Notes under the pieces: generated by a model
What the model was told of the DNA's origin: nothing
Databases searched by the model: none
The model's input: only the letters and a program-made list of their open reading frames with translations
Shown here: piece by piece, positions 1 to 64,000 of the stretch
How positions within the stretch are numbered: position 1 is the first letter of the stretch
Layout of the letters: every line of letters begins with the position of its first letter
Made by a program: the position numbers and the translations under genes
Origin: Devosia faecipullorum
Lineage (GTDB): Bacteria > Pseudomonadota > Alphaproteobacteria > Rhizobiales > Devosiaceae
Length of the DNA stretch: 64,000 nucleotides
NCBI RefSeq assembly: GCF_015158295.1
Contig: NZ_JACDXV010000001.1
Span: 620,001 to 684,000 of the forward strand
Reading direction: 5' to 3'

Positions 1-181
1 TGAAGGCGCCCTTGCCGGTCTCGGCTTCGGCGGCATCGGTTCTGTCCGCCAGGGCAAGGTCTTCGATCTCGTCCTCGAAGGAACCGACATCGAGGCCGCG
101 CGTTCCCAGATCACAGCGATGTGCGAAAAGCTCCTCGCCAATACCGTGATCGAAAACTTCGCCATCGAAATTTCAAATTAA
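1..181 (+). CDS. purS: Phosphoribosylformylglycinamidine synthase subunit PurS (3' end only)
   Basis: The reading frame is open from base 2 and stops at 179-181, giving the last 59 residues of PurS. The family-typical glycine-rich GLGFGGIGSVRQGKVFDL stretch and the closing CEKLLANTVIENFAIEI segment are both visible. PurS is the small subunit that bridges PurQ (glutaminase) and PurL (synthase) in the fourth step of IMP biosynthesis. purQ and purL follow on the same strand at 1908 and 2790, which supports the call. Unlike many relatives, purS and purQ are not adjacent: a repeat and an acyltransferase gene lie between them. Confidence 0.93.
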   Translation, partial: EGALAGLGFGGIGSVRQGKVFDLVLEGTDIEAARSQITAMCEKLLANTVIENFAIEISN

Positions 182-240
182 CGCCTTTACGGCACACTGC
201 CCATTCGCGCCCACTTTGTCCGGCGCAGGACCATATCGAC

Positions 241-327
241 ATGCGTAAAACCCAGATTGCTCTCTCCGTGCTGTTCTTTGCCTCGATGGGGCTGTTGTTC
301 GCGGCCTATGCCTCGGTGCCGGTCTAA
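241..327 (+). CDS. Possible 28-residue single-pass membrane peptide
   Basis: A short frame directly after purS encodes MRKTQIALSVLFFASMGLLF followed by a few small residues, so nearly all of it is one hydrophobic helix after a basic N-terminus. A weak ribosome site (cagga) lies about ten bases before the ATG. There is no second line of evidence. It could be a real small membrane protein, the start of a decayed gene, or chance. No function is proposed. Confidence 0.3.
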   Translation: MRKTQIALSVLFFASMGLLFAAYASVPV

Positions 328-337
328 GACCGGCCTT

Positions 338-510
338 GGAGCGTTTCCAGGAAAAGTGGATACCGGTATTCCGGTTCGGAAACGCGATAAGACAAACACT
401 TGGAGCATGTCTCCCGAAAGTGGCTCCGGCTTCGGGATAGTGACATGCGCCAAAACAAGGAGCTAAAGCGCAGGGAGCGGATCTGAAGGATCGCGACGCG
501 CTTTAGCCAA
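338..510. repeat. Three-hairpin rhizobial-type intergenic palindromic repeat
   Basis: Three consecutive inverted repeats fill most of the 328-615 gap: GCGTTTCC at 341 with GGAAACGC at 378-385; GCATGT at 405 with ACATGC at 443-448, plus inner TCCCGAA/TTCGGGA; and GCTAAAGCGC at 462-471 with GCGCTTTAGC at 498-507. The first unit (GGAGCGTTTCCAGGAAAAGT and onward) matches, from memory, a mosaic repeat scattered through Hyphomicrobiales intergenic regions. No gene fits here. It may form a stable RNA structure or act as a transcription-ending element after purS. Confidence 0.7.
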
Positions 511-615
511 ATCCTTACCAAATCCGCTGTTTTGCGCATTGTCGCTTCCGGTTTAAATCGGCGGTGACATAAGCCTTCTATGCTCGCCCCCGTCTTTATC
601 AAAGGGGCGCGCGGG

Positions 616-1683
616 ATGGAAAACGGCAAGGCAAGGCTCGACTGGGTGGATATGGCCAAGGGCCTCTCCATCTTCCTCGTCGTCATGATGTATTGCGCCG
701 CCAGCGTGGGCGAGGATACCGGCCGCACCGGGTTCCTGCACTGGACAGTGGCCTTCGCCATGCCCTTCCGCATGCCCGAATTCTTCCTGCTTTCCGGCCT
801 TTTCCTCGGCCAGGTGATCGACCGGCCATGGCGCGCCTATGCCGACCGCCGCGTCGTGCACTATTTCTATTTCTACGCCCTCTGGGCCCTTATCCACATC
901 GTCTTCAAGGAAGCGCTGATCGGCCGCGATCCCGGCGGCGCCGCCCTCTCGCTCGCCTGGGCCATCGTCTCGCCCTATGGCGTTCTGTGGTTCATCTACA
1001 TGCTGGGAGCCATGGGCCTCGTCACCAAGCTGCTGCATCAGGCGCGAGCCCCCCATTGGGCCGTGCTGATCGCCGCCGCCGCGCTCCAGATCGCCCATGT
1101 CCAGACCGGCCTTTATCTCATCGACCAGTTCGCGGCCTATTTCGTCTATTTCTACGCCGCCTATGCCTTGGCGCCACGCATCTTCCGGCTGGCGCATTGG
1201 GCGCATGACCATGTCCTGCCGGCGCTCGGCCTGCTGGCAGCCTGGGCCGCGCTCAATGCACTCATGGTGTTCTCGCCCGGCTTCCGCATGGACCCAGTGC
1301 ATATCCAGATGGGCTGGGGCGCCCTGCCCGGTCTCCATCTCGTGCTGGCCTTTATCGGCGCGCTGGCCATCGTCGTCAGCGCCTCGCTTCTGGTGCGCCT
1401 GCCCTGGATGAATTGGCTGCGCTGGCTCGGCTCGAAATCGCTGATCGTCTATGTCGCCTTCGTGCTCCCCATGGGCATTGCCCGCATCCTGCTGCTGCGC
1501 TTCGGCATCGAGGAGCCCAACCTGGTGAGCCTGCTCACCATGGCCGTGGCCATCACCGCGCCACTGGTCCTGTGGTGGATCGTCCGGAAGGTCGGCTTCG
1601 GCCAATTCCTCTTCGAGCGCCCGGCCTGGGCGCATCTGCCCGGAACCGGCAGCAACAAGCCGGCACTGGCCGCCGCCGAATAG
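616..1683 (+). CDS. Acyltransferase-3 family integral membrane protein
   Basis: A polytopic protein of 355 residues. It opens with the acyltransferase-3 signature [20 protein letters not shown] and continues with about ten hydrophobic segments, ending in a short soluble tail. Members (OafA/OpgC/NodX type) transfer acetyl or succinyl groups to polysaccharides, glucans or lipid-linked sugars at the inner membrane. The substrate cannot be read from the sequence. The ATG at 616 is chosen because AAAGGGG lies eight bases upstream; the upstream ATG at 580 has no such site. It interrupts the purS-purQ order and is followed by a strong hairpin, so it is probably its own transcription unit. Confidence 0.8.
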
Positions 1684-1686
1684 CGA

Positions 1687-1715
1687 GTTGTTCCCGGACC
1701 AAGGCCGGGAACAAC
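1687..1715. terminator. Hairpin after the acyltransferase gene
   Basis: An 11-bp perfect inverted repeat (GTTGTTCCCGG / CCGGGAACAAC) with a 7-base loop starts three bases after the stop codon. There is no T-tract on the plus strand, so its efficiency as an intrinsic terminator is uncertain. Confidence 0.55.
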
Positions 1716-1907
1716 CCCCTTGGAGGAGTGCAGCGCAAACGCCGCGCTGATAAACGCCGCCACTCCCCTTCCGTTGCATGCGCTCCCTGCATGCCCCCCA
1801 ACCGGTTTTCGGACACTTTTACGCCCGCGGCGTCTCCGGCCCTTGCCTTTTCGGTCAAGACTCACCACAAGGGCCTCGCACACCCCTCAGTGACAAAGGA
1901 TCGAGCG

Positions 1908-2576
1908 ATGAAGGCTGCCGTCATCGTGTTTCCGGGACTCAATCGCGACCGCGACATGATCGCGGCGCTGACCAAGATTTCGGGCGCAAAACCCGCAATC
2001 GTCTGGCATCAGGACGCCGACATCCCCGATGTTAACCTGATCGTCATTCCGGGGGGCTTCTCCTACGGCGATTACCTACGCTGCGGCGCCATCGCCGCGC
2101 GCTCGCCGATCATGGACAAGGTGCGTGAGCGCGCCGCTCAGGGCGTCAAGGTTCTCGGCGTCTGCAACGGCTTCCAGATCCTGATCGAGGCTGGCCTGCT
2201 GCCTGGCGCGCTGATGCGCAATATGTCGCTGAAATTCGTCTGCCGCGAGGTCAAGCTCGAAGTCGTCAACGCCGATACCGACTTCACTCGTGGTTATGCC
2301 AAGGGCCAGATCATCCGCTGCCCGGTCGCCCATCACGATGGCAATTACTTCGCCGACGCCGACACTCTGGCGCGCATCGAGGGCGACGGGCGCGTGGCGT
2401 TCCGCTACGCCGAGGGCACCAATCCCAATGGCTCGGTCAACGATATTGCCGGCATTTTCAACGAGCAGAAAAACGTGCTCGGCCTGATGCCGCATCCCGA
2501 AAATCTCATCGAATCCGCGCATGGCGGCGATGATGGGCGGGCGCTGTTCACCTCGCTTCTCAAGCAGGTGGCCTAG
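1908..2576 (+). CDS. purQ: Phosphoribosylformylglycinamidine synthase, glutaminase subunit PurQ
   Basis: A 222-residue class I glutamine amidotransferase, the usual length for stand-alone PurQ. The nucleophile-elbow motif LGVCNGFQ supplies the catalytic Cys, and MPHPEN near the C-terminus carries the catalytic His. The N-terminal [10 protein letters not shown] and [10 protein letters not shown] segments are PurQ-specific. It supplies ammonia to PurL for conversion of FGAR to FGAM. The ATG at 1908 follows AAAGGA at a good distance. purL begins 213 bases downstream on the same strand. Confidence 0.97.
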
Positions 2577-2580
2577 CCCT

Positions 2581-2793
2581 GTGACGCGGAACCGCGCGCT
2601 CATATGGGCGGCACTGCTGCTTGGACGTGCCGGACTGGTGCTTCAGTTCACCATTCCGATGCCGTCCCGGTTCCGCCTTCCGCTGGCCCGCATCAACGCC
2701 CTCGCCGTGACCACCTCCCCCGCCGCGTCGGCGCTTTGCGTCATCGCCGTCGACAAGTTTCTTGCCCGAACCTCCCGGACAATACGCCAATGA
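2581..2793 (+). pseudogene. Possible remnant of a Pr6Pr-type membrane protein between purQ and purL
   Basis: A GTG-initiated frame of 70 residues begins four bases after the purQ stop and ends in a TGA that overlaps the purL ATG (ATGA). Its first 30 residues ([20 protein letters not shown], then IPMPSR) look like the N-terminal membrane segment of Pr6Pr family proteins, but the remaining 40 residues do not continue that family. It may be a truncated gene, or a coding-looking spacer that couples purQ and purL translation. The family resemblance is from memory and unconfirmed. Confidence 0.35.
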
Positions 2794-5015
2794 CCCTGCG
2801 CAACGACATCGCCATCACCCCCGAACTGGTCGCCAGCCATGGCCTCAAGCCGGATGAATACCAGAAGATTCTCGATCTGATCGGCCGCGAGCCGACCTAT
2901 ACCGAGCTGGGCATCTTCTCGGCGATGTGGAACGAGCATTGCTCTTACAAGAGCTCGAAGAAATGGCTGCGCACTCTGCCCACCAGCGGGCCGCGCGTCA
3001 TTCAGGGCCCCGGCGAGAATGCCGGCGTCGTCGACATCGGCGACGGTCAGGCGCTGGTGTTCAAGATGGAATCCCACAACCATCCCAGTTTCATCGAGCC
3101 CTATCAGGGTGCGGCGACCGGCGTGGGCGGCATCCTGCGCGACGTCTTCACCATGGGCGCCCGCCCTGTTGCCGCCATGAACGCCCTGCGCTTCGGCGCT
3201 CCCGAACATGAAAAGACCCGCCACCTCGTCTCGGGCGTGGTGTCCGGCGTCGGCGGCTATGGCAATGCCTTCGGCGTGCCAACCGTAGGCGGTGAGGTCG
3301 AATTCGACCCACGCTATAACGGTAACAATCTGGTCAATGCCTTTGCCGCCGGTCTCGCCGATGCGGACAAGATCTTCTACTCCAAGGCCGAAGGCGTCGG
3401 CCTGCCGGTCGTCTATCTCGGCGCCAAGACCGGGCGCGACGGCGTCGGCGGCGCCACCATGGCCTCGGCCGAATTCGGCGACGACATCGAGGAAAAGCGC
3501 CCCACGGTGCAGGTCGGCGACCCCTTCACCGAAAAGCGCCTGCTCGAAGCCTGTCTTGAACTGATGGCCACCGGGGCCGTCATCGCCATTCAGGACATGG
3601 GCGCTGCCGGTCTTACCTGCTCGGCCGTCGAAATGGGCGCCAAGGGCGATCTCGGCATCGAACTGGATCTCGACAAGGTTCCGGTGCGCGAGGAGCGCAT
3701 GACCGCCTATGAGATGATGCTCTCGGAAAGCCAGGAGCGCATGCTCATGGTCCTGCACCCCGACAAGGAAAAGCAGGCCCGCGCCGTCTTCGAGAAATGG
3801 GAGCTCGATTTCGCTACGGTCGGCAAGACCACCGACGATCTGCGTTTCCGCGTCTTCTGGCAGGGCGAGGAAGTCGCCAACCTGCCGATCAAGGAACTGG
3901 GCGACGAAGCCCCCGAATACGACCGTCCCTGGACCGAGCCGGTTATTCCCGCCGCTCTTGCCAAAAACGACGTGCCGCAGATGGACGTGGCCGAGGCTTT
4001 GCTGGCGCTGATCGGCGGACACCAATGTTCGTCCCGCCGCTGGGTCTATGAGCAATATGACACGCTCATTCAGGGCAATACCATGCAGCGCCCCGGTGGC
4101 GATGCCGGCGTGATCCGCGTCGAGGGCGCCGAGCACAAGGGCCTGGCCTTCACCTCGGACGTCAATCCGCGCTATTGCGAGGCCAATCCCTTCGAGGGCG
4201 GCAAGCAGGCCGTCGCCGAATGTTGGCGCAACCTGACCGCCACCGGCGCGGAGCCGATTGCCGCCACCGACAATCTCAATTTCGGCAATCCCGAACGCCC
4301 CGAAATCATGGGCCAGCTCGTCAAAGCCATCGAAGGCATCGGCGAAGCCTGCCGCGTGCTGGAATTCCCGATCGTCTCGGGTAATGTCTCGCTCTACAAT
4401 GAAACCAATGGCCGGGGCATCCTGCCCACCCCCACTATTGGCGGCGTCGGCCTCCTGCCCGAATGGAACAAGAGCGTCGGCATCGGCTTCGTCGCCGACA
4501 ACCAGCCGATCCTGCTCATCGGTGGCCCCGCCGAACGCGGTTCGCATCTGGGCCAGTCGGTCTATCTGCGCGACCTGTTCGACCGCCGCGATGGCGACGC
4601 CCCCCATGTCGATCTCGCCGCCGAAAAGAAGACTGGCGATTTCGTCCGCAAGCTCATCCGCTCCGGCGCCGTCACCGCCTGTCACGACCTGTCCGATGGC
4701 GGTCTCGGCATCGCCCTCGCCGAGATGGCGATTGCCGGCGGCATCGGCGCGAACGTGACCGACGTGGACGGCAATGATCCGATCCTCACCTTCTTCGGCG
4801 AGGATCAGGGACGCTATCTCGTCACCCTAAATCTCGACCCGCAGGGCGATGAAATCGTCGCGCTCTGGGACGAGGCGAAGGCGCTCGGGATTTTCGCATC
4901 CTGGATCGGCTCAACGGGTAGCAATGCGTTGACACTTGGCGCTGCAACGCCAATCCCCGTCGCAACTTTGGCGACTGCGCACGAAAATTGGTTCCCCAAT
5001 TATATGAACGGCTAG
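2790..5015 (+). CDS. purL: Phosphoribosylformylglycinamidine synthase, large subunit PurL
   Basis: 741 residues, the normal size for the small-type PurL used with PurS and PurQ. The N-terminal [18 protein letters not shown] block, the [20 protein letters not shown] block and the paired AIRS-fold halves (second half with [12 protein letters not shown] and [18 protein letters not shown]) are all present. It uses ATP and PurQ-derived ammonia to amidate FGAR. The ATG at 2790 gives the family-typical [14 protein letters not shown] start. The longer upstream in-frame extension shows no conservation and is not included. Confidence 0.97.
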
Positions 5016-5102
5016 TCTGGCTTTCGCCGCTCACCGCCTTATGTTCGCCTTGCTTTGGGGTGCTTTGCTCCCCATGTGGCGATTGCGAACAGGAGCGGAC
5101 AG

Positions 5103-5702
5103 ATGAACCATAACAAGGCCTTGGCCGTCCTCACGGGTCTCGGGCTGGCGCTGACGCCGGCCCTCGCCGCCGCTCAGAGCGTCAACATCACCCGCTCCAT
5201 CCTCACCGACCTGCCCTATACCCTGATTTACCCCGCGGAAATGGTCGCAACCGGCGGCGGCGACGCCCCATTGACCATCAATCACCCCGACGCCCCGCTG
5301 CAATGCGAGATGAGCGTCGTGCCCGTCGAGGACACGGATTGGTCTGCCGACGCGGCGCTGGCCGGCATCGACGATGACGAAATCACCGCTGCCTGGGCCG
5401 GACCACTTCCCGGATTTTCATTGTCCAGCAAAGGGTTGACTACCTATCAGGACGCCACGGCGCTGACTTATGAAGGCACCAGCACCGACTCGGCCATGGG
5501 CGTTCCGCTGACCCTGGTTCACACCGAAGCAGTCGCCACCGGGCGCGGTTATATCCTCGACTGCATCTTCGCCGCCGACCAGGCGGAACAGGCCCGGCCC
5601 CTGGTCGATTTCATCATCGCCAATTTTTCCACCCGCGCCGATGCCGAATGCTGCGTCGGCGCCAGCCCCGCCCCCGAACCGGACCAGCCCGCGCCGCAAT
5701 AA
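5103..5702 (+). CDS. Exported protein of unknown function
   Basis: 199 residues. A clear signal peptide (MNHNKALAVLTGLGLALTPA, then LAAAQ) is probably cut after AAA-Q near residue 24. The mature part is acidic, with scattered Cys (a QCEMSV segment, LDCIF, and a C-terminal ECC) and a proline-rich tail. AGGAG precedes the ATG at 5103. I do not recognise the family. It lies between purL and bolA on the same strand, with about 90 and 110 bases on either side. It is likely periplasmic or surface-exposed. Confidence 0.75.
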   Translation: MNHNKALAVLTGLGLALTPALAAAQSVNITRSILTDLPYTLIYPAEMVATGGGDAPLTINHPDAPLQCEMSVVPVEDTDWSADAALAGIDDDEITAAWAGPLPGFSLSSKGLTTYQDATALTYEGTSTDSAMGVPLTLVHTEAVATGRGYILDCIFAADQAEQARPLVDFIIANFSTRADAECCVGASPAPEPDQPAPQ

Positions 5703-5814
5703 ACCGCCATTTCCCGGCATTATCCCCACCCCAGTTGAAGCGCCCCGACCTGCATGCCATATCAAGGCTATGGGCCGGGATGGTTCGGCCGACAAACCTA
5801 TGGGGAGACAGCAC

Positions 5815-6048
5815 ATGGCCATGGACGCCAAAGAGATCGAGCGCCGCATCAAGGCCGCCCTGCCCGATGCCCAGATCGAAATCCGCGACCTTGCCGGTGA
5901 CGGCGACCATTACGCCGCCACGGTGATTTCCGAGCAATTCCGCGGCAAATCCCGCGTGCAACAGCACCAATTGGTCTATGCCGCGCTACAGGGCGACATG
6001 GGCGGCGCGCTGCACGCACTGGCCCTGCAAACCAACGTACCGGACTAG
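5815..6048 (+). CDS. bolA: BolA/IbaG family protein
   Basis: 77 residues covering the whole BolA fold. IEIRDLAGDGDHYAATVIS is the class-defining loop with its conserved His, and the FRGKSRVQQHQLVYAAL helix follows. BolA-like proteins pair with CGFS monothiol glutaredoxins to bind or sense [2Fe-2S] clusters. Such a glutaredoxin (grxD) lies 1.15 kb downstream on the same strand. The ATG at 5815 is preceded by GGGGAGA. The two genes between bolA and grxD are unusual for this neighbourhood. Confidence 0.92.
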   Translation: MAMDAKEIERRIKAALPDAQIEIRDLAGDGDHYAATVISEQFRGKSRVQQHQLVYAALQGDMGGALHALALQTNVPD

Positions 6049-6117
6049 AGGACCGAACCGCATGCAACGCGGCTTCCGCGATATTACCGTGCGCCAGCAG
6101 GGGCTTGGAGCATCCTG

Positions 6118-6429
6118 ATGCCCGGCCTGCGCGATTCCCTCGATCTGATCCGCATGGTTCGCCCCGAAGCCAGCACTGGTGCGCTGGAGCATGAAATCAA
6201 CTCCGAGCGCGCCAGCTCGCTCGCCGCTGCCGAAGCAAGAGCGAGAAAAGCCGTCGCGGCGCTCGGCGACAACCAGGATAGCCTCGCCGAAGCCCGTGAC
6301 GCCGTCTGGAGCTATTTCGTGCAGCGCGAACTGATCGGCTTCCGCCGCCACAATGACGTGATCCGCGACCTCGATATTCCCGCCAAAGTGCTCTATGGGC
6401 TAGGCGTCATCTCCGCAAAACGCCCATGA
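6118..6429 (+). CDS. DUF6665-like small protein
   Basis: 103 residues, soluble and helix-rich. The ALEHEINSERASSLAAAEAR segment, the DAVWSYFVQRELIGFRRHND segment and the IRDLDIPAKVLYGLGV ending match my memory of the alphaproteobacterial DUF6665 family, whose function is unknown. It overlaps the next gene by four bases (ATGA at 6426), so the two are probably translated together. The start codon at 6118 follows a modest purine run (cttggagcatcctg). Confidence 0.65.
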   Translation: MPGLRDSLDLIRMVRPEASTGALEHEINSERASSLAAAEARARKAVAALGDNQDSLAEARDAVWSYFVQRELIGFRRHNDVIRDLDIPAKVLYGLGVISAKRP

Positions 6430-7061
6430 CGCGCGCCGTCTTCTTCGACGTCGACGGCGTATTGGTGCATGGCATGCACCACAATCCGGCTCGCACGCGA
6501 CGCTGGGACACCACACTCATGAACGACCTCGGGGTAGACCCGGCGCGCTTCACCAACGAGTTCATTTTTGACGTCTTCGTCAAGAAGGTCGTGAATGGGA
6601 AGATGTCGGTGATCGAGGCGCTCGAGCGCCACTTGCCCGCCTTAGGCTACAAAGGGTCACCGATGGTCTTTCTGGATTACTGGCTCAAGAAAGACAGCGT
6701 ACTCAATCAGGAACTGATTCAGGCGATAAAACAACTTAAGGCCAAGTCCGATATTCGCCTCTATGTTGCGACCAATCAGGAACATATCCGTGCGAGTTGG
6801 CTTTGGTCCCAGTGCGGACTCAGCCAAATATTCGATGACATGTTCCATTCGGCACGGGTCGGGATCAGGAAGCCCGATCCAGCATATTTCGATTTCATCC
6901 GTCGGCGTATCGGCGCCCAGGACGAGGCCCCGCTGTTCTTCGACGACACGCCCAAGGTCGTGGATGGCGCCCGAGCCCATGGCTGGGACGCGGTGCTGTT
7001 CGATACCAACAGGGATTTTTTCGAGCATCCCTGGATCGCAGAAAAACTAGCCTCGGCCTGA
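6426..7061 (+). CDS. HAD superfamily hydrolase
   Basis: 211 residues. The N-terminal motif I is FFDVDGV, with the nucleophile at D8 and the acid/base at D10. Motif II lies near VATNQEH, motif III Lys is in RVGIRKPDP, and motif IV acids are in LFFDDTPKVV. The cap between motifs I and II is helical (HAD-IA type). The substrate is unknown, and phosphatase activity on a small phosphoester is the usual role. It starts inside the stop codon of the preceding gene. Its codon use looks less GC-rich than that of neighbouring bolA and grxD, which hints that it was inserted here. Confidence 0.85.
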   Translation: MTRAVFFDVDGVLVHGMHHNPARTRRWDTTLMNDLGVDPARFTNEFIFDVFVKKVVNGKMSVIEALERHLPALGYKGSPMVFLDYWLKKDSVLNQELIQAIKQLKAKSDIRLYVATNQEHIRASWLWSQCGLSQIFDDMFHSARVGIRKPDPAYFDFIRRRIGAQDEAPLFFDDTPKVVDGARAHGWDAVLFDTNRDFFEHPWIAEKLASA

Positions 7062-7197
7062 CCCTCGCCTTTGCTTGCGCCAGCGCACACAGTGCCAATC
7101 GTTGATCTGCGATACACTCGACAGCGTCCCAATCCTGACCTATCTAAAGGCAGCTTCAGCCGGACCTTGACCCCGGACTTTTCGAAAGGCTCCACCC

Positions 7198-7533
7198 ATG
7201 ACCGACATCAACGCCTTCATCGACGACAAGGTGAAAAACAACGACGTATTCCTGTTCATGAAGGGTACCCCGGACTTCCCGCAATGCGGTTTTTCCGGCC
7301 AGGTCGTGCAGATTCTCAACTATCTCGGCGTCGAGTTCGACAGCGCCAACGTGTTGGCCAACGACGAATTGCGCGACGGCATCAAGACCTATTCCAACTG
7401 GCCGACCATTCCCCAGCTCTATGTGAAGGGCGAGTTCATCGGTGGCGCGGACATCACCCGCGAAATGTTCCAGTCGGGTGAGCTCAAGACCCACTTCGAG
7501 CAGGCTGGCATCACCGTCAAGCAAAGCGCCTGA
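7198..7533 (+). CDS. grxD: Monothiol glutaredoxin, Grx4 (CGFS) type
   Basis: 111 residues with the CGFS active site (C30-G31-F32-S33) preceded by FMKGTPDFPQ. The TIPQLYV cis-proline loop and a GGADITREMF glutathione-binding segment are present. These proteins carry and pass on [2Fe-2S] clusters and form complexes with BolA proteins. bolA at 5815 is the likely partner. A bidirectional terminator at 7556-7582 closes the unit. Confidence 0.95.
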   Translation: MTDINAFIDDKVKNNDVFLFMKGTPDFPQCGFSGQVVQILNYLGVEFDSANVLANDELRDGIKTYSNWPTIPQLYVKGEFIGGADITREMFQSGELKTHFEQAGITVKQSA

Positions 7534-7555
7534 CCCGCTAAAGCAGATTTCGAAG

Positions 7556-7582
7556 ACCCCACTCTAACCCGGTGGGGTTTTT
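7556..7582. terminator. Terminator between grxD and the convergent Dabb gene
   Basis: The inverted repeat ACCCCAC / GTGGGGT (7556-7562 and 7572-7578) is followed by five T on the plus strand. It serves grxD and, given its place, may also end the minus-strand gene that stops at 7588. Confidence 0.85.
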
Positions 7583-7587
7583 GCTAT

Positions 7588-7884
7588 TTAGCGTTGCGTC
7601 ACAGCCTCGAAATCGGCGGCATGGCGCATGTCGCGCAGCGGGCGTACGCGCCGGGTCGCTTCGGCATAATTGGGATGGGATTTGTAGGCATCGAACGCCG
7701 CCCTGTCCGCAAATTCGGCATAGACCACGACATCCACCTCATTGCCGTAGAGGTCGACCTTGTTGTTGCGACTAACCTCGAAAACATCACTATGCGGTAT
7801 GTCCGACAACAGCGACAACCCTTCGCAGATGGCGTCGATCTTGTCGGGTGACTTGGCGGTGAAGAAAACGATGTGGCGGATCAA
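7588..7884 (-). CDS. Dabb (stress-responsive A/B barrel) domain protein
   Basis: 98 residues. The opening MIRHIVFFTAKSPDKIDAI and the mid-protein VDVVVYAEFADRAAFDAYKS segment ending in HPNY are typical of the dimeric ferredoxin-like Dabb fold. The biochemical role is unknown for most members. It stands alone on the minus strand, convergent with grxD and sharing its terminator. Confidence 0.85.
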   Translation of the reverse strand: MIRHIVFFTAKSPDKIDAICEGLSLLSDIPHSDVFEVSRNNKVDLYGNEVDVVVYAEFADRAAFDAYKSHPNYAEATRRVRPLRDMRHAADFEAVTQR

Positions 7885-8031
7885 GGCAGGCTCCTCATAT
7901 CGCGCACCGTTTCCTCCCCTTTGACCAAAACGTCAACCCATCACGCCGGCTGATGCCAGCCATTTGCTATTATCGTTTTGCGTGATGCCGTCGGCGAGCA
8001 TATGGTGCCGCGCCTGCCGGAGAATCTTTAT

Positions 8032-9246
8032 ATGTCCACCGCCGTCCGCCCCGCCGTCCCGCTTCCGCTGGTCATCATTTGCGGCTGCATCATCGCCGCC
8101 ATCGGCTTCGGCACCCGTGGCTCTTTCGGGCTCTTCACCTTGCCGGCGACCGAAGATCTCGGGCTCAGCCGCGAGCAATGGGGCATGGCCATGGCCGTGC
8201 AGAACCTGGTCTGGGGGCTCACCCAGCCTTTTGCCGGAGCAATCGCCGATCGCTATGGCACTGCCCGCGTTCTTGCCGTCGGCGGCATCGTCTATGCCCT
8301 GGGCCTGTTGGGCATGGCTTTTTCGCCTGATGCGCTGACCATGACGCTGACCGCTGGAGTCGTGACGGGCGTCGGCATCGCCATCGCGTCCTTCGGTGTG
8401 GTCATGGCGGCGTTTGGCCGCGTGGTTCCCGCCGAAAAGCGCAGCTTCGTCTTCGGGATTGCGACCGCAGCGTCTTCCGCTGGCCAGTTCATTTTCGCCC
8501 CGCTCGGCCAGGGGTTCATCAATGCCTTCGGCTGGCAGATGGCGCTGGTCTGGATCGCCATGCTCCTGCTGCTCATCATTCCGCTATCGGTCGCTCTGCG
8601 CGGCCGGACGGAATCGGCGCCCGGCCAGGCGGACCTGCCATTCATGGAGGCGCTGTCGCGCGCCTGGGGCTTTGGCTCCTACCGCCTGCTGGTTATCGGC
8701 TTCTTCGTCTGCGGCTTCCACCTCGCCTTCATCAACGTCCACATGCCGGCCTATCTTGTGGCCTGCGGGCTTTCACCCGATGTCGGGTCCTGGACCATCG
8801 CCGTGATCGGGCTCTTCAACATCGTCGGCTCGCTCATGTCTGGCTGGCTGGGCAGCAGATTGCCCAAGCAATTGCTGCTTGCCGTGATCTACTTCCTCCG
8901 CGCCATCGCCATCGCCGCTTTCCTGCTGTTCCCCGTTAGCGAGGTCACTGCCTATGCCTTCGCTGCCGTCATGGGTCTGCTCTGGCTCTCGACCGTTCCG
9001 CTGACAGCCGGCCTGGTGAGTCTGTTCTTCGGCCCCCGCTATATGGGCATGCTCTATGGCATTGCCTTTCTCAGCCACCAGATCGGCTCCTTCGTCGGCG
9101 TCTGGCTCGGTGGCTATGTCTATGACGCGACCGGCGCCTATGACCTCGTCTGGTATCTGGGCATCATTCTCGGTCTGGCCTCGGCTGCCATCCACATCCC
9201 CATCAACGAGCGCTCGGACGCGGGCTTCATGCTCAAACCGGCGTAG
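8032..9246 (+). CDS. MFS transporter (CynX/NimT/oxalate-antiporter-like)
   Basis: About 404 residues with twelve predicted membrane spans. The first MFS loop motif appears as GAIADRYGTARVLAVGG. The N-terminal GTRGSFGLFTLPATEDLGLS segment resembles the YbfB/NimT-like MFS branch, which moves small organic anions. The substrate is unknown. The ATG at 8032 is preferred because GGAG lies near it and the hydrophobic core begins soon after; an in-frame ATG at 7978 would add 18 poorly conserved residues. Confidence 0.85.
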   Translation: MSTAVRPAVPLPLVIICGCIIAAIGFGTRGSFGLFTLPATEDLGLSREQWGMAMAVQNLVWGLTQPFAGAIADRYGTARVLAVGGIVYALGLLGMAFSPDALTMTLTAGVVTGVGIAIASFGVVMAAFGRVVPAEKRSFVFGIATAASSAGQFIFAPLGQGFINAFGWQMALVWIAMLLLLIIPLSVALRGRTESAPGQADLPFMEALSRAWGFGSYRLLVIGFFVCGFHLAFINVHMPAYLVACGLSPDVGSWTIAVIGLFNIVGSLMSGWLGSRLPKQLLLAVIYFLRAIAIAAFLLFPVSEVTAYAFAAVMGLLWLSTVPLTAGLVSLFFGPRYMGMLYGIAFLSHQIGSFVGVWLGGYVYDATGAYDLVWYLGIILGLASAAIHIPINERSDAGFMLKPA

Positions 9247-9354
9247 CCATCCATCGGTTAATGACGATTGATTGCTTGCCAAACCGGGGCCACAGGTTCA
9301 TGGTCCGATAATTCCTTTCGGCCGCCATTGTCGCGGCCATGACGAGTTTCAGAC

Positions 9355-10608
9355 ATGTCAGATCACTTTACGCGGGTTCTCTCCCGGCCCGAATTCATTG
9401 CCCTTGTCGCCGCGCTGATGGCGGTCAACGCCCTGGCCATCGACGTGATGCTGCCCGCCCTGCCCTATATGGGCGAGGCGCTGGGTATCAGCAGCGAAAA
9501 TGAGCGGCAATTTGTCGTTACGGCCTATATGCTGGGCATGGGGATCGCGGTTTTGGCCTTTGGCCCGCTGACCGATCGCTTCGGCCGCCGCGCGCCTCTG
9601 CTCATCGGCGTCGGCATTTACGTCATCGCCGCCATAGCCGGCGCTTTCGCTCCCAGCTTCACTACTCTTTTGGTGCTGCGCTTCATTCAGGGCATGGGTG
9701 CGGCCAGCGTGCGCGTAATCGCGCAAGCGGTGGTCCGCGACCGCTATTCGGGCCGCGAAATGGCCGAAGTCATGTCCCTCACATTCATGGTCTTCATGGC
9801 CATTCCCATTATCGCCCCCGGCATCGGCCAGATCCTGCTGCTGACCGGCCCCTGGCAATCCATCTTCTTCTTCATGGGTGGATTGGCATTGGCGCTCTGG
9901 GTCTGGACCTATATGCGTCTGCCTGAAACCCTGCCGCTGAGCCAGCGTCGGCCCCTGAGCGTTTCAGGCATCATCGACAATTTCCGGCTGGTTTTCACCA
10001 ATCGCGTCGCCATTTCCTACGGCCTGGCTGGCATGTTTCTCTTTGGTGCGCTGTTCGGCTTCATCACCTCGTCCCAGCAGATCTATGTCGATATTTATGG
10101 TCTGGGCGTCTATTTCCCCGTCGCCTTCGCCGCCATGGCCGGCCTTATGTCGATCTCATCTTTCACCAACTCGCGCGTCGTGCGCCGGTTTGGGATGCGG
10201 CGGCTGTCCCATGGCGCCATGCTGGTTTTCACGTTTTTCTCGGGTATCTGGCTGGTTTTGGCGCTCAACGACCTGATGCCGCTCTGGCTGTTCTTCAGCC
10301 TTCTCGCCATCATCATGTTTAGCTTCGGCTGGGCCTCGTCGAACATGAACTCGCTTTCCATGGAGCCTTTGGGAAAAGTCGCTGGCACGGCGGCTTCGGT
10401 CTTCGGTTTCATCCAGACCGTGGGCGGAGCTTTGATCGGCTCATTGACCGGCCAGCTTTTCAACGGCACCACGATCCCCACTGCCGCGGGTTATTTCCTC
10501 ACGGGCGCGCTGGCTTTGGTTTTTATCCTGATCGCTGAAAACGGCCGGCTGTTCGGAGTCGGCGATTATTCCAAGCCCGATGCGAAGGCCGCCACGGACG
10601 GGAACTGA
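9355..10608 (+). CDS. MFS multidrug efflux transporter, Bcr/CflA family
   Basis: 417 residues and twelve spans. Family marks are NALAIDVMLPALPYMGEALG in the first span and loop, GPLTDRFGRRAPLL, and LRFIQGMGAASVRVIAQAVV followed by RDRY. Bcr/CflA proteins export drugs and small metabolites by proton antiport. It follows another MFS gene by 108 bases on the same strand, but no shared substrate can be inferred. A 9-bp hairpin lies just after the stop. Confidence 0.88.
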   Translation: MSDHFTRVLSRPEFIALVAALMAVNALAIDVMLPALPYMGEALGISSENERQFVVTAYMLGMGIAVLAFGPLTDRFGRRAPLLIGVGIYVIAAIAGAFAPSFTTLLVLRFIQGMGAASVRVIAQAVVRDRYSGREMAEVMSLTFMVFMAIPIIAPGIGQILLLTGPWQSIFFFMGGLALALWVWTYMRLPETLPLSQRRPLSVSGIIDNFRLVFTNRVAISYGLAGMFLFGALFGFITSSQQIYVDIYGLGVYFPVAFAAMAGLMSISSFTNSRVVRRFGMRRLSHGAMLVFTFFSGIWLVLALNDLMPLWLFFSLLAIIMFSFGWASSNMNSLSMEPLGKVAGTAASVFGFIQTVGGALIGSLTGQLFNGTTIPTAAGYFLTGALALVFILIAENGRLFGVGDYSKPDAKAATDGN

Positions 10609-10619
10609 CTGCCACAACA

Positions 10620-10647
10620 GGCCGCGCCAGCCATCAACGGCGCGGCC
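10620..10647. terminator. Hairpin between convergent MFS and uxaA-type genes
   Basis: A perfect 9-bp stem GGCCGCGCC / GGCGCGGCC with a 10-base loop lies midway between the two stop codons. There is no clear T-tract on either side, so it may work in both directions only weakly. Confidence 0.5.
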
Positions 10648-10676
10648 CACAAGGCTGAAGAAAGCCAGACGCCCGG

Positions 10677-12230
10677 CTACATCACCGCCCCGACCTGCCA
10701 GGGTACGAATTCATTGTCGCCATAGCCCAGCGCTTCGGATTTTGTCTCTTCGCCGGAGGCAACACGCAGCATCAGTTCGAAGATCTCCTGCCCCTTGGCC
10801 TCGATGGAAACACCTTCGACGATGTCGCCACAATTGATGTCCATATCGTCCTGCATGCGGGCATACATGTCCGAATTGGTGGCGAGCTTGATCGAGGGCA
10901 CCGGCTTGCAGCCATAGGCCGAGCCGCGTCCGGTCGTGAAGGCGAGAATATTGGCCCCGCCCGCCACCTGCCCGGTGGCGGAAACCGGATCGAAACCCGG
11001 CGTATCCATGAATACCAGGCCCTTTTCGGTGACCTTTTCGGCGTATTCGTAAACCGCAGTCAGGGGGCTCATGCCACCCTTGGCCGCCGCGCCCAGAGAT
11101 TTTTCGAGAATCGTGGTCAGCCCGCCCAACTTATTGCCTGGCGAGGGATTGTTGTTCATTTCCCCGCCATTGCGACCGGTATAATCCTCCCACCAATGAA
11201 TGCGCGAGATCAGCTTTTCACCGACCTCCCGGTTCACGGCGCGGCGTGTCAGCAAGTGCTCCGCGCCATATATTTCCGGGGTTTCCGAGAGGATCGCCGT
11301 GCCGCCATTTTTCACCAGAATGTCCGCCGCGACGCCCAGCGCCGGATTGGCGGTAATGCCCGAATAGCCGTCCGAGCCGCCACATTGCAGCGCCAGCGTC
11401 AAATGACCGGCATCGACCGTTTCGCGCCGCGCCCTTGCCGCCACCGGCAACATGTCCTTGATGCGTTCGACGCCCCAATCGATCATCTTCTGCGTGCCGC
11501 CGATCTCCTGGATCGTCATGGTCTGGAAAGTGTCGGTTTCCTTGAGGTTGTAGGCCTCCTTCATCCTGTCGATCTGGAACCCCTCGCAGCCCAGCCCCAC
11601 CAGCAAAGCCGCGCCAAGATTGGGGTTGGACGTGTAACCCCATTGCGTGCGGCGGAAGATCTGATAACCCTCGCCCTGCAGGTCCATGGCGCAACCAGTG
11701 CCATGCACGAAGGGGATGACGCCGTCGATTTCGGGGTAATCGTCGAGTATTCCTGATCGATTGATGGCTTCCGCCATGAACTTGGCCACTGTCGCCGAGC
11801 AATTCACCGATGTCAGGATGCCGATATAATTGCGTGTGCCGACGGAGCCATTGGCGCGGCGAAAGCCTTGAAACGTCGTCCGCTGGGCGGCGGGCAGGAC
11901 ATCCACCGGGACGACGCCCTGCGAGAACGCATAATCATGGGTCAACGAGCCATCCGCGCCACCCATGCCGCAATTATGCTCATGCACCCAATCACCAGGA
12001 GCGATGGCCTCCTTGGCAAAGCCGATGATCTGGCCAAACTTGAGAACGGCCTCACCTGCCCCGATGCCCCTCGTGGCGAATTTATGCCCGCGCGGCACCC
12101 GGCGGATGATGGAAACACCCTGTGCAGTCATTGTGCCCACATCCAGATTGGACAATGCCACGGCGATATTGTCGGCAGCATTGAGCACCAGCGTCTTGCC
12201 CTCTGCGGGGCGGGTCATGATGTCGGTCAT
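10677..12230 (-). CDS. UxaA family sugar-acid dehydratase
   Basis: 517 residues, matching full-length UxaA/GarD enzymes. The N-terminal SAF-like domain runs to about residue 100 with the metal-binding HEHNCGMGG segment. The large domain has GTRNYIGILTSVNCSAT, GTGCAMD, LQCGGSDGYSG and the late FTTGRGSAYGCKPVPSIKLA block. Known members dehydrate altronate or galactarate to 2-keto-3-deoxy acids. Here a FucU mutarotase and a diketo-acid-type FAH hydrolase lie across a shared control region, so the substrate may instead be a 6-deoxy sugar acid such as fuconate (inference). Its ATG overlaps the stop of a 16-residue upstream frame. Confidence 0.9.
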   Translation of the reverse strand: MTDIMTRPAEGKTLVLNAADNIAVALSNLDVGTMTAQGVSIIRRVPRGHKFATRGIGAGEAVLKFGQIIGFAKEAIAPGDWVHEHNCGMGGADGSLTHDYAFSQGVVPVDVLPAAQRTTFQGFRRANGSVGTRNYIGILTSVNCSATVAKFMAEAINRSGILDDYPEIDGVIPFVHGTGCAMDLQGEGYQIFRRTQWGYTSNPNLGAALLVGLGCEGFQIDRMKEAYNLKETDTFQTMTIQEIGGTQKMIDWGVERIKDMLPVAARARRETVDAGHLTLALQCGGSDGYSGITANPALGVAADILVKNGGTAILSETPEIYGAEHLLTRRAVNREVGEKLISRIHWWEDYTGRNGGEMNNNPSPGNKLGGLTTILEKSLGAAAKGGMSPLTAVYEYAEKVTEKGLVFMDTPGFDPVSATGQVAGGANILAFTTGRGSAYGCKPVPSIKLATNSDMYARMQDDMDINCGDIVEGVSIEAKGQEIFELMLRVASGEETKSEALGYGDNEFVPWQVGAVM

Positions 12231-12277
12231 GGCAATGGTCTTCCGGGGGCCTGGAAAATATAATGGTGCTTTTCCAT
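12227..12277 (-). CDS. Putative 16-residue leader peptide coupled to the uxaA-type gene
   Basis: On the minus strand an AGGAGGT ribosome site (12294-12288) precedes an ATG at 12277 by ten bases. The frame reads MEKHHYIFQAPGRPLP and stops in a TGA that overlaps the dehydratase ATG (ATGA). This ribosome site is much stronger than the GGAAG before the dehydratase itself. The arrangement suggests translational coupling or a leader peptide. It is too short for family evidence. Confidence 0.5.
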   Translation of the reverse strand: MEKHHYIFQAPGRPLP

Positions 12278-12345
12278 GCCTTGGTTTACCTCCTGTTCAT
12301 CGCTGACTTGGAGGAAATCGGCATTGTCTTTGAACACACCTCTAA

Positions 12346-12357
12346 CTAACATGTTAG
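12346..12357. promoter_or_regulatory. GntR operator, copy 1
   Basis: The perfect palindrome CTAACATGTTAG lies between the divergent dehydratase and gntR genes and ends one base before the gntR ATG. The same core recurs in longer form at 13596-13611 before the hydrolase gene. No other copy was noticed in the window. It is most likely the binding site of the adjacent GntR regulator, giving autoregulation plus control of both arms. Confidence 0.8.
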
Positions 12358-12358
12358 C

Positions 12359-13108
12359 ATGAAAACGGAAGCCGGTCCCTACGATTTTCTCCCTGCGGCG
12401 GGCACATTTTCGCGCGGCAGCGTCACCGTGGACGTCACCAATACGCTGCGCCACGCCATCGTGACTTTGGCCTTGCCGCCGGGCATGACGCTTGACAAGT
12501 CGGCCATTTGCGCCCAGCTCGGCGTATCTCGATTTCCGGTCAGCGAAGCTTTGGCGCGTTTGGCCGAAGAGGGTTTGGTAGACATCGCGCCCCAGCGCGG
12601 ATCCACTGTCTCGCTGGTGAAAATCGCCGATGTTCGCGAATATATGCTGATCCGGAAGGGGCTCGAAAGCGAGGCCCTGCGCGTCCTTATCGGCAAGCAT
12701 GATGCAGACGTCATCGCCGCGCTGCACGCCAATATGGCGGCACAGCGCGAAGCTGCGTCTCGCGACGACGCCGAAACTTTCCATCAGATCGACGTCGATT
12801 TCCACGACATCATCTTCCGCACTATGCGCCTGTCCAAGGTCAAGGCGATCATCGACCGCGCCCGCGCCAATCTCGACCGCGCCCGCCGCATGATCATCAC
12901 ACCGCGCCGGCTGGCCCTGACCATTGCCGAGCATCAGGCCATTTTCGACGGTATCCTGGCGGCCAATGCGCCCCAGGCCATTGCCGCCATCCGCGCCCAT
13001 ATCGACGCGGTAATGGTGGAATTGTTCGCTTTCGCCGCCGACCATGCCGAGCATTTTGCCGACGGCGCCGAATTCGCCCCGGAAAAAGATGACTTCCCAT
13101 TCGGCTGA
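12359..13108 (+). CDS. GntR family transcriptional regulator, FCD subfamily
   Basis: 249 residues. The winged helix-turn-helix spans about residues 22-90, with LRHAIVTLALPPGMTLDKSA and LGVSRFPVSEALARLAEEGL as the recognition region. The FCD ligand domain follows, with metal-ligand-type residues in FHQIDVDFHDIIFR and TIAEHQAIFDGI. Such regulators usually repress sugar-acid genes until a pathway intermediate binds. It heads a co-oriented set with fucU and the FAH gene. The operator sits directly against the ATG with no room for a ribosome site, so translation is either leaderless or starts further downstream, for example at the GTG near 12427. Confidence 0.9.
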   Translation: MKTEAGPYDFLPAAGTFSRGSVTVDVTNTLRHAIVTLALPPGMTLDKSAICAQLGVSRFPVSEALARLAEEGLVDIAPQRGSTVSLVKIADVREYMLIRKGLESEALRVLIGKHDADVIAALHANMAAQREAASRDDAETFHQIDVDFHDIIFRTMRLSKVKAIIDRARANLDRARRMIITPRRLALTIAEHQAIFDGILAANAPQAIAAIRAHIDAVMVELFAFAADHAEHFADGAEFAPEKDDFPFG

Positions 13109-13126
13109 GCACCCCTGGAGACCCAA

Positions 13127-13561
13127 ATGCTCAAAAACATTCCACCCATTCTTGGCCCCGAACTTCTCGCCACCCTTCGCGCCATGGGCCATGGCGACGA
13201 AATCGTCATCGTCGACGCCAATTTCCCGGCCTCTTTTCTGGGCCCCAGAACGCATCGCGCCGACGGCATTACCGCCACAGACATGCTTGATGCGATCCTG
13301 ACGCTAATGCCGCTGGACGAATTCGTCGATGAGGCGGCCATCGGCATGGCAGTGGTCGGCGATCCCCAGGCGCGCCCGCCGATCGTCGCCGAATTCGAGG
13401 CCATGCTTGCCCGCCACGAACCCAATTTCCGCTTTTCCACCATCGAGCGCTTCGCCTTCTATGATCGCGCCAGGAGCGCCACCGCACTGGTCCAGACAGG
13501 AGAAACGCGGCTTTATGGCAATATCATCCTGAAGAAGGGCATTATCCGCCCAGCCGCCTGA
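13127..13561 (+). CDS. RbsD/FucU family sugar mutarotase
   Basis: 144 residues across the single RbsD/FucU fold. LRAMGHGDEIVIVDANFPA carries the catalytic His (H22) and Asp, and the C-terminal FYDRAR and ETRLYGNIILKKGII segments are typical of the FucU branch. It interconverts sugar anomers, L-fucose being the usual FucU substrate. Good ribosome site (GGAGA) before the ATG; 18 bases after gntR, so co-transcribed. Confidence 0.9.
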   Translation: MLKNIPPILGPELLATLRAMGHGDEIVIVDANFPASFLGPRTHRADGITATDMLDAILTLMPLDEFVDEAAIGMAVVGDPQARPPIVAEFEAMLARHEPNFRFSTIERFAFYDRARSATALVQTGETRLYGNIILKKGIIRPAA

Positions 13562-13595
13562 AACGGAACGGATTGAACCAAAGCCGCCCTCGACA

Positions 13596-13611
13596 GGCTA
13601 ACATGTTAGCC
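13596..13611. promoter_or_regulatory. GntR operator, copy 2 (16-bp perfect palindrome)
   Basis: GGCTAACATGTTAGCC is fully self-complementary and contains the 12-bp core found before gntR. It lies 35 bases before the FAH-hydrolase ATG, where it would control a second promoter inside the gntR-fucU-FAH set. Confidence 0.82.
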
Positions 13612-13645
13612 TTATGAGCAGCCGACAGACAACGGAGACCCCGCC

Positions 13646-14497
13646 ATGAAACTGCTTCGCGTCGGCGCCAAGGGCGCTGAAAAGCCCGCCATTCTCGCCC
13701 AGGATGGATCCATTCGCGACTTGTCCAGCATCGTCAACGACATTGGCGGCGAAGCACTGACCCCCGAAGGGTTGGCAAAAATCGCCGCAGCCGACATCGA
13801 CTCCCTTCCTAAACTGGACGAAAACCAGCGCATCGGCGCCTGCGTCGCCAATGTCGGCAAATTCATCTGCATCGGCCTCAACTACGCCGACCACGCCGCC
13901 GAAACCGGCGCGAAAATCCCCGAAGAGCCGATCATCTTCATAAAGGCGACCAGCGCCATTATCGGACCGAATGACGACGTGATCATTCCCAAGAACGCCA
14001 TCAAGCCCGACTGGGAAGTGGAACTGGGCATCGTTATTGGCAAAGAAGCCCGCTATACCGAGGAAGCCGACGCGCTCGATCACGTTGCCGGCTATTGCCT
14101 CGTCAACGATGTCTCCGAGCGCCACTTCCAGACCGAGCGCGGCGGCACATGGGACAAGGGCAAAGGTTGCGACACTTTTGGTCCGATCGGCCCCTGGGTC
14201 GTCACCAAGGACGAAATCGCCGATCCGCAAAATCTCGGCATGTGGCTCGAAGTCGACGGGCATCGCTATCAGAATGGCTCGACCAAGACCATGATCTTCG
14301 GCGTGGCCAATGTCGTGTCCTATGTCAGCCAGTTCATGAGCCTGCAGCCCGGCGACATCATTTCCACTGGTACACCGCCGGGTGTCGGCATGGGCATCAA
14401 GCCCGAGCCCGTCTGGCTCAAGCCCGGCAATGTCATGCGTCTGGGCATCGATGGCCTGGGCGAGCAGACCCAGAACGTCAAGGCCTATACCGCCTGA
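13646..14497 (+). CDS. Fumarylacetoacetate hydrolase family protein, probable 2,4-diketo-3-deoxy sugar acid hydrolase
   Basis: 283 residues. FAH-fold marks include FICIGLNYADHAAETG, the metal-binding acids in the KPDWEVELGIVIGKEARY region, and ISTGTPPGVGMG near the C-terminus. The ending (KPEPVWLKPGNVMRLGIDGL) resembles enzymes that cleave 2,4-diketo-3-deoxy-L-rhamnonate or -fuconate to pyruvate and lactate, rather than true fumarylacetoacetase. With FucU and the UxaA-type dehydratase this suggests a non-phosphorylating 6-deoxysugar route. The dehydrogenase steps are not in the window. The start ATG overlaps the stop of an 11-residue frame beginning right after the operator. Confidence 0.88.
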   Translation: MKLLRVGAKGAEKPAILAQDGSIRDLSSIVNDIGGEALTPEGLAKIAAADIDSLPKLDENQRIGACVANVGKFICIGLNYADHAAETGAKIPEEPIIFIKATSAIIGPNDDVIIPKNAIKPDWEVELGIVIGKEARYTEEADALDHVAGYCLVNDVSERHFQTERGGTWDKGKGCDTFGPIGPWVVTKDEIADPQNLGMWLEVDGHRYQNGSTKTMIFGVANVVSYVSQFMSLQPGDIISTGTPPGVGMGIKPEPVWLKPGNVMRLGIDGLGEQTQNVKAYTA

Positions 14498-14504
14498 TCG
14501 GGCC

Positions 14505-14527
14505 TGGCGGGGCCTTGTGCCCCGCCA
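14505..14527. terminator. Hairpin after the FAH gene
   Basis: An 8-bp stem TGGCGGGG / CCCCGCCA with a 7-base loop follows the stop codon by eight bases, and a second GC-rich hairpin lies close behind. No T-tract follows. It sits between convergent genes. Confidence 0.5.
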
Positions 14528-14577
14528 TCGCCCCTCTCCCGGCAGCGCCGGGAACATCTGCCCAATGGCCAGCGCCC

Positions 14578-15390
14578 TTAGACGGCGAACACTTCCCGCT
14601 TCAACTCATCCCAGCTCGCCTTGTCCGGCGCGACCAGCAGCCCCCCGTCCACATCGCCGGGCCGATAGGCGCTGCCATCGAACTTGGCAACATGCGCGCC
14701 GCATTCCTGCATCATCAGCGCACCGGCCACGTGGTCCCAGGGCATGAGCTTGCCATAGGCAAGAAAATGCACATTGCCGCCAGCGGCGAAACGATATTCG
14801 TGGCCGGCGCAGCGATAGCCGGCGATCATTTTCACCTTGGCGAGATTGCCCAGAATAGTGCGCCGCTGTTCAAAGGGAAAAAACGCCGTGGAGGCGAGCC
14901 CGCCCATTTCCGACAGAGGCACCGGATCGGCATATCTCAGCCTATGACGTCGGCCATCAGGAAACACCTGCCAGGTGCCGCAGCCCTTTTCGGCCATGAG
15001 GAAATCATCACCCATTGGATCGTAGATGATCCCCGCGACCGGCTCACCATTCTGCACCACGGCCGCCATGACCGCGAAGAGCGGCAGGCCGCCGGCAAAA
15101 TTGGCAGTTCCGTCAACGGGATCGACGTAAACGGTGTTTCTGTCTTCAAGGCTTGAACTCAGCAGCGCCGGATTGGCTGCCACCGCTTCCTCTCCAATGA
15201 CCAGCGTCTTCGGCGAATGGTCGAGGATGGCGGCGGTTATGACGCGCTCGGCGTTGGTGTCGGCTTCGGTGACAAGGTCGAACGCCCCGGTCTTGGTCTG
15301 GATCATACCCTCATCGAGCCGCCGGAAGCGCGGCATGATTTCGTCCTTGGCGGCCTGTCGGAGAATTGAGGCCAGCCGCTCGATATTCAT
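14578..15390 (-). CDS. Inositol monophosphatase family protein (possibly histidinol-phosphatase type)
   Basis: 270 residues. The metal-binding motifs are in order: IGEEAVAA, then VDPVDGTANFAGGLP, then PWDHVAGALMMQECGA. The family includes inositol-1-phosphatases, CysQ-like and HisN-like phosphatases, and sequence alone does not settle the substrate. The ATG at 15390 has AAGGA upstream. It starts five bases after the ttcA stop, so the two form one unit. Confidence 0.85.
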   Translation of the reverse strand: MNIERLASILRQAAKDEIMPRFRRLDEGMIQTKTGAFDLVTEADTNAERVITAAILDHSPKTLVIGEEAVAANPALLSSSLEDRNTVYVDPVDGTANFAGGLPLFAVMAAVVQNGEPVAGIIYDPMGDDFLMAEKGCGTWQVFPDGRRHRLRYADPVPLSEMGGLASTAFFPFEQRRTILGNLAKVKMIAGYRCAGHEYRFAAGGNVHFLAYGKLMPWDHVAGALMMQECGAHVAKFDGSAYRPGDVDGGLLVAPDKASWDELKREVFAV

Positions 15391-15394
15391 TCGC

Positions 15395-16261
15395 TTAGTC
15401 CTTGGGTTGGGTGGCAAGACCCGCGAAATCGAAGAGCCGCGGATCAAGCATATGGCTGGGATTGATATTGCCCAGCGCCCGGATCATCACATCCTTGCGC
15501 CCGGGCATGGCCTTTTCCATGTCGGTCAGCATGGCCTTGGTGGCATTGCGCTGCAAGCCATCCTGACTTCCGCAAAGATCGCAGGGAATGATGGGAAAGG
15601 CCATGGCGTCGGAAAAGCGTTGCAGGTCTTCCTCGGCGCAATAGATCAGCGGACGCAGCACTTCGAGATCGCCATCGTCATTGACCAGCTTGGGCGGCAT
15701 GGCAGCCAGCTTACCGCCATGAAACAGGTTCATGAAGAAAGTTTCGAGACTGTCGTCGCGATGATGGCCAAGGACCAGTGCCGTGCAGCCCTCCTCGCGC
15801 GCAATGCGGTAAAGATTGCCGCGCCGCAGCCGCGAACAGAGCGAACAATAGGTCGCGCCGGCCGGCAGCTTGTCGGTGACGATGGAATAGGTGTCCTGAT
15901 ATTCGATCCGGTGCTCGATGCCGAGCCCCGTGAGAAATTCCGGCAGGATATGCTTGGGAAAATTCGGCTGGCCCTGATCGAGATTACAGGCCAGCAGATC
16001 CACCGGCAGCAGCCCTCGCCATTTGAGGTCGAGCAGCAGCGCCAAGAGGCCGTACGAGTCCTTGCCACCGGACAAGGCGATCAGCCATTTGTCGCCCGGC
16101 CGCACCATGAAGAATTTTTCCAGCGCCTCCCGCATATTGCGGACGAGGCGCTTGCGCAGCTTGTTGAATTCGACCGAGCGCGGCGCCTGCGCAAAAATCG
16201 GGTGGGCGCCGGATTCTGCCTCTTCGGGCATTGGCGCTTCAATCGGGGCAGCGGCGTTCAT
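15395..16261 (-). CDS. ttcA: tRNA 2-thiocytidine synthetase TtcA
   Basis: 288 residues. The PP-loop SGGKDS is at about 64-69, a CxxC pair at C139/C142 ([11 protein letters not shown]), and later cysteines at C227/C230 in PCDLCGSQ. This is the TtcA pattern for the [4Fe-4S]-dependent enzyme that thiolates C32 of certain tRNAs. The [20 protein letters not shown] block is also diagnostic. It is transcribed together with the phosphatase gene downstream. Confidence 0.94.
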
Positions 16262-16323
16262 GGTGAGCCTGAAACGATGGTGACTTGCGCGGCTTTCTTA
16301 CCTCAACACTCGATTGCGCGCCA

Positions 16324-17400
16324 CTACACTGGCAGCGGGCTCGCCTCCTGCGCGTTCGCCGCCACGTCGTGGCCAATATCATAGCGATCGAGATTTTCCT
16401 CAAACTCGTGCAGACGCTTCCAGATCGAGCGCAATTCGGTCAGCGTGGTCCAATTGTTGAGCACCACGGAGAATGCGCCGTCCACCTGCCCGTACGCATT
16501 GGTGACCTGAAACAGCAGGCCCACCGAAACCGCACCGGTGAACATTGCCGGCCCGATCATCAGCAGCGGCGTCATCGAGGTGATCTGGCCATAGGCGTTG
16601 GACCAGAGATTGAAGTAACCGTAGTGCAGATAGAGACGGAAATAATTGGTCCGCAGGCCGGTGAAAAGGCTGAACAGGGTTTCGGGCTGAGCATGATGTA
16701 TCTTGTCGTCTTCGCCCAGGACCAGTTCCTTGCGGAACGCTGCCTCCACCTTCTGGTTTTTGTATTCGAGCCCGGGCAGGAACCAGCCGACAAACCACGA
16801 TATCGTCATGCCTCCCACGCTCACCAGCAAGGCCGCCCAGACCAGCGAGCCCGGAATGTCACGGATCACCGGCAGGTCCACCTGCCCGCTTAGCGTCCAC
16901 AAGATGGGCAGGAACGCGATCAGGGTGAGAATAGCCCGCAGCAATTGCAACCCCAGGCTCTCGACGATCCGGGCAAAACGGTTCGCGTCTTCCTGGATAC
17001 GTTGCGAGGCGCCTTCGATCTCGTGTTCCACATGGCGCCAACGCGGAATGTAGTTCTCGGTAATGGCCTGACGCCAGCGGAAGCCGTAATGGGAGACCAG
17101 AAAGGAGCCTAACGTGCCCGTCAGGACGATAGGGACGGCGAGCCAGATGAAAGTCGTCGGGACCAGCATCGGCACCACGAAAAAGATGTGGCCCCACTGC
17201 CATTCCCAGCCGAACAGCGCATGCCAGAATTCGGACACGTCGTGCTCTGATGCGGTTTGCAACAGGTCGTAGAAGCCGCGATACCAGGTGTTGATCTGAA
17301 CGGAGAGATCAACCTGCATCCAGATGATGAGGACGATCAGCAATCCTATGCCATAGGCCCACCCGGCCCAGCGGCGGCTTTTGAAGAAGGCGTGAATCAT
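16324..17400 (-). CDS. SbmA/BacA-like peptide transporter
   Basis: 358 residues with several membrane spans. Family features are QINTWYRGFYDLLQ near the N-terminus, the YGFRWRQAITENYIPRWRHV loop after the third span, and the conserved TNYFRLYLHYGYFNLWSNAY segment. SbmA/BacA proteins import proline-rich and other peptides and affect outer-membrane very-long-chain lipid composition in rhizobia and Brucella. There is no ATPase domain, as in the SbmA branch. The ATG at 17400 follows AGGTGAAG; an in-frame upstream ATG at 17430 has no ribosome site. Confidence 0.85.
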   Translation of the reverse strand: MIHAFFKSRRWAGWAYGIGLLIVLIIWMQVDLSVQINTWYRGFYDLLQTASEHDVSEFWHALFGWEWQWGHIFFVVPMLVPTTFIWLAVPIVLTGTLGSFLVSHYGFRWRQAITENYIPRWRHVEHEIEGASQRIQEDANRFARIVESLGLQLLRAILTLIAFLPILWTLSGQVDLPVIRDIPGSLVWAALLVSVGGMTISWFVGWFLPGLEYKNQKVEAAFRKELVLGEDDKIHHAQPETLFSLFTGLRTNYFRLYLHYGYFNLWSNAYGQITSMTPLLMIGPAMFTGAVSVGLLFQVTNAYGQVDGAFSVVLNNWTTLTELRSIWKRLHEFEENLDRYDIGHDVAANAQEASPLPV

Positions 17401-17518
17401 TGGCTTCACCTGCTGCGGTCGTTGCCGCATTGACAGGATTAGTCGTCAATGGAAATTCGGGCAGCAGCAAGCCCTAGTTTCCAAACTTACCAAGATTTAA
17501 TCGCTATCCATGGCCCGA

Positions 17519-17551
17519 AAAGAAAGGGCCGCCCCAGCGGAGCGGCCCTTT
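17519..17551 (-). terminator. rpsD terminator
   Basis: The stem AAAGGGCCGC / GCGGCCCTTT (17523-17532 and 17542-17551) is followed on the minus strand by a T-rich run (tttctttt). It lies 27 bases after the rpsD stop. Confidence 0.9.
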
Positions 17552-17577
17552 CCAATTCTTTGTGCGTCGCTTCGCGC

Positions 17578-18195
17578 TTAGCGCGAGTAGAATTCGACGA
17601 CCAGGTTCGGTTCCATCTGCACCGGATAGGGCACGTCCGATAGGGCCGGGACGCGCGCATAGGTAGCAACCTGCTTGCCGTGATCGACTTCGACGTAGTC
17701 AGGAACATCGCGCTCGGCGAGCTGGTTGGCTTCCAGCACGACGGTGAGCTGCTTGGAGCGCTCGCGCACTTCGACCTTGTCGCCGACCTTGACCTGGTAG
17801 GACGGAATGTTCACGCGCTTGCCGTTGACCAGAACGTGGCCGTGGCTGACGAACTGGCGGGCCGCGAACACGGTCGGCACGAATTTGGCGCGATAGACGA
17901 TGGCGTCCAGACGCGATTCGAGCAGGCCGATCAGGTTCTCGCCGGTATCGCCCTTGCGGCGGGCAGCTTCGTCATAAAGCTTGCGGAAGCTCTTTTCAGT
18001 GATTGAGCCGTAATAGCCCTTGAGCTTCTGCTTGGCGCGCAGCTGCAGACCATAGTCAGACAGCTTGCCCTTGCGGCGCTGACCGTGCTGGCCGGGGCCA
18101 TAGGCACGGGCATTCAGCGGGGACTTCGGACGACCCCAAATGTTTTCGCCAAGGCGGCGGTCAATCTTGTACTTGACGGAATGACGCTTCGACAT
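17578..18195 (-). CDS. rpsD: 30S ribosomal protein S4
   Basis: 205 residues, the standard alphaproteobacterial length, starting [20 protein letters not shown]. The S4 RNA-binding domain is clear at [20 protein letters not shown] and [20 protein letters not shown]. It binds 16S rRNA early in 30S assembly. The start at 18195 is set by the family N-terminus; the longer upstream frame is not conserved. It is monocistronic with its own terminator. Confidence 0.97.
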
Positions 18196-18213
18196 CGCGT
18201 ATCCTTTTCTAAA

Positions 18214-18245
18214 GCGTGGCCACGAAAATCGTAGAAAAGCCACGC
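18214..18245 (-). promoter_or_regulatory. Hairpin in the rpsD leader
   Basis: A 7-bp inverted repeat (GCGTGGC / GCCACGC) with an 18-base loop lies 19-50 bases before the rpsD start. The rest of the 18196-18417 gap holds GC-rich sequence with no gene. S4 autoregulation through its leader is known in some bacteria, but nothing here proves that role. Confidence 0.25.
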
Positions 18246-18417
18246 GTCCTTGCGGACTGGTTTGAATGGATCGCGCCCTCCTCTGCCCTGCCTTGCGGCA
18301 GGACCGACAGACTCCCAACAGAGAATCCCGGGTGCGCCTATGGGCCGTTTGGCCGGAATAGGTGGCCGCGTCTTAGAGGCGCAGGCCTGCCGAGTCAAGC
18401 ATTGCTGCAGGCCGCCG

Positions 18418-19656
18418 CTAAGCCATACGCTTGTCGAGACTGCGCTGATTGCGCAATTGGGGAAAAAGTCCCGCCCAGACACCGGCGATTATGATGGCGC
18501 CCACACCGCCCATGATCGCGGCGGGCACGGGGCCGAGTAAATGCGCAACACTTCCCGCCCGGAAGTCGCCCAATTCATTGGACGCGCCGATAAAGACCGA
18601 GTTCACCGCATTGACGCGACCGCGCACATCCTCCGGAGTCCAGAGCTGCATGATGGCTTCGCGAATGGTAACGCTCACCATGTCGGACGCGCCCACCATG
18701 GCCAGGGCGGCCATTGAGAGCCAGACATTGGTGGAAATGCCGAAAACCACGGTAAAGACCCCGAACAGGCCAACAAAAAGAAACAGCAATTTTCCGGCAT
18801 GGTCGCGAATGGGATGGCGCATCAGCCACAGCGCCATGAACAGTGCTCCAATGCCCGGTGCAGCGCGCAGCAGGCCAAGCTCTTCCGGCCCCGCATGCAG
18901 AATATCCTTGGCATAGATCGGCATCAGCGCCACCGCGCCGCCGGCCATGACCGCAAACATGTCAAGCGACATGGCCCCGAGAACGACGCGATTGGAAAAG
19001 ATGTAGCGGAACCCGCCGAGCAGGGTTTCGAGGCTCTTGGCCTGCGCCTGACGAAGCTGGGCCGGGCGCGGAATGAGAGACACCATGATTGCAGCAATGA
19101 GGATCAGCGCTCCGGCAACGCCGAAGGCAACCTCTGGCGCAATGCCATAAAGAAGGCCACCGGCAGCCGGCCCCATTATGGCGGCGAACTGCCAGGCAGA
19201 GGCATTGGCGGTGATTGCATTGGCCAGCGCCTCGGGCGGCACGATATTGGGGGCAAGCGATTGCGCCGCCGGTCCCCAGAAGGCTCTCGCGGTGCCCAGC
19301 AGGAACAGAATGGCGAAGATCGGCCAGATCTGGTCAGCATCAGCATTGGCCAAAAGGAAAAATCCGCCCGCGCAGGTCGCTTCGACCATAAGACAGGCCC
19401 GCATGATGCCACGACGGCTGAACCGATCTGCCGTAAGGCCAGTGAGCAGGATCAGGAGCAGCGCCGGCGTAAAAAGGCAGAGACCGACCACACCGAGCAG
19501 GAAGGCATTGCCGGTAACGTCATAGACCTGCCAGGCCACCGACACCGCCATGATCTGCACGGCGAAGCTGACGAAAAGCGTCGTCAGCCAAAAGAAACGA
19601 AAACCTTTGTAGTGGAAGGCGTGTTTGGAAGGCGCGGCGGAATGGGCATCGTTCAT
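18418..19656 (-). CDS. MFS transporter, EntS-like (MFS_3) type
   Basis: About 412 residues and twelve spans. The opening HYKGFRFFWLTTLFVSFAVQ, LLILLTGLTADRFSRRGIMR and FWGPAAQSLAPNIVPPEALA segments are typical of the MFS_3 branch (EntS and macrolide exporters). This implies export of a siderophore-like or amphipathic compound; the substrate is unknown. The ATG at 19656 is preferred over an in-frame TTG nine bases upstream. It stands alone. Confidence 0.85.
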   Translation of the reverse strand: MNDAHSAAPSKHAFHYKGFRFFWLTTLFVSFAVQIMAVSVAWQVYDVTGNAFLLGVVGLCLFTPALLLILLTGLTADRFSRRGIMRACLMVEATCAGGFFLLANADADQIWPIFAILFLLGTARAFWGPAAQSLAPNIVPPEALANAITANASAWQFAAIMGPAAGGLLYGIAPEVAFGVAGALILIAAIMVSLIPRPAQLRQAQAKSLETLLGGFRYIFSNRVVLGAMSLDMFAVMAGGAVALMPIYAKDILHAGPEELGLLRAAPGIGALFMALWLMRHPIRDHAGKLLFLFVGLFGVFTVVFGISTNVWLSMAALAMVGASDMVSVTIREAIMQLWTPEDVRGRVNAVNSVFIGASNELGDFRAGSVAHLLGPVPAAIMGGVGAIIIAGVWAGLFPQLRNQRSLDKRMA

Positions 19657-19765
19657 GGTGAACAAGCCATGTCATTTTGTCGACCGGCGGTCAAAGGCGG
19701 AATCAGCAGATCGGGCATGAGGATTTCAGCAACCGTGACTGTCCCTCCCGTACTCCGCCAATTCA

Positions 19766-20563
19766 CTATTCGTCTGACTTCTTTTGTCGGTTGGGATTGG
19801 GCCGTTCATGGCGTCGGTCAATGGAAGAAATCACTCCGCGCAAAGTGCGGATTTCCTGGGCGGTAAATCGCCCGCGTGTCAGCGCCGTCCGCAGATTATT
19901 GACCATGCTTGGCCGCTTGTCCGGAGTCGTGAAAAAGCCCGACTGATCGAGCACGCCTTCGAGGTGTTCAAACAGGCCAACCAATTCGCTGCGCGGCGCA
20001 GCTTCATCCAATCCGTCTCCAAAGGGCAGCGCCCGGCCCTCGGCGCTGGTTCGGCGCCATTCATAGGACATGAGCAAAACGGCTTGGGCGATATTGAGCG
20101 AAGCAAAAGCCGCTTCGACCGGTAGCGTAACAATGGCGTCTGCCATGGCCACTTCGTCATTGAGCAGGCCCCACCGTTCACGCCCAAACAACAGGCCCGT
20201 CCCCCGACCGCCCGCGACATGGGCCGCCATTCGGGCAGAGGCATCCTCGGGACCAAGCACTTCCTTCTGCATGTCGCGCGAACGGGCGGTCGTTGCGTAG
20301 ACGAGAGTAAGATCGCTCATCGCCGCTTCGAGAGTATCGAACACACGCACACGTTCCAGAACGTGGTCGGCGCGCGATGCAGCGGCTATCGCCTTTTCAT
20401 TGGGCCAGCCGTCGCGCGGGCGCACCAGCCGCAAATCCCATAGGCCGAAATTGGCCATGGCGCGCGCGGCCGAGCCAATATTCTCGCCCAATTGCGGCTC
20501 GCACAGGACGATGGCCGGCGAAGGCGCGAGGGTGACCGGGATCGAAGAATCTGTACCTGCCAT
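19766..20563 (-). CDS. SpoU-type RNA methyltransferase, TrmJ-like
   Basis: 265 residues. SPOUT motifs are LCEPQLGENIGSAARAMANF (motif 1), TGLLFGRERWGLLNDEVAMA (motif 2) and LNIAQAVLLMSYEW (motif 3), with a C-terminal helical extension as in TrmJ. E. coli TrmJ 2'-O-methylates position 32 of tRNAs. A GGAAGGGG ribosome site fixes the ATG at 20563. ttcA in this window modifies the same tRNA position, but the two genes are 3.5 kb apart and not in an operon. Confidence 0.88.
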   Translation of the reverse strand: MAGTDSSIPVTLAPSPAIVLCEPQLGENIGSAARAMANFGLWDLRLVRPRDGWPNEKAIAAASRADHVLERVRVFDTLEAAMSDLTLVYATTARSRDMQKEVLGPEDASARMAAHVAGGRGTGLLFGRERWGLLNDEVAMADAIVTLPVEAAFASLNIAQAVLLMSYEWRRTSAEGRALPFGDGLDEAAPRSELVGLFEHLEGVLDQSGFFTTPDKRPSMVNNLRTALTRGRFTAQEIRTLRGVISSIDRRHERPNPNRQKKSDE

Positions 20564-20621
20564 GGGCCGCCCCTTCCGAAAACTGGCGGGCGACATAACT
20601 CAATTGCGTTTCGCGCGCAAA

Positions 20622-21218
20622 TCAGGCCACCTTTTCGCGCCGGGGCAGATCATGCACTTTGTCGTCTCGGACCCATTCACGGTCGAGCAGCGCGAAATGC
20701 AGTTCCTCGTCCCATTCGCCTTGAAACAAGGCGTGTTCGCGGTAGTGGGCTTCAAGGCGCATGCCCAGCCTTTGCATCAGCCGACTGGAATGGTGGCTCC
20801 GCCCATCGCAGCGCACCATCAGGCGATGGACACGGAAGTGACCGAAAGCCAGATCGAAGATCGCCGTCAAAGCTTCAGTCAGATAGCCCTTGCCGCTATG
20901 GGCCGGATCAATGGCGAAGCGCACCTCCCCCTGCCCCGATGTGGCGTCGGACCATTTGAGGCTGACCTGGCCGACCAATATGCCGTCGTCCTTGCGCACC
21001 ATGGCCAGGGTCAGCGCATCGCCGGGCCGATGCAACTGCACCTGCTTGCGCATCATGTCCACGGCAATGGAAACATCGTCAGCATAGCGCGTTGGGCGCT
21101 CGAGATAACGCTGCACCGCCGGAAGAGTGTGGTATCGGGCAACGACTTCACAATCGCCACGCTCGAAAGGACGAAGACACAGGCGACTGGTCATGATCGG
21201 CAAGCGCAGACTGGACAT
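20622..21218 (-). CDS. GNAT acetyltransferase, RimJ/RimL-like (copy A)
   Basis: 198 residues. TSRLCLRPFERGDCEVVARY is the usual RimJ/RimL opening, the acetyl-CoA loop is in FAIDPAHSGKGYLTEAL, and HRLMVRCDGRSHHSSRLMQR plus LGMRLEAHYREHALFQGEWD close the fold. The substrate is unknown. It is clearly paralogous to the gene at 21323-21901, with the same ending plan (FREH/YREH, then WDEE), so this is a tandem duplication that has since diverged. Confidence 0.88.
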   Translation of the reverse strand: MSSLRLPIMTSRLCLRPFERGDCEVVARYHTLPAVQRYLERPTRYADDVSIAVDMMRKQVQLHRPGDALTLAMVRKDDGILVGQVSLKWSDATSGQGEVRFAIDPAHSGKGYLTEALTAIFDLAFGHFRVHRLMVRCDGRSHHSSRLMQRLGMRLEAHYREHALFQGEWDEELHFALLDREWVRDDKVHDLPRREKVA

Positions 21219-21322
21219 AGTTCGATTTCCCGGCGGTCAAAGGAAAGCCCTTGAGGCAGAACGCCTCGACTCTGCCGGGGTTCCTGTCAGGCCCGGTAAC
21301 ATCTGCCGGACGGGAACAATTG

Positions 21323-21901
21323 TCAGATAGCGCCGGATTGGCGCAGCGCTATCCATTCTCGACGCAGGATGGCGTAGTAAAATTCCTCGTCCCACCGGCC
21401 CTTGAACAGGCCATGTTCGCGAAAATGAGCCTCGCGGCGCATGCCGAGCCGCTCCATCAATCTCCAGGAGGGCGCATTGCCGGCGTCACAACGCGCATAG
21501 ACACGGTGCAGGTCGGCCTCGTCAAAAGCCAGGTCAAGCAGCCGCGCAGCCGCTTCCCGCGCATAGCCTCTCCGCTGATGATCAGGGTGAAAAATCCAGC
21601 CCAACTCCCCTTGCCGCGCTTCCACAGACCGCCAGATCAGCGACAATTCACCGACCAGAATGTCGCCGGCGCGCGTTTCGGCGGCCAGGATGATACGGTC
21701 ATCCTCCTCCTCCAGCGACAATTGCGCCGTCCGCTGCTGCACCGCCAGGGCGCACTCTTCTCGGCTCATGGGCTGGTCGAACAGATATCGCGCCACGTCC
21801 TCGCGGCTGCGATAGGCGAATACTGCATCGACATCGCCGCGCACGAAAGGGCGCAGGCGAAGCCGCTCGGTCATCAGCGGATACTGGGGACGAAAAGCCA
21901 T
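21323..21901 (-). CDS. GNAT acetyltransferase, RimJ/RimL-like (copy B)
   Basis: 192 residues. TERLRLRPFVRGDVDAVFAY opens the fold, FHPDHQRRGYAREAAARLLD is the acetyl-CoA binding turn, and LGMRREAHFREHGLFKGRWD is the C-terminal block shared with copy A. It lies 104 bases upstream of copy A on the same strand. That gap holds GC-rich sequence without a clear terminator, so both may be on one transcript. The substrate is unknown. Confidence 0.88.
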   Translation of the reverse strand: MAFRPQYPLMTERLRLRPFVRGDVDAVFAYRSREDVARYLFDQPMSREECALAVQQRTAQLSLEEEDDRIILAAETRAGDILVGELSLIWRSVEARQGELGWIFHPDHQRRGYAREAAARLLDLAFDEADLHRVYARCDAGNAPSWRLMERLGMRREAHFREHGLFKGRWDEEFYYAILRREWIALRQSGAI

Positions 21902-21996
21902 GCGCCTCCTTTCCGGCCACGCCAGTTATGTCGGAAGACGCCGCAAAGGCAAGCAGCGGTCTTGCGCAGCCACGACATGCATGCGAATCTGCAAGC

Positions 21997-22434
21997 ATGA
22001 GCCGGATGCCACAACTGGACCTGACCGCGGCCTGCGATTGCGGCGCGGTAGCGCTTTTCGCCAAGGGCGAAGCGATTTCGATGTTCCAGTGCGCCTGCCT
22101 CAATTGCCAGAAGGTTTCAGGCGGCGGCCATTCCTCGGTACTTCTGCTTCCCGCCGATGGCGTACGAACGACCGGTGCCACGAAAAGTATCGCGCGATCA
22201 GCCGATTCCGGCGCAACCTTCACGCGTCACTTCTGTCCCGAATGCGGCACCACGCTCTATGCCCAATCCTCGCGCGTGCCCGGTTTCCGCATTCTTCCAG
22301 TCGGGCTTTTCGCAGGGCAGAACGACTGGTTCGCTCCCAATCAACTGATCTTCGCGCGCAGCCACCCTGCCTGGGATCTAGTGGAAGATCACCTGCCCCG
22401 CCACGAAGCCTACCGGCCCAGCCAGAAGCAATAG
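21997..22434 (+). CDS. GFA-domain (glutathione-dependent formaldehyde-activating-like) protein
   Basis: About 145 residues with the zinc-binding pattern of the family: ACDCG near residue 14, [10 protein letters not shown] around 31-40, and [13 protein letters not shown] around 80-90. GFA-domain proteins are often annotated as formaldehyde-activating, but most have no proven role. The start is uncertain: ATGs at 21928, 21997 and 22006 are in frame, and none has a strong ribosome site. It is divergent from the GNAT pair. Confidence 0.82.
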
Positions 22435-22549
22435 GGAAACAGCAAGCCCCCTTGCCGAGCGCAGCTTTGCGCTTTTTGCCAGCGATGGTATACGGGCCGG
22501 CGACAGGGCCCTCAAAGGCCGAAATCCGCATTTCCAAGGGAGTTACGCG

Positions 22550-23761
22550 ATGAGCAAGATCAAGGTCGTCAACCCGGTCGTGGACCTCGACGGCGATGAG
22601 ATGACCCGGATCATCTGGCAGGCGATCAAGGACAAGCTCATTCATCCCTATCTCGATCTGCCGATCGAGTACTACGACCTGTCGGTGGAAAGCCGCGACG
22701 CCACCAATGATCAGATCACCATCGATGCCGCCCATGCCATCCAGAAGCACGGCGTCGGCATCAAGTGCGCCACAATCACCCCCGACGAGCAGCGCGTCGA
22801 AGAATTCAAGCTCAAGAAAATGTGGAAGTCGCCCAACGGCACCATCCGCAACATTCTGGGCGGCGTGATCTTCCGCGAGCCGATCATCTGCAAGAACGTG
22901 CCGCGCCTCGTTCCCGGCTGGACCCAGCCGATCATCGTGGGCCGCCATGCGTTCGGCGACCAATATCGCGCCACCGACTTCCTGTTCCCCGGCAAGGGCA
23001 CGCTGTCGATCAAGTTTACCGGCGAAGACGGCAAGGTCATCGAGCACGAAGTCTATCAGGCTCCGGGCGCCGGCGTGGCCATGGCCATGTACAACCTGGA
23101 CGATTCGATCCGCGACTTCGCCTATTCGAGCTTCAACTACGGCCTTGCCCGTGGCGTACCGGTCTATCTCTCCACCAAAAATACCATCCTCAAGGCCTAT
23201 GACGGCCGCTTCAAGGACATCTTCCAGGAGATTTACGACGCCGAGTTCAAGGAGCGCTTCGAAGCCGCCAAGATCTGGTACGAGCACCGCCTGATCGACG
23301 ACATGGTCGCCTCCGCGCTCAAGTGGAGCGGTGGCTATGTCTGGGCGTGCAAGAACTATGACGGCGACGTGCAGTCCGACATCGTGGCGCAGGGTTTCGG
23401 TTCCCTCGGCCTGATGACCTCGGTTCTGGCCACGCCCGATGGCAAGATCGTGGAAGCTGAGGCCGCCCACGGCACCGTGACCCGTCACTATCGCCAGCAT
23501 CAGCAGGGCAAGGAAACGTCCACCAACTCGACCGCATCCATCTTTGCCTGGACCCGTGGCCTCGCCCATCGCGCCAAGCTCGACGACAATGAGGCGCTGG
23601 CCAAGTTCGCCACCACGCTGGAAAAGGTCACCGTCGATACGATCGAAGAAGGCAAGATGACTAAGGATCTCTCCCTGCTCGTCGGCCCCGACCAGCCCTG
23701 GCTCTCCACGCTCGGTTTCCTCGACGCCATCGACCAGAACCTGCAGAAGGCCATGGCGTAG
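22550..23761 (+). CDS. icd: NADP-dependent isocitrate dehydrogenase
   Basis: 403 residues, matching the homodimeric class-II IDH of alphaproteobacteria. It starts [20 protein letters not shown]. Substrate and metal residues lie in the [13 protein letters not shown] segment and in [20 protein letters not shown], and the NADP-site region has [20 protein letters not shown]. It oxidises isocitrate to 2-oxoglutarate in the citric acid cycle. It is monocistronic, with a strong terminator. Confidence 0.97.
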
Positions 23762-23783
23762 GCCAGGCCTGGTTCGTTATGGA

Positions 23784-23818
23784 AAGGGCCGGTGCGATGC
23801 ATCGGCCCTTGTTTTTTG
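23784..23818 (+). terminator. icd terminator
   Basis: Stem AAGGGCCG / CGGCCCTT with an 11-base loop followed by gttttttg. A textbook intrinsic terminator 23 bases after the stop. Confidence 0.92.
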
Positions 23819-23946
23819 GAATCGATTGAGGCGGACCTGGCCAGGCCCGCCACAAGTGAACAATCAATTCACCAACGCTTACCCCCCAGCCCAATTTTCA
23901 CCACGGTCAGCACCGAATTTTCGTTTCTGTTTCGGGGGGCAGAAAT

Positions 23947-24948
23947 TTGAAGCGTCCGATTTTGATTGTTATCGTCGCATTCGCGGCCGCGATATACGTC
24001 TACAATGCCAGTTGGCGCGTGGGACCGCCCACAGATGGCGGGCTTACATTGATCGCCCATAGAGGCGTCCACCAGACTTTCTCTCGAGCCGATCTCGACA
24101 ATGCGACCTGCACCGCCGAACGCATCGACACACCACGCCACGGGCTCCTGGAGAACACCATTCCCTCGATGCAGGCGGCTTTCGCTTCAGGAGCCGACAT
24201 CGTTGAACTGGACGTGCATCCCACCACGGATGGCCAATTCGCCGTCATGCATGACTGGACGCTCGATTGCCGAACCGAGGGTGACGGGGAAACCCGGGCT
24301 CATTCCATGGAAGAGCTTCGGGCGCTCGACATTGGCCACGGCTATACTGCCGACGACGGACAGACCCACCCATTCCGAGGAACCGGCGTCGGCGCAATGC
24401 CGGAACTCCGGGAGGTTCTCGCTGCCATGCCGAACCGGAATTTTCTCGTCAATTTCAAGAGTCGGGAAGCACGCGAAGGCGACATGCTGGCCGCGCTTCT
24501 GTTCGACCACCCCGAATGGCGCGCGGCAATCTGGGGCGCGTATGGCGGCGACGAACCTACCTATCGCGCCGCCGATCTGATCGAGGGATTGCATGTGTGG
24601 TCCCGACGAGGGCTGGTCGATTGTCTCGGACAATATCTGGCCCTGGGCTGGACGGGCTTTTTGCCGGATGCCTGTCGAGACACCCAGGTGATGATCCCCA
24701 TCAATATCGCGCCCTGGCTCTGGGGCTGGCCGAACCTGCTTCAGGCCCGACTGCACGAGGCTGGCAGCCGGATCATCCTGCTTGGTCCCTACGGGGCCGG
24801 CGATCCGGGCACGGCGGGCATCGACGATCTCGATACGCTGGCGCTGGTGCCGCCGGGCTTCACTGGTCTGGTGTGGACCAACCGGATTGAGCTGATCGGC
24901 CCGGCGATTAAGGGCACAAATCCGCCGCAGATTCCGCCGGCACCGTAA
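23947..24948 (+). CDS. Glycerophosphodiester phosphodiesterase family protein, membrane-anchored
   Basis: 333 residues, probably starting at a TTG preceded by GGGGGGC. An N-terminal anchor or signal (KRPILIVIVAFAAAIYVY) comes first. The GDPD catalytic set follows: H38-R39-G40, E69-N70-T, E87 and D89 in VELDVHPTTDG, and H102 in VMHDW. The middle and C-terminal parts diverge from classical UgpQ/GlpQ. The active site should face the periplasm, so the likely substrates are glycerophosphodiesters or related lipid head groups. It stands alone between icd and a DMT transporter. Confidence 0.85.
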   Translation: MKRPILIVIVAFAAAIYVYNASWRVGPPTDGGLTLIAHRGVHQTFSRADLDNATCTAERIDTPRHGLLENTIPSMQAAFASGADIVELDVHPTTDGQFAVMHDWTLDCRTEGDGETRAHSMEELRALDIGHGYTADDGQTHPFRGTGVGAMPELREVLAAMPNRNFLVNFKSREAREGDMLAALLFDHPEWRAAIWGAYGGDEPTYRAADLIEGLHVWSRRGLVDCLGQYLALGWTGFLPDACRDTQVMIPINIAPWLWGWPNLLQARLHEAGSRIILLGPYGAGDPGTAGIDDLDTLALVPPGFTGLVWTNRIELIGPAIKGTNPPQIPPAP

Positions 24949-25020
24949 TGACCCTTTCACTTTGGCCCTATATGATGACAGGATATTTTCTGCCCTGCTT
25001 CTCATGATCTGGATATTGCG

Positions 25021-25905
25021 ATGCCAGTCGGCGTCATCCTGGCCTTTCTGGCCTATGCCAGTTTTTCCATTGCCGACGCGCTGATCAAGACGACGGGCCA
25101 GACCCTGTCGGTCTTCGAAATCGCATTTTTTACCACCTCGTTCTCGATCATTCCGGCAATCGTGACCAATCGGCACGAACGCTGGCGCGACATGTACAAG
25201 CTGCGCCATCCATGGCTGGTGCATCTGCGCTGCGCCACCTCCATAACCGGCACGGCGGGGGTGATGTACGCCTTTACCCACGTTCCCTTCGCCGAAGTCT
25301 ATGCCATCGGTTTCACCACACCGCTTTTCGTGACATTTCTTTCGGTATTGGTGCTACGCGAACACGTGGCTGCGCACCGCTGGATGCTGCTGCTGATCAG
25401 TTTCATGGGCGTGCTGCTGGTCATAAGGCCGGGACTGCGCGAACTGGAACTGGGTCACTACGTGATGATGGGCGCAGCCATGCTCGGCGCGGTGACCACC
25501 ACAGTTTTGCGCCACGTCGCGCCGAGGGAGCGACGTGTCAGCCTCGTGGGAGTACAGGTGGTCTATTCCGGAATTTTCAACGGCATATTGATGCTGCCGT
25601 CCTTCGTCATCCCCACAATGGAGCAAATAGCCATTCTGATCGGCATCGGCCTTTTGGGCGGCATGGGCGGCTTACTATTGATTCAGGCCAGCAAGCAGAC
25701 ACCAGCCAATCTCATCGCCCCGGTGCAATATAGCCAATTGATCTGGGCCATCCTGTTTGGCGCGCTGTTCTTCGGCGAGTTCCCCGACTGGATTGCCATT
25801 GCCGGCATGCTGGTGGTTGTCGTCGCGGGCCTGCTCAATGTTCTGAGCGAAAAACGGCCCATACGCTGGAAGGCACGGCTGTTCTTCTTCCGCACCGGCC
25901 AGTAG
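25021..25905 (+). CDS. DMT superfamily (EamA domain) transporter
   Basis: 294 residues and ten predicted spans arranged as two EamA repeats: the first contains FAEVYAIGFTTPLFVTFLSV and LREHVAAHRW, the second LIAPVQYSQLIWAILFGALF and FGEFPDW. It is likely an exporter of amino acids or other small metabolites, with no substrate assignable. It is convergent with alaS, and the 143-base gap holds the alaS terminator hairpin. Confidence 0.87.
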   Translation: MPVGVILAFLAYASFSIADALIKTTGQTLSVFEIAFFTTSFSIIPAIVTNRHERWRDMYKLRHPWLVHLRCATSITGTAGVMYAFTHVPFAEVYAIGFTTPLFVTFLSVLVLREHVAAHRWMLLLISFMGVLLVIRPGLRELELGHYVMMGAAMLGAVTTTVLRHVAPRERRVSLVGVQVVYSGIFNGILMLPSFVIPTMEQIAILIGIGLLGGMGGLLLIQASKQTPANLIAPVQYSQLIWAILFGALFFGEFPDWIAIAGMLVVVVAGLLNVLSEKRPIRWKARLFFFRTGQ

Positions 25906-26016
25906 CGCATCCAAATTGCGGGCAATGGTCATGGAGACTTCCTGGACGCGCATATCTGGATGCACCTCGGCCGGCCCGCCCCATACGTCGCACCGAAGAT
26001 CACGCGGCGCGAAGAG

Positions 26017-26044
26017 TGCAGCGGCCACCAAGGTAGCCGCTGCA
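26017..26044 (-). terminator. alaS terminator hairpin
   Basis: A 9-bp stem TGCAGCGGC / GCCGCTGCA with a 10-base loop begins five bases after the alaS stop on the minus strand. There is no obvious T-run, so termination strength is uncertain. Confidence 0.55.
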
Positions 26045-26048
26045 TCAC

Positions 26049-28694
26049 TCAGTTGAGCAAGGCCCGCACAGCCGCGAGCGCGTCCTCTGCTTTGGCGCCA
26101 TCCGGGCCGCCGGCCTGGGCCATGTCCGGGCGGCCGCCGCCGCCCTGCCCGCCCAAAGCCGCCGCACCGGCTTTGACCAGGTCAACAGCGGAAAACCGGC
26201 CGACGAGATCTTCGGTCACGCCAATGGCGATGCCGGCCTTGCCGTCTTCGGCGCGGCCGACAATGGCCACCACGCCCGAGCCGATCTGCTTTTTGGTCTG
26301 GTCCACCAGGCCACGAAGATCCTTGGGTTGAAGATCATCCACGATGCGGCCGGCAAAGGTGACGCCATTGATGGTTTCGCTGGCATTGCCGCCATCAGCC
26401 GCGCCTCCCCCCATGGCCAGCTTCTGGCGGGCGTCGACCAGGGCGCGTTCGGCCTTCTTGATTTGGTCCTGCAGCGCCTCGATGCGCTCGAGCACTTCAT
26501 GGGTGCCGGACCGCAGCAGGCCGGCAGCCGAAGCCACGATATTGGTGTTGGCATTGCCACGGTGACGCGCCGCCTTGCCGGTCAGTGCCTCGATACGGCG
26601 AACGCCACCAGCAACGGAGCTTTCGGCGACGACCGAGACGAGGCCAATATCGCCAGTACGGCGCACATGCGTACCGCCGCACAATTCAACCGACCAGCCG
26701 AGGCCATTGCCATTGGGCTCACCCATGGAAACGACGCGAACCTCGTCCCCGTATTTTTCGCCAAACAGGGCCCTTGCGCCCGATTCCTTGGCTTCGTCCA
26801 CGCCCATCATCCGTGTTTCGACTGGTGCGTTTTGCAGCACGATGGCATTGGCGATGTCTTCGACCTCGGCAATTTCCTGCTGACTCATCGGTTTGGTGTG
26901 CACGAAGTCGAAACGCAGCCGGTCCGCGGACACCATCGAACCCTTCTGCGCCACATGATCGCCGAGCACGATCCTCAGCGCCTCGTGCAGCAAATGGGTT
27001 GCCGAGTGATTGGCGCGGATGGAGGAGCGCCGTTCATGATCGACGATGAGTTCGACCGCCAGACCGGGCTTGAGCACCCCTTCGACAACCTTGACCTTGT
27101 GCGCGAAGACGCCATGGAACTTGTTGGTATCGAGGACTTCGGCCACCACGCCCTCGCCCCTGATCACGCCGCTATCGCCCACCTGGCCGCCGCTTTCACC
27201 AAAAAATGGCGTCTGGTTGACGACGACCAACCCTTCCTCGCCCGCCGCGATCGCATTCACTTCCGCGCCATTGGCCAGCAATATCCGGATTTCGGCCTCG
27301 GCCGTCTCGGTTTCATAGCCGAGGAATTCGGTTGGACCCACCTTGTCCGAAATTCCGTACCAGATCGTATCGGTGGCCGCCTCACCCGAGCCAGCCCAAT
27401 TCTTGCGGGCTTCGGCCTTCTGCTGGGCCATGGCACCGTCGAATCCGGCCTGGTCGACCGAAATGTTGCGCATGCGCAATGCGTCCTGCGTCAGATCGAG
27501 CGGAAAACCATAGGTGTCGTAGAGCTTGAAGGCCGTGGCGCCGTCGAGCACGTCGCCCTCGCCAAGATTGGCCGTTTCGGCTTCGAGAATTTGCAGGCCT
27601 CGACCCAGCGTCTTGAGGAAGCGGCCTTCTTCGAGACGCACGGTCTCGGCGATCATCGCTTCGCCACGCGCGAGTTCAGGATAGGCCTGGCCCATCTCAC
27701 GAACCAGCGTCGGCACCAGCTTGTGGATCACCGGCTCATTGGCGCCCAACAGAGTGGCATGACGCATGGCGCGGCGCATGATGCGGCGCAGCACATAGCC
27801 GCGTCCTTCATTGGAGGGCAGCACACCTTCGGCAATGAGGAAGCTCATCGAGCGCAGGTGATCGGCAATGACGCGCAGACTGCGATTTCCGGGCCCGTTC
27901 ACATCGGCATTGGTGGCATTGGCCGCCGCGCCGATAAGCGCCCGGAACAGATCAATGTCGTAATTGTCATGCACGCCCTGCATGACAGCGGCGATACGTT
28001 CGAGCCCCATGCCGGTATCGATGGACGGATGCGGTAAACCGCTGCGCGACCCGTCGGGATGCTGCTCGAACTGCATGAACACAAGGTTCCAGATCTCGAT
28101 CCAGCGGTCGCCGTCTTCATCGGCAGAACCCGGCGGGCCGCCCCAGATCTTGTCGCCATGATCGTAGAAGATTTCCGAGCACGGACCGCAGGGGCCGGTA
28201 TCGCCCATCTGCCAGAAATTGGACTTGGCGCCGAGCCGCACGATGCGGTCTTCGGAAAGCCCCGCGATCTTCTTCCACAATTCCATCGCCTCGTCATCGT
28301 CTTCATAGACGGTGACCATCAGCTTTGCCTTGGGAAGCGCCCAATCCCGGGTCAGCAGGTTCCAGGCAAGTTCGATGGCCTGATCCTTGAAATAGTCCCC
28401 GAAGGAAAAATTCCCCAGCATCTCGAAAAAGGTGTGGTGGCGTGCGGTGAAGCCGACATTGTCCAGATCGTTGTGCTTGCCGCCGGCCCGCACGCATTTC
28501 TGCGCCGTGGTCGCGGTGGAATATGGCCGCTTCTCAACGCCGGTAAAGACGTTCTTGAATTGCACCATGCCCGCATTGGTGAACATCAGCGTGGGGTCAT
28601 TGCGCGGCACGAGCGGGCTCGACGCCACGGCCTCATGGCCATTCTTGGCGAAATAGCCGGTAAAGCTCGAACGAAGATCGTTTACGCTGGTCAT
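26049..28694 (-). CDS. alaS: Alanyl-tRNA synthetase
   Basis: 881 residues, full length. The catalytic domain has [19 protein letters not shown] and the [12 protein letters not shown] loop. The editing domain carries the zinc motifs [11 protein letters not shown] and [11 protein letters not shown]. The C-terminal oligomerisation domain ends with a glycine-rich [16 protein letters not shown] stretch. The start [15 protein letters not shown] at 28694 fits the family; the upstream in-frame extension is not conserved. The 292-base gap before it holds a GC-rich stretch and the recA terminator, and no gene was seen there. Confidence 0.97.
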
Positions 28695-28936
28695 GCACAG
28701 GCTTTCATGGCGAGCGGGCGGAATATGCCCGTTAACAAAAACGTGGCTTTTTAGCTTGGGGGCGTGAGCTGTGTCCAGCACCGGGGACGGTATTCCGAGG
28801 GTTGAATTCGCCTCTTTCGGCAGGGACAGCCCCGCCGGGGCCGAAATCTCCGATTTCCAATGTCATCGTCAAATGGCTTTCCCGCTTTCCGGGCAAATTT
28901 CTCCTGGCACGTTTCAGTCCCCCGCATCCGTCTGAA

Positions 28937-28962
28937 AACAAAAACCCCCGCCGAAGCGGGGG
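28937..28962 (-). terminator. recA terminator
   Basis: Stem CCCCCGC / GCGGGGG (28945-28951 and 28956-28962) with a 4-base loop, followed on the minus strand by TTTTTGTTTT. It lies about 25 bases after the recA stop. Confidence 0.92.
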
Positions 28963-28986
28963 CAGATGCATGGGAACGTTTGGAGA

Positions 28987-30060
28987 TCAATCCTCGCTGC
29001 TGCTGTCGTCCTCGCCGCCAGCAACCAGCAGCACTTCGCCCAGAAGACCGGAACTCTCGCGTACGCCCTGCTCGATCGTCGCCGCGATCTCGGGGTTATC
29101 CTTGAGGAATTGCCGGGCATTTTCACGCCCCTGCCCCAGACGCTGGCTATCCCAGGAGAACCATGCGCCGGCCTTGTCCACGATGCCGGACTTGACGCCC
29201 AGATCGAGCAATTCGCCGGTCTTGGAAATACCTTCGCCATACATGATGTCGAACTCGACCTGGCGGAAGGGCGGCGCCAGCTTGTTCTTGACCACTTTCA
29301 CCCGGGTCTGGTTGCCGACAATCTCCTCGCGGTCCTTGAGCGCGCCGATGCGGCGGATGTCGAGACGGACCGAGGCATAGAACTTGAGCGCATTACCGCC
29401 AGTAGTGGTTTCGGGCGAGCCATACATGACGCCGATCTTCATGCGGATCTGATTGATGAAGATGACGAGGCACTTCGACTTGGAGATGGACGAAGTCAGC
29501 TTGCGCATGGCCTGGCTCATCAACCGCGCCTGCTGGCCGGGAAGGCTGTCGCCCATCTCCCCTTCCAGTTCGGCCCGCGGAGTGAGCGCCGCGACAGAAT
29601 CGACCACCAGCACGTCGATGGCTCCGGACCGGACCAGTGTGTCGGTGATTTCCAGCGCCTGTTCGCCGGCATCCGGCTGGGAGATCAGCAAGTCATCGAC
29701 ATTGACGCCCAGCTTGCGGGCATAGACTGGATCAAGTGCGTGCTCGGCATCGACAAAGGCACAGATACCGCCTTTACGCTGCGCCTCGGCGATGACATGC
29801 AGAGCCAAGGTGGTCTTGCCCGAGCTCTCCGGTCCGAAAATTTCCACGATGCGGCCCTTGGGCAGGCCGCCGATGCCGAGTGCGATATCCAGGCCCAGCG
29901 AACCGGTCGAGATGGCCTCCACCTCGATATTGGTGTTTTCGCCAAGGCGCATGATCGAGCCCTTGCCGAAATTGCGCTCGATCTGGCTTAGCGCTGCGGC
30001 GAGCGCCTTGTCCTTATCCATTGATCCACCTTCAACGACGCGAAGCGGCGAAGCTGCCAT
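28987..30060 (-). CDS. recA: Recombinase A
   Basis: 357 residues. Walker [10 protein letters not shown] is at 76-84, [17 protein letters not shown] follows, and Walker B lies in the [15 protein letters not shown] segment. Loop L2 ([20 protein letters not shown]) and an acidic C-terminal tail are present. It catalyses strand exchange and LexA autocleavage in the SOS response. AAGGAG sits seven bases before the ATG at 30060. Upstream lies an inverted LexA-like operator pair (30144-30186). It is monocistronic. Confidence 0.98.
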
Positions 30061-30143
30061 GTTGCTATCTCCTTATTTCACGCTCTCGAAGGTCGCGCAA
30101 CGAGAGGACTAATCAGCTAAAGTGCAATATATGTACGCTCTTT

Positions 30144-30186
30144 GTTCTCATTTTGTTTCCGCGACGTCAAGAGACAAAATGAGAAC
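30144..30186. promoter_or_regulatory. Inverted pair of LexA-like (SOS) sites upstream of recA
   Basis: A perfect 13-bp inverted repeat, GTTCTCATTTTGT at 30144-30156 and ACAAAATGAGAAC at 30174-30186, has a 17-bp spacer. Each arm resembles the alphaproteobacterial LexA site GTTC-N7-GTTC: the left arm reads GTTC-TCATTTT-GTTT (one mismatch), and the right arm, reversed, reads GTTC-TCATTTT-GTCT (two mismatches). It lies 84-126 bases before the recA start, a plausible control position. Confidence 0.6.
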
Positions 30187-30296
30187 ATCATCACGGACGC
30201 AAGAACAAAGACCACAAGCGAGGAAAGCTGATTCTCTTGTGATGCCATGCCGTCCCATCGGCGCAGTCGGCGGAGCGCATGAAGATGGCCAACCGT

Positions 30297-30692
30297 CTAG
30301 TTGAGGTCCAGGGCATAGGCCTTGAGGACATCGAGCGGAATGAGGTCCAGAACCTTCAGATTGGTCGCACGCAGATAGAGCCGGGGCGCCCTATCCGCCT
30401 CATAAGCCTGCAACCAGCGCGCGGCCACCAGACACCACCTATTGCCCGCCACCAGCCCGGGAAAGGCAAATTCCGGGCGAGGAGTCGAGAGATCGTTGCC
30501 GACGCGGGCGGAATAGACAAGGAATTCTTCGCTCGCCGCGATGCATACAAGGTGTGCAGCCGCGCTGTCGGGCCCGGCGGCGCAATAGCCGCTGCGAAAA
30601 AAGCCGGTCAGGGGATCGTGCGAGCAGGGTTGCAGCTTTTCGCCCAGTACGTTGAGCTCTGACGCGCCATCGAAGCGGGGATGGGCCGTCAT
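30297..30692 (-). CDS. DUF2237 family protein
   Basis: 131 residues matching the whole DUF2237 family: NVLGEKLQPCSHDPLTGFFR, a short CAAG segment, SARVGNDLSTPRPEFAFPGL, and NRWCLVAARWLQAYEA. The function is unknown, and the conserved Cys and Asp residues suggest ligand or metal binding. It begins four bases after the cckA stop on the same strand, so it is very likely expressed from the cckA transcript. Confidence 0.85.
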   Translation of the reverse strand: MTAHPRFDGASELNVLGEKLQPCSHDPLTGFFRSGYCAAGPDSAAAHLVCIAASEEFLVYSARVGNDLSTPRPEFAFPGLVAGNRWCLVAARWLQAYEADRAPRLYLRATNLKVLDLIPLDVLKAYALDLN

Positions 30693-30695
30693 GGC

Positions 30696-33263
30696 CTATC
30701 CCTCTTTGTCCAACCGGCGCAGCACTTCCTTGACCTTGGAATTGATCTGGTCGAGCGAATAGGGCTTGGGCAGGAAATCGACGCTCTGATCCTCGCCAAT
30801 GTCTCGCCGCACGCTTTCCTCCGCATAGCCGGACACGAAGATGATCTTGAGGTTCGGCATCTTCTCGCGAATGACCTTGAGCATGGTTGGGCCGTCCATT
30901 TCCGGCATCACCACGTCGGAAATGATCAGATCGACCTCGTATTCGAGCTCTTCCAGCACTTCGATTGCTTCTTCGCCGCCATCGGCCTCGAATACCTCAT
31001 AGCCGGTGGCCTTGAGCGCCCGGGCGGAGAAGGCGCGCACGCTTTCCTCGTCCTCGACAAGCAGAATGCGCTCCTGTCCGGTCAGGTCCTTGACCGGCGC
31101 CGCCGCATTGGCGGCCTTGGCCGCGGTTTCCTCGGTGCTCGCAAGATAGCGCGGCAGGAAAATCTTGAACGTCGTGCCGACCCCGAGCGTCGAGACCGGA
31201 TAGATATAACCCTCGGTCTGCTTGACGATGCCATAGACCGTGGACAATCCGAGCCCGGTTCCCTTGCCCAATTCCTTGGTGGTGAAGAAGGGCTCGAAAA
31301 TCTTCTCCAGCACCTCCTGGCTCATGCCGGTGCCGGAATCCTGCACATCGATCAGCACATAATCGGCCGGGACCATACCCTCGAACTTCATTCCCGCTAT
31401 GTCGTTCTCACCGACATTGGAGGTGCGCAGCGTGATCGCGCCGCCATTGGGCATGGCGTCGCGCGCATTGACCACCAGATTGATGATCACCTGCTCGAGT
31501 TGCACCACATCGGCGCGCACCGGCCAGATATTGCGGCCATGTTCGACCGAGAGCGAGTTCTTCTCCCCGATCATGCGCTTGAGCAGCACGGTCAGGTCGT
31601 CGACGATCAGTGGCAGTTCCAGCACTTGTGGGCGCAGGGTCTGGCGGCGCGAGAAAGCCAGCAGCTGGCGGGTCAGGCCAGCGGCACGGTTGGCGTTCTG
31701 CTTGATCTGCATCAGTTCGCTGAACGAGGGATCACCCGGCTTGTGCTTGAGCAGCAGCAGATCGGAAAAACCGATAATGGCGGTGAGCAGGTTGTTGAAA
31801 TCGTGTGCGACACCGCCAGCGAGTTGACCCACTGCCTGCATTTTCTGGCTCTGGGCGAACTGGGCTTCCAGCTTGCGCTGGTCGGTCATGTCCAGCGCAT
31901 AGACATTGATCTGCTCAGGCGATCCGGCGCTGACCTCGGACGCCGAGACATAGAGCCTGACCGCATGCTCGCCTTCGACGCTGAGCAGCGCATCGACCGG
32001 CTCGACCTCCGAATGCTGCGCCAGCGCGGCGGCGAGGGCACGGTCGAGCTTTTCGCGGCTGGCCTCCCCCACCAGATCGTGCAGCTTCTGCAATTCGAGG
32101 CTTTTGTCTTCGCCTGACCAGCGGAAAATGCGCCCGAACGGCGCATTGGTGCGTATGATGCGGCCCTCGCCGTCCAGAGTGGCGATGGCAAAAGGCGTGT
32201 CGTTGAAGAAGCGGGAGAACCGCACTTCGGCGGCGCGCAATTCTTCTTCGGTGTCTGGGGCGCTCGACATGTCGAGCACCAGCGTGCGCGTCTCGCCCAA
32301 TTCGCCATCGGCGAGGCGCGCTGCCCGGTGCAGCAAGCGCACCGGCAAGGCAGTGCCATTGCGGCGCACCAGGTCGATGTCGATGATTTCAGTGCGGATT
32401 TCACCATCGCCCCGGCCCCGCATCAGCAGCGATGCGCCGTCGCCCCGCACGATATCCTTGAGGTTGAGATGGCCGGAATTGAACTCGGCAAGGTCATAGC
32501 CGAGCCAATCAGCCAGGGTGGAGTTGAGATATTGGATGCGGCCATTCGCGTCCGCAGAAAAGAAGCCGGACGGCGAATGATCGAGATAGTCGATGGCGCG
32601 CTGAAGGTCGCGGAACGCAGTCTCGTTGCTTTCGCGGTCGCGTGTCGTGTCTTCGATGGACCAGGCGACCAGCGCCTTGCGGGCATCGTCGGTCTGCGGC
32701 AGCGGCCGCACCGCCACGCGATACCAGAACACGCGGCCAGCCTCGGCCTGCGATCCGCCCAGCCCTCCCGGCACGCGAATATCCTCGATGGCACTGCGGC
32801 CATCTTTGGCAGCGCGCGACAGGCGGTAAATGGCCTCGCTGGCATCGGCATAACCGGCGAACAGGCGCGGTACACTGACCGGAACGCCATTATTCATCGC
32901 GCCGGGAAAACGCCCATAGTGCTGGTTGACATAGGCGATCTTGCCATCTCGGCCCGCAATCACCGTGCCGAAAGGCAGGCTGTCCACCACCGCATGGCTC
33001 AATGTGCGCCGCTCTTCGGTCGGTGAAAAGCGAAAGAGCCCCGCAACGAGCCCGAACAGGAAGAATACGCCCGCCACAGCCAGCACGCCCACAAAGGCCA
33101 TCATCGCCTCGGCTGGAATCTGGTCGCTGAACAGGGAAAAGCCGACCGCCATCAGGATCAGTACCAGTCCGAGAAGCGCCACGCGCCACAGATCGATGCC
33201 GGCGCGCGCCGCGTCCAGAACCGGGTCGGGATAGCTGTCCTCGCCGCGCGGCGTCGATGCCAT
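30696..33263 (-). CDS. cckA: Cell-cycle hybrid histidine kinase CckA
   Basis: 855 residues. Two N-terminal membrane spans (about 25-45 and 55-75) are followed by PAS-type sensor regions (roughly 90-460). The HisKA phospho-acceptor is H487 in LAGGVAHDFNNLLTAIIGFS. The HATPase domain has VVNARDAMPNGG, DSGTGM and GKGTGLGLSTVYGIV. A C-terminal receiver carries the phospho-acceptor D783 in SDVVMPEMDGPTML and the K in FLPKPYS. CckA feeds phosphate through ChpT to CtrA and CpdR. CtrA boxes in flagellar promoters of this same window make it the likely top of that cascade (inference). Confidence 0.95.
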   Translation of the reverse strand: MASTPRGEDSYPDPVLDAARAGIDLWRVALLGLVLILMAVGFSLFSDQIPAEAMMAFVGVLAVAGVFFLFGLVAGLFRFSPTEERRTLSHAVVDSLPFGTVIAGRDGKIAYVNQHYGRFPGAMNNGVPVSVPRLFAGYADASEAIYRLSRAAKDGRSAIEDIRVPGGLGGSQAEAGRVFWYRVAVRPLPQTDDARKALVAWSIEDTTRDRESNETAFRDLQRAIDYLDHSPSGFFSADANGRIQYLNSTLADWLGYDLAEFNSGHLNLKDIVRGDGASLLMRGRGDGEIRTEIIDIDLVRRNGTALPVRLLHRAARLADGELGETRTLVLDMSSAPDTEEELRAAEVRFSRFFNDTPFAIATLDGEGRIIRTNAPFGRIFRWSGEDKSLELQKLHDLVGEASREKLDRALAAALAQHSEVEPVDALLSVEGEHAVRLYVSASEVSAGSPEQINVYALDMTDQRKLEAQFAQSQKMQAVGQLAGGVAHDFNNLLTAIIGFSDLLLLKHKPGDPSFSELMQIKQNANRAAGLTRQLLAFSRRQTLRPQVLELPLIVDDLTVLLKRMIGEKNSLSVEHGRNIWPVRADVVQLEQVIINLVVNARDAMPNGGAITLRTSNVGENDIAGMKFEGMVPADYVLIDVQDSGTGMSQEVLEKIFEPFFTTKELGKGTGLGLSTVYGIVKQTEGYIYPVSTLGVGTTFKIFLPRYLASTEETAAKAANAAAPVKDLTGQERILLVEDEESVRAFSARALKATGYEVFEADGGEEAIEVLEELEYEVDLIISDVVMPEMDGPTMLKVIREKMPNLKIIFVSGYAEESVRRDIGEDQSVDFLPKPYSLDQINSKVKEVLRRLDKEG

Positions 33264-33396
33264 GATCTAATGCTCCAGCAGGCACAGGCCGTCCCGAATC
33301 GGGACATCGTCCAAGGTCTAGCAAATGCACCGCTCCCATGGGAGGGCGAAGCCGCTTTTCAACATGGGATGGTGGAATCTGCTGATGCCAGGTGGC

Positions 33397-36300
33397 TCAG
33401 CGCGCCACTGGAGCGGCGCTGGCCTCGGCGGCATTGGCCGGAGCCAGGGCGCCATCGGCGCCATAGGTTTCGCGATAAGAGGAAAGGAAAGCGGTGAGGC
33501 TGTCCTGCGCCGCAATTTCGGCAGCAACCTTCTTGAATTCGAGGCTCGTGGCCTGGATCGGCCCGGTCACGAAATCGAACATGGGCCATTCCGGCGAATT
33601 GACCATCTGCTCGCCAAATTTGTTGCGCAGCCGGGACAGGCCGTAATCGTCGCCGGCCAGCACGTAGCCGACCGCAGCCTTGACCAGGTTCAGGCGGGCC
33701 GTGCGGTTCAAAGCCTGCCCGCTGGTGTCACGGCCATAAATCGCCTCGATCATTTCCCCGGCCTGGCTGTAGCGCCGAGCTTTCCAATGAGCATCGATCC
33801 GCAACAATTCCACGTCCTTGCCGTCCATGTTGTTGACCAGATCGAGCGCCAGCTGATCGCGCCCGCCATCGATCATCGCCCGTGCCTCCAGGATGCGACG
33901 CTGGCGTGCCAGCGATTCCGGGATTTCGGGCAATCGTGTCTCGTTGAGCACCCGAAGGGCATCCTGCGGCTTGCGGTCGGCCAGGTAGATGACCGCAAGA
34001 TCGGCAGCGATCTGCGTCCGCGCCACGCCGCGCAGCCTGTTGTCCAACTGGTATTGCAGCAGATCGGCGGCCTGCGGCAGCAGGTCCACGCGCACCAGCC
34101 GCCGCGCGAGATTGCGGATCATTTCATCGCCGCGCGCCCCCGGAGGCGTCAGATGGCGGAAATCATAATAGATGGCCAGAGCTTCGACCGCCCCGATGGA
34201 ATCGGCAACGCCATTGAGGAAGAGGTCGGCGAACATGGTCTGGGCCTGATCGCGCAGGGCATTGACCGCGGGGCTTTCAGGAAAGCTGGTGACGGCGGCT
34301 CGAACGGTTTCGAACCCGACCCGGTATTCGCCATTGCGGAAATAGAGTCTGGCGAGCAGAGCCTGCATTTCTGCTTCAAGCGTATCGCCGCGCCAGAGCA
34401 GCGTTTCGGCCGCCAGGGTCTGGGTCGCCTTGCCCAGACTGAGCCGATCCTGCTGATCCAGCAGCAGCAGAGTACGATAGACCGCCTCGGCGCGGGTGGG
34501 GCGCACTTCCGACGCGATCACCTGCCCGTAAGTGTCCAATGCTTCCTGCAGGCGTCCGGAGGCTTCATCCACCCTGCCCGACAGCAGATGATAGAGCGAT
34601 GCGTCCTCAACGCTGAGCGACGCGAATTCGATCTGCCCCAGCAGTTGCTCGGCAAATTCACTGTCCCCGACCTCGATAGCCGAGCGAGTAGCCGTCAGCC
34701 GGAATAGATTGCGGAGCCATTCGGGATATGAATCGACCACCAAGCGCGCATCGAGCGCGTCCTGCCGTGCGCCCCGGTAATCGCTTTGGCCCGCCCGCGC
34801 CATGCTGCGCCAGAACATTGCGTCAACCTCTTGGGCCAAAGCAGCGGCATTGAGAGCCTGCAACGCTTCATCCGGGCGGCCGGACATGACATTGGCCAAA
34901 GCCTGCGTCATGCGCATCGACTTGGTCAGATCCTGCGCCTTGAGATCGCCCTCGAGCACCCGCAACACCCCCAGCGCCTCGAACGAAAAGCGGTTGGCCA
35001 GTAGGAACTGCGCCAGATCGAGCCGGGCAATATCCCGATTGCGCCCCTCGCTGGAGGCGGCGGTCAGTTCCAGCGCATCACGTTTCTGCCCGAACTTGAT
35101 CGGATCGCGTTCCTCGAGCGCCAAAAGGTTGATGAACCCCGCGCGAGCGGCCTCCTGCGCTTCCGTACCGAAATTGCGCAATGCATCGGAGGCGGACACC
35201 GTCAGCCCGCCAGTGTTGGAAATCACCGCGAGCGGGCTCTCCAGCGCCACATGGAGACCGGCGGATTTGGGCATGACCACCAGGCCATGTACGCTTCGGA
35301 GGGCGGTGAAATCGACATAATCCAGGGTGCGCGTCAGGCCCCGTGCCGGCGGATAGGCCGTCACCACCTTGAGAACGTCACCGACCAGCGGATCGCGAAA
35401 ATCATGAATGCGACCGGGGCGCACCACATCGGCCACCATCTCGAACGCCCCCTCGACGTCGCGGCGGCGACTGAGGCTCATGGGCTCCGTTGGGCTCAGC
35501 ATCATGTCACCAAGCGAGAGAACCCAGGCCATGCCTTCCGAGCCCAGCGTTGCCAGCCGGTCGTGCGACAGATCGATGCGCACCACCTGCGTATCGCCGG
35601 ACGGGATCACGGCAAATTCGCTGGCGATATCATCGAGAGCCGAATTGGGCGACGGCGGTTGAATGCCGCTCACGCTGTCGAACACCATCCAGACCGTGTT
35701 GCCGCGCCGGAACACGCCGGCCGGCGTATCCTGCTCAAAGGGAAAAATCAGTCGGACGGTAGAGCCCAGAACGCTGACGAAAGGAGTGATCACCTCCGCA
35801 GCCGACGATTGCAGGGCGGCAATGCGCGGAGCTTCCGCAACCGGCTCGGCCGATTTTTCACTTTCTGCGCTCGCCGTCGCCAGATCTTCAGGCGTCAATA
35901 CCGGAAGGCCCTGCCCGGCAATATCGATGTCGAGCACATATTGGCTGGGCGTGACCTCGTAGAAGCGCGGCTTGACGCCTTCGGCAAAAATGAAGGTAGC
36001 GACCGCTCCATCAGCGGACGATCCCGATTGAACCGAGACCACCTCGTCCGGCAGACCACCCATCAAGGCGCTGACGTCCATCCCGACCGGCCATTCGAAA
36101 GTGGCTGCGCCGATATTGCCCTTTTGAGCGAATTTCGCATCGGTTGGCACCGTCCAGTCGAATTGGATCCGCAGGAAGGTCGCGTTCTGTCCGACCCGGA
36201 TATTGACCTCGGGATCAAGTTCGGCAGCCATGCGCGCCTTGCGCTCGCGCTCGGCCCTGATGGCGGCAAGGCGGGCCCGCTCAGCCAGTTCCTCGATGAC

Positions 36301-36735
36301 TTCTGGCGGCAAAGGTGGCGGCATACCCTGCCAGGTGGGCGGCAGTAGATCGATATAGAGCTGTTCACCCGCCTCGATGCGGTTGAAGTTAAAACTGGAT
36401 CTGAGACCAATGCGCAAGCCGCGCCCGTCGGGATCCACGCGGGCGATCGTGAGATAATCGGGCATCGTCAGCCCGACATCGGGCAGAGTAATCGCGACGG
36501 GCTCTGCGAATTCGATGGAGAGCACACCGTTTTCGATGCGAAAATCATGCTTGGGCAAGTCATCCAGCGCCGGAAAACTCAGGATCAGCCGGCCATAGCC
36601 ATCTTGCGCGGCAGCATAGAGCTGGCCCTGGTCCAGTGCATGCACAGGCGCTATCATTGCCAGAAAACTGGCAAGGAAAGGAGCGACCAGGGCTATTCCT
36701 GCCCGTCGCAAGCCTGCGATATATGCGGTCTTCAC
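33397..36735 (-). CDS. Large exported TPR-like protein next to motE, function unknown
   Basis: 1112 residues. A signal peptide of about 33 residues ends ...MIAPVHA. The N-terminal half is beta-rich with repeated short blocks (about 35-330, AMIN-like in texture), broken by a charged helix near 150 (EELAERARLAAIRAERERKA). The second half, from about 540 on, is a run of helical TPR-like repeats: IARLDLAQFLLANRFSFEAL, MARAGQSDYRGARQDALDAR and ADLAVIYLADRKPQDALRVL. It lies between cckA and the motE-fliM-fliL set on the same strand, with 148 bases to motE. A flagellar or envelope role is only a guess from context. Confidence 0.8.
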   Translation of the reverse strand: MKTAYIAGLRRAGIALVAPFLASFLAMIAPVHALDQGQLYAAAQDGYGRLILSFPALDDLPKHDFRIENGVLSIEFAEPVAITLPDVGLTMPDYLTIARVDPDGRGLRIGLRSSFNFNRIEAGEQLYIDLLPPTWQGMPPPLPPEVIEELAERARLAAIRAERERKARMAAELDPEVNIRVGQNATFLRIQFDWTVPTDAKFAQKGNIGAATFEWPVGMDVSALMGGLPDEVVSVQSGSSADGAVATFIFAEGVKPRFYEVTPSQYVLDIDIAGQGLPVLTPEDLATASAESEKSAEPVAEAPRIAALQSSAAEVITPFVSVLGSTVRLIFPFEQDTPAGVFRRGNTVWMVFDSVSGIQPPSPNSALDDIASEFAVIPSGDTQVVRIDLSHDRLATLGSEGMAWVLSLGDMMLSPTEPMSLSRRRDVEGAFEMVADVVRPGRIHDFRDPLVGDVLKVVTAYPPARGLTRTLDYVDFTALRSVHGLVVMPKSAGLHVALESPLAVISNTGGLTVSASDALRNFGTEAQEAARAGFINLLALEERDPIKFGQKRDALELTAASSEGRNRDIARLDLAQFLLANRFSFEALGVLRVLEGDLKAQDLTKSMRMTQALANVMSGRPDEALQALNAAALAQEVDAMFWRSMARAGQSDYRGARQDALDARLVVDSYPEWLRNLFRLTATRSAIEVGDSEFAEQLLGQIEFASLSVEDASLYHLLSGRVDEASGRLQEALDTYGQVIASEVRPTRAEAVYRTLLLLDQQDRLSLGKATQTLAAETLLWRGDTLEAEMQALLARLYFRNGEYRVGFETVRAAVTSFPESPAVNALRDQAQTMFADLFLNGVADSIGAVEALAIYYDFRHLTPPGARGDEMIRNLARRLVRVDLLPQAADLLQYQLDNRLRGVARTQIAADLAVIYLADRKPQDALRVLNETRLPEIPESLARQRRILEARAMIDGGRDQLALDLVNNMDGKDVELLRIDAHWKARRYSQAGEMIEAIYGRDTSGQALNRTARLNLVKAAVGYVLAGDDYGLSRLRNKFGEQMVNSPEWPMFDFVTGPIQATSLEFKKVAAEIAAQDSLTAFLSSYRETYGADGALAPANAAEASAAPVAR

Positions 36736-36883
36736 CGGCTTTCTGCCCGTCCCGACGCCAGAGATAAACGTTTTGTGGTCGGGTTTTCTGCCCCGGAAGC
36801 CCCAAAACGCGAAGGATTACGCTCGTTGAGCCGTAAATCTAGCGAGGCGGGCTTAACGTCCCCCTAAAGCATTGCGGCCAGAT

Positions 36884-37855
36884 TTACTGGCCGATGATCT
36901 GCGGCAATGCGGCAAGGTCGTCCTCGCTCATACTTTCGAGCGGATCGGTACTGGCCGAAGCCATGCCTACCGTCAATTCCTGGGCCCGGGTCGTATTCAT
37001 CTCGGCAAGGATTGGCGCCATCTTGCGCGGCGCCATCATCTTGGACACCCGCAAAAGCACTTCCATCTCCAGATTGTCGAAAATCTTGGCAGCATCCTTC
37101 GGCTTCATGGTCTCGTACATGGCCACGATGCTGGCGAATTGCCCTTCTTCCATCTGCTTGCGCTGTTCGACCAGCGAGGCGATCTGGTCCTCGATGGACT
37201 GCATGGTCGCCTGGCGTTCCTCGATGCGCTTTTCCGCCGCTTCCACCAGCGAGGCGCGCATGGCCAATTGCTGTTCGTAGGTTTCCAGCTCGGTGCGCCG
37301 CGCGGCAAGGCGTTCAAGCAAGACCTGCTCGGTCTGTCCGCTCTCACTATTGCCAAAGGGCACCAGACCTTCGCCGGTTACCAATTGCGGCAAGGCATCG
37401 ACCATCGGTGGGCAATCGGCGGGCATCACCATCAACTGGCCGTCCGAAGCACTCTGCTCGCCTTCAGGCAATACCGGGCGCAATGCACACGCATTTTCAT
37501 CGGCGATCAAGTTTTCGCCGCCCTGCTCAGCGGCGGCGCCGATCACGTCACCCTCGTCATGGTCGACGGTTTCTCCGCTCACACCCTGCGCCGAGGCTTC
37601 CGCAGGCTGCATTGCCAGCGTCGGCGTCTTGTCGCCCAATGTCGGCGTCGTGTCAGCAATGGTGGGTTCCGAGGGCATGGTGACGGTTTCGCCCTGCGCC
37701 ACCGGCGTCGTGGTGGGGGCGGCACCACCGGCCGCCTCCGCGATGCTTACCCCTGTCAGCACATAGCCGCCATTGGTCACCAGACCCACCGTCTTGAGGA
37801 CGAAAAGGGCGGCAACAGCAAGAATGACGACGGGCAACAGGCGGATATTGGTCAC
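36884..37855 (-). CDS. motE: MotE family flagellar motor chaperone
   Basis: 323 residues. An N-terminal membrane segment (LLPVVILAVAALFVL) is followed by a long low-complexity linker (about 40-170), then a coiled coil (about 195-245) with RRTELETYEQQLAMRASLVE. The C-terminal MgtE-N-like domain has PKDAAKIFDNLEMEVLLRVS and KMAPRKMAPILAEM (conserved plan). MotE proteins in rhizobia act as periplasmic chaperones for the motor protein MotC. Its ATG overlaps the stop of the DUF6468-type gene (ATGA), so it belongs to the fliL-fliM operon. Confidence 0.85.
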   Translation of the reverse strand: MTNIRLLPVVILAVAALFVLKTVGLVTNGGYVLTGVSIAEAAGGAAPTTTPVAQGETVTMPSEPTIADTTPTLGDKTPTLAMQPAEASAQGVSGETVDHDEGDVIGAAAEQGGENLIADENACALRPVLPEGEQSASDGQLMVMPADCPPMVDALPQLVTGEGLVPFGNSESGQTEQVLLERLAARRTELETYEQQLAMRASLVEAAEKRIEERQATMQSIEDQIASLVEQRKQMEEGQFASIVAMYETMKPKDAAKIFDNLEMEVLLRVSKMMAPRKMAPILAEMNTTRAQELTVGMASASTDPLESMSEDDLAALPQIIGQ

Positions 37856-38283
37856 GCGGCGGCTCCGCGATTGCGCACGCGCGCCGACAATTGCTGCAGC
37901 GCGGACTGAACCTTGTTGGGCTCCTCTTCCGTCTCGATGGCCTGGCTCTGGCGCGCCACGCTGGTGATCCGGGCAATGCGCTCCATCAGCACCGTGCCGG
38001 CATTGACGTGATTGGCAAGTTCGACGCCGAAACGCTCAGCCTCTTCAAGGCGGGCTGTCAGGCTGAGATCGGCCTCGACGGCGGTTGATTTCAGTTCCTT
38101 GATGGCCTGATTGGCCAGATTGGTGGCGCCAACCAGGTCGGCAACCATCTGGCGCAGCGCATCCTTGTCCTGATGCAGGCGCTTGAGCCGCTGATTGAGC
38201 AGCACGCAATAGCCGATTGTCAGAGCCAAGAGCACGGCCACGGCGCCTTCGACAAAAATTCCCAGCGGCAAACCGAACATCAT
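37852..38283 (-). CDS. DUF6468-type flagellar-locus membrane protein
   Basis: 143 residues. One N-terminal membrane helix (GIFVEGAVAVLLALTIGYCV) is followed by a long alpha-helical, coiled-coil-like region (about 30-110) with LHQDKDALRQMVADLVGATN. It resembles the alphaproteobacterial DUF6468 family, commonly found between fliM and motE. The role is unknown; a scaffold or motor-positioning function is possible. It overlaps fliM upstream and motE downstream by four bases each, a tightly coupled series. Confidence 0.75.
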   Translation of the reverse strand: MMFGLPLGIFVEGAVAVLLALTIGYCVLLNQRLKRLHQDKDALRQMVADLVGATNLANQAIKELKSTAVEADLSLTARLEEAERFGVELANHVNAGTVLMERIARITSVARQSQAIETEEEPNKVQSALQQLSARVRNRGAAA

Positions 38284-39458
38284 CGTCCTTCCATCGTTTC
38301 GTCGATTGCCTCGAAGGCCGCCATGGTGACCTTGGGCGGGTTGAGCGGGCGCGTCACCCGCACGGAAACATTCTTGCCGATATGGCCCATGATGGCCTCG
38401 GTTAATTCGACATCGCCACAGCGCAGCCGGATCGGATCGCTGGGTGCGCGCTCGAACATCAAAGTCTGTCCGGGTTGCAGATTAAGCACCTTGGACAGCG
38501 GCAGATCCTGCTCGTGCATCACCGCCTCGATCTCGACATCGGCCTGATAAATCTCAGTGGCCAGATGTCCTTCCCAGATCGGGTCGCGGCCGAACTTCTC
38601 GCCCATGAACATCTGGAGCAATTGCTCGCGGATCGGCTCAATGGTGGCATAGGGCAGCAAAATCTCGATCTTGCCACCGCGATCATCCATCTCAATGCGC
38701 AATTCGATTAAAATGGCAGCGTTGCCAGGCCGGGAAATGGCAGCGAAGCGCGGATTGGTCTCCATGCGCTCCAGCTTGAAATTGATCTGCGTCACCGGCT
38801 CGAAGGCGCGATGCGTATCATCGAGAATGACCTCGATCATGCGACGGGCCAGCGCCATTTCGATGGTCGTGTAAGGGCGCCCCTCGACCCGGATATTGCC
38901 CCCCACCCGGCGGCCGCCGAGCAGTACGTCGATCATCGAATAGATGAGATTGGAATCGACGGTGAGCAGGCCGTAATTCTCCCATTCCTCGGCCTTGATC
39001 ACCGAGAGGATGGCCGGCAACGGAATGGAATTGAGATAGTCGCCGAAGCGGACCGAGGAAATCGAATCCATCGTCACTTCGACATTGTCGCTGGTGAAAT
39101 TGCGCAGCGAGGTCGTGGCCAGCCGCACCAGCCGGTCGAAGACGATCTCCAGCATCGGCAGGCGTTCATAGGAAACGAGCGCCGAATTGATCAGCGCCTG
39201 AACGCCGCTCAGTTCGACATTGCCGGCAGCGCTGGCGTCGAAGCCGAGCAGGCTGTCGATCTCGTCCTGATTCAGCACCCGGTCGGGGCCGCCATCCTCT
39301 CCGCCGTCGCCTCCTTCGAGCATCGCGGCCCATTCGGCAGCCGCGGCGGCATTGCGCTCTTCCTCGGTCATTTCCGATTCATCGGGCATTGCGGAAGCCG
39401 CGAGGCCTTCGACACCCCAATCGTCGCTCAATTTGTCCTGTTCGCTCGGCCCAGCCAT
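38280..39458 (-). CDS. fliM: Flagellar motor switch protein FliM
   Basis: 392 residues. The CheY-binding motif LNQDEIDSLLGF lies at about 62-73 instead of at the extreme N-terminus. The middle CheC-like domain (about 95-270) includes the RFGDYLNSIPLPAILSVIKA segment and GGRRVGGN. The C-terminal SpoA-like domain ends NPPKVTMAAFEAIDE. It forms the C-ring and reverses or slows the motor on CheY-P binding. The 60-residue acidic, alanine-rich N-terminal extension is unusual. The start overlaps the fliL stop by one base (TAATG). Confidence 0.94.
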   Translation of the reverse strand: MAGPSEQDKLSDDWGVEGLAASAMPDESEMTEEERNAAAAAEWAAMLEGGDGGEDGGPDRVLNQDEIDSLLGFDASAAGNVELSGVQALINSALVSYERLPMLEIVFDRLVRLATTSLRNFTSDNVEVTMDSISSVRFGDYLNSIPLPAILSVIKAEEWENYGLLTVDSNLIYSMIDVLLGGRRVGGNIRVEGRPYTTIEMALARRMIEVILDDTHRAFEPVTQINFKLERMETNPRFAAISRPGNAAILIELRIEMDDRGGKIEILLPYATIEPIREQLLQMFMGEKFGRDPIWEGHLATEIYQADVEIEAVMHEQDLPLSKVLNLQPGQTLMFERAPSDPIRLRCGDVELTEAIMGHIGKNVSVRVTRPLNPPKVTMAAFEAIDETMEGR

Positions 39459-39955
39459 TACTGCACCAGGATTTCCTTGAAGAGCACGTTCTGAACGTGG
39501 GCGGGATAGATCGCGATATTGACCCGCCGCAGCAGCTCTTCCTTGAGGCGATAAATGCCGGCCGATCCCTCGAGGTCGCTTTTGCGCAGTTCGCGCAGAT
39601 AAACCTGGAATGCGTCGATCACCCGTGGCAGGCGCGGCTGGATTTCGGTCATCATCTTTTCGTCGGCGACTTCCAGCGCGATGGTCAGCTTCATCACCGC
39701 CGCATTGCCGTCATCGGTGCTTAGATTCACCATCATGGGCGGCAGGTTGAAGATGAAGGTGTTCTGCGGAATCGGCGTTCCGGCCACGCCATCCATTTGC
39801 GTTGCCGCGTCGGATGAACCCGAGGACGAGAGAAAGAAGAAGATCCCGCCGCCCGCCAGCAGCACCACGATGAGAGCGGCGCCGATTATCAGAAAGAGGT
39901 TGGGAATACCCTTCTTGGCAGGCGCTTCAGTTCCGACTTCTGCTTCCGCAGCCAT
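39458..39955 (-). CDS. fliL: Flagellar basal body-associated protein FliL
   Basis: 165 residues. A short cytoplasmic head is followed by one membrane span (about 20-42, LFLIIGAALIVVLLAGGGIF) and a periplasmic domain with TFIFNLPPMMVNLSTDDGN. The ending RVNIAIYPAHVQNVLFKEIL is typical of FliL. It stabilises the stator around the rotor. GGGGCGAG precedes the ATG at 39955. It heads the minus-strand operon fliL-fliM-DUF6468-motE, divergent from flgF. A near-CtrA box lies about 70 bases upstream. Confidence 0.92.
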   Translation of the reverse strand: MAAEAEVGTEAPAKKGIPNLFLIIGAALIVVLLAGGGIFFFLSSSGSSDAATQMDGVAGTPIPQNTFIFNLPPMMVNLSTDDGNAAVMKLTIALEVADEKMMTEIQPRLPRVIDAFQVYLRELRKSDLEGSAGIYRLKEELLRRVNIAIYPAHVQNVLFKEILVQ

Positions 39956-40022
39956 TGCTCGCCCCACCAAATCCGGCAATTCCGGCCGATTCCGGCCTCT
40001 CATCCAGCTAAGGGGCACTTGG

Positions 40023-40037
40023 TTAACGAATAGTTAC
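40023..40037. promoter_or_regulatory. CtrA-box-like site before fliL
   Basis: TTAA-CGAATAG-TTAC matches the CtrA consensus TTAA-N7-TTAA with one mismatch in the second half. It lies 68 bases upstream of the fliL start, next to the tandem ftr-like elements. Weaker than the two perfect boxes at 48546 and 53783. Confidence 0.4.
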
Positions 40038-40052
40038 GATTAGCCCTGGCCC

Positions 40053-40079
40053 GGCAGTTTTTGCCGGGCAGCTTTTGCC
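40053..40079. promoter_or_regulatory. Tandem ftr-like elements upstream of flgF
   Basis: Two 13-bp elements, GGCAGTTTTTGCC (40053-40065) and GGCAGCTTTTGCC (40067-40079), are set 14 bases apart. The same pattern GGCA-N5-TGCC appears upstream of flgE and in the fliX/flgI gap. They lie about 103-129 bases before the flgF start point predicted from the sigma-54 element. This is the usual position of FlbD-bound ftr sites in Caulobacter, which they resemble from memory. Confidence 0.55.
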
Positions 40080-40155
40080 GGCGACGCAGACATTAATTGC
40101 CGATGACTGCATCTGACACACCGTTAAGTATCTGATTTTACTAAAATACCGCTCT

Positions 40156-40171
40156 TGGCATGGTTTCTGCA
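40156..40171 (+). promoter_or_regulatory. Sigma-54 type promoter of flgF
   Basis: TGGCATGGTTTCTGCA gives GG at 40157-40158 and GC at 40169-40170 with exactly ten bases between, close to the -24/-12 consensus TGGCAC-N5-TTGCA. The implied start near 40182 leaves a 55-base leader before the flgF ATG. Confidence 0.72.
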
Positions 40172-40236
40172 AAGTTAATGGGCGAGGCGGTCAGCTTGGG
40201 GAAGCGGCTGTCTCGGGGAAAGACACGGGGAATGTC

Positions 40237-40977
40237 ATGATCGAGAACGCGCAACTTATCAGCCTGTCCCGGCAGATCGCTTTGCAGCGCCGGATGGACG
40301 TGGTGGCGCACAATGTCGCCAACATCAACACGACCGGCTTCAAAGCCGAACAGATCCTGTTCGAAGAATACACCATGCCGGTGGCGCGCGACCGGACTTT
40401 CCCCAATCTCGACCAGCCGCTCTCCTATGTGCAGGACTGGGCGACGATCCACGACATGGCCGGCGGCACCATGATCCAGACCGGCAATGACCTCGATGTG
40501 GCCCTTAATGGCGACGGCTTTTTCGCCGTCCAGACCCCTGCCGGCGAACGCTGGACCCGGGCCGGATCGTTCCAGATCAGCAGCAACGGCACGCTGGTCG
40601 ATCTTTCGGGCAATCCCGTTCTCGGCCTCGCCGGCCCGATCCAGTTCGGCCCCGAAGAAGTCGGCATCGCCATCGCCACCGATGGCATGATCTCCTCCAG
40701 CGCCGGCGCCCGGGGGCAGTTGCGCATCGTCGAGTTCGATAACCCGCAGGCCCTGGCCCGCGAGGGCAGCAATCTGTTTTCCGGCGGCACGCCCGGCCCC
40801 AACACCAATACCCGGGCCATCCAGGGCCACGTGGAGCGCTCCAACGTTTCCGGTGTGTCGGAAATGGCTGAACTCATCCGCGTCACCCGCGCCTACGAAT
40901 CCATCGCTTCGCTGACGCAGAAGCAGGACGAGCTGCGCCGCTCGGCCATTCAGCGTCTCGGCGACGCCAACGCTTGA
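40237..40977 (+). CDS. flgF: Flagellar basal-body rod protein FlgF
   Basis: 246 residues. The rod-family N-terminal motif is QRRMDVVAHNVANINTTGFK. The central segment FAVQTPAGERWTRAGSFQIS and the C-terminal VSEMAELIRVTRAYESIASL amphipathic helix are present. FlgF is part of the proximal rod. It is first in flgF-flgG-flgA-flgH, driven by the sigma-54 element at 40156. Confidence 0.95.
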   Translation: MIENAQLISLSRQIALQRRMDVVAHNVANINTTGFKAEQILFEEYTMPVARDRTFPNLDQPLSYVQDWATIHDMAGGTMIQTGNDLDVALNGDGFFAVQTPAGERWTRAGSFQISSNGTLVDLSGNPVLGLAGPIQFGPEEVGIAIATDGMISSSAGARGQLRIVEFDNPQALAREGSNLFSGGTPGPNTNTRAIQGHVERSNVSGVSEMAELIRVTRAYESIASLTQKQDELRRSAIQRLGDANA

Positions 40978-40995
40978 TCCTGAGGACGAACCGCC

Positions 40996-41781
40996 ATGAA
41001 AGCACTCTATATCGCATCGACCGGCATGAGCGCCCAGGAACGCAATGTCGAAGTCATTTCCAACAACATCGCCAATATGCGCACCACTGGCTATAAGCGC
41101 CAGCGCGCCGAATTCCAGGATCTGCTCTACCAGCAGATCACCCGCGCCGGGTCGCAGACCTCGGGTCAGGGCACCATGGTGCCGGCGGGACTGGAGATCG
41201 GCTCGGGTGTGCGCACCATCTCGACGCCTCGCGTCATGAGCCAGGGCTCGGTCAATATGACCGAGCGTGAATTGGACGTGGCCATTCGCGGCGAAGGCTT
41301 CTTCATGATCCAGCTGCCCGATGGCCGCACCGCCTATACCCGCGACGGCTCCTTCGAGCGCGACGCCGAAGGCACGCTGGTCAATTCCGCTGGTTATACC
41401 GTCGATCCCGGCATCAACATCCCCGGCGACGCACGCGGCGTCGCCATTTCGCCGGACGGCACGGTGGAAGCCTATATCGGCACCGACACCATGCCCACCC
41501 AGCTCGGCCAGCTGCAATTGGCGCGTTTTGTCAACAAGTCTGGCCTCGAATCCATGGGAGACAACCTCTTCCTCGAAACCGCGGCCAGCGGCGCGGCCCA
41601 GGTGGGCGTGCCCAATGCCGATGGCGCCGGTGACCTGCTGCAAAATTATCTGGAACTGGCCAACGTCAATTCGGTGACCGAAATCGCCGACCTGATCGCC
41701 GCCCAGCGAGCCTACGAAATGAACGCCCGTGTCATTTCCGGCGCCGACCAGATGATGCAGGCCACGAGCCAATTGCGCTGA
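40996..41781 (+). CDS. flgG: Flagellar distal rod protein FlgG
   Basis: 261 residues, the family's usual length. It starts MKALYIASTGMSAQERNVEV, with the rod motif ISNNIANMRTTGYKRQRAEF, the FlgG-specific segment QNYLELANVNSVTEIADLIA, and the C-terminal QRAYEMNARVISGADQMMQA helix. It forms the distal rod inside the P and L rings encoded nearby (flgI, flgH). It lies 18 bases after flgF. Confidence 0.97.
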   Translation: MKALYIASTGMSAQERNVEVISNNIANMRTTGYKRQRAEFQDLLYQQITRAGSQTSGQGTMVPAGLEIGSGVRTISTPRVMSQGSVNMTERELDVAIRGEGFFMIQLPDGRTAYTRDGSFERDAEGTLVNSAGYTVDPGINIPGDARGVAISPDGTVEAYIGTDTMPTQLGQLQLARFVNKSGLESMGDNLFLETAASGAAQVGVPNADGAGDLLQNYLELANVNSVTEIADLIAAQRAYEMNARVISGADQMMQATSQLR

Positions 41782-41794
41782 CTAGGAGGACGCC

Positions 41795-42742
41795 ATGAAA
41801 AAAGCACACTCCCTCATCGCCATCATCGCCCTGACGCTGTCGGCCGGCACTGCCTTTGCAGCGCCCGTGCTCAAGTCCGACATCGTGGTTATGGCCCCCG
41901 TTGTGACCGTCGGCGACATGTTCGACGATTCCGGCGCGCTGGCTGAAAAACCGCTATTCCGCTCTCCGCTACCGGGCACGACCGGCAATGTCGATCTGGC
42001 CGCCATCCGCCAGGCGACGGCCCGCATCGGCCTTGATTATTTTGACGCTCAAGGCCTTGGCCAGGTGCGCGTGTCGCGCGCAGCCGCCATGGTCGACAAG
42101 GATATTCTGACTGCCCTCATCACAGATGACCTGCGCAGCCGGGGCATTCTTGCCGATGACATGAATGCCGATATCCTGCTGTCCCAGCCCTTCGATCCGA
42201 TCCGCGCGGAGGCCGGCGAGGCCCCTGCCCGCCTCGACACCCTGCGCTATCTGCCGGGCAACGGCTCATTTGCGGCCCGTTTCATCGTCGCCGGCGTCAG
42301 CCAGCCGCTGGACCTTGCCGGCACCATCGAATTGAGCGTCAACGCGCCCCATCTGGCAGCGAACCTGCCTGCTGGCACCCTGCTGCAACCCGAGCATTTC
42401 GTCATGCGCCCGGTTCCGGCGCAGCAGGCCGCCGCCCAGGGCATCGCGCCGCTCGAGCAGTTGATCGGCATGTCCCTCAACCGCCAGAGCCGCGAAGGCA
42501 TGCTGGTGCGCGCCAGCGATGTCGGCGTGCCGCAGGCCGTCTCCAAAAATGACCTCGTCACCATCTACTACCGTCACGGCCCGATGACGCTGACCGTGCG
42601 CGGCCAGGCCGTTACCGGCGCGGCCAAGGATGCTCCGCTCCAGGTGCTCAACCTGGTCTCCCGGCGCGTGATCAATGCCACGGCCATCGCCCCCGGCGCC
42701 GTCGAGGTTTCGACCGCTCCCATGACCCTTGCCGGCCTCTAA
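41795..42742 (+). CDS. flgA: P-ring assembly chaperone FlgA
   Basis: 315 residues with a signal peptide (MKKAHSLIAIIALTLSAGTA, cut after AFA). An N-terminal wing and the SAF-like C-terminal half follow, with LPAGTLLQPEHFVMRPVPAQ, LIGMSLNRQSREGMLVRASD and NDLVTIYYRHGPMTLTVRGQ. FlgA helps FlgI subunits assemble the P ring in the periplasm. It lies 13 bases after flgG in the same operon. Confidence 0.93.
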   Translation: MKKAHSLIAIIALTLSAGTAFAAPVLKSDIVVMAPVVTVGDMFDDSGALAEKPLFRSPLPGTTGNVDLAAIRQATARIGLDYFDAQGLGQVRVSRAAAMVDKDILTALITDDLRSRGILADDMNADILLSQPFDPIRAEAGEAPARLDTLRYLPGNGSFAARFIVAGVSQPLDLAGTIELSVNAPHLAANLPAGTLLQPEHFVMRPVPAQQAAAQGIAPLEQLIGMSLNRQSREGMLVRASDVGVPQAVSKNDLVTIYYRHGPMTLTVRGQAVTGAAKDAPLQVLNLVSRRVINATAIAPGAVEVSTAPMTLAGL

Positions 42743-42757
42743 TTCAGGATCGCAGAA

Positions 42758-43495
42758 ATGAACCTCATCAAGCTCGCCACCATCCTGACCCTTGCCGCCA
42801 CACTGGGCGCCTGCAGCACTATGGACCGTCTCGCCAATGTCGGCCAGGCGCCGGCCTTGTCCGCCATCAACGACCCCACCACTACGGCGGGCTATCAGCC
42901 GGTGCGCATGCCCATGCCCGAGCCCATCGCCGATACCTACCAGCCCAATTCGCTCTACCGCACCTCGGCGCGGGGCTTCTTCAAGGATGAGCGCGCCCAC
43001 CGCATCGGCGACATTCTCACCGTGATGGTCACGATCGACGACAGCGCCAAGATCAACAACCAGACCCAGCGCAACCGGAACTCGACCAATTCGGCCGGCA
43101 TGGGCGGGATTTTTGCTGCCGGCTTCAACAACATCACCAATAACAGCATCGACCCCAGCGCCGCCATCGACTTCAATTCGGGCATGCGCGACACCGGAAA
43201 CGGCTCGGTGAACCGCGCTGAAAGCCTCGAAACCACCGTTGCCGCCGTGGTGACGCAGGTCCTGCCCAATGGCAATCTGGTCATCGAGGGCCGCCAGGAA
43301 GTCCGCGTCAATTTCGAGGTTCGCGACCTGATCGTTGCCGGCATTGTTCGCCCCTCGGACATCCAGGCCAACAATACGATCCTATCCAGCAAGATTGCCG
43401 AAGCGCGCATCTCTTATGGCGGACGTGGCCAGATCACCGACGTGCAGCAATCCCGCTACGGCCAGCAGGTCATGGACGCCATCCTGCCCTTCTGA
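42758..43495 (+). CDS. flgH: Flagellar L-ring lipoprotein FlgH
   Basis: 245 residues. The lipobox LGAC at 16-19 gives a lipidated Cys19. L-ring marks are FFKDERAHRIGDILTVMVTI, the NGSVNRAESLETTVAAVVTQ segment and LPNGNLVIEGRQEVRVNFEV, with an RPSDIQANNTILSSKIAEAR close. It forms the outer-membrane bushing of the rod. It is last in the flgFGAH operon and is followed by a 10-bp hairpin. Confidence 0.96.
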   Translation: MNLIKLATILTLAATLGACSTMDRLANVGQAPALSAINDPTTTAGYQPVRMPMPEPIADTYQPNSLYRTSARGFFKDERAHRIGDILTVMVTIDDSAKINNQTQRNRNSTNSAGMGGIFAAGFNNITNNSIDPSAAIDFNSGMRDTGNGSVNRAESLETTVAAVVTQVLPNGNLVIEGRQEVRVNFEVRDLIVAGIVRPSDIQANNTILSSKIAEARISYGGRGQITDVQQSRYGQQVMDAILPF

Positions 43496-43505
43496 TCCCC
43501 ACTAC

Positions 43506-43536
43506 CGGCGCCGTCTCCTCCCCGTTGACGGCGCCG
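43506..43536 (+). terminator. Hairpin after flgH
   Basis: A perfect 10-bp stem CGGCGCCGTC / GACGGCGCCG with an 11-base loop starts ten bases after the flgH stop. There is no T-tract. The rest of the 250-base gap up to 43745 shows no gene. Confidence 0.6.
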
Positions 43537-43745
43537 CTCCCCAGGCCGGACTGCAAAAGCCGTCGGCCATCCCCACAGGCTCCTCGTTCCCCAATGTCGC
43601 GAGCCTGGCTCCCCGAGGCACAGCTTCCCCGGCTGTGCCTCTCCCCATTTCCATGAACACCGCCACGCTGGCCGAGCCCCCCACCAACCTTGATCCGGCC
43701 GGACCTCTATGAAACAGATCGGGTTCATATTGCAGGAACCCGTTC

Positions 43746-45239
43746 ATGTCCTTTGCCAAACTCGATGATCTCGGACGCAAGCTGGAAGCGCTCGAGCATG
43801 CCCTTTCCATTCTCGGCGCCGACGAGGCGACCCATATGGCCGTTGGCGGCGGCGAAAAGCGCGCCGAGGCCATGTCGCAACTTGCGGGCATGTATCACGC
43901 ACAGGCCATCGCGCCGGAAATTGGCGACTGGATCGCATCGGCAAAGGCGGAGGCTCTGACCGAGGACCAGATTTTGGCCATCGGCGAGTTCGAGCGCAAT
44001 TACATCAACGCCACCTGTCTGCCGACCGAATTCGTCCAGCGCCGCACCGCCGCCACCCTGCGCTCGGAGCAATTGTGGCGTGAATTGCGGCCCAGGGGCG
44101 ATTGGGATTCCTTCCTGCCGGCGCTTGAAGGCGTCGTGTCACTGGTGCGCGAGGAGGCTGCCTTGCGTGCCGCCGCAACCGGCCTTTCCCCCTACGACGC
44201 CTTGATGGACCAATATGATCCGGGCAACCGGACTGCCGACATCGATGCCGTTTTTGCCGATCTAAAATCCTTCCTCAAGGAATTCGTACCAACAGCTTTG
44301 GTGGCGCAGCAGGAGCGGCTTGCCCGCCGCCCGCGCAAGGCGCTCAATGCCCACTACCCGATTGAAAAGCAGCGCGAACTGGGCCTCGCTGCCATGCGCG
44401 CCGTCGGTTTCGACTTCACTCACGGTTCGCTCGCTGTGTCGCATCACCCGTTTTGCGGTGGCGTGCCCAGCGACGTGCGCATGACCACCCGCTACCGCAC
44501 CGACGAATTCCTGACCTCCCTGATGGGCGTATTGCACGAAACTGGCCATGCGCTTTACGAGCAGGGATTGCCCAAGGGCTGGTCGCATTGGCCTTTGGGC
44601 AAGGCGCGCGGCATGGGGATGCATGAAAGCCAGAGCCTGTTCGTGGAAATGCAGATCGCCCGCAGCGGCGACTTCTGGACCTATATGCTGCCTCTGGTCC
44701 ATCAGCATCTGGGTGAGGACGCCATTCTCGGCTGGGACGTGGCCGACATTCTCAGCGAGGTCAATTTCGTCGAGCGCGGCTATATCCGGGTCGATGCCGA
44801 CGAGGTGACCTATCCCCTGCATGTGATCCTGCGCTACGAACTGGAGCAGGATCTGGTCTCAGGCAAGCTCGAGGCCAGCCAGATCCCCGAGGCATGGGAT
44901 GCCAAGATGATTGAATATCTCGGCATTTCCACCATCGACGACCCCAAGGACGGCCCGATGCAGGACGTGCACTGGCCCGGCGGCGCCTTCGGTTATTTCC
45001 CCTCCTATACACTCGGCGCGATGATCGCGGCACAATTGGGCTCCGCCATGAAGCGCGACATTCCCGATATGGGCGAGCACATGCAGAGGGGCGATTTCAC
45101 CGCCATCAATCGATGGCGCGCCGATAAGGTCTGGTCCCAGGCTTCGCGCTATTCCACGCCTGACTTGATCATGAAGGCCACCGGCGAAGCGCTCAATGCC
45201 GAGCATTTTAAGGTCCATCTTACGAAAAGATACGGCTGA
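43746..45239 (+). CDS. M32 family metallocarboxypeptidase
   Basis: 497 residues, normal for the family. The zinc motif HETGH is at about 264-268 (LHETGHALYEQG). The DVRMTTRY and GMGMHESQSLFVE segments, and the C-terminal GYFPSYTLGAMIAAQLGSAM block, are diagnostic. It is a cytosolic enzyme releasing C-terminal residues from peptides. It is not functionally linked to its flagellar and curli neighbours as far as sequence shows. Strong terminator downstream. Confidence 0.95.
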   Translation: MSFAKLDDLGRKLEALEHALSILGADEATHMAVGGGEKRAEAMSQLAGMYHAQAIAPEIGDWIASAKAEALTEDQILAIGEFERNYINATCLPTEFVQRRTAATLRSEQLWRELRPRGDWDSFLPALEGVVSLVREEAALRAAATGLSPYDALMDQYDPGNRTADIDAVFADLKSFLKEFVPTALVAQQERLARRPRKALNAHYPIEKQRELGLAAMRAVGFDFTHGSLAVSHHPFCGGVPSDVRMTTRYRTDEFLTSLMGVLHETGHALYEQGLPKGWSHWPLGKARGMGMHESQSLFVEMQIARSGDFWTYMLPLVHQHLGEDAILGWDVADILSEVNFVERGYIRVDADEVTYPLHVILRYELEQDLVSGKLEASQIPEAWDAKMIEYLGISTIDDPKDGPMQDVHWPGGAFGYFPSYTLGAMIAAQLGSAMKRDIPDMGEHMQRGDFTAINRWRADKVWSQASRYSTPDLIMKATGEALNAEHFKVHLTKRYG

Positions 45240-45268
45240 TAATTCTTTATTTTCAGATACGTAGCGGA

Positions 45269-45295
45269 AAAGGCGGAATCAAGATCCGCCTTTTT
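45269..45295 (+). terminator. Terminator after the M32 carboxypeptidase
   Basis: Stem AAAGGCGGA / TCCGCCTTT with a 7-base loop and a T-run (ttttt at 45291-45295). Confidence 0.92.
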
Positions 45296-45411
45296 CATAT
45301 TCTGAACCGATTATGAATCCCGCCTTCAGGGGCGGTTCCAAATCACCCCCATAAAACAGTCTCCATCAACGACGCGGTCGGAGGGACCGCCACCCAACAA
45401 GGAGACGACAA

Positions 45412-45846
45412 ATGATCCGCAAGCTCATCATCACCGCCCTGACCGTCAGCGTCATCGCCGCTTCTGCTACCCCTTCCATGGCCAATGACATCTACATCGA
45501 CCAGTTCGGCTTCGGCAACGCCGTCGGCGGTGGCCAGGCGGGCTGGAACAACAAGTTCGGCGCCAAGCAGACCGGGTGGTGGAATACGGCCATCAGCCAG
45601 CAGAATGGCGGCAATAACACTTCCGCCATCGGCCAGCAGGGCAATAACAATTACGGCGATGTCTGGCAGAATGGCTGGAACAATGCCGGTGGCGTCGGCC
45701 AGTTCGGCGACAACCACAACGCCATCCTGACCCAGGACGGCAACGGCAATATCGCTGCCGGTGTGCAGGTGGGAAATGGCTGCAACGCCAATGTCGTCCA
45801 GCATGGTTCGGGCAATGTCAGCGCCTTCGTCCAGGCCTGCCCCTGA
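45412..45846 (+). CDS. Curlin-like amyloid subunit (copy 1)
   Basis: 144 residues with a signal peptide ending SMA-N near residue 25. The mature part is a series of about five curlin-type repeats rich in G, N and Q (QQNGGNNTSAIGQQGNNNYG, then DVWQNGWNNAGGVGQFGDNH, then LTQDGNGNIAAGVQVGNG). The regular N-x5-Q spacing expected for stacked beta strands is visible. It is likely a secreted fibre subunit. It is followed 60 bases later by csgH. AAGGAGA precedes the ATG. No csgG, csgE or csgF lies in this window. Confidence 0.88.
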   Translation: MIRKLIITALTVSVIAASATPSMANDIYIDQFGFGNAVGGGQAGWNNKFGAKQTGWWNTAISQQNGGNNTSAIGQQGNNNYGDVWQNGWNNAGGVGQFGDNHNAILTQDGNGNIAAGVQVGNGCNANVVQHGSGNVSAFVQACP

Positions 45847-45906
45847 CCCCTCCTGACCGGGCCGGCGTCATGCCGGCCCCCACACAATCCCCAAGAGGAG
45901 GAAAAC

Positions 45907-46281
45907 ATGCTCCGTTCACCCATCCGGCTGGGCCTCGTCGCCCTGCTCGCGCTCGGCGGCGCAGCCGTCGCAGCCAATGCCAATGGCAATGCCGGTTCGA
46001 GCGACATCACTTGCGGCATCACTACCGCGACCGATCGCGGCATGATGGCCATCGAAGGCGTCCTGCAGAGCCCCGACGCGCTGCATGGCGAATATCGCTT
46101 CGCACTCAGGAGTTCGGGCGCCGGCGGCTCCACCAATATCAACCAGGGTGGCCAGTTCTCGGCTTCCCCCGGCATGCTGGTGTCGCTGGGCAAGGTCATG
46201 GTCAATGCCGGTTCGGTTATTGAAGCGGATTTCACCATCACCACCGGCGGCAAGAAATTCGATTGTTCAAGCCAGATCTGA
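45907..46281 (+). CDS. csgH: CsgH-like curli assembly chaperone/inhibitor
   Basis: 124 residues. The signal peptide is MLRSPIRLGLVALLALGGAA and onward. The mature beta-sandwich-like part has a Cys pair (ITCGITT and a C-terminal KFDCSSQI), EYRFALRSSGAGGSTNINQG, and the SLGKVMVNAGSVIEADFTIT stretch. This fits CsgH, the alphaproteobacterial CsgC-like protein that keeps curlin soluble in the periplasm. It sits between two curlin genes on the same strand, which strengthens the call. An AGAGGAGG ribosome site precedes the ATG. Confidence 0.82.
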   Translation: MLRSPIRLGLVALLALGGAAVAANANGNAGSSDITCGITTATDRGMMAIEGVLQSPDALHGEYRFALRSSGAGGSTNINQGGQFSASPGMLVSLGKVMVNAGSVIEADFTITTGGKKFDCSSQI

Positions 46282-46304
46282 ACCGTCCTCAACTCACCTC
46301 TATG

Positions 46305-46329
46305 GGCCCCGCTCGCGCGGGGCCTTTTT
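46305..46329 (+). terminator. Terminator after csgH
   Basis: Stem GGCCCCGC / GCGGGGCC with a TCGC loop and five T. It separates curlin copy 1-csgH from curlin copy 2. Confidence 0.93.
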
Positions 46330-46479
46330 GTTTTCCATTGCCCCGACGAGGCAGCGCCAAAATGGTGAACGCCGTCTGAACAAAGCGCTCCGGATGAGTT
46401 CAGGTCAACGATTCTAGTCTCCGATCATGCGCTGGAGACACCAGCAACAGGGAACGCACCAATCTTAAGGGAGAGACAA

Positions 46480-46893
46480 ATGACCATCCGCTTCACCAAG
46501 ACTTTCGCCGCCGCCCTCACCGCCGCCATGCTTGGCCTTTCCGCCGCCCCCGCCATGGCGGGCGGTCAGATCGCGATCGGCTTTTCGCCCAGCGATCCGG
46601 ATCAGGCACAGGCACTCGGCATGGGGCTGCAAATGTTCTCGCTGTTCCAGGGCATGTCCGCCACCGGCGCCAATGCCTACCAGAACGGCAATGGCAACGG
46701 GGCCGGTTTCAACCAGAACGGCTCGGGCAATCACGGCGTCATCTTCCAGGAAGGCAATGGCCATAACGGCACGATCAGCCAGAACGGCAACAACAATTCC
46801 TGCGGCCTCTTCCAGTTCGGCCAGGCCACCAATGCGCAATGCGTCCAGAACGGCAATGGCCAGTCCGGCATCACCACGGTGTTCGGCTTCTAG
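46480..46893 (+). CDS. Curlin-like amyloid subunit (copy 2)
   Basis: 137 residues. The signal peptide ends PAMA-G near residue 28. A non-repeat N-terminal part (to about 65) is followed by curlin-like repeats: AYQNGNGNGAGFNQNGSGNH, then FQEGNGHNGTISQNGNNNS, then QNGNGQSGITTVFGF. It has fewer repeats than copy 1 and a different head, so it may act as a nucleator (CsgB-like) or a minor subunit; this is inference. It has its own 198-base upstream region and a terminator. Confidence 0.82.
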   Translation: MTIRFTKTFAAALTAAMLGLSAAPAMAGGQIAIGFSPSDPDQAQALGMGLQMFSLFQGMSATGANAYQNGNGNGAGFNQNGSGNHGVIFQEGNGHNGTISQNGNNNSCGLFQFGQATNAQCVQNGNGQSGITTVFGF

Positions 46894-46914
46894 GCATCGC
46901 CACATACCATGTCG

Positions 46915-46946
46915 AAAAGGCGAGGCTTGAGGGGGCCTCGCCTTTT
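46915..46946 (+). terminator. Terminator after curlin copy 2
   Basis: A 12-bp stem AAAAGGCGAGGC / GCCTCGCCTTTT with an 8-base loop; the T-rich arm serves as the tract. Confidence 0.88.
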
Positions 46947-47045
46947 GCATTTCACAAATCGCGCGCAAAATGTCGAAGCTCAGGGCGCCGGCTCGTCGGC
47001 TGGGCAGAAAGGCAATTCCGCCTTCGTCGCATCAGGGGAACAACC

Positions 47046-47468
47046 ATGCGCGTCGTCGTCTTCGTAAAAGCCACCACAGACAGTGAGCAGGGCACCATGC
47101 CGTCAACCGAACTGCTCGAAGCCATGACAAGGTATAACGAGCAACTGATCGAGGCAGGCATCATGCTCGGCGGCGATGGCCTGCAACCGTCCGCATCCGG
47201 CAAGCGGATCGCCTTCAGTGGCTCCAACCGCTCAGTGATCGATGGCCCATTTGCTGAAACCAAGGAATTGGTCGCAGGCTATTGGATCTGGCAGGTCAAA
47301 GACATGGACGAGGCGGTCGAATGGGTGAAACGCTGCCCCAATCCAATGCTCGGAGACAGTGAGATCGAAATCCGCCCCGTGATCGAAATGGAGGCGTTTG
47401 ACGAGATCATGACGCCGGAAATCCAGGAAATTTATGATCGCAACTTAGCCAATTCCAGCAAGCGGTGA
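47046..47468 (+). CDS. YciI/DGPF domain protein
   Basis: 140 residues. MRVVVFVKATTDSEQGTMPS, the MTRYNEQLIEAGIMLGGDGL helix and VIDGPFAETKELVAGYWIWQ (the DGPF motif) place it in the YciI-like family often paired with ECF sigma factors. No sigma factor is nearby. The enzymatic role is unknown. AGGGGAA precedes the ATG at 47046. It shares a bidirectional terminator with convergent dksA. Confidence 0.88.
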   Translation: MRVVVFVKATTDSEQGTMPSTELLEAMTRYNEQLIEAGIMLGGDGLQPSASGKRIAFSGSNRSVIDGPFAETKELVAGYWIWQVKDMDEAVEWVKRCPNPMLGDSEIEIRPVIEMEAFDEIMTPEIQEIYDRNLANSSKR

Positions 47469-47475
47469 ACACAAA

Positions 47476-47499
47476 AGCCCGCATCGCTGCGGGCTTTTT
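47476..47499. terminator. Bidirectional terminator between the YciI-like gene and dksA
   Basis: Stem AGCCCGCA / TGCGGGCT with a 4-base loop, a T-run on the plus side and an A-run on the other, so it can serve both convergent genes. Confidence 0.92.
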
Positions 47500-47521
47500 C
47501 AATCCTGTCCAACCTTGCGGC

Positions 47522-47938
47522 TTATTCGTCGCGATAAACCTTTTCGCGACGCTCGTGCAGCTCCTGGGCCTCCAGGCTCAGCGTGGCGGTCGGCCTGGCG
47601 TCGAGCCGGGCAATACCGATGGGCTCGCCGGTTTCTTCACAATATCCGTAAGTATGTTCCTCGATGCGCTTGAGCGCCGCATCGATCTTGGCGATCAGCT
47701 TCCGCTGCCGGTCGCGTGTGCGCAACTCAAGGGATCGATCGCTTTCTGAACTGGCACGGTCAGCCATGTCTGGATGATTCTGGCTTTCTTCCTGCAGGTT
47801 TTCCAGGGTCAGCCGGCTTTCGCGCAGAATTTCGTCCTTCCAGCTTAAAAGCTTGCTCCGGAAGTATTCCCGCTGCCGCGGGTTCATGAACGGCTCGTCC
47901 TCGCTGGGCCGATAGTCCGTAACGTCAACTGAAGACAT
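47522..47938 (-). CDS. dksA: RNA polymerase-binding transcription factor DksA (one-cysteine type)
   Basis: 138 residues. The NPRQREYFRSKLLSWKDEIL coiled-coil start and DMADRASSESDRSLELRTRD, carrying the catalytic-tip Asp residues, are clear. In the C-terminal zinc region only one cysteine remains (YGYCEETGEPIGIARLDARP), and the second CxxC position reads as non-Cys (TATLSLEAQELHE). One-Cys DksA proteins are known in alphaproteobacteria and do not need zinc. It works with ppGpp on rRNA and stress promoters. The ATG at 47938 is preferred over a TTG twelve bases upstream. Confidence 0.92.
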   Translation of the reverse strand: MSSVDVTDYRPSEDEPFMNPRQREYFRSKLLSWKDEILRESRLTLENLQEESQNHPDMADRASSESDRSLELRTRDRQRKLIAKIDAALKRIEEHTYGYCEETGEPIGIARLDARPTATLSLEAQELHERREKVYRDE

Positions 47939-48073
47939 GTGCAGACTCAACTTTTAAACGCCATTTGCGGCCTATATAGGCGGGTCGCCCTGCCCGGGCA
48001 AGCATACAAGTTACGACTTGTTAACGCATGAATTTCCACGCGGGCGGGACCGGGGTAAATCGATGGCAATCGA

Positions 48074-48493
48074 TCAGAAGCGGGGATAGCGCCCGAGCTT
48101 GGCCAGTTCCACCAGCACGCGCAATTCGATGTCGTCGATAATAGCGTCGAGACCCGGATCGACCCGCTCGCGCATATCGTTGAGCTGGGTCACCAGCGTG
48201 TCGAGCTGATCGCCCCCCATTCGCCCCACCAACAAATCCGCCTTCAACCCTTCCAGGAGGTCGAGCAGGTCGGAGCCGCGCCGGACCGCCCTGCGGCGGC
48301 CCTCTCGGAAATCGCCCACGGCCTGAAGGGCAAGAATGGCATCGAGCCCGGTCGTCGATGCAACGGGCGTCGTGCTGGCAATACGCGATGCGCCGTGTTC
48401 CCCCGCCGGCACAAAGGCGGGCGCGCTGCCCGCCCGGCCCGCAGCGGACCGGCCGGAAACGCCATTGGAACGATTGGTGGCATCAATACGCAA
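48074..48493 (-). CDS. fliX: Flagellar assembly trans-acting factor FliX
   Basis: 139 residues. The N-terminal part is variable and disordered. The conserved C-terminal part (about 50-139) reads GLDAILALQAVGDFREGRRR, RRGSDLLDLLEGLKADLLVG and IIDDIELRVLVELAKLGRYP, which fits the alphaproteobacterial FliX family. In Caulobacter FliX couples basal-body assembly to activity of the sigma-54 activator FlbD. It is divergent from flgI, as in Caulobacter. The shared 245-base gap holds a perfect CtrA box, an ftr-like element and a sigma-54 promoter for flgI, plus a weak GG-N10-GC match for fliX at 48591-48578. Confidence 0.88.
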   Translation of the reverse strand: MRIDATNRSNGVSGRSAAGRAGSAPAFVPAGEHGASRIASTTPVASTTGLDAILALQAVGDFREGRRRAVRRGSDLLDLLEGLKADLLVGRMGGDQLDTLVTQLNDMRERVDPGLDAIIDDIELRVLVELAKLGRYPRF

Positions 48494-48524
48494 AGCGCGG
48501 GACTCACTCGCCGAAAGCTACCCC

Positions 48525-48537
48525 GGCAAAATCTGCC
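48525..48537. promoter_or_regulatory. ftr-like element in the fliX/flgI gap
   Basis: GGCAAAATCTGCC (in the wider context CCCCGGCAAAATCTGCC) is the reverse orientation of GGCAGATTTTGCC found before flgE. It lies 32 bases before the fliX start and about 156-168 bases before the predicted flgI start point. This is the expected signature of an FlbD site acting on both genes. Confidence 0.55.
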
Positions 48538-48545
48538 CACGGGAG

Positions 48546-48561
48546 TTAACAAAGCGTTAAC
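48546..48561. promoter_or_regulatory. CtrA box between fliX and flgI
   Basis: TTAA-CAAAGCG-TTAAC is a full match to the CtrA consensus TTAA-N7-TTAA(C). It lies 53 bases upstream of fliX and is well placed over a fliX promoter. Confidence 0.68.
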
Positions 48562-48666
48562 GCGCTCGGCAGGAATTGCTCACCAATCACCAGCCGGCTC
48601 CACACAACCCGACCCAGACAAGAAAAAGCCTTTCAATTTCAAAAGCATAAATCTGAAAAATCGAAC

Positions 48667-48682
48667 TGGCACAGTTCTGGCA
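48667..48682 (+). promoter_or_regulatory. Sigma-54 type promoter of flgI
   Basis: TGGCACAGTTCTGGCA has a perfect TGGCAC -24 block and GC at -12 (48680-48681) with exactly ten bases between GG and GC. The predicted start is near 48693. Confidence 0.75.
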
Positions 48683-48738
48683 TTAATCGATGCGAAGGTC
48701 GCGCCATGGAGATGGCACGGCTTCAGCCGGGGAAGAAA

Positions 48739-49863
48739 ATGCCAAATCGCCTGTTCCGCACCATTATCGCCGCCACGCTGAGCGCTGTCCTGATCCTGCA
48801 ACCGTTGACGACCGCACAGGCCGCGCCCGCCCGCATCAAGGACATCGTCGACATGGAGGGCATCCGCGAGAACCAACTCGTGGGATACGGCCTCGTGGTC
48901 GGCCTCAACGGCACCGGCGACAGCCTCAACAATTCGCCCTTCACGCGGCAATCGCTGCAATCCATGCTGGAGCGCCTCGGGGTGAATACGCAGGGCGAGA
49001 ACGTCCGCACCAAGAATGTCGCGGCGGTTATGGTCACGGCCAACCTCCCGCCCTTCGCCACTCAGGGCTCGCGCATGGATGTGTCCGTGTCGGCCCTTGG
49101 CGATGCCGGCAGCCTTCAGGGCGGCACCCTGCTGGTCACACCCCTGCTCGGCGCTGACGGTGAGGTCTATGCCATCGCTCAGGGCCCGGTGCTGATCAAC
49201 GGCTTCAAGGCCCAGGGCGATGCCGCCACGGTGATTTCCGGCGTCCCCACCACCGGCCGCATTTCTTTGGGCGCGCTGATCGAGCGCGAGATCGACTTTC
49301 ACCTCGGCTCCAAGCATTCGCTGCGGCTGGCCCTGCGCAATCCCGACCTCACCACCGCGCGGCGCATCGCGCTGGCCGTCAATGACTTCATCGGCGCGCC
49401 TACCGCCGTGCCAGAAGATCCAGCGACGGTGCGGCTGACCCTGCCGCGCGGCTTTAACGGCAATATTGTCGATCTGCTGACCGACATCGAACAATTGATC
49501 GTGCAGACCGACCAGCCCGCCAAGATTGTCATTGACGAAAATTCCGGCATCATCGTCATGGGCAAGGATGTGCGCGTCTCCGCCGTGGCCGTGGCCCAGT
49601 CCAACCTCACCGTGACCATCGCCGAGAACCCGCAAGTGGTGCAGCCCAACCCGCTGAGCTTCGGCCAGACGGCGGTGGAGCCCAATACCGACCTCAACGT
49701 CAACCAATCCGATACCGCACTCCAGATGGTGCCTGAATCGGTGACGCTGCAGCAATTGGTGGATGGCCTCAATGCGCTGGGCATCTCTCCCCGCGACCTG
49801 ATCGCCATCTTGCAGGCGATCAAGGTCACCGGCGCCCTGCAAGCCGAAATCGAGGTGCTGTGA
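48739..49863 (+). CDS. flgI: Flagellar P-ring protein FlgI
   Basis: 374 residues from this start. Signal peptide MPNRLFRTIIAATLSAVLIL and onward, cut near AQA-APAR. Diagnostic blocks are RIKDIVDMEGIRENQLVGYG, LVVGLNGTGDSLNNSPFTRQ and the C-terminal LQQLVDGLNALGISPRDLIA. It forms the periplasmic ring around the rod. ATGs at 48706 and 48712 are also in frame; 48739 gives the cleanest signal peptide, while 48706 has GAAGG upstream. The stop overlaps the next gene's ATG (TGATG). Confidence 0.95.
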   Translation: MPNRLFRTIIAATLSAVLILQPLTTAQAAPARIKDIVDMEGIRENQLVGYGLVVGLNGTGDSLNNSPFTRQSLQSMLERLGVNTQGENVRTKNVAAVMVTANLPPFATQGSRMDVSVSALGDAGSLQGGTLLVTPLLGADGEVYAIAQGPVLINGFKAQGDAATVISGVPTTGRISLGALIEREIDFHLGSKHSLRLALRNPDLTTARRIALAVNDFIGAPTAVPEDPATVRLTLPRGFNGNIVDLLTDIEQLIVQTDQPAKIVIDENSGIIVMGKDVRVSAVAVAQSNLTVTIAENPQVVQPNPLSFGQTAVEPNTDLNVNQSDTALQMVPESVTLQQLVDGLNALGISPRDLIAILQAIKVTGALQAEIEVL

Positions 49864-50186
49864 TGGTCGAGATCAACACGACCGGCTCCGTCTCTCCCCA
49901 GCAGATGCAGCGCCTGCGGGCGCAGGCCGAGGAAATGGAGGGCGTCTTCCTCAACATGCTGACCAAGCAGATGTTTTCCGGCCTCAAGTCCGACGAGAAT
50001 TTCGGCGGCGGGTTTGGTGAGGAAACCTGGCGCTCGATGCAGGCCGAAGAGCTTGCCAACACCATGGCCAGGAATGGCGGGGTCGGTATCGCCGACCAAT
50101 TGCTGGGCGAGATGATCGCCGCGCAGGAGGCCGCCAATGCCTCCAGAACAATGATCTTCCCAAGTGCCGGAGTATATGGAAAATGA
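49863..50186 (+). CDS. Rod-binding protein (FlgJ N-terminal domain type, also called CheL)
   Basis: 107 residues consisting only of the rod-binding domain: AQAEEMEGVFLNMLTKQMFS, then GGFGEETWRSMQAEELANTM, then GGVGIADQLLGEMI. The muramidase half of gamma-proteobacterial FlgJ is absent, as is usual in alphaproteobacteria. It helps the rod pass through or assemble in the periplasm. It overlaps flgI by one base and flgN by four (ATGA), so the three genes are translated as a coupled set. Confidence 0.9.
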   Translation: MVEINTTGSVSPQQMQRLRAQAEEMEGVFLNMLTKQMFSGLKSDENFGGGFGEETWRSMQAEELANTMARNGGVGIADQLLGEMIAAQEAANASRTMIFPSAGVYGK

Positions 50187-50650
50187 CCGCAGCCGCCCGC
50201 CTCGCCGCCCTCGACACCATGCCGGCCGAAGAGTTGTGCCGCCTTGCCGAGACCGGATTGTCGGCCCTGGTCGATGTGATGAACCAGGAAACCACCCTGC
50301 TGCGCGCCGGCCACATGCGCGAAGCGGGCAAGCTGACGCCCGAAAAGACCGGACTGGCGCAGGATTACGTGACCCTCGCCCGCGCCGTGCAGCGCCAGAA
50401 CCAGCGCCTTTCCGTCGAGGCCCCCGCCGCGCTCGACCGGCTGCGGGCCGGCCACGAAAGCCTCGCCACCCAGATGGCCGAGAACCTGCGCGTTCTGGCC
50501 ACGGCCAAGACCGTCACCGAGGACATTCTCACCGATGTGGCGCGCATGGTGGGGCAACAGGATCGCGCCCGCACCTATGGAACGGCCGGACGCGTTGCTG
50601 TCGACCCCGCTTCCGCCGCGCGCGGACTGACGGTGAACCGGGCGCTGTAG
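50183..50650 (+). CDS. flgN: FlgN-like flagellar export chaperone
   Basis: 155 residues, all helical. LCRLAETGLSALVDVMNQET, TGLAQDYVTLARAVQRQNQR and HESLATQMAENLRVLATAKT give the FlgN-type helical hairpin. FlgN chaperones the hook-junction proteins FlgK and FlgL before export. Both clients are encoded 8-10 kb downstream and are unusually large here. The assignment rests on fold texture and position. Confidence 0.72.
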   Translation: MTAAARLAALDTMPAEELCRLAETGLSALVDVMNQETTLLRAGHMREAGKLTPEKTGLAQDYVTLARAVQRQNQRLSVEAPAALDRLRAGHESLATQMAENLRVLATAKTVTEDILTDVARMVGQQDRARTYGTAGRVAVDPASAARGLTVNRAL

Positions 50651-50760
50651 CACGCGCCCGAAATCGTCACATCTTGAATAAAACACGCCCGGAATTGCTC
50701 ACGTCCGGCTAGGAATTGGTCTCTAGTCTTTCCCCGATTTGGTGCATTCGGGGGAAGACA

Positions 50761-51102
50761 ATGGTTACGGCCCTTGCCATCGAGCCCGTCTCCTCGGGCA
50801 CAACCCATCTTCAGGACTACCGTCATCGCCCGGCAATGGGCGAGCGAACGCTTTTGCCGAACGGCACGGCGCAGACGCAGCCCGGCGCTCAGCCGCGCAA
50901 TGAACAGCGACAGCACGACCGCCGTCAGGAAGCAAGCCCCTCGCCTCCGCCCTCGCGCTCCGGATCCTCCATGTTTGCGGCCGCCGTCATCGCCGGCGCG
51001 CTTCCGCCCACGCCCCAATCCATGGACGAATTGATCCGGCGCATAGGCAGTAGCGAAATCCCTCCCGAATCCGAGGCCCGGCTCAAGGACATCCTCGCCT
51101 AG
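50761..51102 (+). CDS. Small protein of unknown function in the flagellar block
   Basis: 113 residues. The first two thirds are polar and disordered (Q-, R- and P-rich), then a short hydrophobic stretch (SMFAAAVIAGALPP) and an amphipathic C-terminus (SMDELIRRIGSSEIPPESEA). GGGGAAG lies six bases before the ATG. It sits between flgN and the first flagellin, with a terminator after it. The family is not recognised. Position suggests a flagellar role without proving it. Confidence 0.6.
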   Translation: MVTALAIEPVSSGTTHLQDYRHRPAMGERTLLPNGTAQTQPGAQPRNEQRQHDRRQEASPSPPPSRSGSSMFAAAVIAGALPPTPQSMDELIRRIGSSEIPPESEARLKDILA

Positions 51103-51136
51103 TTAACGATTGGTGCCACCCTCGCCAGACCCCTGT

Positions 51137-51159
51137 AAGCCCCGCCCTGCGGGGCTTTT
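51137..51159 (+). terminator. Terminator before the first flagellin
   Basis: Stem AAGCCCCG / CGGGGCTT with a 5-base loop and TTTT. It separates the flgI block from the flagellin gene. Confidence 0.88.
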
Positions 51160-51304
51160 CGTTTTGGTGGCAGGCCGGTTCATCGCGGAATTTGCCTAAG
51201 TCTTAATCCCGAATTTAACGCTTCCTTATCGTCTGAAGCGCAAGGATCGCCACTAGCCTCAGGAGAGGTGTCGTACAGAAGTATCCTAGAAAGGGACTCT
51301 ATAA

Positions 51305-53629
51305 ATGAGTGATGTCTCGCTCTCGAAAGCCGTTCGCTCGAACCTGCTTTCCCTCCAGAACACCGCGACCATGATGGCCAAGACGCAGGAGCGTCTCGCC
51401 ACCGGTAACAAGGTGAATTCTGCCCTCGACAACCCCACCAACTTCTTCACCGCGTCGGCCCTCAACAGCCGCGCCGGCGACCTGAATTCGTTGCTCGACA
51501 ACATGGCCAACGGCGTCAAGACGCTCGAAGCCGCCGACAACGGCCTCTCCGCCATCACCAAGACGCTGGAATCGATGAACTCGACCCTGCGCCAGGCCCG
51601 TCAGGACAAGTCCTTCCAGGTCGCTTCCTTCGACGTGACTGCAGACTCCGTGCTCAACATCGGTGGCGGCACCCTTGATGCAGAAGGCATCTCGGTTTCG
51701 CTGGCTGCTGCTGACCCCGGCGTGAAGGCTTCGGTCTCTACCGGCAGCAACTTTACCGGCCCGGTACCTGCTGCTGCAAACGAACTCGGCGCCGGCGCTG
51801 GCGCACGCACCACCGTGACGCTAGACGCCGCCAACGCCCTCGCTGGTGCTGCGATCAGCGTTGATGATCACGAACTCACCCTGGATGGAGCCTCGAATAC
51901 CGCCGCTCTCGCTGCCGCCGATATTCAGACTAAGCTGAATGCGCTTGCGGGCGACGGTGCCTACACTGTTGGTTTCACCGCCGACAATGAAATCATCATC
52001 GAAAATAGCGCGACCACCGGCGCGACTTCCACTGCTCCGGTCGTTGACCTTGGAGCCACTGCCGCCGTTACCGGCTCGCAGACCTTCACCTACGATGCAT
52101 CCCGCTTCCAGGGCAGCTTCAGCGTTGGTGGCACTGCATACGCAGTCGATGGCGCCAATGTGAACGACTTCGTGGCCTCCCTGCAGGAGCAGGTTGGTGC
52201 CGCCTATGTCGTTAGCAATGAAGGCAACGACGTCACCATCACCAATGCTACTGTTGGTGGGGTTGCACCTACACTGTCTCTGCCAAGCGCAACGCAGGCA
52301 ACGACCACTTTCAACATCGGCGCTGTCACCGACGATACCCGTGATGGTCAGACCTTCATGGTGGCGGGCCAGGAAGTCACCGTAGCCTGGTCCACTGACG
52401 CGACTGGCACCAATGGAGCCATGGAAGCCGCTATCAGCCAGGCACTGGATGATGCTGGCCTGGATCCCACTGACTACACCGTTGCTGTAGACAGCACCAC
52501 CGGCGCGGTCTCGATCACCGCAGATACCGCCGGCGCCTCTAACGCAGTTACAGCCGGCAATGGCACCGTTACCCTGACCAACAACAACGCGGTCAACGGT
52601 CTCGCTGCGATCGCGCCGACCACGACCGTGGGCGCTGCTGGCACGACCCAGGAAGCAACGGCCGCCGCCAAGCAGACGTTCAACGTCACCTATGGCAACA
52701 AGACCACCGAAATCACTATCGGTGCGGGTGAACCTGCTGACATTGCGTCCAGCATCAACTCCCAGCTTCAGGCCGCAGGCATCAAGGCAGAAGCAACCAT
52801 CGGTGACGACGGCGCACTGAGTATCTCGGCAACCTCTGCCGAGGCCAAGACGCTGGCAATTTCTGGTGGCAACAGCGCAGCGATCTTCGGTGACAACGAC
52901 ACCGTTGCCGTCGGTACAGCTGCAACGGCTCCGATCAATGCCACGAAGGCTGTCGACAAGTTCGTTGAACTGATCAACCGCGATCATGGCGTTTCGATCC
53001 GCGCCTCCAACGACAACGGACGCCTCCGCATCGAGAACCTCTCGACTACCGAGATGAACGTTTCAGCAGACAAGGTGGGCGACGGCACCTTCACGGACAC
53101 CAAGATCGGCGGCAACTCCGTCCGCGAAGGTCTGGCTGGCCAGTTCAACGAACTCAAGGATCAGCTCAACAAGCTGGCCGACGACGCTTCGTTCAACGGC
53201 ATCAACCTGCTCCGTGGCGACCAGCTGACGATCACCTTCAACGAAACCGGCAACTCCTTCATGCAGATCAAGGCCGGCGACCAGCGTGGTATCAACTCGC
53301 AGTCGCTGAACCTGAACGATCTGGTCGGTTCCGATTTCGACAGCGACGCCAACATCGACAAGCTGCTGGGCGACATCAAGCTGGCCCTCAACAGCGTCCG
53401 GTCGCAGGCTTCGGCCTTCGGCTCGAACCTGTCGATCGTGCAGAACCGTCAGGACTTCACCAAGAACATGATCAACACGCTTGAGACTGGCGCTGCCAAC
53501 CTCACGCTTGCTGACATGAATGAGGAAGCCGCCAACCTGCTGGCTCTCCAGACCCGCCAGTCCCTGTCGTCCTCGGCGCTGTCGATGGCTTCGCAGGCGG
53601 ACCAGAGCGTACTGCAGCTGCTGCGTTAA
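51305..53629 (+). CDS. Giant flagellin (copy 1, 774 residues)
   Basis: The N-terminal D0/D1 region (1-115) has NSALDNPTNFFTASALNSRA and the C-terminal D1/D0 region (about 560-774) has FGSNLSIVQNRQDFTKNMIN and LTLADMNEEAANLLALQTRQ, both standard alphaproteobacterial flagellin. Between them lies about 440 residues of acidic, Ala/Thr/Gly-rich sequence with about four repeated beta-alpha-beta modules, for example GSFSVGGTAYAVDGANVNDF and later YGNKTTEITIGAGEPADIAS. The core would be exported by the flagellar apparatus and the insert should face outward on the filament. It has its own terminator. A TTAA-N8-TTAA near-CtrA box lies at 51203-51218. Confidence 0.95.
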   Translation: MSDVSLSKAVRSNLLSLQNTATMMAKTQERLATGNKVNSALDNPTNFFTASALNSRAGDLNSLLDNMANGVKTLEAADNGLSAITKTLESMNSTLRQARQDKSFQVASFDVTADSVLNIGGGTLDAEGISVSLAAADPGVKASVSTGSNFTGPVPAAANELGAGAGARTTVTLDAANALAGAAISVDDHELTLDGASNTAALAAADIQTKLNALAGDGAYTVGFTADNEIIIENSATTGATSTAPVVDLGATAAVTGSQTFTYDASRFQGSFSVGGTAYAVDGANVNDFVASLQEQVGAAYVVSNEGNDVTITNATVGGVAPTLSLPSATQATTTFNIGAVTDDTRDGQTFMVAGQEVTVAWSTDATGTNGAMEAAISQALDDAGLDPTDYTVAVDSTTGAVSITADTAGASNAVTAGNGTVTLTNNNAVNGLAAIAPTTTVGAAGTTQEATAAAKQTFNVTYGNKTTEITIGAGEPADIASSINSQLQAAGIKAEATIGDDGALSISATSAEAKTLAISGGNSAAIFGDNDTVAVGTAATAPINATKAVDKFVELINRDHGVSIRASNDNGRLRIENLSTTEMNVSADKVGDGTFTDTKIGGNSVREGLAGQFNELKDQLNKLADDASFNGINLLRGDQLTITFNETGNSFMQIKAGDQRGINSQSLNLNDLVGSDFDSDANIDKLLGDIKLALNSVRSQASAFGSNLSIVQNRQDFTKNMINTLETGAANLTLADMNEEAANLLALQTRQSLSSSALSMASQADQSVLQLLR

Positions 53630-53653
53630 TCGCTGGCGATTCATCTCGAATCG

Positions 53654-53681
53654 AAAAGGCGGGCTTCGGCCCGCCTTTTTT
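53654..53681 (+). terminator. Terminator of flagellin copy 1
   Basis: An 11-bp stem AAAAGGCGGGC / GCCCGCCTTTT with a TTCG tetraloop and further T bases. Very strong. Confidence 0.95.
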
Positions 53682-53782
53682 CATTTCCGGGACCGCCCTC
53701 CCCTCAATTTTGGTGCCCAGCAGAAGAAAATTCAGCATTAACACCCAGGTAACAGACCTTTCCGGGCCGTTAGCGAGCACGG

Positions 53783-53798
53783 TTAATGGCTCGTTAAC
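53783..53798 (+). promoter_or_regulatory. CtrA box before flagellin copy 2
   Basis: TTAA-TGGCTCG-TTAAC is a full match to TTAA-N7-TTAA(C). It lies 70 bases before the flagellin start. Confidence 0.62.
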
Positions 53799-53867
53799 AT
53801 TTACCTTCGTAAACATTTCCTTGATCAGTGGCGGTTCTCGAGAGTCGCCTGGATAAGGAAAAGGTCC

Positions 53868-56126
53868 ATGTCCGACATTACGCTTTCAAAGGCCGTTCGC
53901 GCCAACCTGCTGTCGCTTCAGAATACCGCTGACCTGATGTCCAAGACCCAGGAAAGGCTGGCGACGGGCAAGAAGGTTAACAGCGCCCTGGACAACCCGA
54001 CCAATTTCTTCACTGCATCGGCCTTGAATTCACGCGCTGGCGACCTAAACGCGCTGATGGACAACATGGCCAATGGCATGAAGACCATCGAAGCGGCGGA
54101 CAATGGCCTGACAGCCATCACCAAGAATCTTGAATCGATGCAGTCCACATTGCGGCAGGCCCGCCAGGACAAATCCTTCCAGGTCACCACTTTCGACGTT
54201 ACGGCCGATTCCATCATCAACATTGCCGGCGGCACCCTGCCCGATCCTGTGACCGTTGAACTGGCCGCCCCCTATGAGGGTGTCCGCGCCACGCTTACCA
54301 GCCAGGCTGCCTATGCCGGCCCCGACACGACCGGCACGACGCTGGGCGGCGCTCAAGCCGTTGTTGCCTACAACGCTACAATGGACAACAGCACCTCGAT
54401 CACGGTCAACGGCGTCGGCATCAATCTGGCGGGCACAACCGGCATCAATGATGTTGCCAACAAGATCGGCGCTGATCTCGGACCCAATTATTCTGTCTCG
54501 GTCGATGGCACGGACATCGTTATCGAAAACGTCGACAGCACCCTCGCGCCGCCACAGGTTGATCTTGGCGGCGCTGCTGCAACGCCCTCGGTCGCGACAT
54601 TCGCCTACGATCCCGCTCGCATGGGCGGCTCTATCGACATTGGCGGCACGACCTACACGGTCCCCGGCGGCCCGATCGAAGACTTCGTCGCTTCCCTTGG
54701 AACTCAGCTCGGCTCCGCCTATCAGGTTACCAGCCAGGGCAATGAAGTCACCATTCTGGCGACCAATCCCGGTGCAACCCCGATCAATGTGTCGGGACTG
54801 CCGGCAGCCACTTCTGCAACCACCACTTTTGACATCGACGACGTCGATGCCCTGATTACCGCTGGCTCGATCAATGTCGGCGGCGTCAATGTCAACCTTT
54901 CGGCACTGACTGCAGGAACCGATGATGAGGATGACGTCGCAGCGGCCATGCAGACACAGATCCAGACCGCGCTTGGTGCTGGCTGGACGGTCAATAATGC
55001 GGCCGGAACGATCACCATTTCTCATACCGCGGGCGCACAGACAGCACTGGATGTCGCCCCGGCAAGCGGCGTCGATGCGGCCAGCGTTTCTCGGACCAAT
55101 GGCGTCGCCGCCATCACCGTCAATGGCGCCACCGGCAATGCCGGTGCCGTCGTCAGCACCAACAACGCGCCAGCGGATACATTCCGCCTGACCTACGGCA
55201 CAGGCCATGTCGACCTCAAGATCACCGCAGGCGATGAGGCACAGATGTCCGCCCGGCTGAACAATCAGCTTGAGATCGCCGGGATCAAGGTGAAGGCCAG
55301 CTTCGTTGGCGGTGCGTTGACCTTTACCTCGGATGAGCCGGAAGCCAAGACTCTGGCTCTGTCGCAGGGCAGCTCAACCGCCATTTTCGGTCAGGAAACC
55401 GTGGCAATCGGCGAGGATGATGTGCCTCCGCTCAATGCCACCAAGGCCGTCGACAAGTTTGTGGAGCTGATCAACAGCTCCTATGCGACCTCCGTCCGCG
55501 CCTCCAACGACAATGGCCGCCTGCGCATAGAAAACCTGTCGACCAGCGAAATGAATGTCGTGTCGGACAAAACCGGCAATGGCGCGACGACCACGCATAA
55601 GATTGGCGGCAACGCGGTCCGTTCCAGCCTGGCCAATGAGTTCAACGATCTCAAGAACCAGCTCGATCGCCTCTCCGATGACGCCTCGTTCAACGGTATC
55701 AACCTGCTGCGCGGCGATAATCTACGCATCACGTTCAACGAGAGCGGTAATTCATTCATCGAGATCCAGACCACGACGGGCGATGGGCTCAATGCCGCAA
55801 CGCTGAAACTGCGGGATCTTGACGCCAAGGATCTCGACGCGGATTCCAGCATCGATGCCCTGTTGGCCGAGGTAAAGCTCGCCCTGAACGGGGTACGCAC
55901 GCAGGCATCCAAGTTCGGCTCGAACCTGTCCATCGTGCAGAACCGCCAGGACTTCACCAAGCGGATGATCAATACGCTGGAAACCGGCGCCGCCAACCTG
56001 ACGCTGGCGGACATGAACGAGGAAGCGGCGAACCTGCTGGCGCTCCAGACCCGCCAGTCGCTCAGCTCCTCATCATTGTCCCTGGCCAGCCAGGCCGACC
56101 AGAGCGTGCTGCAACTGCTCCAATAG
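53868..56126 (+). CDS. Giant flagellin (copy 2, 752 residues)
   Basis: The ends (1-115 and about 540-752) are near-identical in plan to copy 1, with the same NSALDNPTNFFTASALNSRA and LTLADMNEEAANLLALQTRQ blocks. The middle differs strongly but keeps the same module logic: GGSIDIGGTTYTVPGGPIED, GSINVGGVNVNLSALTAGTD and VDLKITAGDEAQMSARLNNQ. The two genes are ancient tandem paralogues with diverged outer domains. AAGGAAAAGG precedes the ATG. Upstream is a perfect CtrA box, and downstream a terminator followed by flbT-flaF. Confidence 0.95.
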   Translation: MSDITLSKAVRANLLSLQNTADLMSKTQERLATGKKVNSALDNPTNFFTASALNSRAGDLNALMDNMANGMKTIEAADNGLTAITKNLESMQSTLRQARQDKSFQVTTFDVTADSIINIAGGTLPDPVTVELAAPYEGVRATLTSQAAYAGPDTTGTTLGGAQAVVAYNATMDNSTSITVNGVGINLAGTTGINDVANKIGADLGPNYSVSVDGTDIVIENVDSTLAPPQVDLGGAAATPSVATFAYDPARMGGSIDIGGTTYTVPGGPIEDFVASLGTQLGSAYQVTSQGNEVTILATNPGATPINVSGLPAATSATTTFDIDDVDALITAGSINVGGVNVNLSALTAGTDDEDDVAAAMQTQIQTALGAGWTVNNAAGTITISHTAGAQTALDVAPASGVDAASVSRTNGVAAITVNGATGNAGAVVSTNNAPADTFRLTYGTGHVDLKITAGDEAQMSARLNNQLEIAGIKVKASFVGGALTFTSDEPEAKTLALSQGSSTAIFGQETVAIGEDDVPPLNATKAVDKFVELINSSYATSVRASNDNGRLRIENLSTSEMNVVSDKTGNGATTTHKIGGNAVRSSLANEFNDLKNQLDRLSDDASFNGINLLRGDNLRITFNESGNSFIEIQTTTGDGLNAATLKLRDLDAKDLDADSSIDALLAEVKLALNGVRTQASKFGSNLSIVQNRQDFTKRMINTLETGAANLTLADMNEEAANLLALQTRQSLSSSSLSLASQADQSVLQLLQ

Positions 56127-56153
56127 GGCATGGCTTCACGCACCAGTAACCAG

Positions 56154-56180
56154 AAGGCGGGCCTCTGGTCCGCCTTTGTT
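56154..56180 (+). terminator. Terminator of flagellin copy 2
   Basis: Stem AAGGCGG / CCGCCTT with a 9-base loop and a T-rich tail (tttgttgtt). Confidence 0.85.
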
Positions 56181-56239
56181 GTTCCGGCCGGATTCGCGAA
56201 CTAGATTGCTTCGTCGTTGCAGGAATTGGAGGCGGTATC

Positions 56240-56665
56240 ATGGCGCTCAAAGTCGAACTTAAGCCGGGGGAAAAGCTCCTGGTTGGCAATTGCATCATCA
56301 CCAATTCGGACCAGCGTACCCGGCTGTTCATCGATGGTCGCGCTCCCATCCTGCGGGAAAAGGACATCCTGACCGCAGAGACTGCCACCAGCCCCGCCAA
56401 GCGCATCTATTTGGCTGTGCAGCTCATGTATATTGAGGACGACATCACCACGATGCGCGACGAGTATTTCGCGCTGGTCGATGATTTTGTCACTGCCGCC
56501 CCCTCGACCACCGAGACAGTTAACCAAATAAACAACGAGATATTAACCGGGCAACTATACAAGGCTCTGAAGGCTGCCCAAAAGCTTATCGAGTACGAAC
56601 AGGAACTGCTTTCTAATGTACCAACAAGGCGCGCAGGTTTACCAACAGACGGCGAAGATCGTTGA
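56240..56665 (+). CDS. flbT: Flagellin synthesis post-transcriptional regulator FlbT
   Basis: 141 residues. MALKVELKPGEKLLVGNCII, the RLFIDGRAPILREKDILTAE segment and RIYLAVQLMYIEDDITTMRD are family hallmarks. In Caulobacter FlbT binds the flagellin mRNA leader and destabilises it until the hook is complete. Strong GGAGG before the ATG. The gene's last 50 bases overlap the start of flaF in another frame. Confidence 0.95.
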   Translation: MALKVELKPGEKLLVGNCIITNSDQRTRLFIDGRAPILREKDILTAETATSPAKRIYLAVQLMYIEDDITTMRDEYFALVDDFVTAAPSTTETVNQINNEILTGQLYKALKAAQKLIEYEQELLSNVPTRRAGLPTDGEDR

Positions 56666-56981
56666 ATCGCCCCGCGAGAGGGAATCCGCGCTGCTGATGA
56701 AAGCAGCCGCCGCCCTGCAAAAGATCAAGGACGAGTGGCCCAACAGCTTTGACGACATGCCCGCCGCGTTGAACTTCAATCGCAAGCTTTGGTCGATCTT
56801 CATGATTTCGGTGACCAAGGAAGAAAGCCCCCTGCCCGAGGAAATCCGCCAGAATATCGCCAATCTTGGCCTGTTCGTGATGAACCAGACTCGCGAAATG
56901 CTGCTGGAGCCGCAGGTGCAGAAGCTGGACGTTCTGGTCCGCCTCAACCGCCAGATCGCCGCCGGCCTGCGCGGCATGTAA
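56616..56981 (+). CDS. flaF: Flagellin synthesis regulator FlaF
   Basis: 121 residues. The YQQTAKIVESPRERESALLM opening, FNRKLWSIFMISVTKEESPL and QNIANLGLFVMNQTREMLLE are diagnostic. FlaF is needed for flagellin translation or secretion and acts against FlbT. Its ATG lies inside flbT, after AGGAA at 56599. The order flbT-flaF with overlap differs from the common rhizobial order flaF-flbT. A terminator follows at 57006. Confidence 0.95.
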   Translation: MYQQGAQVYQQTAKIVESPRERESALLMKAAAALQKIKDEWPNSFDDMPAALNFNRKLWSIFMISVTKEESPLPEEIRQNIANLGLFVMNQTREMLLEPQVQKLDVLVRLNRQIAAGLRGM

Positions 56982-57005
56982 GCGGAAACCGCATTGAAAA
57001 CGATC

Positions 57006-57035
57006 AAGGCCCCGCAATGCGGGGCCTTTTCTTTT
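57006..57035 (+). terminator. Terminator after flaF
   Basis: A 10-bp stem AAGGCCCCGC / GCGGGGCCTT with a 3-base loop, then ttttcttttg. It lies between convergent flaF and flgL. Confidence 0.92.
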
Positions 57036-57111
57036 GCGCGCATATTCCCATCAGCCGCAACCCTCGCGCTTGTCGCGAGGGCGAGGATCGGGGGGCCGGG
57101 ACGGGCTTCGG

Positions 57112-59064
57112 CTAGATGAAATTGACCAGGCTCAGCTTGCTGACCATTGAGGTCACCTGATAGCTGGCCGTCAGGCGCGTTTGCAGCGCCATGATTTCCA
57201 TGGCCACGTCTTCCTTGCTGACGGTCTCGACATCGCTGAGCAGGTTGTCGAGCTGGGTCTTGTAATTGGTGTGGCGCTGGCTTGCGGCCTGCAGCGAGGC
57301 GTGGGCGACACCAAGTTCCATGGTCACGATCTCGATGGAGCCGCGCTCGACATTGTGGGCTTCGGACAATTCCAGTTGTTGCCGCCGCGCCATGGCGTCG
57401 AAACGCAGCTTGGCGGGCTTGAGTCCCGCCGCATCGGGATCAGTCGAATTGCGCACTTCCGGATAGGTCTCCACGCTCATCGCCGCCATGGTGCGGATTA
57501 GGCGCAGATAGCCGCTTTCATTGGCCTGCATGCCGTAATTGACCCGGCCGGAATCCTCGATCGCGGCATTGACGCTCTGGCGCGGATTGCCCTCGGCGTC
57601 GGCGGCGGCCTGGGTGACCGAACGGTTGAGCGCGGCTTCGAAATTGGCCGCACTTTCTTCGGCATTGGCTCCCAGGGAAAATTCTCCCGCGACCGCCTTG
57701 CCGCTGACGGCGGTGAGGGTCACGTCCCGCTGCTTGCCGCTCGGATCGGTCAGGGTCAGCGTCACCTTGTCGCCCGCCGCAATATTGGCTCCGAACTGCA
57801 CGGAGAGTTTCGCCGGATCGCCCGCCAGATTTGAGACGATGCCGCCGGGATTTGCCGAAGTCGACGTCCCATTGGTGATGCGGAAACCATGGGCCGGCGA
57901 CACCGGCGCATTCTCGCTGAGGGAAACGGTGTCGCCCGAATTGGCAATGCCGAGCCGCCCTATGCCCGTGGCGGACACAGCGGGGCTCTCGCCGCCATAC
58001 CACATGACCGTGTCGGTCTTGGTGGCGAGGCGCAGCGAGGTGGACGTCGCCGGATCGCCGGATACGCGCAGCACCGGCTCGCCCGGACCGTTGAAGAAAT
58101 TCTGCGCCGCCGCAAAGGTCGATGCCGCAGCAAGCTCGGTATCGGCGCTCGCCGACAACGTATTGTTCAGCGCCGCCTGGAATGCCAGAGCCGTATCGGC
58201 CTCGGTGTCGCCGATGACGAATTCATCGACGGCGCCCGTGGCATTGGCAGCGTCGGCGGCGCGCAGCGTGATCTGGGTCTCGGTGCCGTCCGGCAGGGTG
58301 AAGCCGAGCGTGATGGTCTGGCCGGGTCGGATCTGGTCGTCGGGCGCCGGACCGAAGGTGAAGCTGACCTGATCGCCCAGGGGCAGCGCGCCGGGCTGCG
58401 GCTGTGTGACCTGAACATTGCCGCTGGTGGTCGAAACAGTGGAGAGCTTGAATCCGAACGGATGCACGCCGTCTTCTGCCAGCGTCACCACGTTCGGCGT
58501 CAGCGCGTCGATGTCGGTCCGCACCCGGCCCAGTCCGTCGACGCCGGCATCGGCGGCCTTGCGCTCCGTCACCAGTGTCTGATAGCCGGCGCGCCCCCCA
58601 ACCCCGTTCATCAGGTCGTTCGAGGTCGGCAGCGGCGCCTTGTCGGTCACGCTGCCGCCAAACAGATAGCGCCCGGCAATGTCGGAATTGAGCATGGTGA
58701 CGATTTCGTCGAACCGCGCCTTCGACAGGTCGGGAATGGTGGCCATATTGATATTGCCGGTGCCGTATTGCCCCTGCATGGCCGAGTTGCGCGCCTCCCC
58801 TTCCATCTTGTCGAAGCGGGTCAGCGCATTGTCGAAAAAGGTCAGCCGCAGCGCCACCTGCTCGATATTGGCATTGTATCCACCAATGGTGCTGAGCCGC
58901 GAGCGCACTGATAGCGATACCGGCAGGTCGCGCCCCATTTCGGATAGCGTCTGCGCCTTCACCCCGGTTCCCAACTGCATTTGCAAGTTGGCGAACTTGT
59001 CCTGCATCTTGGAAATGACGCCAAAACCGGTTTGCAGCGGGAACATCGACTTGTTGACGATCAT
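57112..59064 (-). CDS. flgL: Hook-filament junction protein FlgL (650 residues, enlarged)
   Basis: Flagellin-like ends: the N-terminus has QTGFGVISKMQDKFANLQMQ, and the C-terminus has TNYKTQLDNLLSDVETVSKE and MALQTRLTASYQVTSMVSKL. FlgL is usually 300-350 residues; here a long middle (about 200-520) contains two related modules. They begin near residues 229 and 431, each with a G-x-VTLx-PDG type strand pair followed by an ESAxNFxAAL-type helix (ADTALAFQAALNNTLS and EESAANFEAALNRSV). It forms the junction between FlgK and the filament. It is last in the flgE-flgK-flgL operon, 14 bases after flgK. Confidence 0.9.
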   Translation of the reverse strand: MIVNKSMFPLQTGFGVISKMQDKFANLQMQLGTGVKAQTLSEMGRDLPVSLSVRSRLSTIGGYNANIEQVALRLTFFDNALTRFDKMEGEARNSAMQGQYGTGNINMATIPDLSKARFDEIVTMLNSDIAGRYLFGGSVTDKAPLPTSNDLMNGVGGRAGYQTLVTERKAADAGVDGLGRVRTDIDALTPNVVTLAEDGVHPFGFKLSTVSTTSGNVQVTQPQPGALPLGDQVSFTFGPAPDDQIRPGQTITLGFTLPDGTETQITLRAADAANATGAVDEFVIGDTEADTALAFQAALNNTLSASADTELAAASTFAAAQNFFNGPGEPVLRVSGDPATSTSLRLATKTDTVMWYGGESPAVSATGIGRLGIANSGDTVSLSENAPVSPAHGFRITNGTSTSANPGGIVSNLAGDPAKLSVQFGANIAAGDKVTLTLTDPSGKQRDVTLTAVSGKAVAGEFSLGANAEESAANFEAALNRSVTQAAADAEGNPRQSVNAAIEDSGRVNYGMQANESGYLRLIRTMAAMSVETYPEVRNSTDPDAAGLKPAKLRFDAMARRQQLELSEAHNVERGSIEIVTMELGVAHASLQAASQRHTNYKTQLDNLLSDVETVSKEDVAMEIMALQTRLTASYQVTSMVSKLSLVNFI

Positions 59065-59078
59065 TGTATTTTACTCCC

Positions 59079-60917
59079 TCAAGTCGAGGCGAACAGGGTG
59101 TCGAGCAGTTCCTTGACCACCGATACCACGCGGGCATTGGCGGCGTAGGAGGACTGCAACTGAATGAGGCGCGACATTTCCTCATCGACATTGACGCCAT
59201 ATTCGGCGTCCATCTGGGTGGTGATGGTGTCGAGCGTAAGCTGGCGATTATCGCGCGCGTCCACGGTCGTGCCGATGACCGAACCGTGATAGTTCAGCAT
59301 CTGGTTGATTAGCTGCTCGACCGTGCCGTTGAGCTGGTGACGACCGGAATTGGCGGAAGGCGAACCGCCGGACACGAAACCCATCGTGTCGAGCTGGTTC
59401 AGGATAAAGTCGGGACGGGACGCATCGCCCAGCGACACTCCGACATCGAACTGCACCAGAAGGCGATTATCGGCCAGCAGCGCCGGATTGATGGCGATGC
59501 GGGACGCCAGCCCCATGATTTGCGGCGGCTTGCTGTCGGGATCGTCGGTAAAGGCGGCATTGCCTTGGTCCACGAACAGCGCCAGCCCGAGCTCCCCTGT
59601 CTGCGTGCCGGTGATATTGGAGCGCGTTGTCAGGCCGGTGACGTCGACGCGGCCATTGGTGCCATCGTCGAGCACCTGCAGAACCCCGGCCGTCGGGCTG
59701 GAAATCGACAGATTGCGCAGCTTGCCCTGCAATTCGGCGGCAGCCGCGGCGCTGTCGGAGAGGTCCACCGAGATCACGCGCTGGCCATTGGCATCCACGT
59801 AATCGTCGCCATTGGTGCTGTTGACGATGTGGACCCGCTGTTCGACACCGTCGCGGGTATAGTTCAGCACGATGTCATTGCCGGGCTTGAGCTGGCTGAC
59901 ATCGGCCGACAGTCCAGTAGCGCCGCCAGGGCCGCTGGCAGCGGTGCCCGGGGTCGCCCGGCTTGAGAATGCGATGGCGAGACCGGCGGCGATTTCGTCG
60001 AGCTGGTTCTGTGTTTCCACCAGAACCTTGTCGCGAAGCTGCACCAGCCCGGCCAGTTCCCCGCCCTGCAAAACGCCCTGCTGTACCAGATCGATGGTGA
60101 GGCCCGAGGGTGTCGTGAGCAGCAGGGTACCGACACGGCTTTCCTCGGAATTCATCGAGGTCTGCGTCGTGGGCGACAATGCGCCAGCGGTCTTGAACTG
60201 GAACGTGCTCACGCCATTATCGAGCAATCCCACGCCGGAGCGCGTCAACAGTGCCACCGTGCCGTCGGGGCGGTAATTGGCCTGAATGTCAATGACTTCC
60301 GCCACCGAGGCCACCAGACGATCGCGCTGGTCATAGAGCGCGGCGCGGGCTGTGTCGGTCATGCCCAGGTCGAGCATGCGCTGGTTCACCTCGTTGAGCG
60401 AGACGAGCATGGCGTTGACATTGGTGACGTTGCTGGAAATCTGCGTTTCAGTTTCCTGGCGCAAATTCTGCACCATGGACGACATTTCGTTAAGCCGCTG
60501 CGCCATGGCCTGCGCCTGGGCAACCGCGGTCGCGCGGGTGGAATAATCGTCCGGGCTGGTGGCCAGCGCCTGGAGGGAATTGCGAAACGAGCCGAACATG
60601 GTGTCGAGCGACCCGGCCGAGCCCGGCTTGCCCATGAACCCTTGCAGCTTGTTGAGATAATTGGCCATGACATCGGCCTGCGCCGTGTCGGACACCTGCC
60701 GGTTATAATAGGTCTGGAGGCTAAGACTGAAGGCGCGCTGCACCCCGGCCGAACGCGCATAGGTGGCGTTGATCGAGTTGTAGTCGATGATGTTGAGCGA
60801 TTGCTTGTGATAGCCGGGCGTGCCCGAATTGGCGACGTTCCGGCTCAGGATGGTGATGGAATCCTGATTGACCCGCAAGCCGGAAACGGCGTTGGACAGC
60901 GACGAAAGCAGACCCAT
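59079..60917 (-). CDS. flgK: Hook-associated protein 1 FlgK
   Basis: 612 residues. MGLLSSLSNAVSGLRVNQDS and ITILSRNVANSGTPGYHKQS are the rod/hook N-terminal motif. The C-terminal EEMSRLIQLQSSYAANARVV and SVVKELLDTL form the D0 helix. It is the first junction protein at the hook tip. The ATG at 60917 follows GAGGGCGAG; a TTG five codons upstream is less likely. It is separated from flgE by a GC-rich hairpin at 60942. Confidence 0.95.
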   Translation of the reverse strand: MGLLSSLSNAVSGLRVNQDSITILSRNVANSGTPGYHKQSLNIIDYNSINATYARSAGVQRAFSLSLQTYYNRQVSDTAQADVMANYLNKLQGFMGKPGSAGSLDTMFGSFRNSLQALATSPDDYSTRATAVAQAQAMAQRLNEMSSMVQNLRQETETQISSNVTNVNAMLVSLNEVNQRMLDLGMTDTARAALYDQRDRLVASVAEVIDIQANYRPDGTVALLTRSGVGLLDNGVSTFQFKTAGALSPTTQTSMNSEESRVGTLLLTTPSGLTIDLVQQGVLQGGELAGLVQLRDKVLVETQNQLDEIAAGLAIAFSSRATPGTAASGPGGATGLSADVSQLKPGNDIVLNYTRDGVEQRVHIVNSTNGDDYVDANGQRVISVDLSDSAAAAAELQGKLRNLSISSPTAGVLQVLDDGTNGRVDVTGLTTRSNITGTQTGELGLALFVDQGNAAFTDDPDSKPPQIMGLASRIAINPALLADNRLLVQFDVGVSLGDASRPDFILNQLDTMGFVSGGSPSANSGRHQLNGTVEQLINQMLNYHGSVIGTTVDARDNRQLTLDTITTQMDAEYGVNVDEEMSRLIQLQSSYAANARVVSVVKELLDTLFAST

Positions 60918-60941
60918 GAAACTCGCCCTCAACCTCTGGAG

Positions 60942-60967
60942 CGGCCCGGAACCCTTGTCCCGGGCCG
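60942..60967 (-). terminator. Hairpin between flgE and flgK
   Basis: An 8-bp stem CGGCCCGG / CCGGGCCG with a 10-base loop and no T-tract. It may trim or attenuate the transcript, lowering flgK-flgL relative to the abundant hook protein. Confidence 0.45.
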
Positions 60968-60983
60968 ATTACGCCTGTCCGGC

Positions 60984-63731
60984 CTAGCGGACCATGTTCA
61001 GGGCTTCCTGCAACATCTCGTCGGCCGTTGAGACGATGCGGGTGGCAGCCGAATAGGCCTGCTGGGTGATGATCAGTTTGGTGAACTCGTCCGAAATATC
61101 GGTATTGGAGGCTTCGAGCGCGCCCCCGATAATACCCGAGCCGGAGAGGTCGAAGATCGGCTCGCCCGATTCCGAGGTGGACTGATAGACGCCGCCATCG
61201 AGGCGCTTCAGCGAATTGACGCCATTGAATTGGGCGGTCACCACCTGCGCCATCTCGATGCGCTCGCCATTGGAATAGGTGGCCACGACCCGCCCGGCAT
61301 CGGTAATCGCCACCGACAGGAATTCACCGGCGCCATATCCGTTCTGGTTCAGCGTCGAAACGGTCACCGTGCCATTCACGTCCGCAAACTGGGAAACGCC
61401 ATTGGTGTCGTGGCGGAGCTCGACATTGCCGATATAGACGCCGTTGACCGACAGGTTGTTGATCATCGTCTGGGGAACGCCGGCCCCGATCAGCGAACCA
61501 TTGCCACCGAATTCATAGCTCTGCCCGGTATTGGTCCAGGCAGGTGCGCCACCCACGGCCGTGCTGTCGGAGAGATAGAAAAGCTGCCACTTGTCGGTGC
61601 CGCCTGCAGCAGCGCTGTCCACCTTGGCCCAGCGCATCTGCACGTTCACCGGTGCGCCGTTGCTGGCATAGACGGTAATGGCGCCGCCGGAGATCGACTG
61701 CGACACGAACCTGTCGGAGTCCGCCGCCGAGACATAGTCGAGCTCGCCGGTTTCGGCCTGGAACGAACCGGCCACGCCCAGCGTATTGGCTGCCGTACCG
61801 CTGATTTCGACGTCATAGTGATAATTGTCGTCGAAGGAGATCCGCACCTGGCCAGCTTCGTAGGTCACCCTTGCATTGGCAGCGCCGGGCCCACCATTGG
61901 TCTGCAGATCGGCCTGAATGTCGGCGAGGACATCGGCCAGCGATTGGCCGGCATTGATCTCGACCAGACCGGCGCCCGTCGAATAGGAGCCGTCGGTGTC
62001 GAAGCGATAGGAACGCGTGATATTGCCCACGGTGACGACCAGGCTGTCGCCATTGCTCAGCATCAGGTCGGCCGGCAGGTTTTCCGGTGTGATGGCGCCA
62101 TTGGCAATCGAGTTGTGCGGGCCTGCCCCCAGACCCAGCAGATCGCCCGTCAACACGCCGTTGCGCGTCGTGATGAAGGAAACTGGCTGGGTATTGGTCG
62201 TGCCGGCAGAAATCTCCACCGCACCATTGCGCAGCATGGCCGTGACGGTGCTGTCGCCGGTCAGGGTGCGCAGCTCGTTCTGGATGGCCGACATCATGGA
62301 ATTAATGTTGCCCAGCGCCGAAATGGCGGTTTCGCCTGCACTAGCCATTGTGTCTGCTGCACGCGCACCGGGCGGGTAGGTGATGCTGAGTTCGCCCGTG
62401 CCGGCATTGTAATTGGCGATCGAGCCGGGGAAAGCAGTCTGGATTGCGCTCACCAGGCCGGCGCCATCGGGGTTAAGCGGCGCAGCAAAGGGAATTGTTG
62501 TCTGCGTCGGATTGCCGATCTGGAATCCCCCAGCCGCGTGAATTGCGGCGAGGTCATTGGAACCGATCTGCAAAACCGTCGTTGCCGAACCCGTGACGAA
62601 TCCCGGAAAGGCCGCATCGAAAGACACGCCTCCCGCGCCGGCAGCCGAGGCGGCGGGCGTCCAGGCAGTCGTGGAATAGGTGATGTCGAGATTGCCGGTG
62701 ACCGGATTATAGACCGCCGAAGTACCGGCGGGCAAAGTATCCTCGACGGCCTGAATCAGGCCCGCCGCATCCGCCGAATAGCTGCCGTAGAACGGAATAG
62801 GCATACCACCCACATTGAGATCGCCTACGCCATGCAGCGCCGCGAGATTGGCACTGGGGATATTGATGCGCATCGTGCTCGTAGCCGATCCGGCGGTCGC
62901 GCCGCCAATGCCTACCGCCGGATTGGCGACGCCATTGGTATCGAACCGCAGGTTATAGGTCGCGCCGCCAATGGTGACGGTCAGCATGTCGGCATCGTTG
63001 ACCACGCTATTGGCCAGCGCCGTGCCCACCAGATTGGCGCCGGTAGCGCGCGCCGGAACAGTCATCGTATTATTGGGCGGAATTGCCTTGCCCGTCGTCG
63101 TATGCGGATAATAGGGCGCGCCAGCCACCGAACCATAAGACCACGGCCTCAGCAATTCGCTGTTCGGAGTGGTCGCATTATAGCTTGCCGTCTTGGGCAA
63201 TTGCGGCAAGTTGGCCTGGTAATTGATCGTCCGGGTGACGTTTGCAGGCAGGAAGGCGTTGGACAGCTTGATGACCTCAGGCACCGAGCCGGAAATATTG
63301 CCCGTGCCAGCATCGATCGGCAGGCCCTTGAGATAATAGCCGGCGCCATTGACCAACAGACCATCCTTGTCGATCTCGAAATCGCCACGGCGGGTGAAGA
63401 AGTTCGAGCCGGCAAAAACCGAATTACCGTCCGACTGACCGACCTTAGGCTCGACCACAAAGAAGCCGCCCGAATTGAGCGCGATATAGGTCTCGTTGGC
63501 ACTGGTCTGGATGTCGCCCTGGAGATTGTTGGTGGCGCGGGACTGCGCCAGAACGGCTCCCGGAACCTGCGACTTGAGCGGGGCGTCGGGAATGAGGTCG
63601 ACAAAGCTCGTTTCCATGCGCTTGTAGCCCACGGTCTGCGAGTTGGCGATATTGCCCGAAATATTCTCCAATGCATGCGCCTGCGCCCGCAGGCCGGTCA
63701 CCGCACTGGAAAGAGCCCCATAGATACCCAT
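60984..63731 (-). CDS. flgE: Flagellar hook protein FlgE (915 residues, enlarged)
   Basis: N-terminal MGIYGALSSAVTGLRAQAHA and ISGNIANSQTVGYKRMETSF, and C-terminal LEASNTDISDEFTKLIITQQ and AYSAATRIVSTADEMLQEAL, identify FlgE. Typical alphaproteobacterial hooks are roughly 400-600 residues, so 915 is exceptional. The middle contains a tandem repeat of about 60 residues near 293-350 and 393-453: LAALHGVGDLNVGG ... GNLDITY, and LAAIHAAGGFQIGN ... GELSITY. It heads the flgE-flgK-flgL operon, with a sigma-54 promoter at 63799-63784 and an ftr-like site further up. Confidence 0.94.
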   Translation of the reverse strand: MGIYGALSSAVTGLRAQAHALENISGNIANSQTVGYKRMETSFVDLIPDAPLKSQVPGAVLAQSRATNNLQGDIQTSANETYIALNSGGFFVVEPKVGQSDGNSVFAGSNFFTRRGDFEIDKDGLLVNGAGYYLKGLPIDAGTGNISGSVPEVIKLSNAFLPANVTRTINYQANLPQLPKTASYNATTPNSELLRPWSYGSVAGAPYYPHTTTGKAIPPNNTMTVPARATGANLVGTALANSVVNDADMLTVTIGGATYNLRFDTNGVANPAVGIGGATAGSATSTMRINIPSANLAALHGVGDLNVGGMPIPFYGSYSADAAGLIQAVEDTLPAGTSAVYNPVTGNLDITYSTTAWTPAASAAGAGGVSFDAAFPGFVTGSATTVLQIGSNDLAAIHAAGGFQIGNPTQTTIPFAAPLNPDGAGLVSAIQTAFPGSIANYNAGTGELSITYPPGARAADTMASAGETAISALGNINSMMSAIQNELRTLTGDSTVTAMLRNGAVEISAGTTNTQPVSFITTRNGVLTGDLLGLGAGPHNSIANGAITPENLPADLMLSNGDSLVVTVGNITRSYRFDTDGSYSTGAGLVEINAGQSLADVLADIQADLQTNGGPGAANARVTYEAGQVRISFDDNYHYDVEISGTAANTLGVAGSFQAETGELDYVSAADSDRFVSQSISGGAITVYASNGAPVNVQMRWAKVDSAAAGGTDKWQLFYLSDSTAVGGAPAWTNTGQSYEFGGNGSLIGAGVPQTMINNLSVNGVYIGNVELRHDTNGVSQFADVNGTVTVSTLNQNGYGAGEFLSVAITDAGRVVATYSNGERIEMAQVVTAQFNGVNSLKRLDGGVYQSTSESGEPIFDLSGSGIIGGALEASNTDISDEFTKLIITQQAYSAATRIVSTADEMLQEALNMVR

Positions 63732-63783
63732 CTGTCACTCCATAAACCCGGTCGCGCCCAATGACGCATTCGCCAAATACCAA

Positions 63784-63799
63784 TGCAAAGCCCGTACCA
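63784..63799 (-). promoter_or_regulatory. Sigma-54 type promoter of flgE
   Basis: On the minus strand TGGTACGGGCTTTGCA closely matches TGGCACG-N4-TTGCA, with GG and GC exactly ten bases apart. The predicted start near 63773 gives a 42-base leader to the flgE ATG at 63731. Confidence 0.78.
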
Positions 63800-63886
63800 A
63801 CTTTCTTACGCATTGATTTTGTTGATATTTTTGTGGGTTGACCGACCAAATATGGCCGCAAGGCGGCAGAAGAGTCCGGGCGGGCG

Positions 63887-63899
63887 GGCAGATTTTGCC
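63887..63899. promoter_or_regulatory. ftr-like element upstream of flgE
   Basis: GGCAGATTTTGCC, set in the longer near-palindrome GGCGGGCA ... TGCCGCC, lies about 114-126 bases upstream of the predicted flgE start point. It is the same element as in the flgF and fliX/flgI regions. No gene is supported in the rest of 63732-64000. Confidence 0.58.
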
Positions 63900-64000
63900 G
63901 CCTGCTTGTGAAACCCCTGCCATTCGCGTAAATCGGCTACTGACCCGAACCCGCACCGATCAGGCCACAATGCTGTTTTCCAGCGTCGATGAATTTGTCA

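Follow-up and report, generated by a model that had tools for sequence, protein, structure and literature searches.

The 64,000-nucleotide stretch of Devosia faecipullorum DNA analyzed here (hereafter, the window) contains the flagellar genes fliX and flgI, which are transcribed away from one another across a short gap. This arrangement raises the question of whether, and by which elements, one gap could pass control from CtrA to FlbD and sigma-54. The CtrA-to-FlbD hand-over is usually described gene by gene. The original prediction for this locus, made from the letters alone, placed a CtrA box, an ftr-like site, and a sigma-54 element for flgI in the gap beside a divergent fliX, and read them as a compact hand-over point. 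The features that we found are collected in Table 1.

Table 1. Genes and control elements in and around the fliX-flgI gap (window coordinates)
Feature	Position	Strand	Remarks
fliX	48074-48493	-	TTG start; Pfam FliX, E 4.4e-35; divergent gene, predicted to be CtrA-driven
GAGTC (fliX sense), GANTC methylation-type site	48501-48505	-	7 bp before the fliX start
ftr1, FlbD-type site over the predicted fliX -10	48524-48537	.	exact CGGCAAAATCTGCC; core palindrome GGCA-N5-TGCC at 48525-48537
CtrA box, TTAA-N7-TTAAC	48546-48561	.	exact; TTAACAAAGCGTTAAC
ftr2, second FlbD-type site	48567-48580	.	CGGCAGGAATTGCT; core palindrome with one mismatch
IHF-like site in the enhancer-promoter interval	48637-48649	.	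two mismatches to WATCARNNNNTTR, which we take to be the IHF consensus
Sigma-54 promoter element of flgI, TGGCAC-N5-TGGCA	48667-48682	+	in 110/110 family gaps by the lenient pattern
flgI leader hairpin	48698-48721	+	loop GGAG (48708-48711) in the window, GGGG in most relatives
flgI ribosome-binding sequence GGGGA, a repeat of the loop motif	48729-48733	+	in 92/110 family gaps
flgI, P-ring protein	48739-49863	+	Pfam FlgI, E 1.5e-138

Both flanking genes were confirmed by Pfam, and the three predicted elements lie exactly where they had been placed: the CtrA box and the sigma-54 element match their patterns, and the ftr-like site is a GGCA-N5-TGCC palindrome. The original prediction had passed over the second ftr site, the GAGTC site, the IHF-like site, and the flgI leader hairpin. 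The CtrA box carries GTTAAC in each half and is thus readable on both strands, and the sigma-54 element shows the GG-N10-GC arrangement of a -24/-12 promoter. Since the FliX of the window scores under the NCBIfam equivalog cut-offs, we regard it as a divergent FliX. The genome encodes FlbD (NF050807, 826 bits vs a cut-off of 750) and RpoN (PF04552, 221 bits), as well as GcrA, recognized by Pfam with a score under the NCBIfam cut-off, and a RAMA-domain protein that is a candidate of the CcrM type (the RAMA domain part was scanned). For flgI, the ATG at 48739, which is preceded by GGGGA, is the best reading of the start codon; another ATG in the same frame, farther upstream at 48706, falls within the hairpin of the leader.

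Taken alone, the window sets only the CtrA box clearly above chance. The exact CtrA pattern occurs at two places in the 64 kb (four strand matches) and in none of 100 shuffles. The bare ftr core occurs seven times vs a shuffled mean of 2.7, a modest excess given that seven was reached in 1 of 100 shuffles, and the relaxed sigma-54 pattern occurs twice vs a shuffled mean of 2.0, which is no excess. The case for the gap therefore depends on conservation. We take GGCA-N5-TGCC to be the ftr (FlbD) motif, an assumption supported by its co-occurrence with sigma-54 elements across the class.

We compared the gap within the GTDB family of the window, in which fliX was found in 117 of 121 genomes (own genome included); 110 of the 117 gaps form the family sample, seven being left out. 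The two genes are divergent in all 110. An exact CtrA box (TTAA-N7-TTAA) is present in 104 gaps and an exact ftr site in 105, against means of 0.7 and 0.3 in 20 shuffles, and the sigma-54 element is present in 109 by the strict pattern (mean of 0.1 in 20 shuffles) and in every gap by the lenient one. Counting ftr sites as GGCA-N5-TGCC with at most one mismatch beside an exact CtrA box, we found ftr1 in 103 of the 110 gaps, ftr2 in 85, and both in 84. Each of the two occurs in six more gaps that lack an exact box, so that an ftr-like pair is seen in 90/110 family gaps and a fliX-side site in 109/110. In the genus of the window, the CtrA box, ftr1, and the sigma-54 element are present in 59/59 gaps and ftr2 in 58/59.

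Column conservation gives the same picture at finer scale. Among 58 aligned gaps of the genus, columns conserved at 90% or more make up 12/14 of ftr1, 11/13 of ftr2, 12/16 of the sigma-54 element, and 8/16 of the CtrA box, in which seven positions are free; the hairpin has 4/24 and the GGGGA block 3/6, and outside the named elements there are 6/151. The exact IHF consensus, on either strand, was found in 23 of the 110 family gaps vs a shuffled mean of 1.3, and the TCA and TA columns of the IHF-like site are 81-98% conserved in the same 58 gaps. Altogether, the shuffle comparison in the 110 family gaps and the column conservation rule out chance as the source of the gap motifs. Loss of the elements in close relatives that keep the genes, the outcome that would speak against the original prediction, is not the pattern that we observed; relatives with conserved genes show conservation of all three elements as well.

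The spacing of the elements is nearly fixed. From start to start, ftr1 precedes the CtrA box by 21 bp in 96/103 family gaps and the box precedes ftr2 by 22 bp in 75/85, which leaves ftr1 and ftr2 43 bp apart in 69/84 with the CtrA box midway. Since these spacings correspond to about two, two, and four helical turns, the three sites would lie on the same face of the DNA. The center of ftr2 stands a median of 93 bp from the sigma-54 element (quartiles 92-94), an enhancer-type distance, and the center of the CtrA box a median of 114 bp.

The exceptions to this arrangement are informative. Six of the 110 family gaps lack an exact CtrA box. One, in group g2, has a box with one mismatch and ftr sites on both sides. 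The other five form group g6 (L094, L101, L109, L113, and L119); there, no CtrA box is found at this place, the sigma-54 element is kept, and two ftr-like sites (at most one mismatch each) stand exactly 41 bp apart in 5/5. Because g6 keeps the pair without the box, the ftr pair is independent of the CtrA box. The ftr spacing may therefore serve FlbD alone rather than competition with CtrA, and g6 speaks for cooperation between both ftr sites and against a spacing that exists solely for the exclusion of CtrA. In other gaps, ftr2 falls under the threshold (12/17 in group g12, 6/13 in g16, and 1/59 in the genus), and the single gap of group g5 has ftr2 only, with ftr1 under the threshold.

In the class, PF10768 was found in 155 of 289 genomes (own genome included). 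Of 170 loci from outside the family sample (30 automatic, 80 named, and 60 regions), a divergent fliX-flgI gap was readable in 152, the other 18 having no recognizable flgI or fliX in the piece. We used 149 gaps, leaving out L261, which has a g16-like arrangement, and two gaps longer than 700 bp; the outside-family counts that follow include near-duplicates, such as several Azospirillum. The sigma-54 element is present in 130/149 gaps, an exact ftr site in 96/149, and an exact CtrA box in 31/149. Given the first two counts, we conclude that an enhancer plus a promoter is the class-wide plan.

A CtrA box with at most one mismatch stands before the sigma-54 element in 80/149 outside gaps. Of these 80, 55 have ftr sites solely toward flgI and 3 have them to both sides of the box; another 22 have none flanking the box, and no gap (0) has a site toward fliX alone. 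The corresponding numbers among the 104 family gaps are 1, 84, 0, and 19. The usual class order is thus fliX-CtrA-ftr-sigma-54-flgI, as in Woodsholea maritima (Maricaulales), which shows the CtrA box, one ftr site, and the sigma-54 element; no ftr site lies between the CtrA box and fliX in 77/80. The general alphaproteobacterial gap resembles that of the window in its divergent genes, in the fliX-side location of any CtrA box that it has, and in ftr and sigma-54 sites toward flgI. It differs in that the ftr distances vary more and the fliX-side ftr site is missing in those 77 gaps. Since class ftr sites normally lie only on the flgI side of CtrA, ftr1 looks like a gain in the family of the window. 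By sequence comparison, then, ftr1, the very site named in the original prediction, is a departure from the class plan.

The position of ftr1 bears on what it might do. Activating full CtrA motifs in Caulobacter have their 5' base near -35, or at -39 for ctrA P2, according to PMC4287350. If this position is applied to the window, the fliX transcript would start near 48521, and its -10 would fall at about 48528-48533, inside ftr1. The TTAA-N7-TTAA motif at fliX is exact in 104/110 family gaps, and its placement at -35 relies on this predicted start; no separate conserved block for the fliX -10 is visible in the gap. Because ftr1 covers the predicted -10 and the ftr sites flank the CtrA box, FlbD should repress fliX.

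Such a dual role has a precedent. According to PMC3930126, ftr sites allow FlbD to activate middle genes and, in the case of ftr4, to repress fliF; FlbD is itself first inhibited and later stimulated by FliX. Direct binding of FliX to FlbD is described in PMC3096577. From the directly computed features (the elements, their conservation and near-fixed spacing, the covarying hairpin described below, and the presence of the regulator genes), we infer the binding events, the fliX start site, the repression, the timing, and any role of the hairpin that would together make up a compact two-way switch from CtrA to FlbD, with negative feedback of FlbD on fliX. We favor this reading with modest confidence. 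Specifically, CtrA at its box would drive leftward transcription of fliX, and FliX would help to activate FlbD after early flagellar parts are placed. FlbD would then occupy ftr1 and ftr2, about two helical turns to either side of the CtrA box, and, aided by a bend at the IHF-like site, would act as the enhancer for the flgI sigma-54 promoter some 90-140 bp away. The same FlbD complex would turn fliX down and in this way feed back negatively on the gene that encodes its partner. A hairpin showing UGGGGA (UGGAGA in the window) would stand at the 5' end of the flgI mRNA, with GGGGA again at the ribosome site. The conservation of the three elements and the FlbD and RpoN genes of the genome support the original prediction in part; the hand-over itself, including who would bind and when, is a proposal drawn from the DNA letters.

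The regulators would be those of the Caulobacter hierarchy, with CtrA at class II, FlbD/FliX and sigma-54 at class III, and ftr4 at fliF, and both systems would use ftr-type sites to activate middle genes and to repress an early gene (PMC3930126 and PMC3096577). The cassette in the window differs from the Caulobacter arrangement in that it unites activation and predicted repression, has an ftr pair around the CtrA box, and has fliX as the predicted repressed gene.

Much of this evidence could also be read without repression of fliX. Both ftr sites could form a double enhancer for flgI only, with the fixed spacing arising from the assembly of an FlbD oligomer and the CtrA box merely occupying the space between them. 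A distance of 43 bp from ftr1 to ftr2 in 69/84 gaps is what cooperative enhancer sites would be expected to show, the g6 gaps keep their pair at 41 bp in 5/5 without a CtrA box, and ftr sites are kept class-wide in gaps with a flgI sigma-54 element (96/149 exact). However, only 3 of the 80 outside gaps with a CtrA box have an ftr site on the fliX side, so an enhancer alone needs no ftr1. Moreover, where a family gap with an exact CtrA box has a single ftr site, this is ftr1 in 19 cases and ftr2 in 1, and a role confined to flgI gives no reason for retaining ftr1, the site farther from the flgI promoter. We regard a pure double enhancer as the less probable reading, though one to be taken seriously. 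A different suggestion is that CtrA acts on flgI as well, or represses it, the box being a shared regulator of both genes. The symmetry of the box, with GTTAAC twice, would suit such a role, and a single CtrA site in Rhodobacter activates two divergent flagellar promoters (PMC6180460). Yet the sigma-54 element before flgI is conserved throughout the family sample (110/110), and the center of the CtrA box, at a median of 114 bp from that element, is too far off for a CtrA-type contact at -35; a direct effect of CtrA on flgI is thus very improbable. The two-way switch with feedback on fliX remains our preferred reading.

A further conserved site lies between this cassette and fliX. GANTC occurs 0-12 nt before the fliX start codon in 73/110 family gaps, as GAGTC in 72 of the 73, and it is found in 51/59 gaps of the genus, 17/17 of g12, and 1/13 of g16. 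In 12 of the 13 g16 gaps (e.g., L079, L086, L098, and L115), TTAACC stands at most 35 nt from the fliX start; it resembles a CtrA half-site and is found where GAGTC is mostly missing. According to PMC7987155, fliX is a GcrA target in C. crescentus and not in Brevundimonas subvibrioides. At GcrA/CcrM promoters, GANTC is expected between -35 and -10; here, GAGTC is conserved and predicted to lie past the transcription start. Because of this downstream position, a role of GcrA at the site is doubtful. The central G in 72/73 is more constraint than a plain GANTC needs. Since the site is predicted downstream of the start and its central base is fixed, GAGTC is possibly in part a ribosome site, and it may have a weak role of this kind in addition.

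The last element of the gap lies in the flgI leader, where family members share a hairpin with a U-GGGG-A loop about 5 nt past the start of the flgI transcript, which is predicted near 48693 in the window. Requiring only GGGG and pairing, a stem of at least four pairs was found in 86/110 leaders (shuffled mean 1.6, maximum 6), and nine other four-base loops gave such stems in 0 to 9 of the 110. With a stem of at least three pairs, the count is 91 leaders, closed by U-A in 90 and by U-G in 1. The same signal appears when no pairing is imposed. A first GGGGA lies 8-45 nt past the sigma-54 element in 91/110 gaps, and at least four of its five flanking positions pair in 88 of these 91, vs an average of 49 and at most 61 after the arms are swapped between loci; outside the genus of the window, this holds for 42/44 vs 17 and at most 25 with swapped arms. 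For the ribosome-site copy of GGGGA, at least four of five flanking positions pair in 3/89. In 38 distinct sequences, for which the inner three pairs and the U-A closing pair were required, the covariation score is 0.83 vs 0.17 shuffled, and the two outer pairs, which were not required, pair in 32/38 and 35/38 with 19 and 14 two-sided changes.

The repetition of the loop motif is likewise a family trait. GGGGA is present near the flgI start in 92/110 family gaps vs 4/152 others. Both copies occur in 82 of the 110, the hairpin copy only in 9, the ribosome-site copy only in 10, and neither in 9, an association with a Fisher p of 0.0004 that is uncorrected for relatedness. Since the loop motif recurs in this way, flgI may also be controlled at the level of translation. 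A leader model, R1, was built from 24 leaders, the window sequence among them, and scores the window leader at 40.6 bits, a value to which training on this sequence contributed. Among the 90 family loci scanned (of 110), R1 matches 82, with 83 matches, 20 of which are training sequences; 79 pass an automatic check of the flgI-leader position, three do not, owing to a sigma-54-like sequence that by chance lies immediately before them, and the remaining one is an additional match to the other strand. There were no matches at E 0.05 among the 100 class loci scanned (of 170). In 10 whole genomes, where 150 of about 1,500-2,800 candidates were scored per genome and misses are possible, the best match is the flgI leader in seven and flgH and flgF in one each; in the tenth genome, it is a weak match that is probably spurious.

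We compared this leader with known systems. It resembles flg-Rhizobiales RNA (RF01736) as a leader hairpin with a G-rich loop before a flagellar gene, and differs in that the RF01736 covariance model found no flgI match in the window or in the 16 family loci scanned (of 110); Rfam likewise did not recognize the flgI leader in these sequences, and we rejected the identification. CsrA-type leaders have a GGA in a hairpin loop and a GGA at the ribosome site. The flgI leaders share a similar geometry, with the loop and ribosome-site copies a median of 22 nt apart (88 leaders), and differ in their UGGGGA loop, which departs from the usual CsrA consensus. Dependence on CsrA was rejected, since PF02599 has no match in the own genome, which is 99.97% complete. 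FlbT is encoded in the window (56240-56665); in PMC4347634, FlbT is proposed to bind a flagellin mRNA leader in Caulobacter and Brucella. The presence of the gene is shared with that system; the reported target, flagellin mRNA, is different. FlbT is thus no more than a candidate binder of the flgI leader; a search for FlbT in the Protein Data Bank gave no match.

Another account of the hairpin would dispense with a dedicated RNA-binding regulator, taking it for a DNA palindrome bound by protein or a mere stability clamp at the 5' end. Hairpins at 5' ends can protect mRNA, and the hairpin indeed begins about 5 nt past the predicted start. Against both versions, the loop is nearly invariant and the stem changes by compensation (0.83 vs 0.17 shuffled), whereas DNA palindromes keep their half-sites, and a clamp gives no reason for a fixed loop sequence or for a GGGGA common to the ribosome site. 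We consider this account rather unlikely.

Similar leaders and gaps were seen at other flagellar genes. The theme returns in the fliL/flgF gap (40022-40240): a box at 40022-40037 is one mismatch away from the CtrA pattern, a tandem pair of GGCA-N5-TGCC sites occupies 40053-40079, and a sigma-54-like element, TGGCATGGTTTCTGCA, lies at 40156-40171. The flgF leader of the window, with a GGGG loop, matches RF01736 at 30.7 bits, under the gathering score of 55. U-GGGG-A leaders with GGGGA ribosome sites were found at flgF in five other genomes (L353, L354, L356, L357, and L374) and at flgH of G056 (L355 and L373 being the same place); these flgF and flgH leaders were selected by a pattern or model that contains the motif, and the genes were named by likeness to the window proteins. 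A search for two GGGGA copies in eight genomes gave 13 places for examination. Leaders of flgF or flgH account for five of them, and no flagellar gene was seen by eye at the remaining eight, so the pattern alone is unspecific. Elsewhere in the window, flgE, which starts at 63731 on the minus strand, has an ftr-like palindrome (63887-63899) about 155 bp before it, and the only other exact CtrA box (53782-53798) lies upstream of the second of two flagellin genes. Both flagellins are unusually long: that at 51305-53629 (774 aa) has Pfam Flagellin_N and Flagellin_C at its ends, and that at 53868-56126 (752 aa) was named by likeness. Two small proteins that look secreted and have many Q/N/G repeats (45412-45846 and 46480-46893) presumably resemble curlin.

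In the literature available, largely without subscription journals, we found no account of a CtrA box bracketed by ftr sites at fliX-flgI, nor of a hairpin in the leader of flgI. A near-rigid ftr-CtrA-ftr cassette at the gene of the FlbD partner makes direct competition testable within one 60-bp stretch, and gaps with a weak ftr2, as well as gaps with an ftr pair but no CtrA box, offer natural controls. Given its strong covariation, the leader hairpin is a candidate structured RNA; it suggests that rod and ring genes have an additional control at translation, and this possible layer sits in a bacterium in whose own genome no CsrA was found. More speculatively, and with little confidence, the gap could in this family be a three-layer checkpoint in which CtrA starts fliX, the bracketing pair of FlbD sites shifts the gap from fliX to flgI through direct competition, and an RNA-binding protein, with FlbT as a candidate, holds back the flgI mRNA until it releases the UGGGGA loop and the GGGGA ribosome site. 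If this were true, the same type of leader on flgF and flgH would couple the synthesis of the rod and ring to their assembly.
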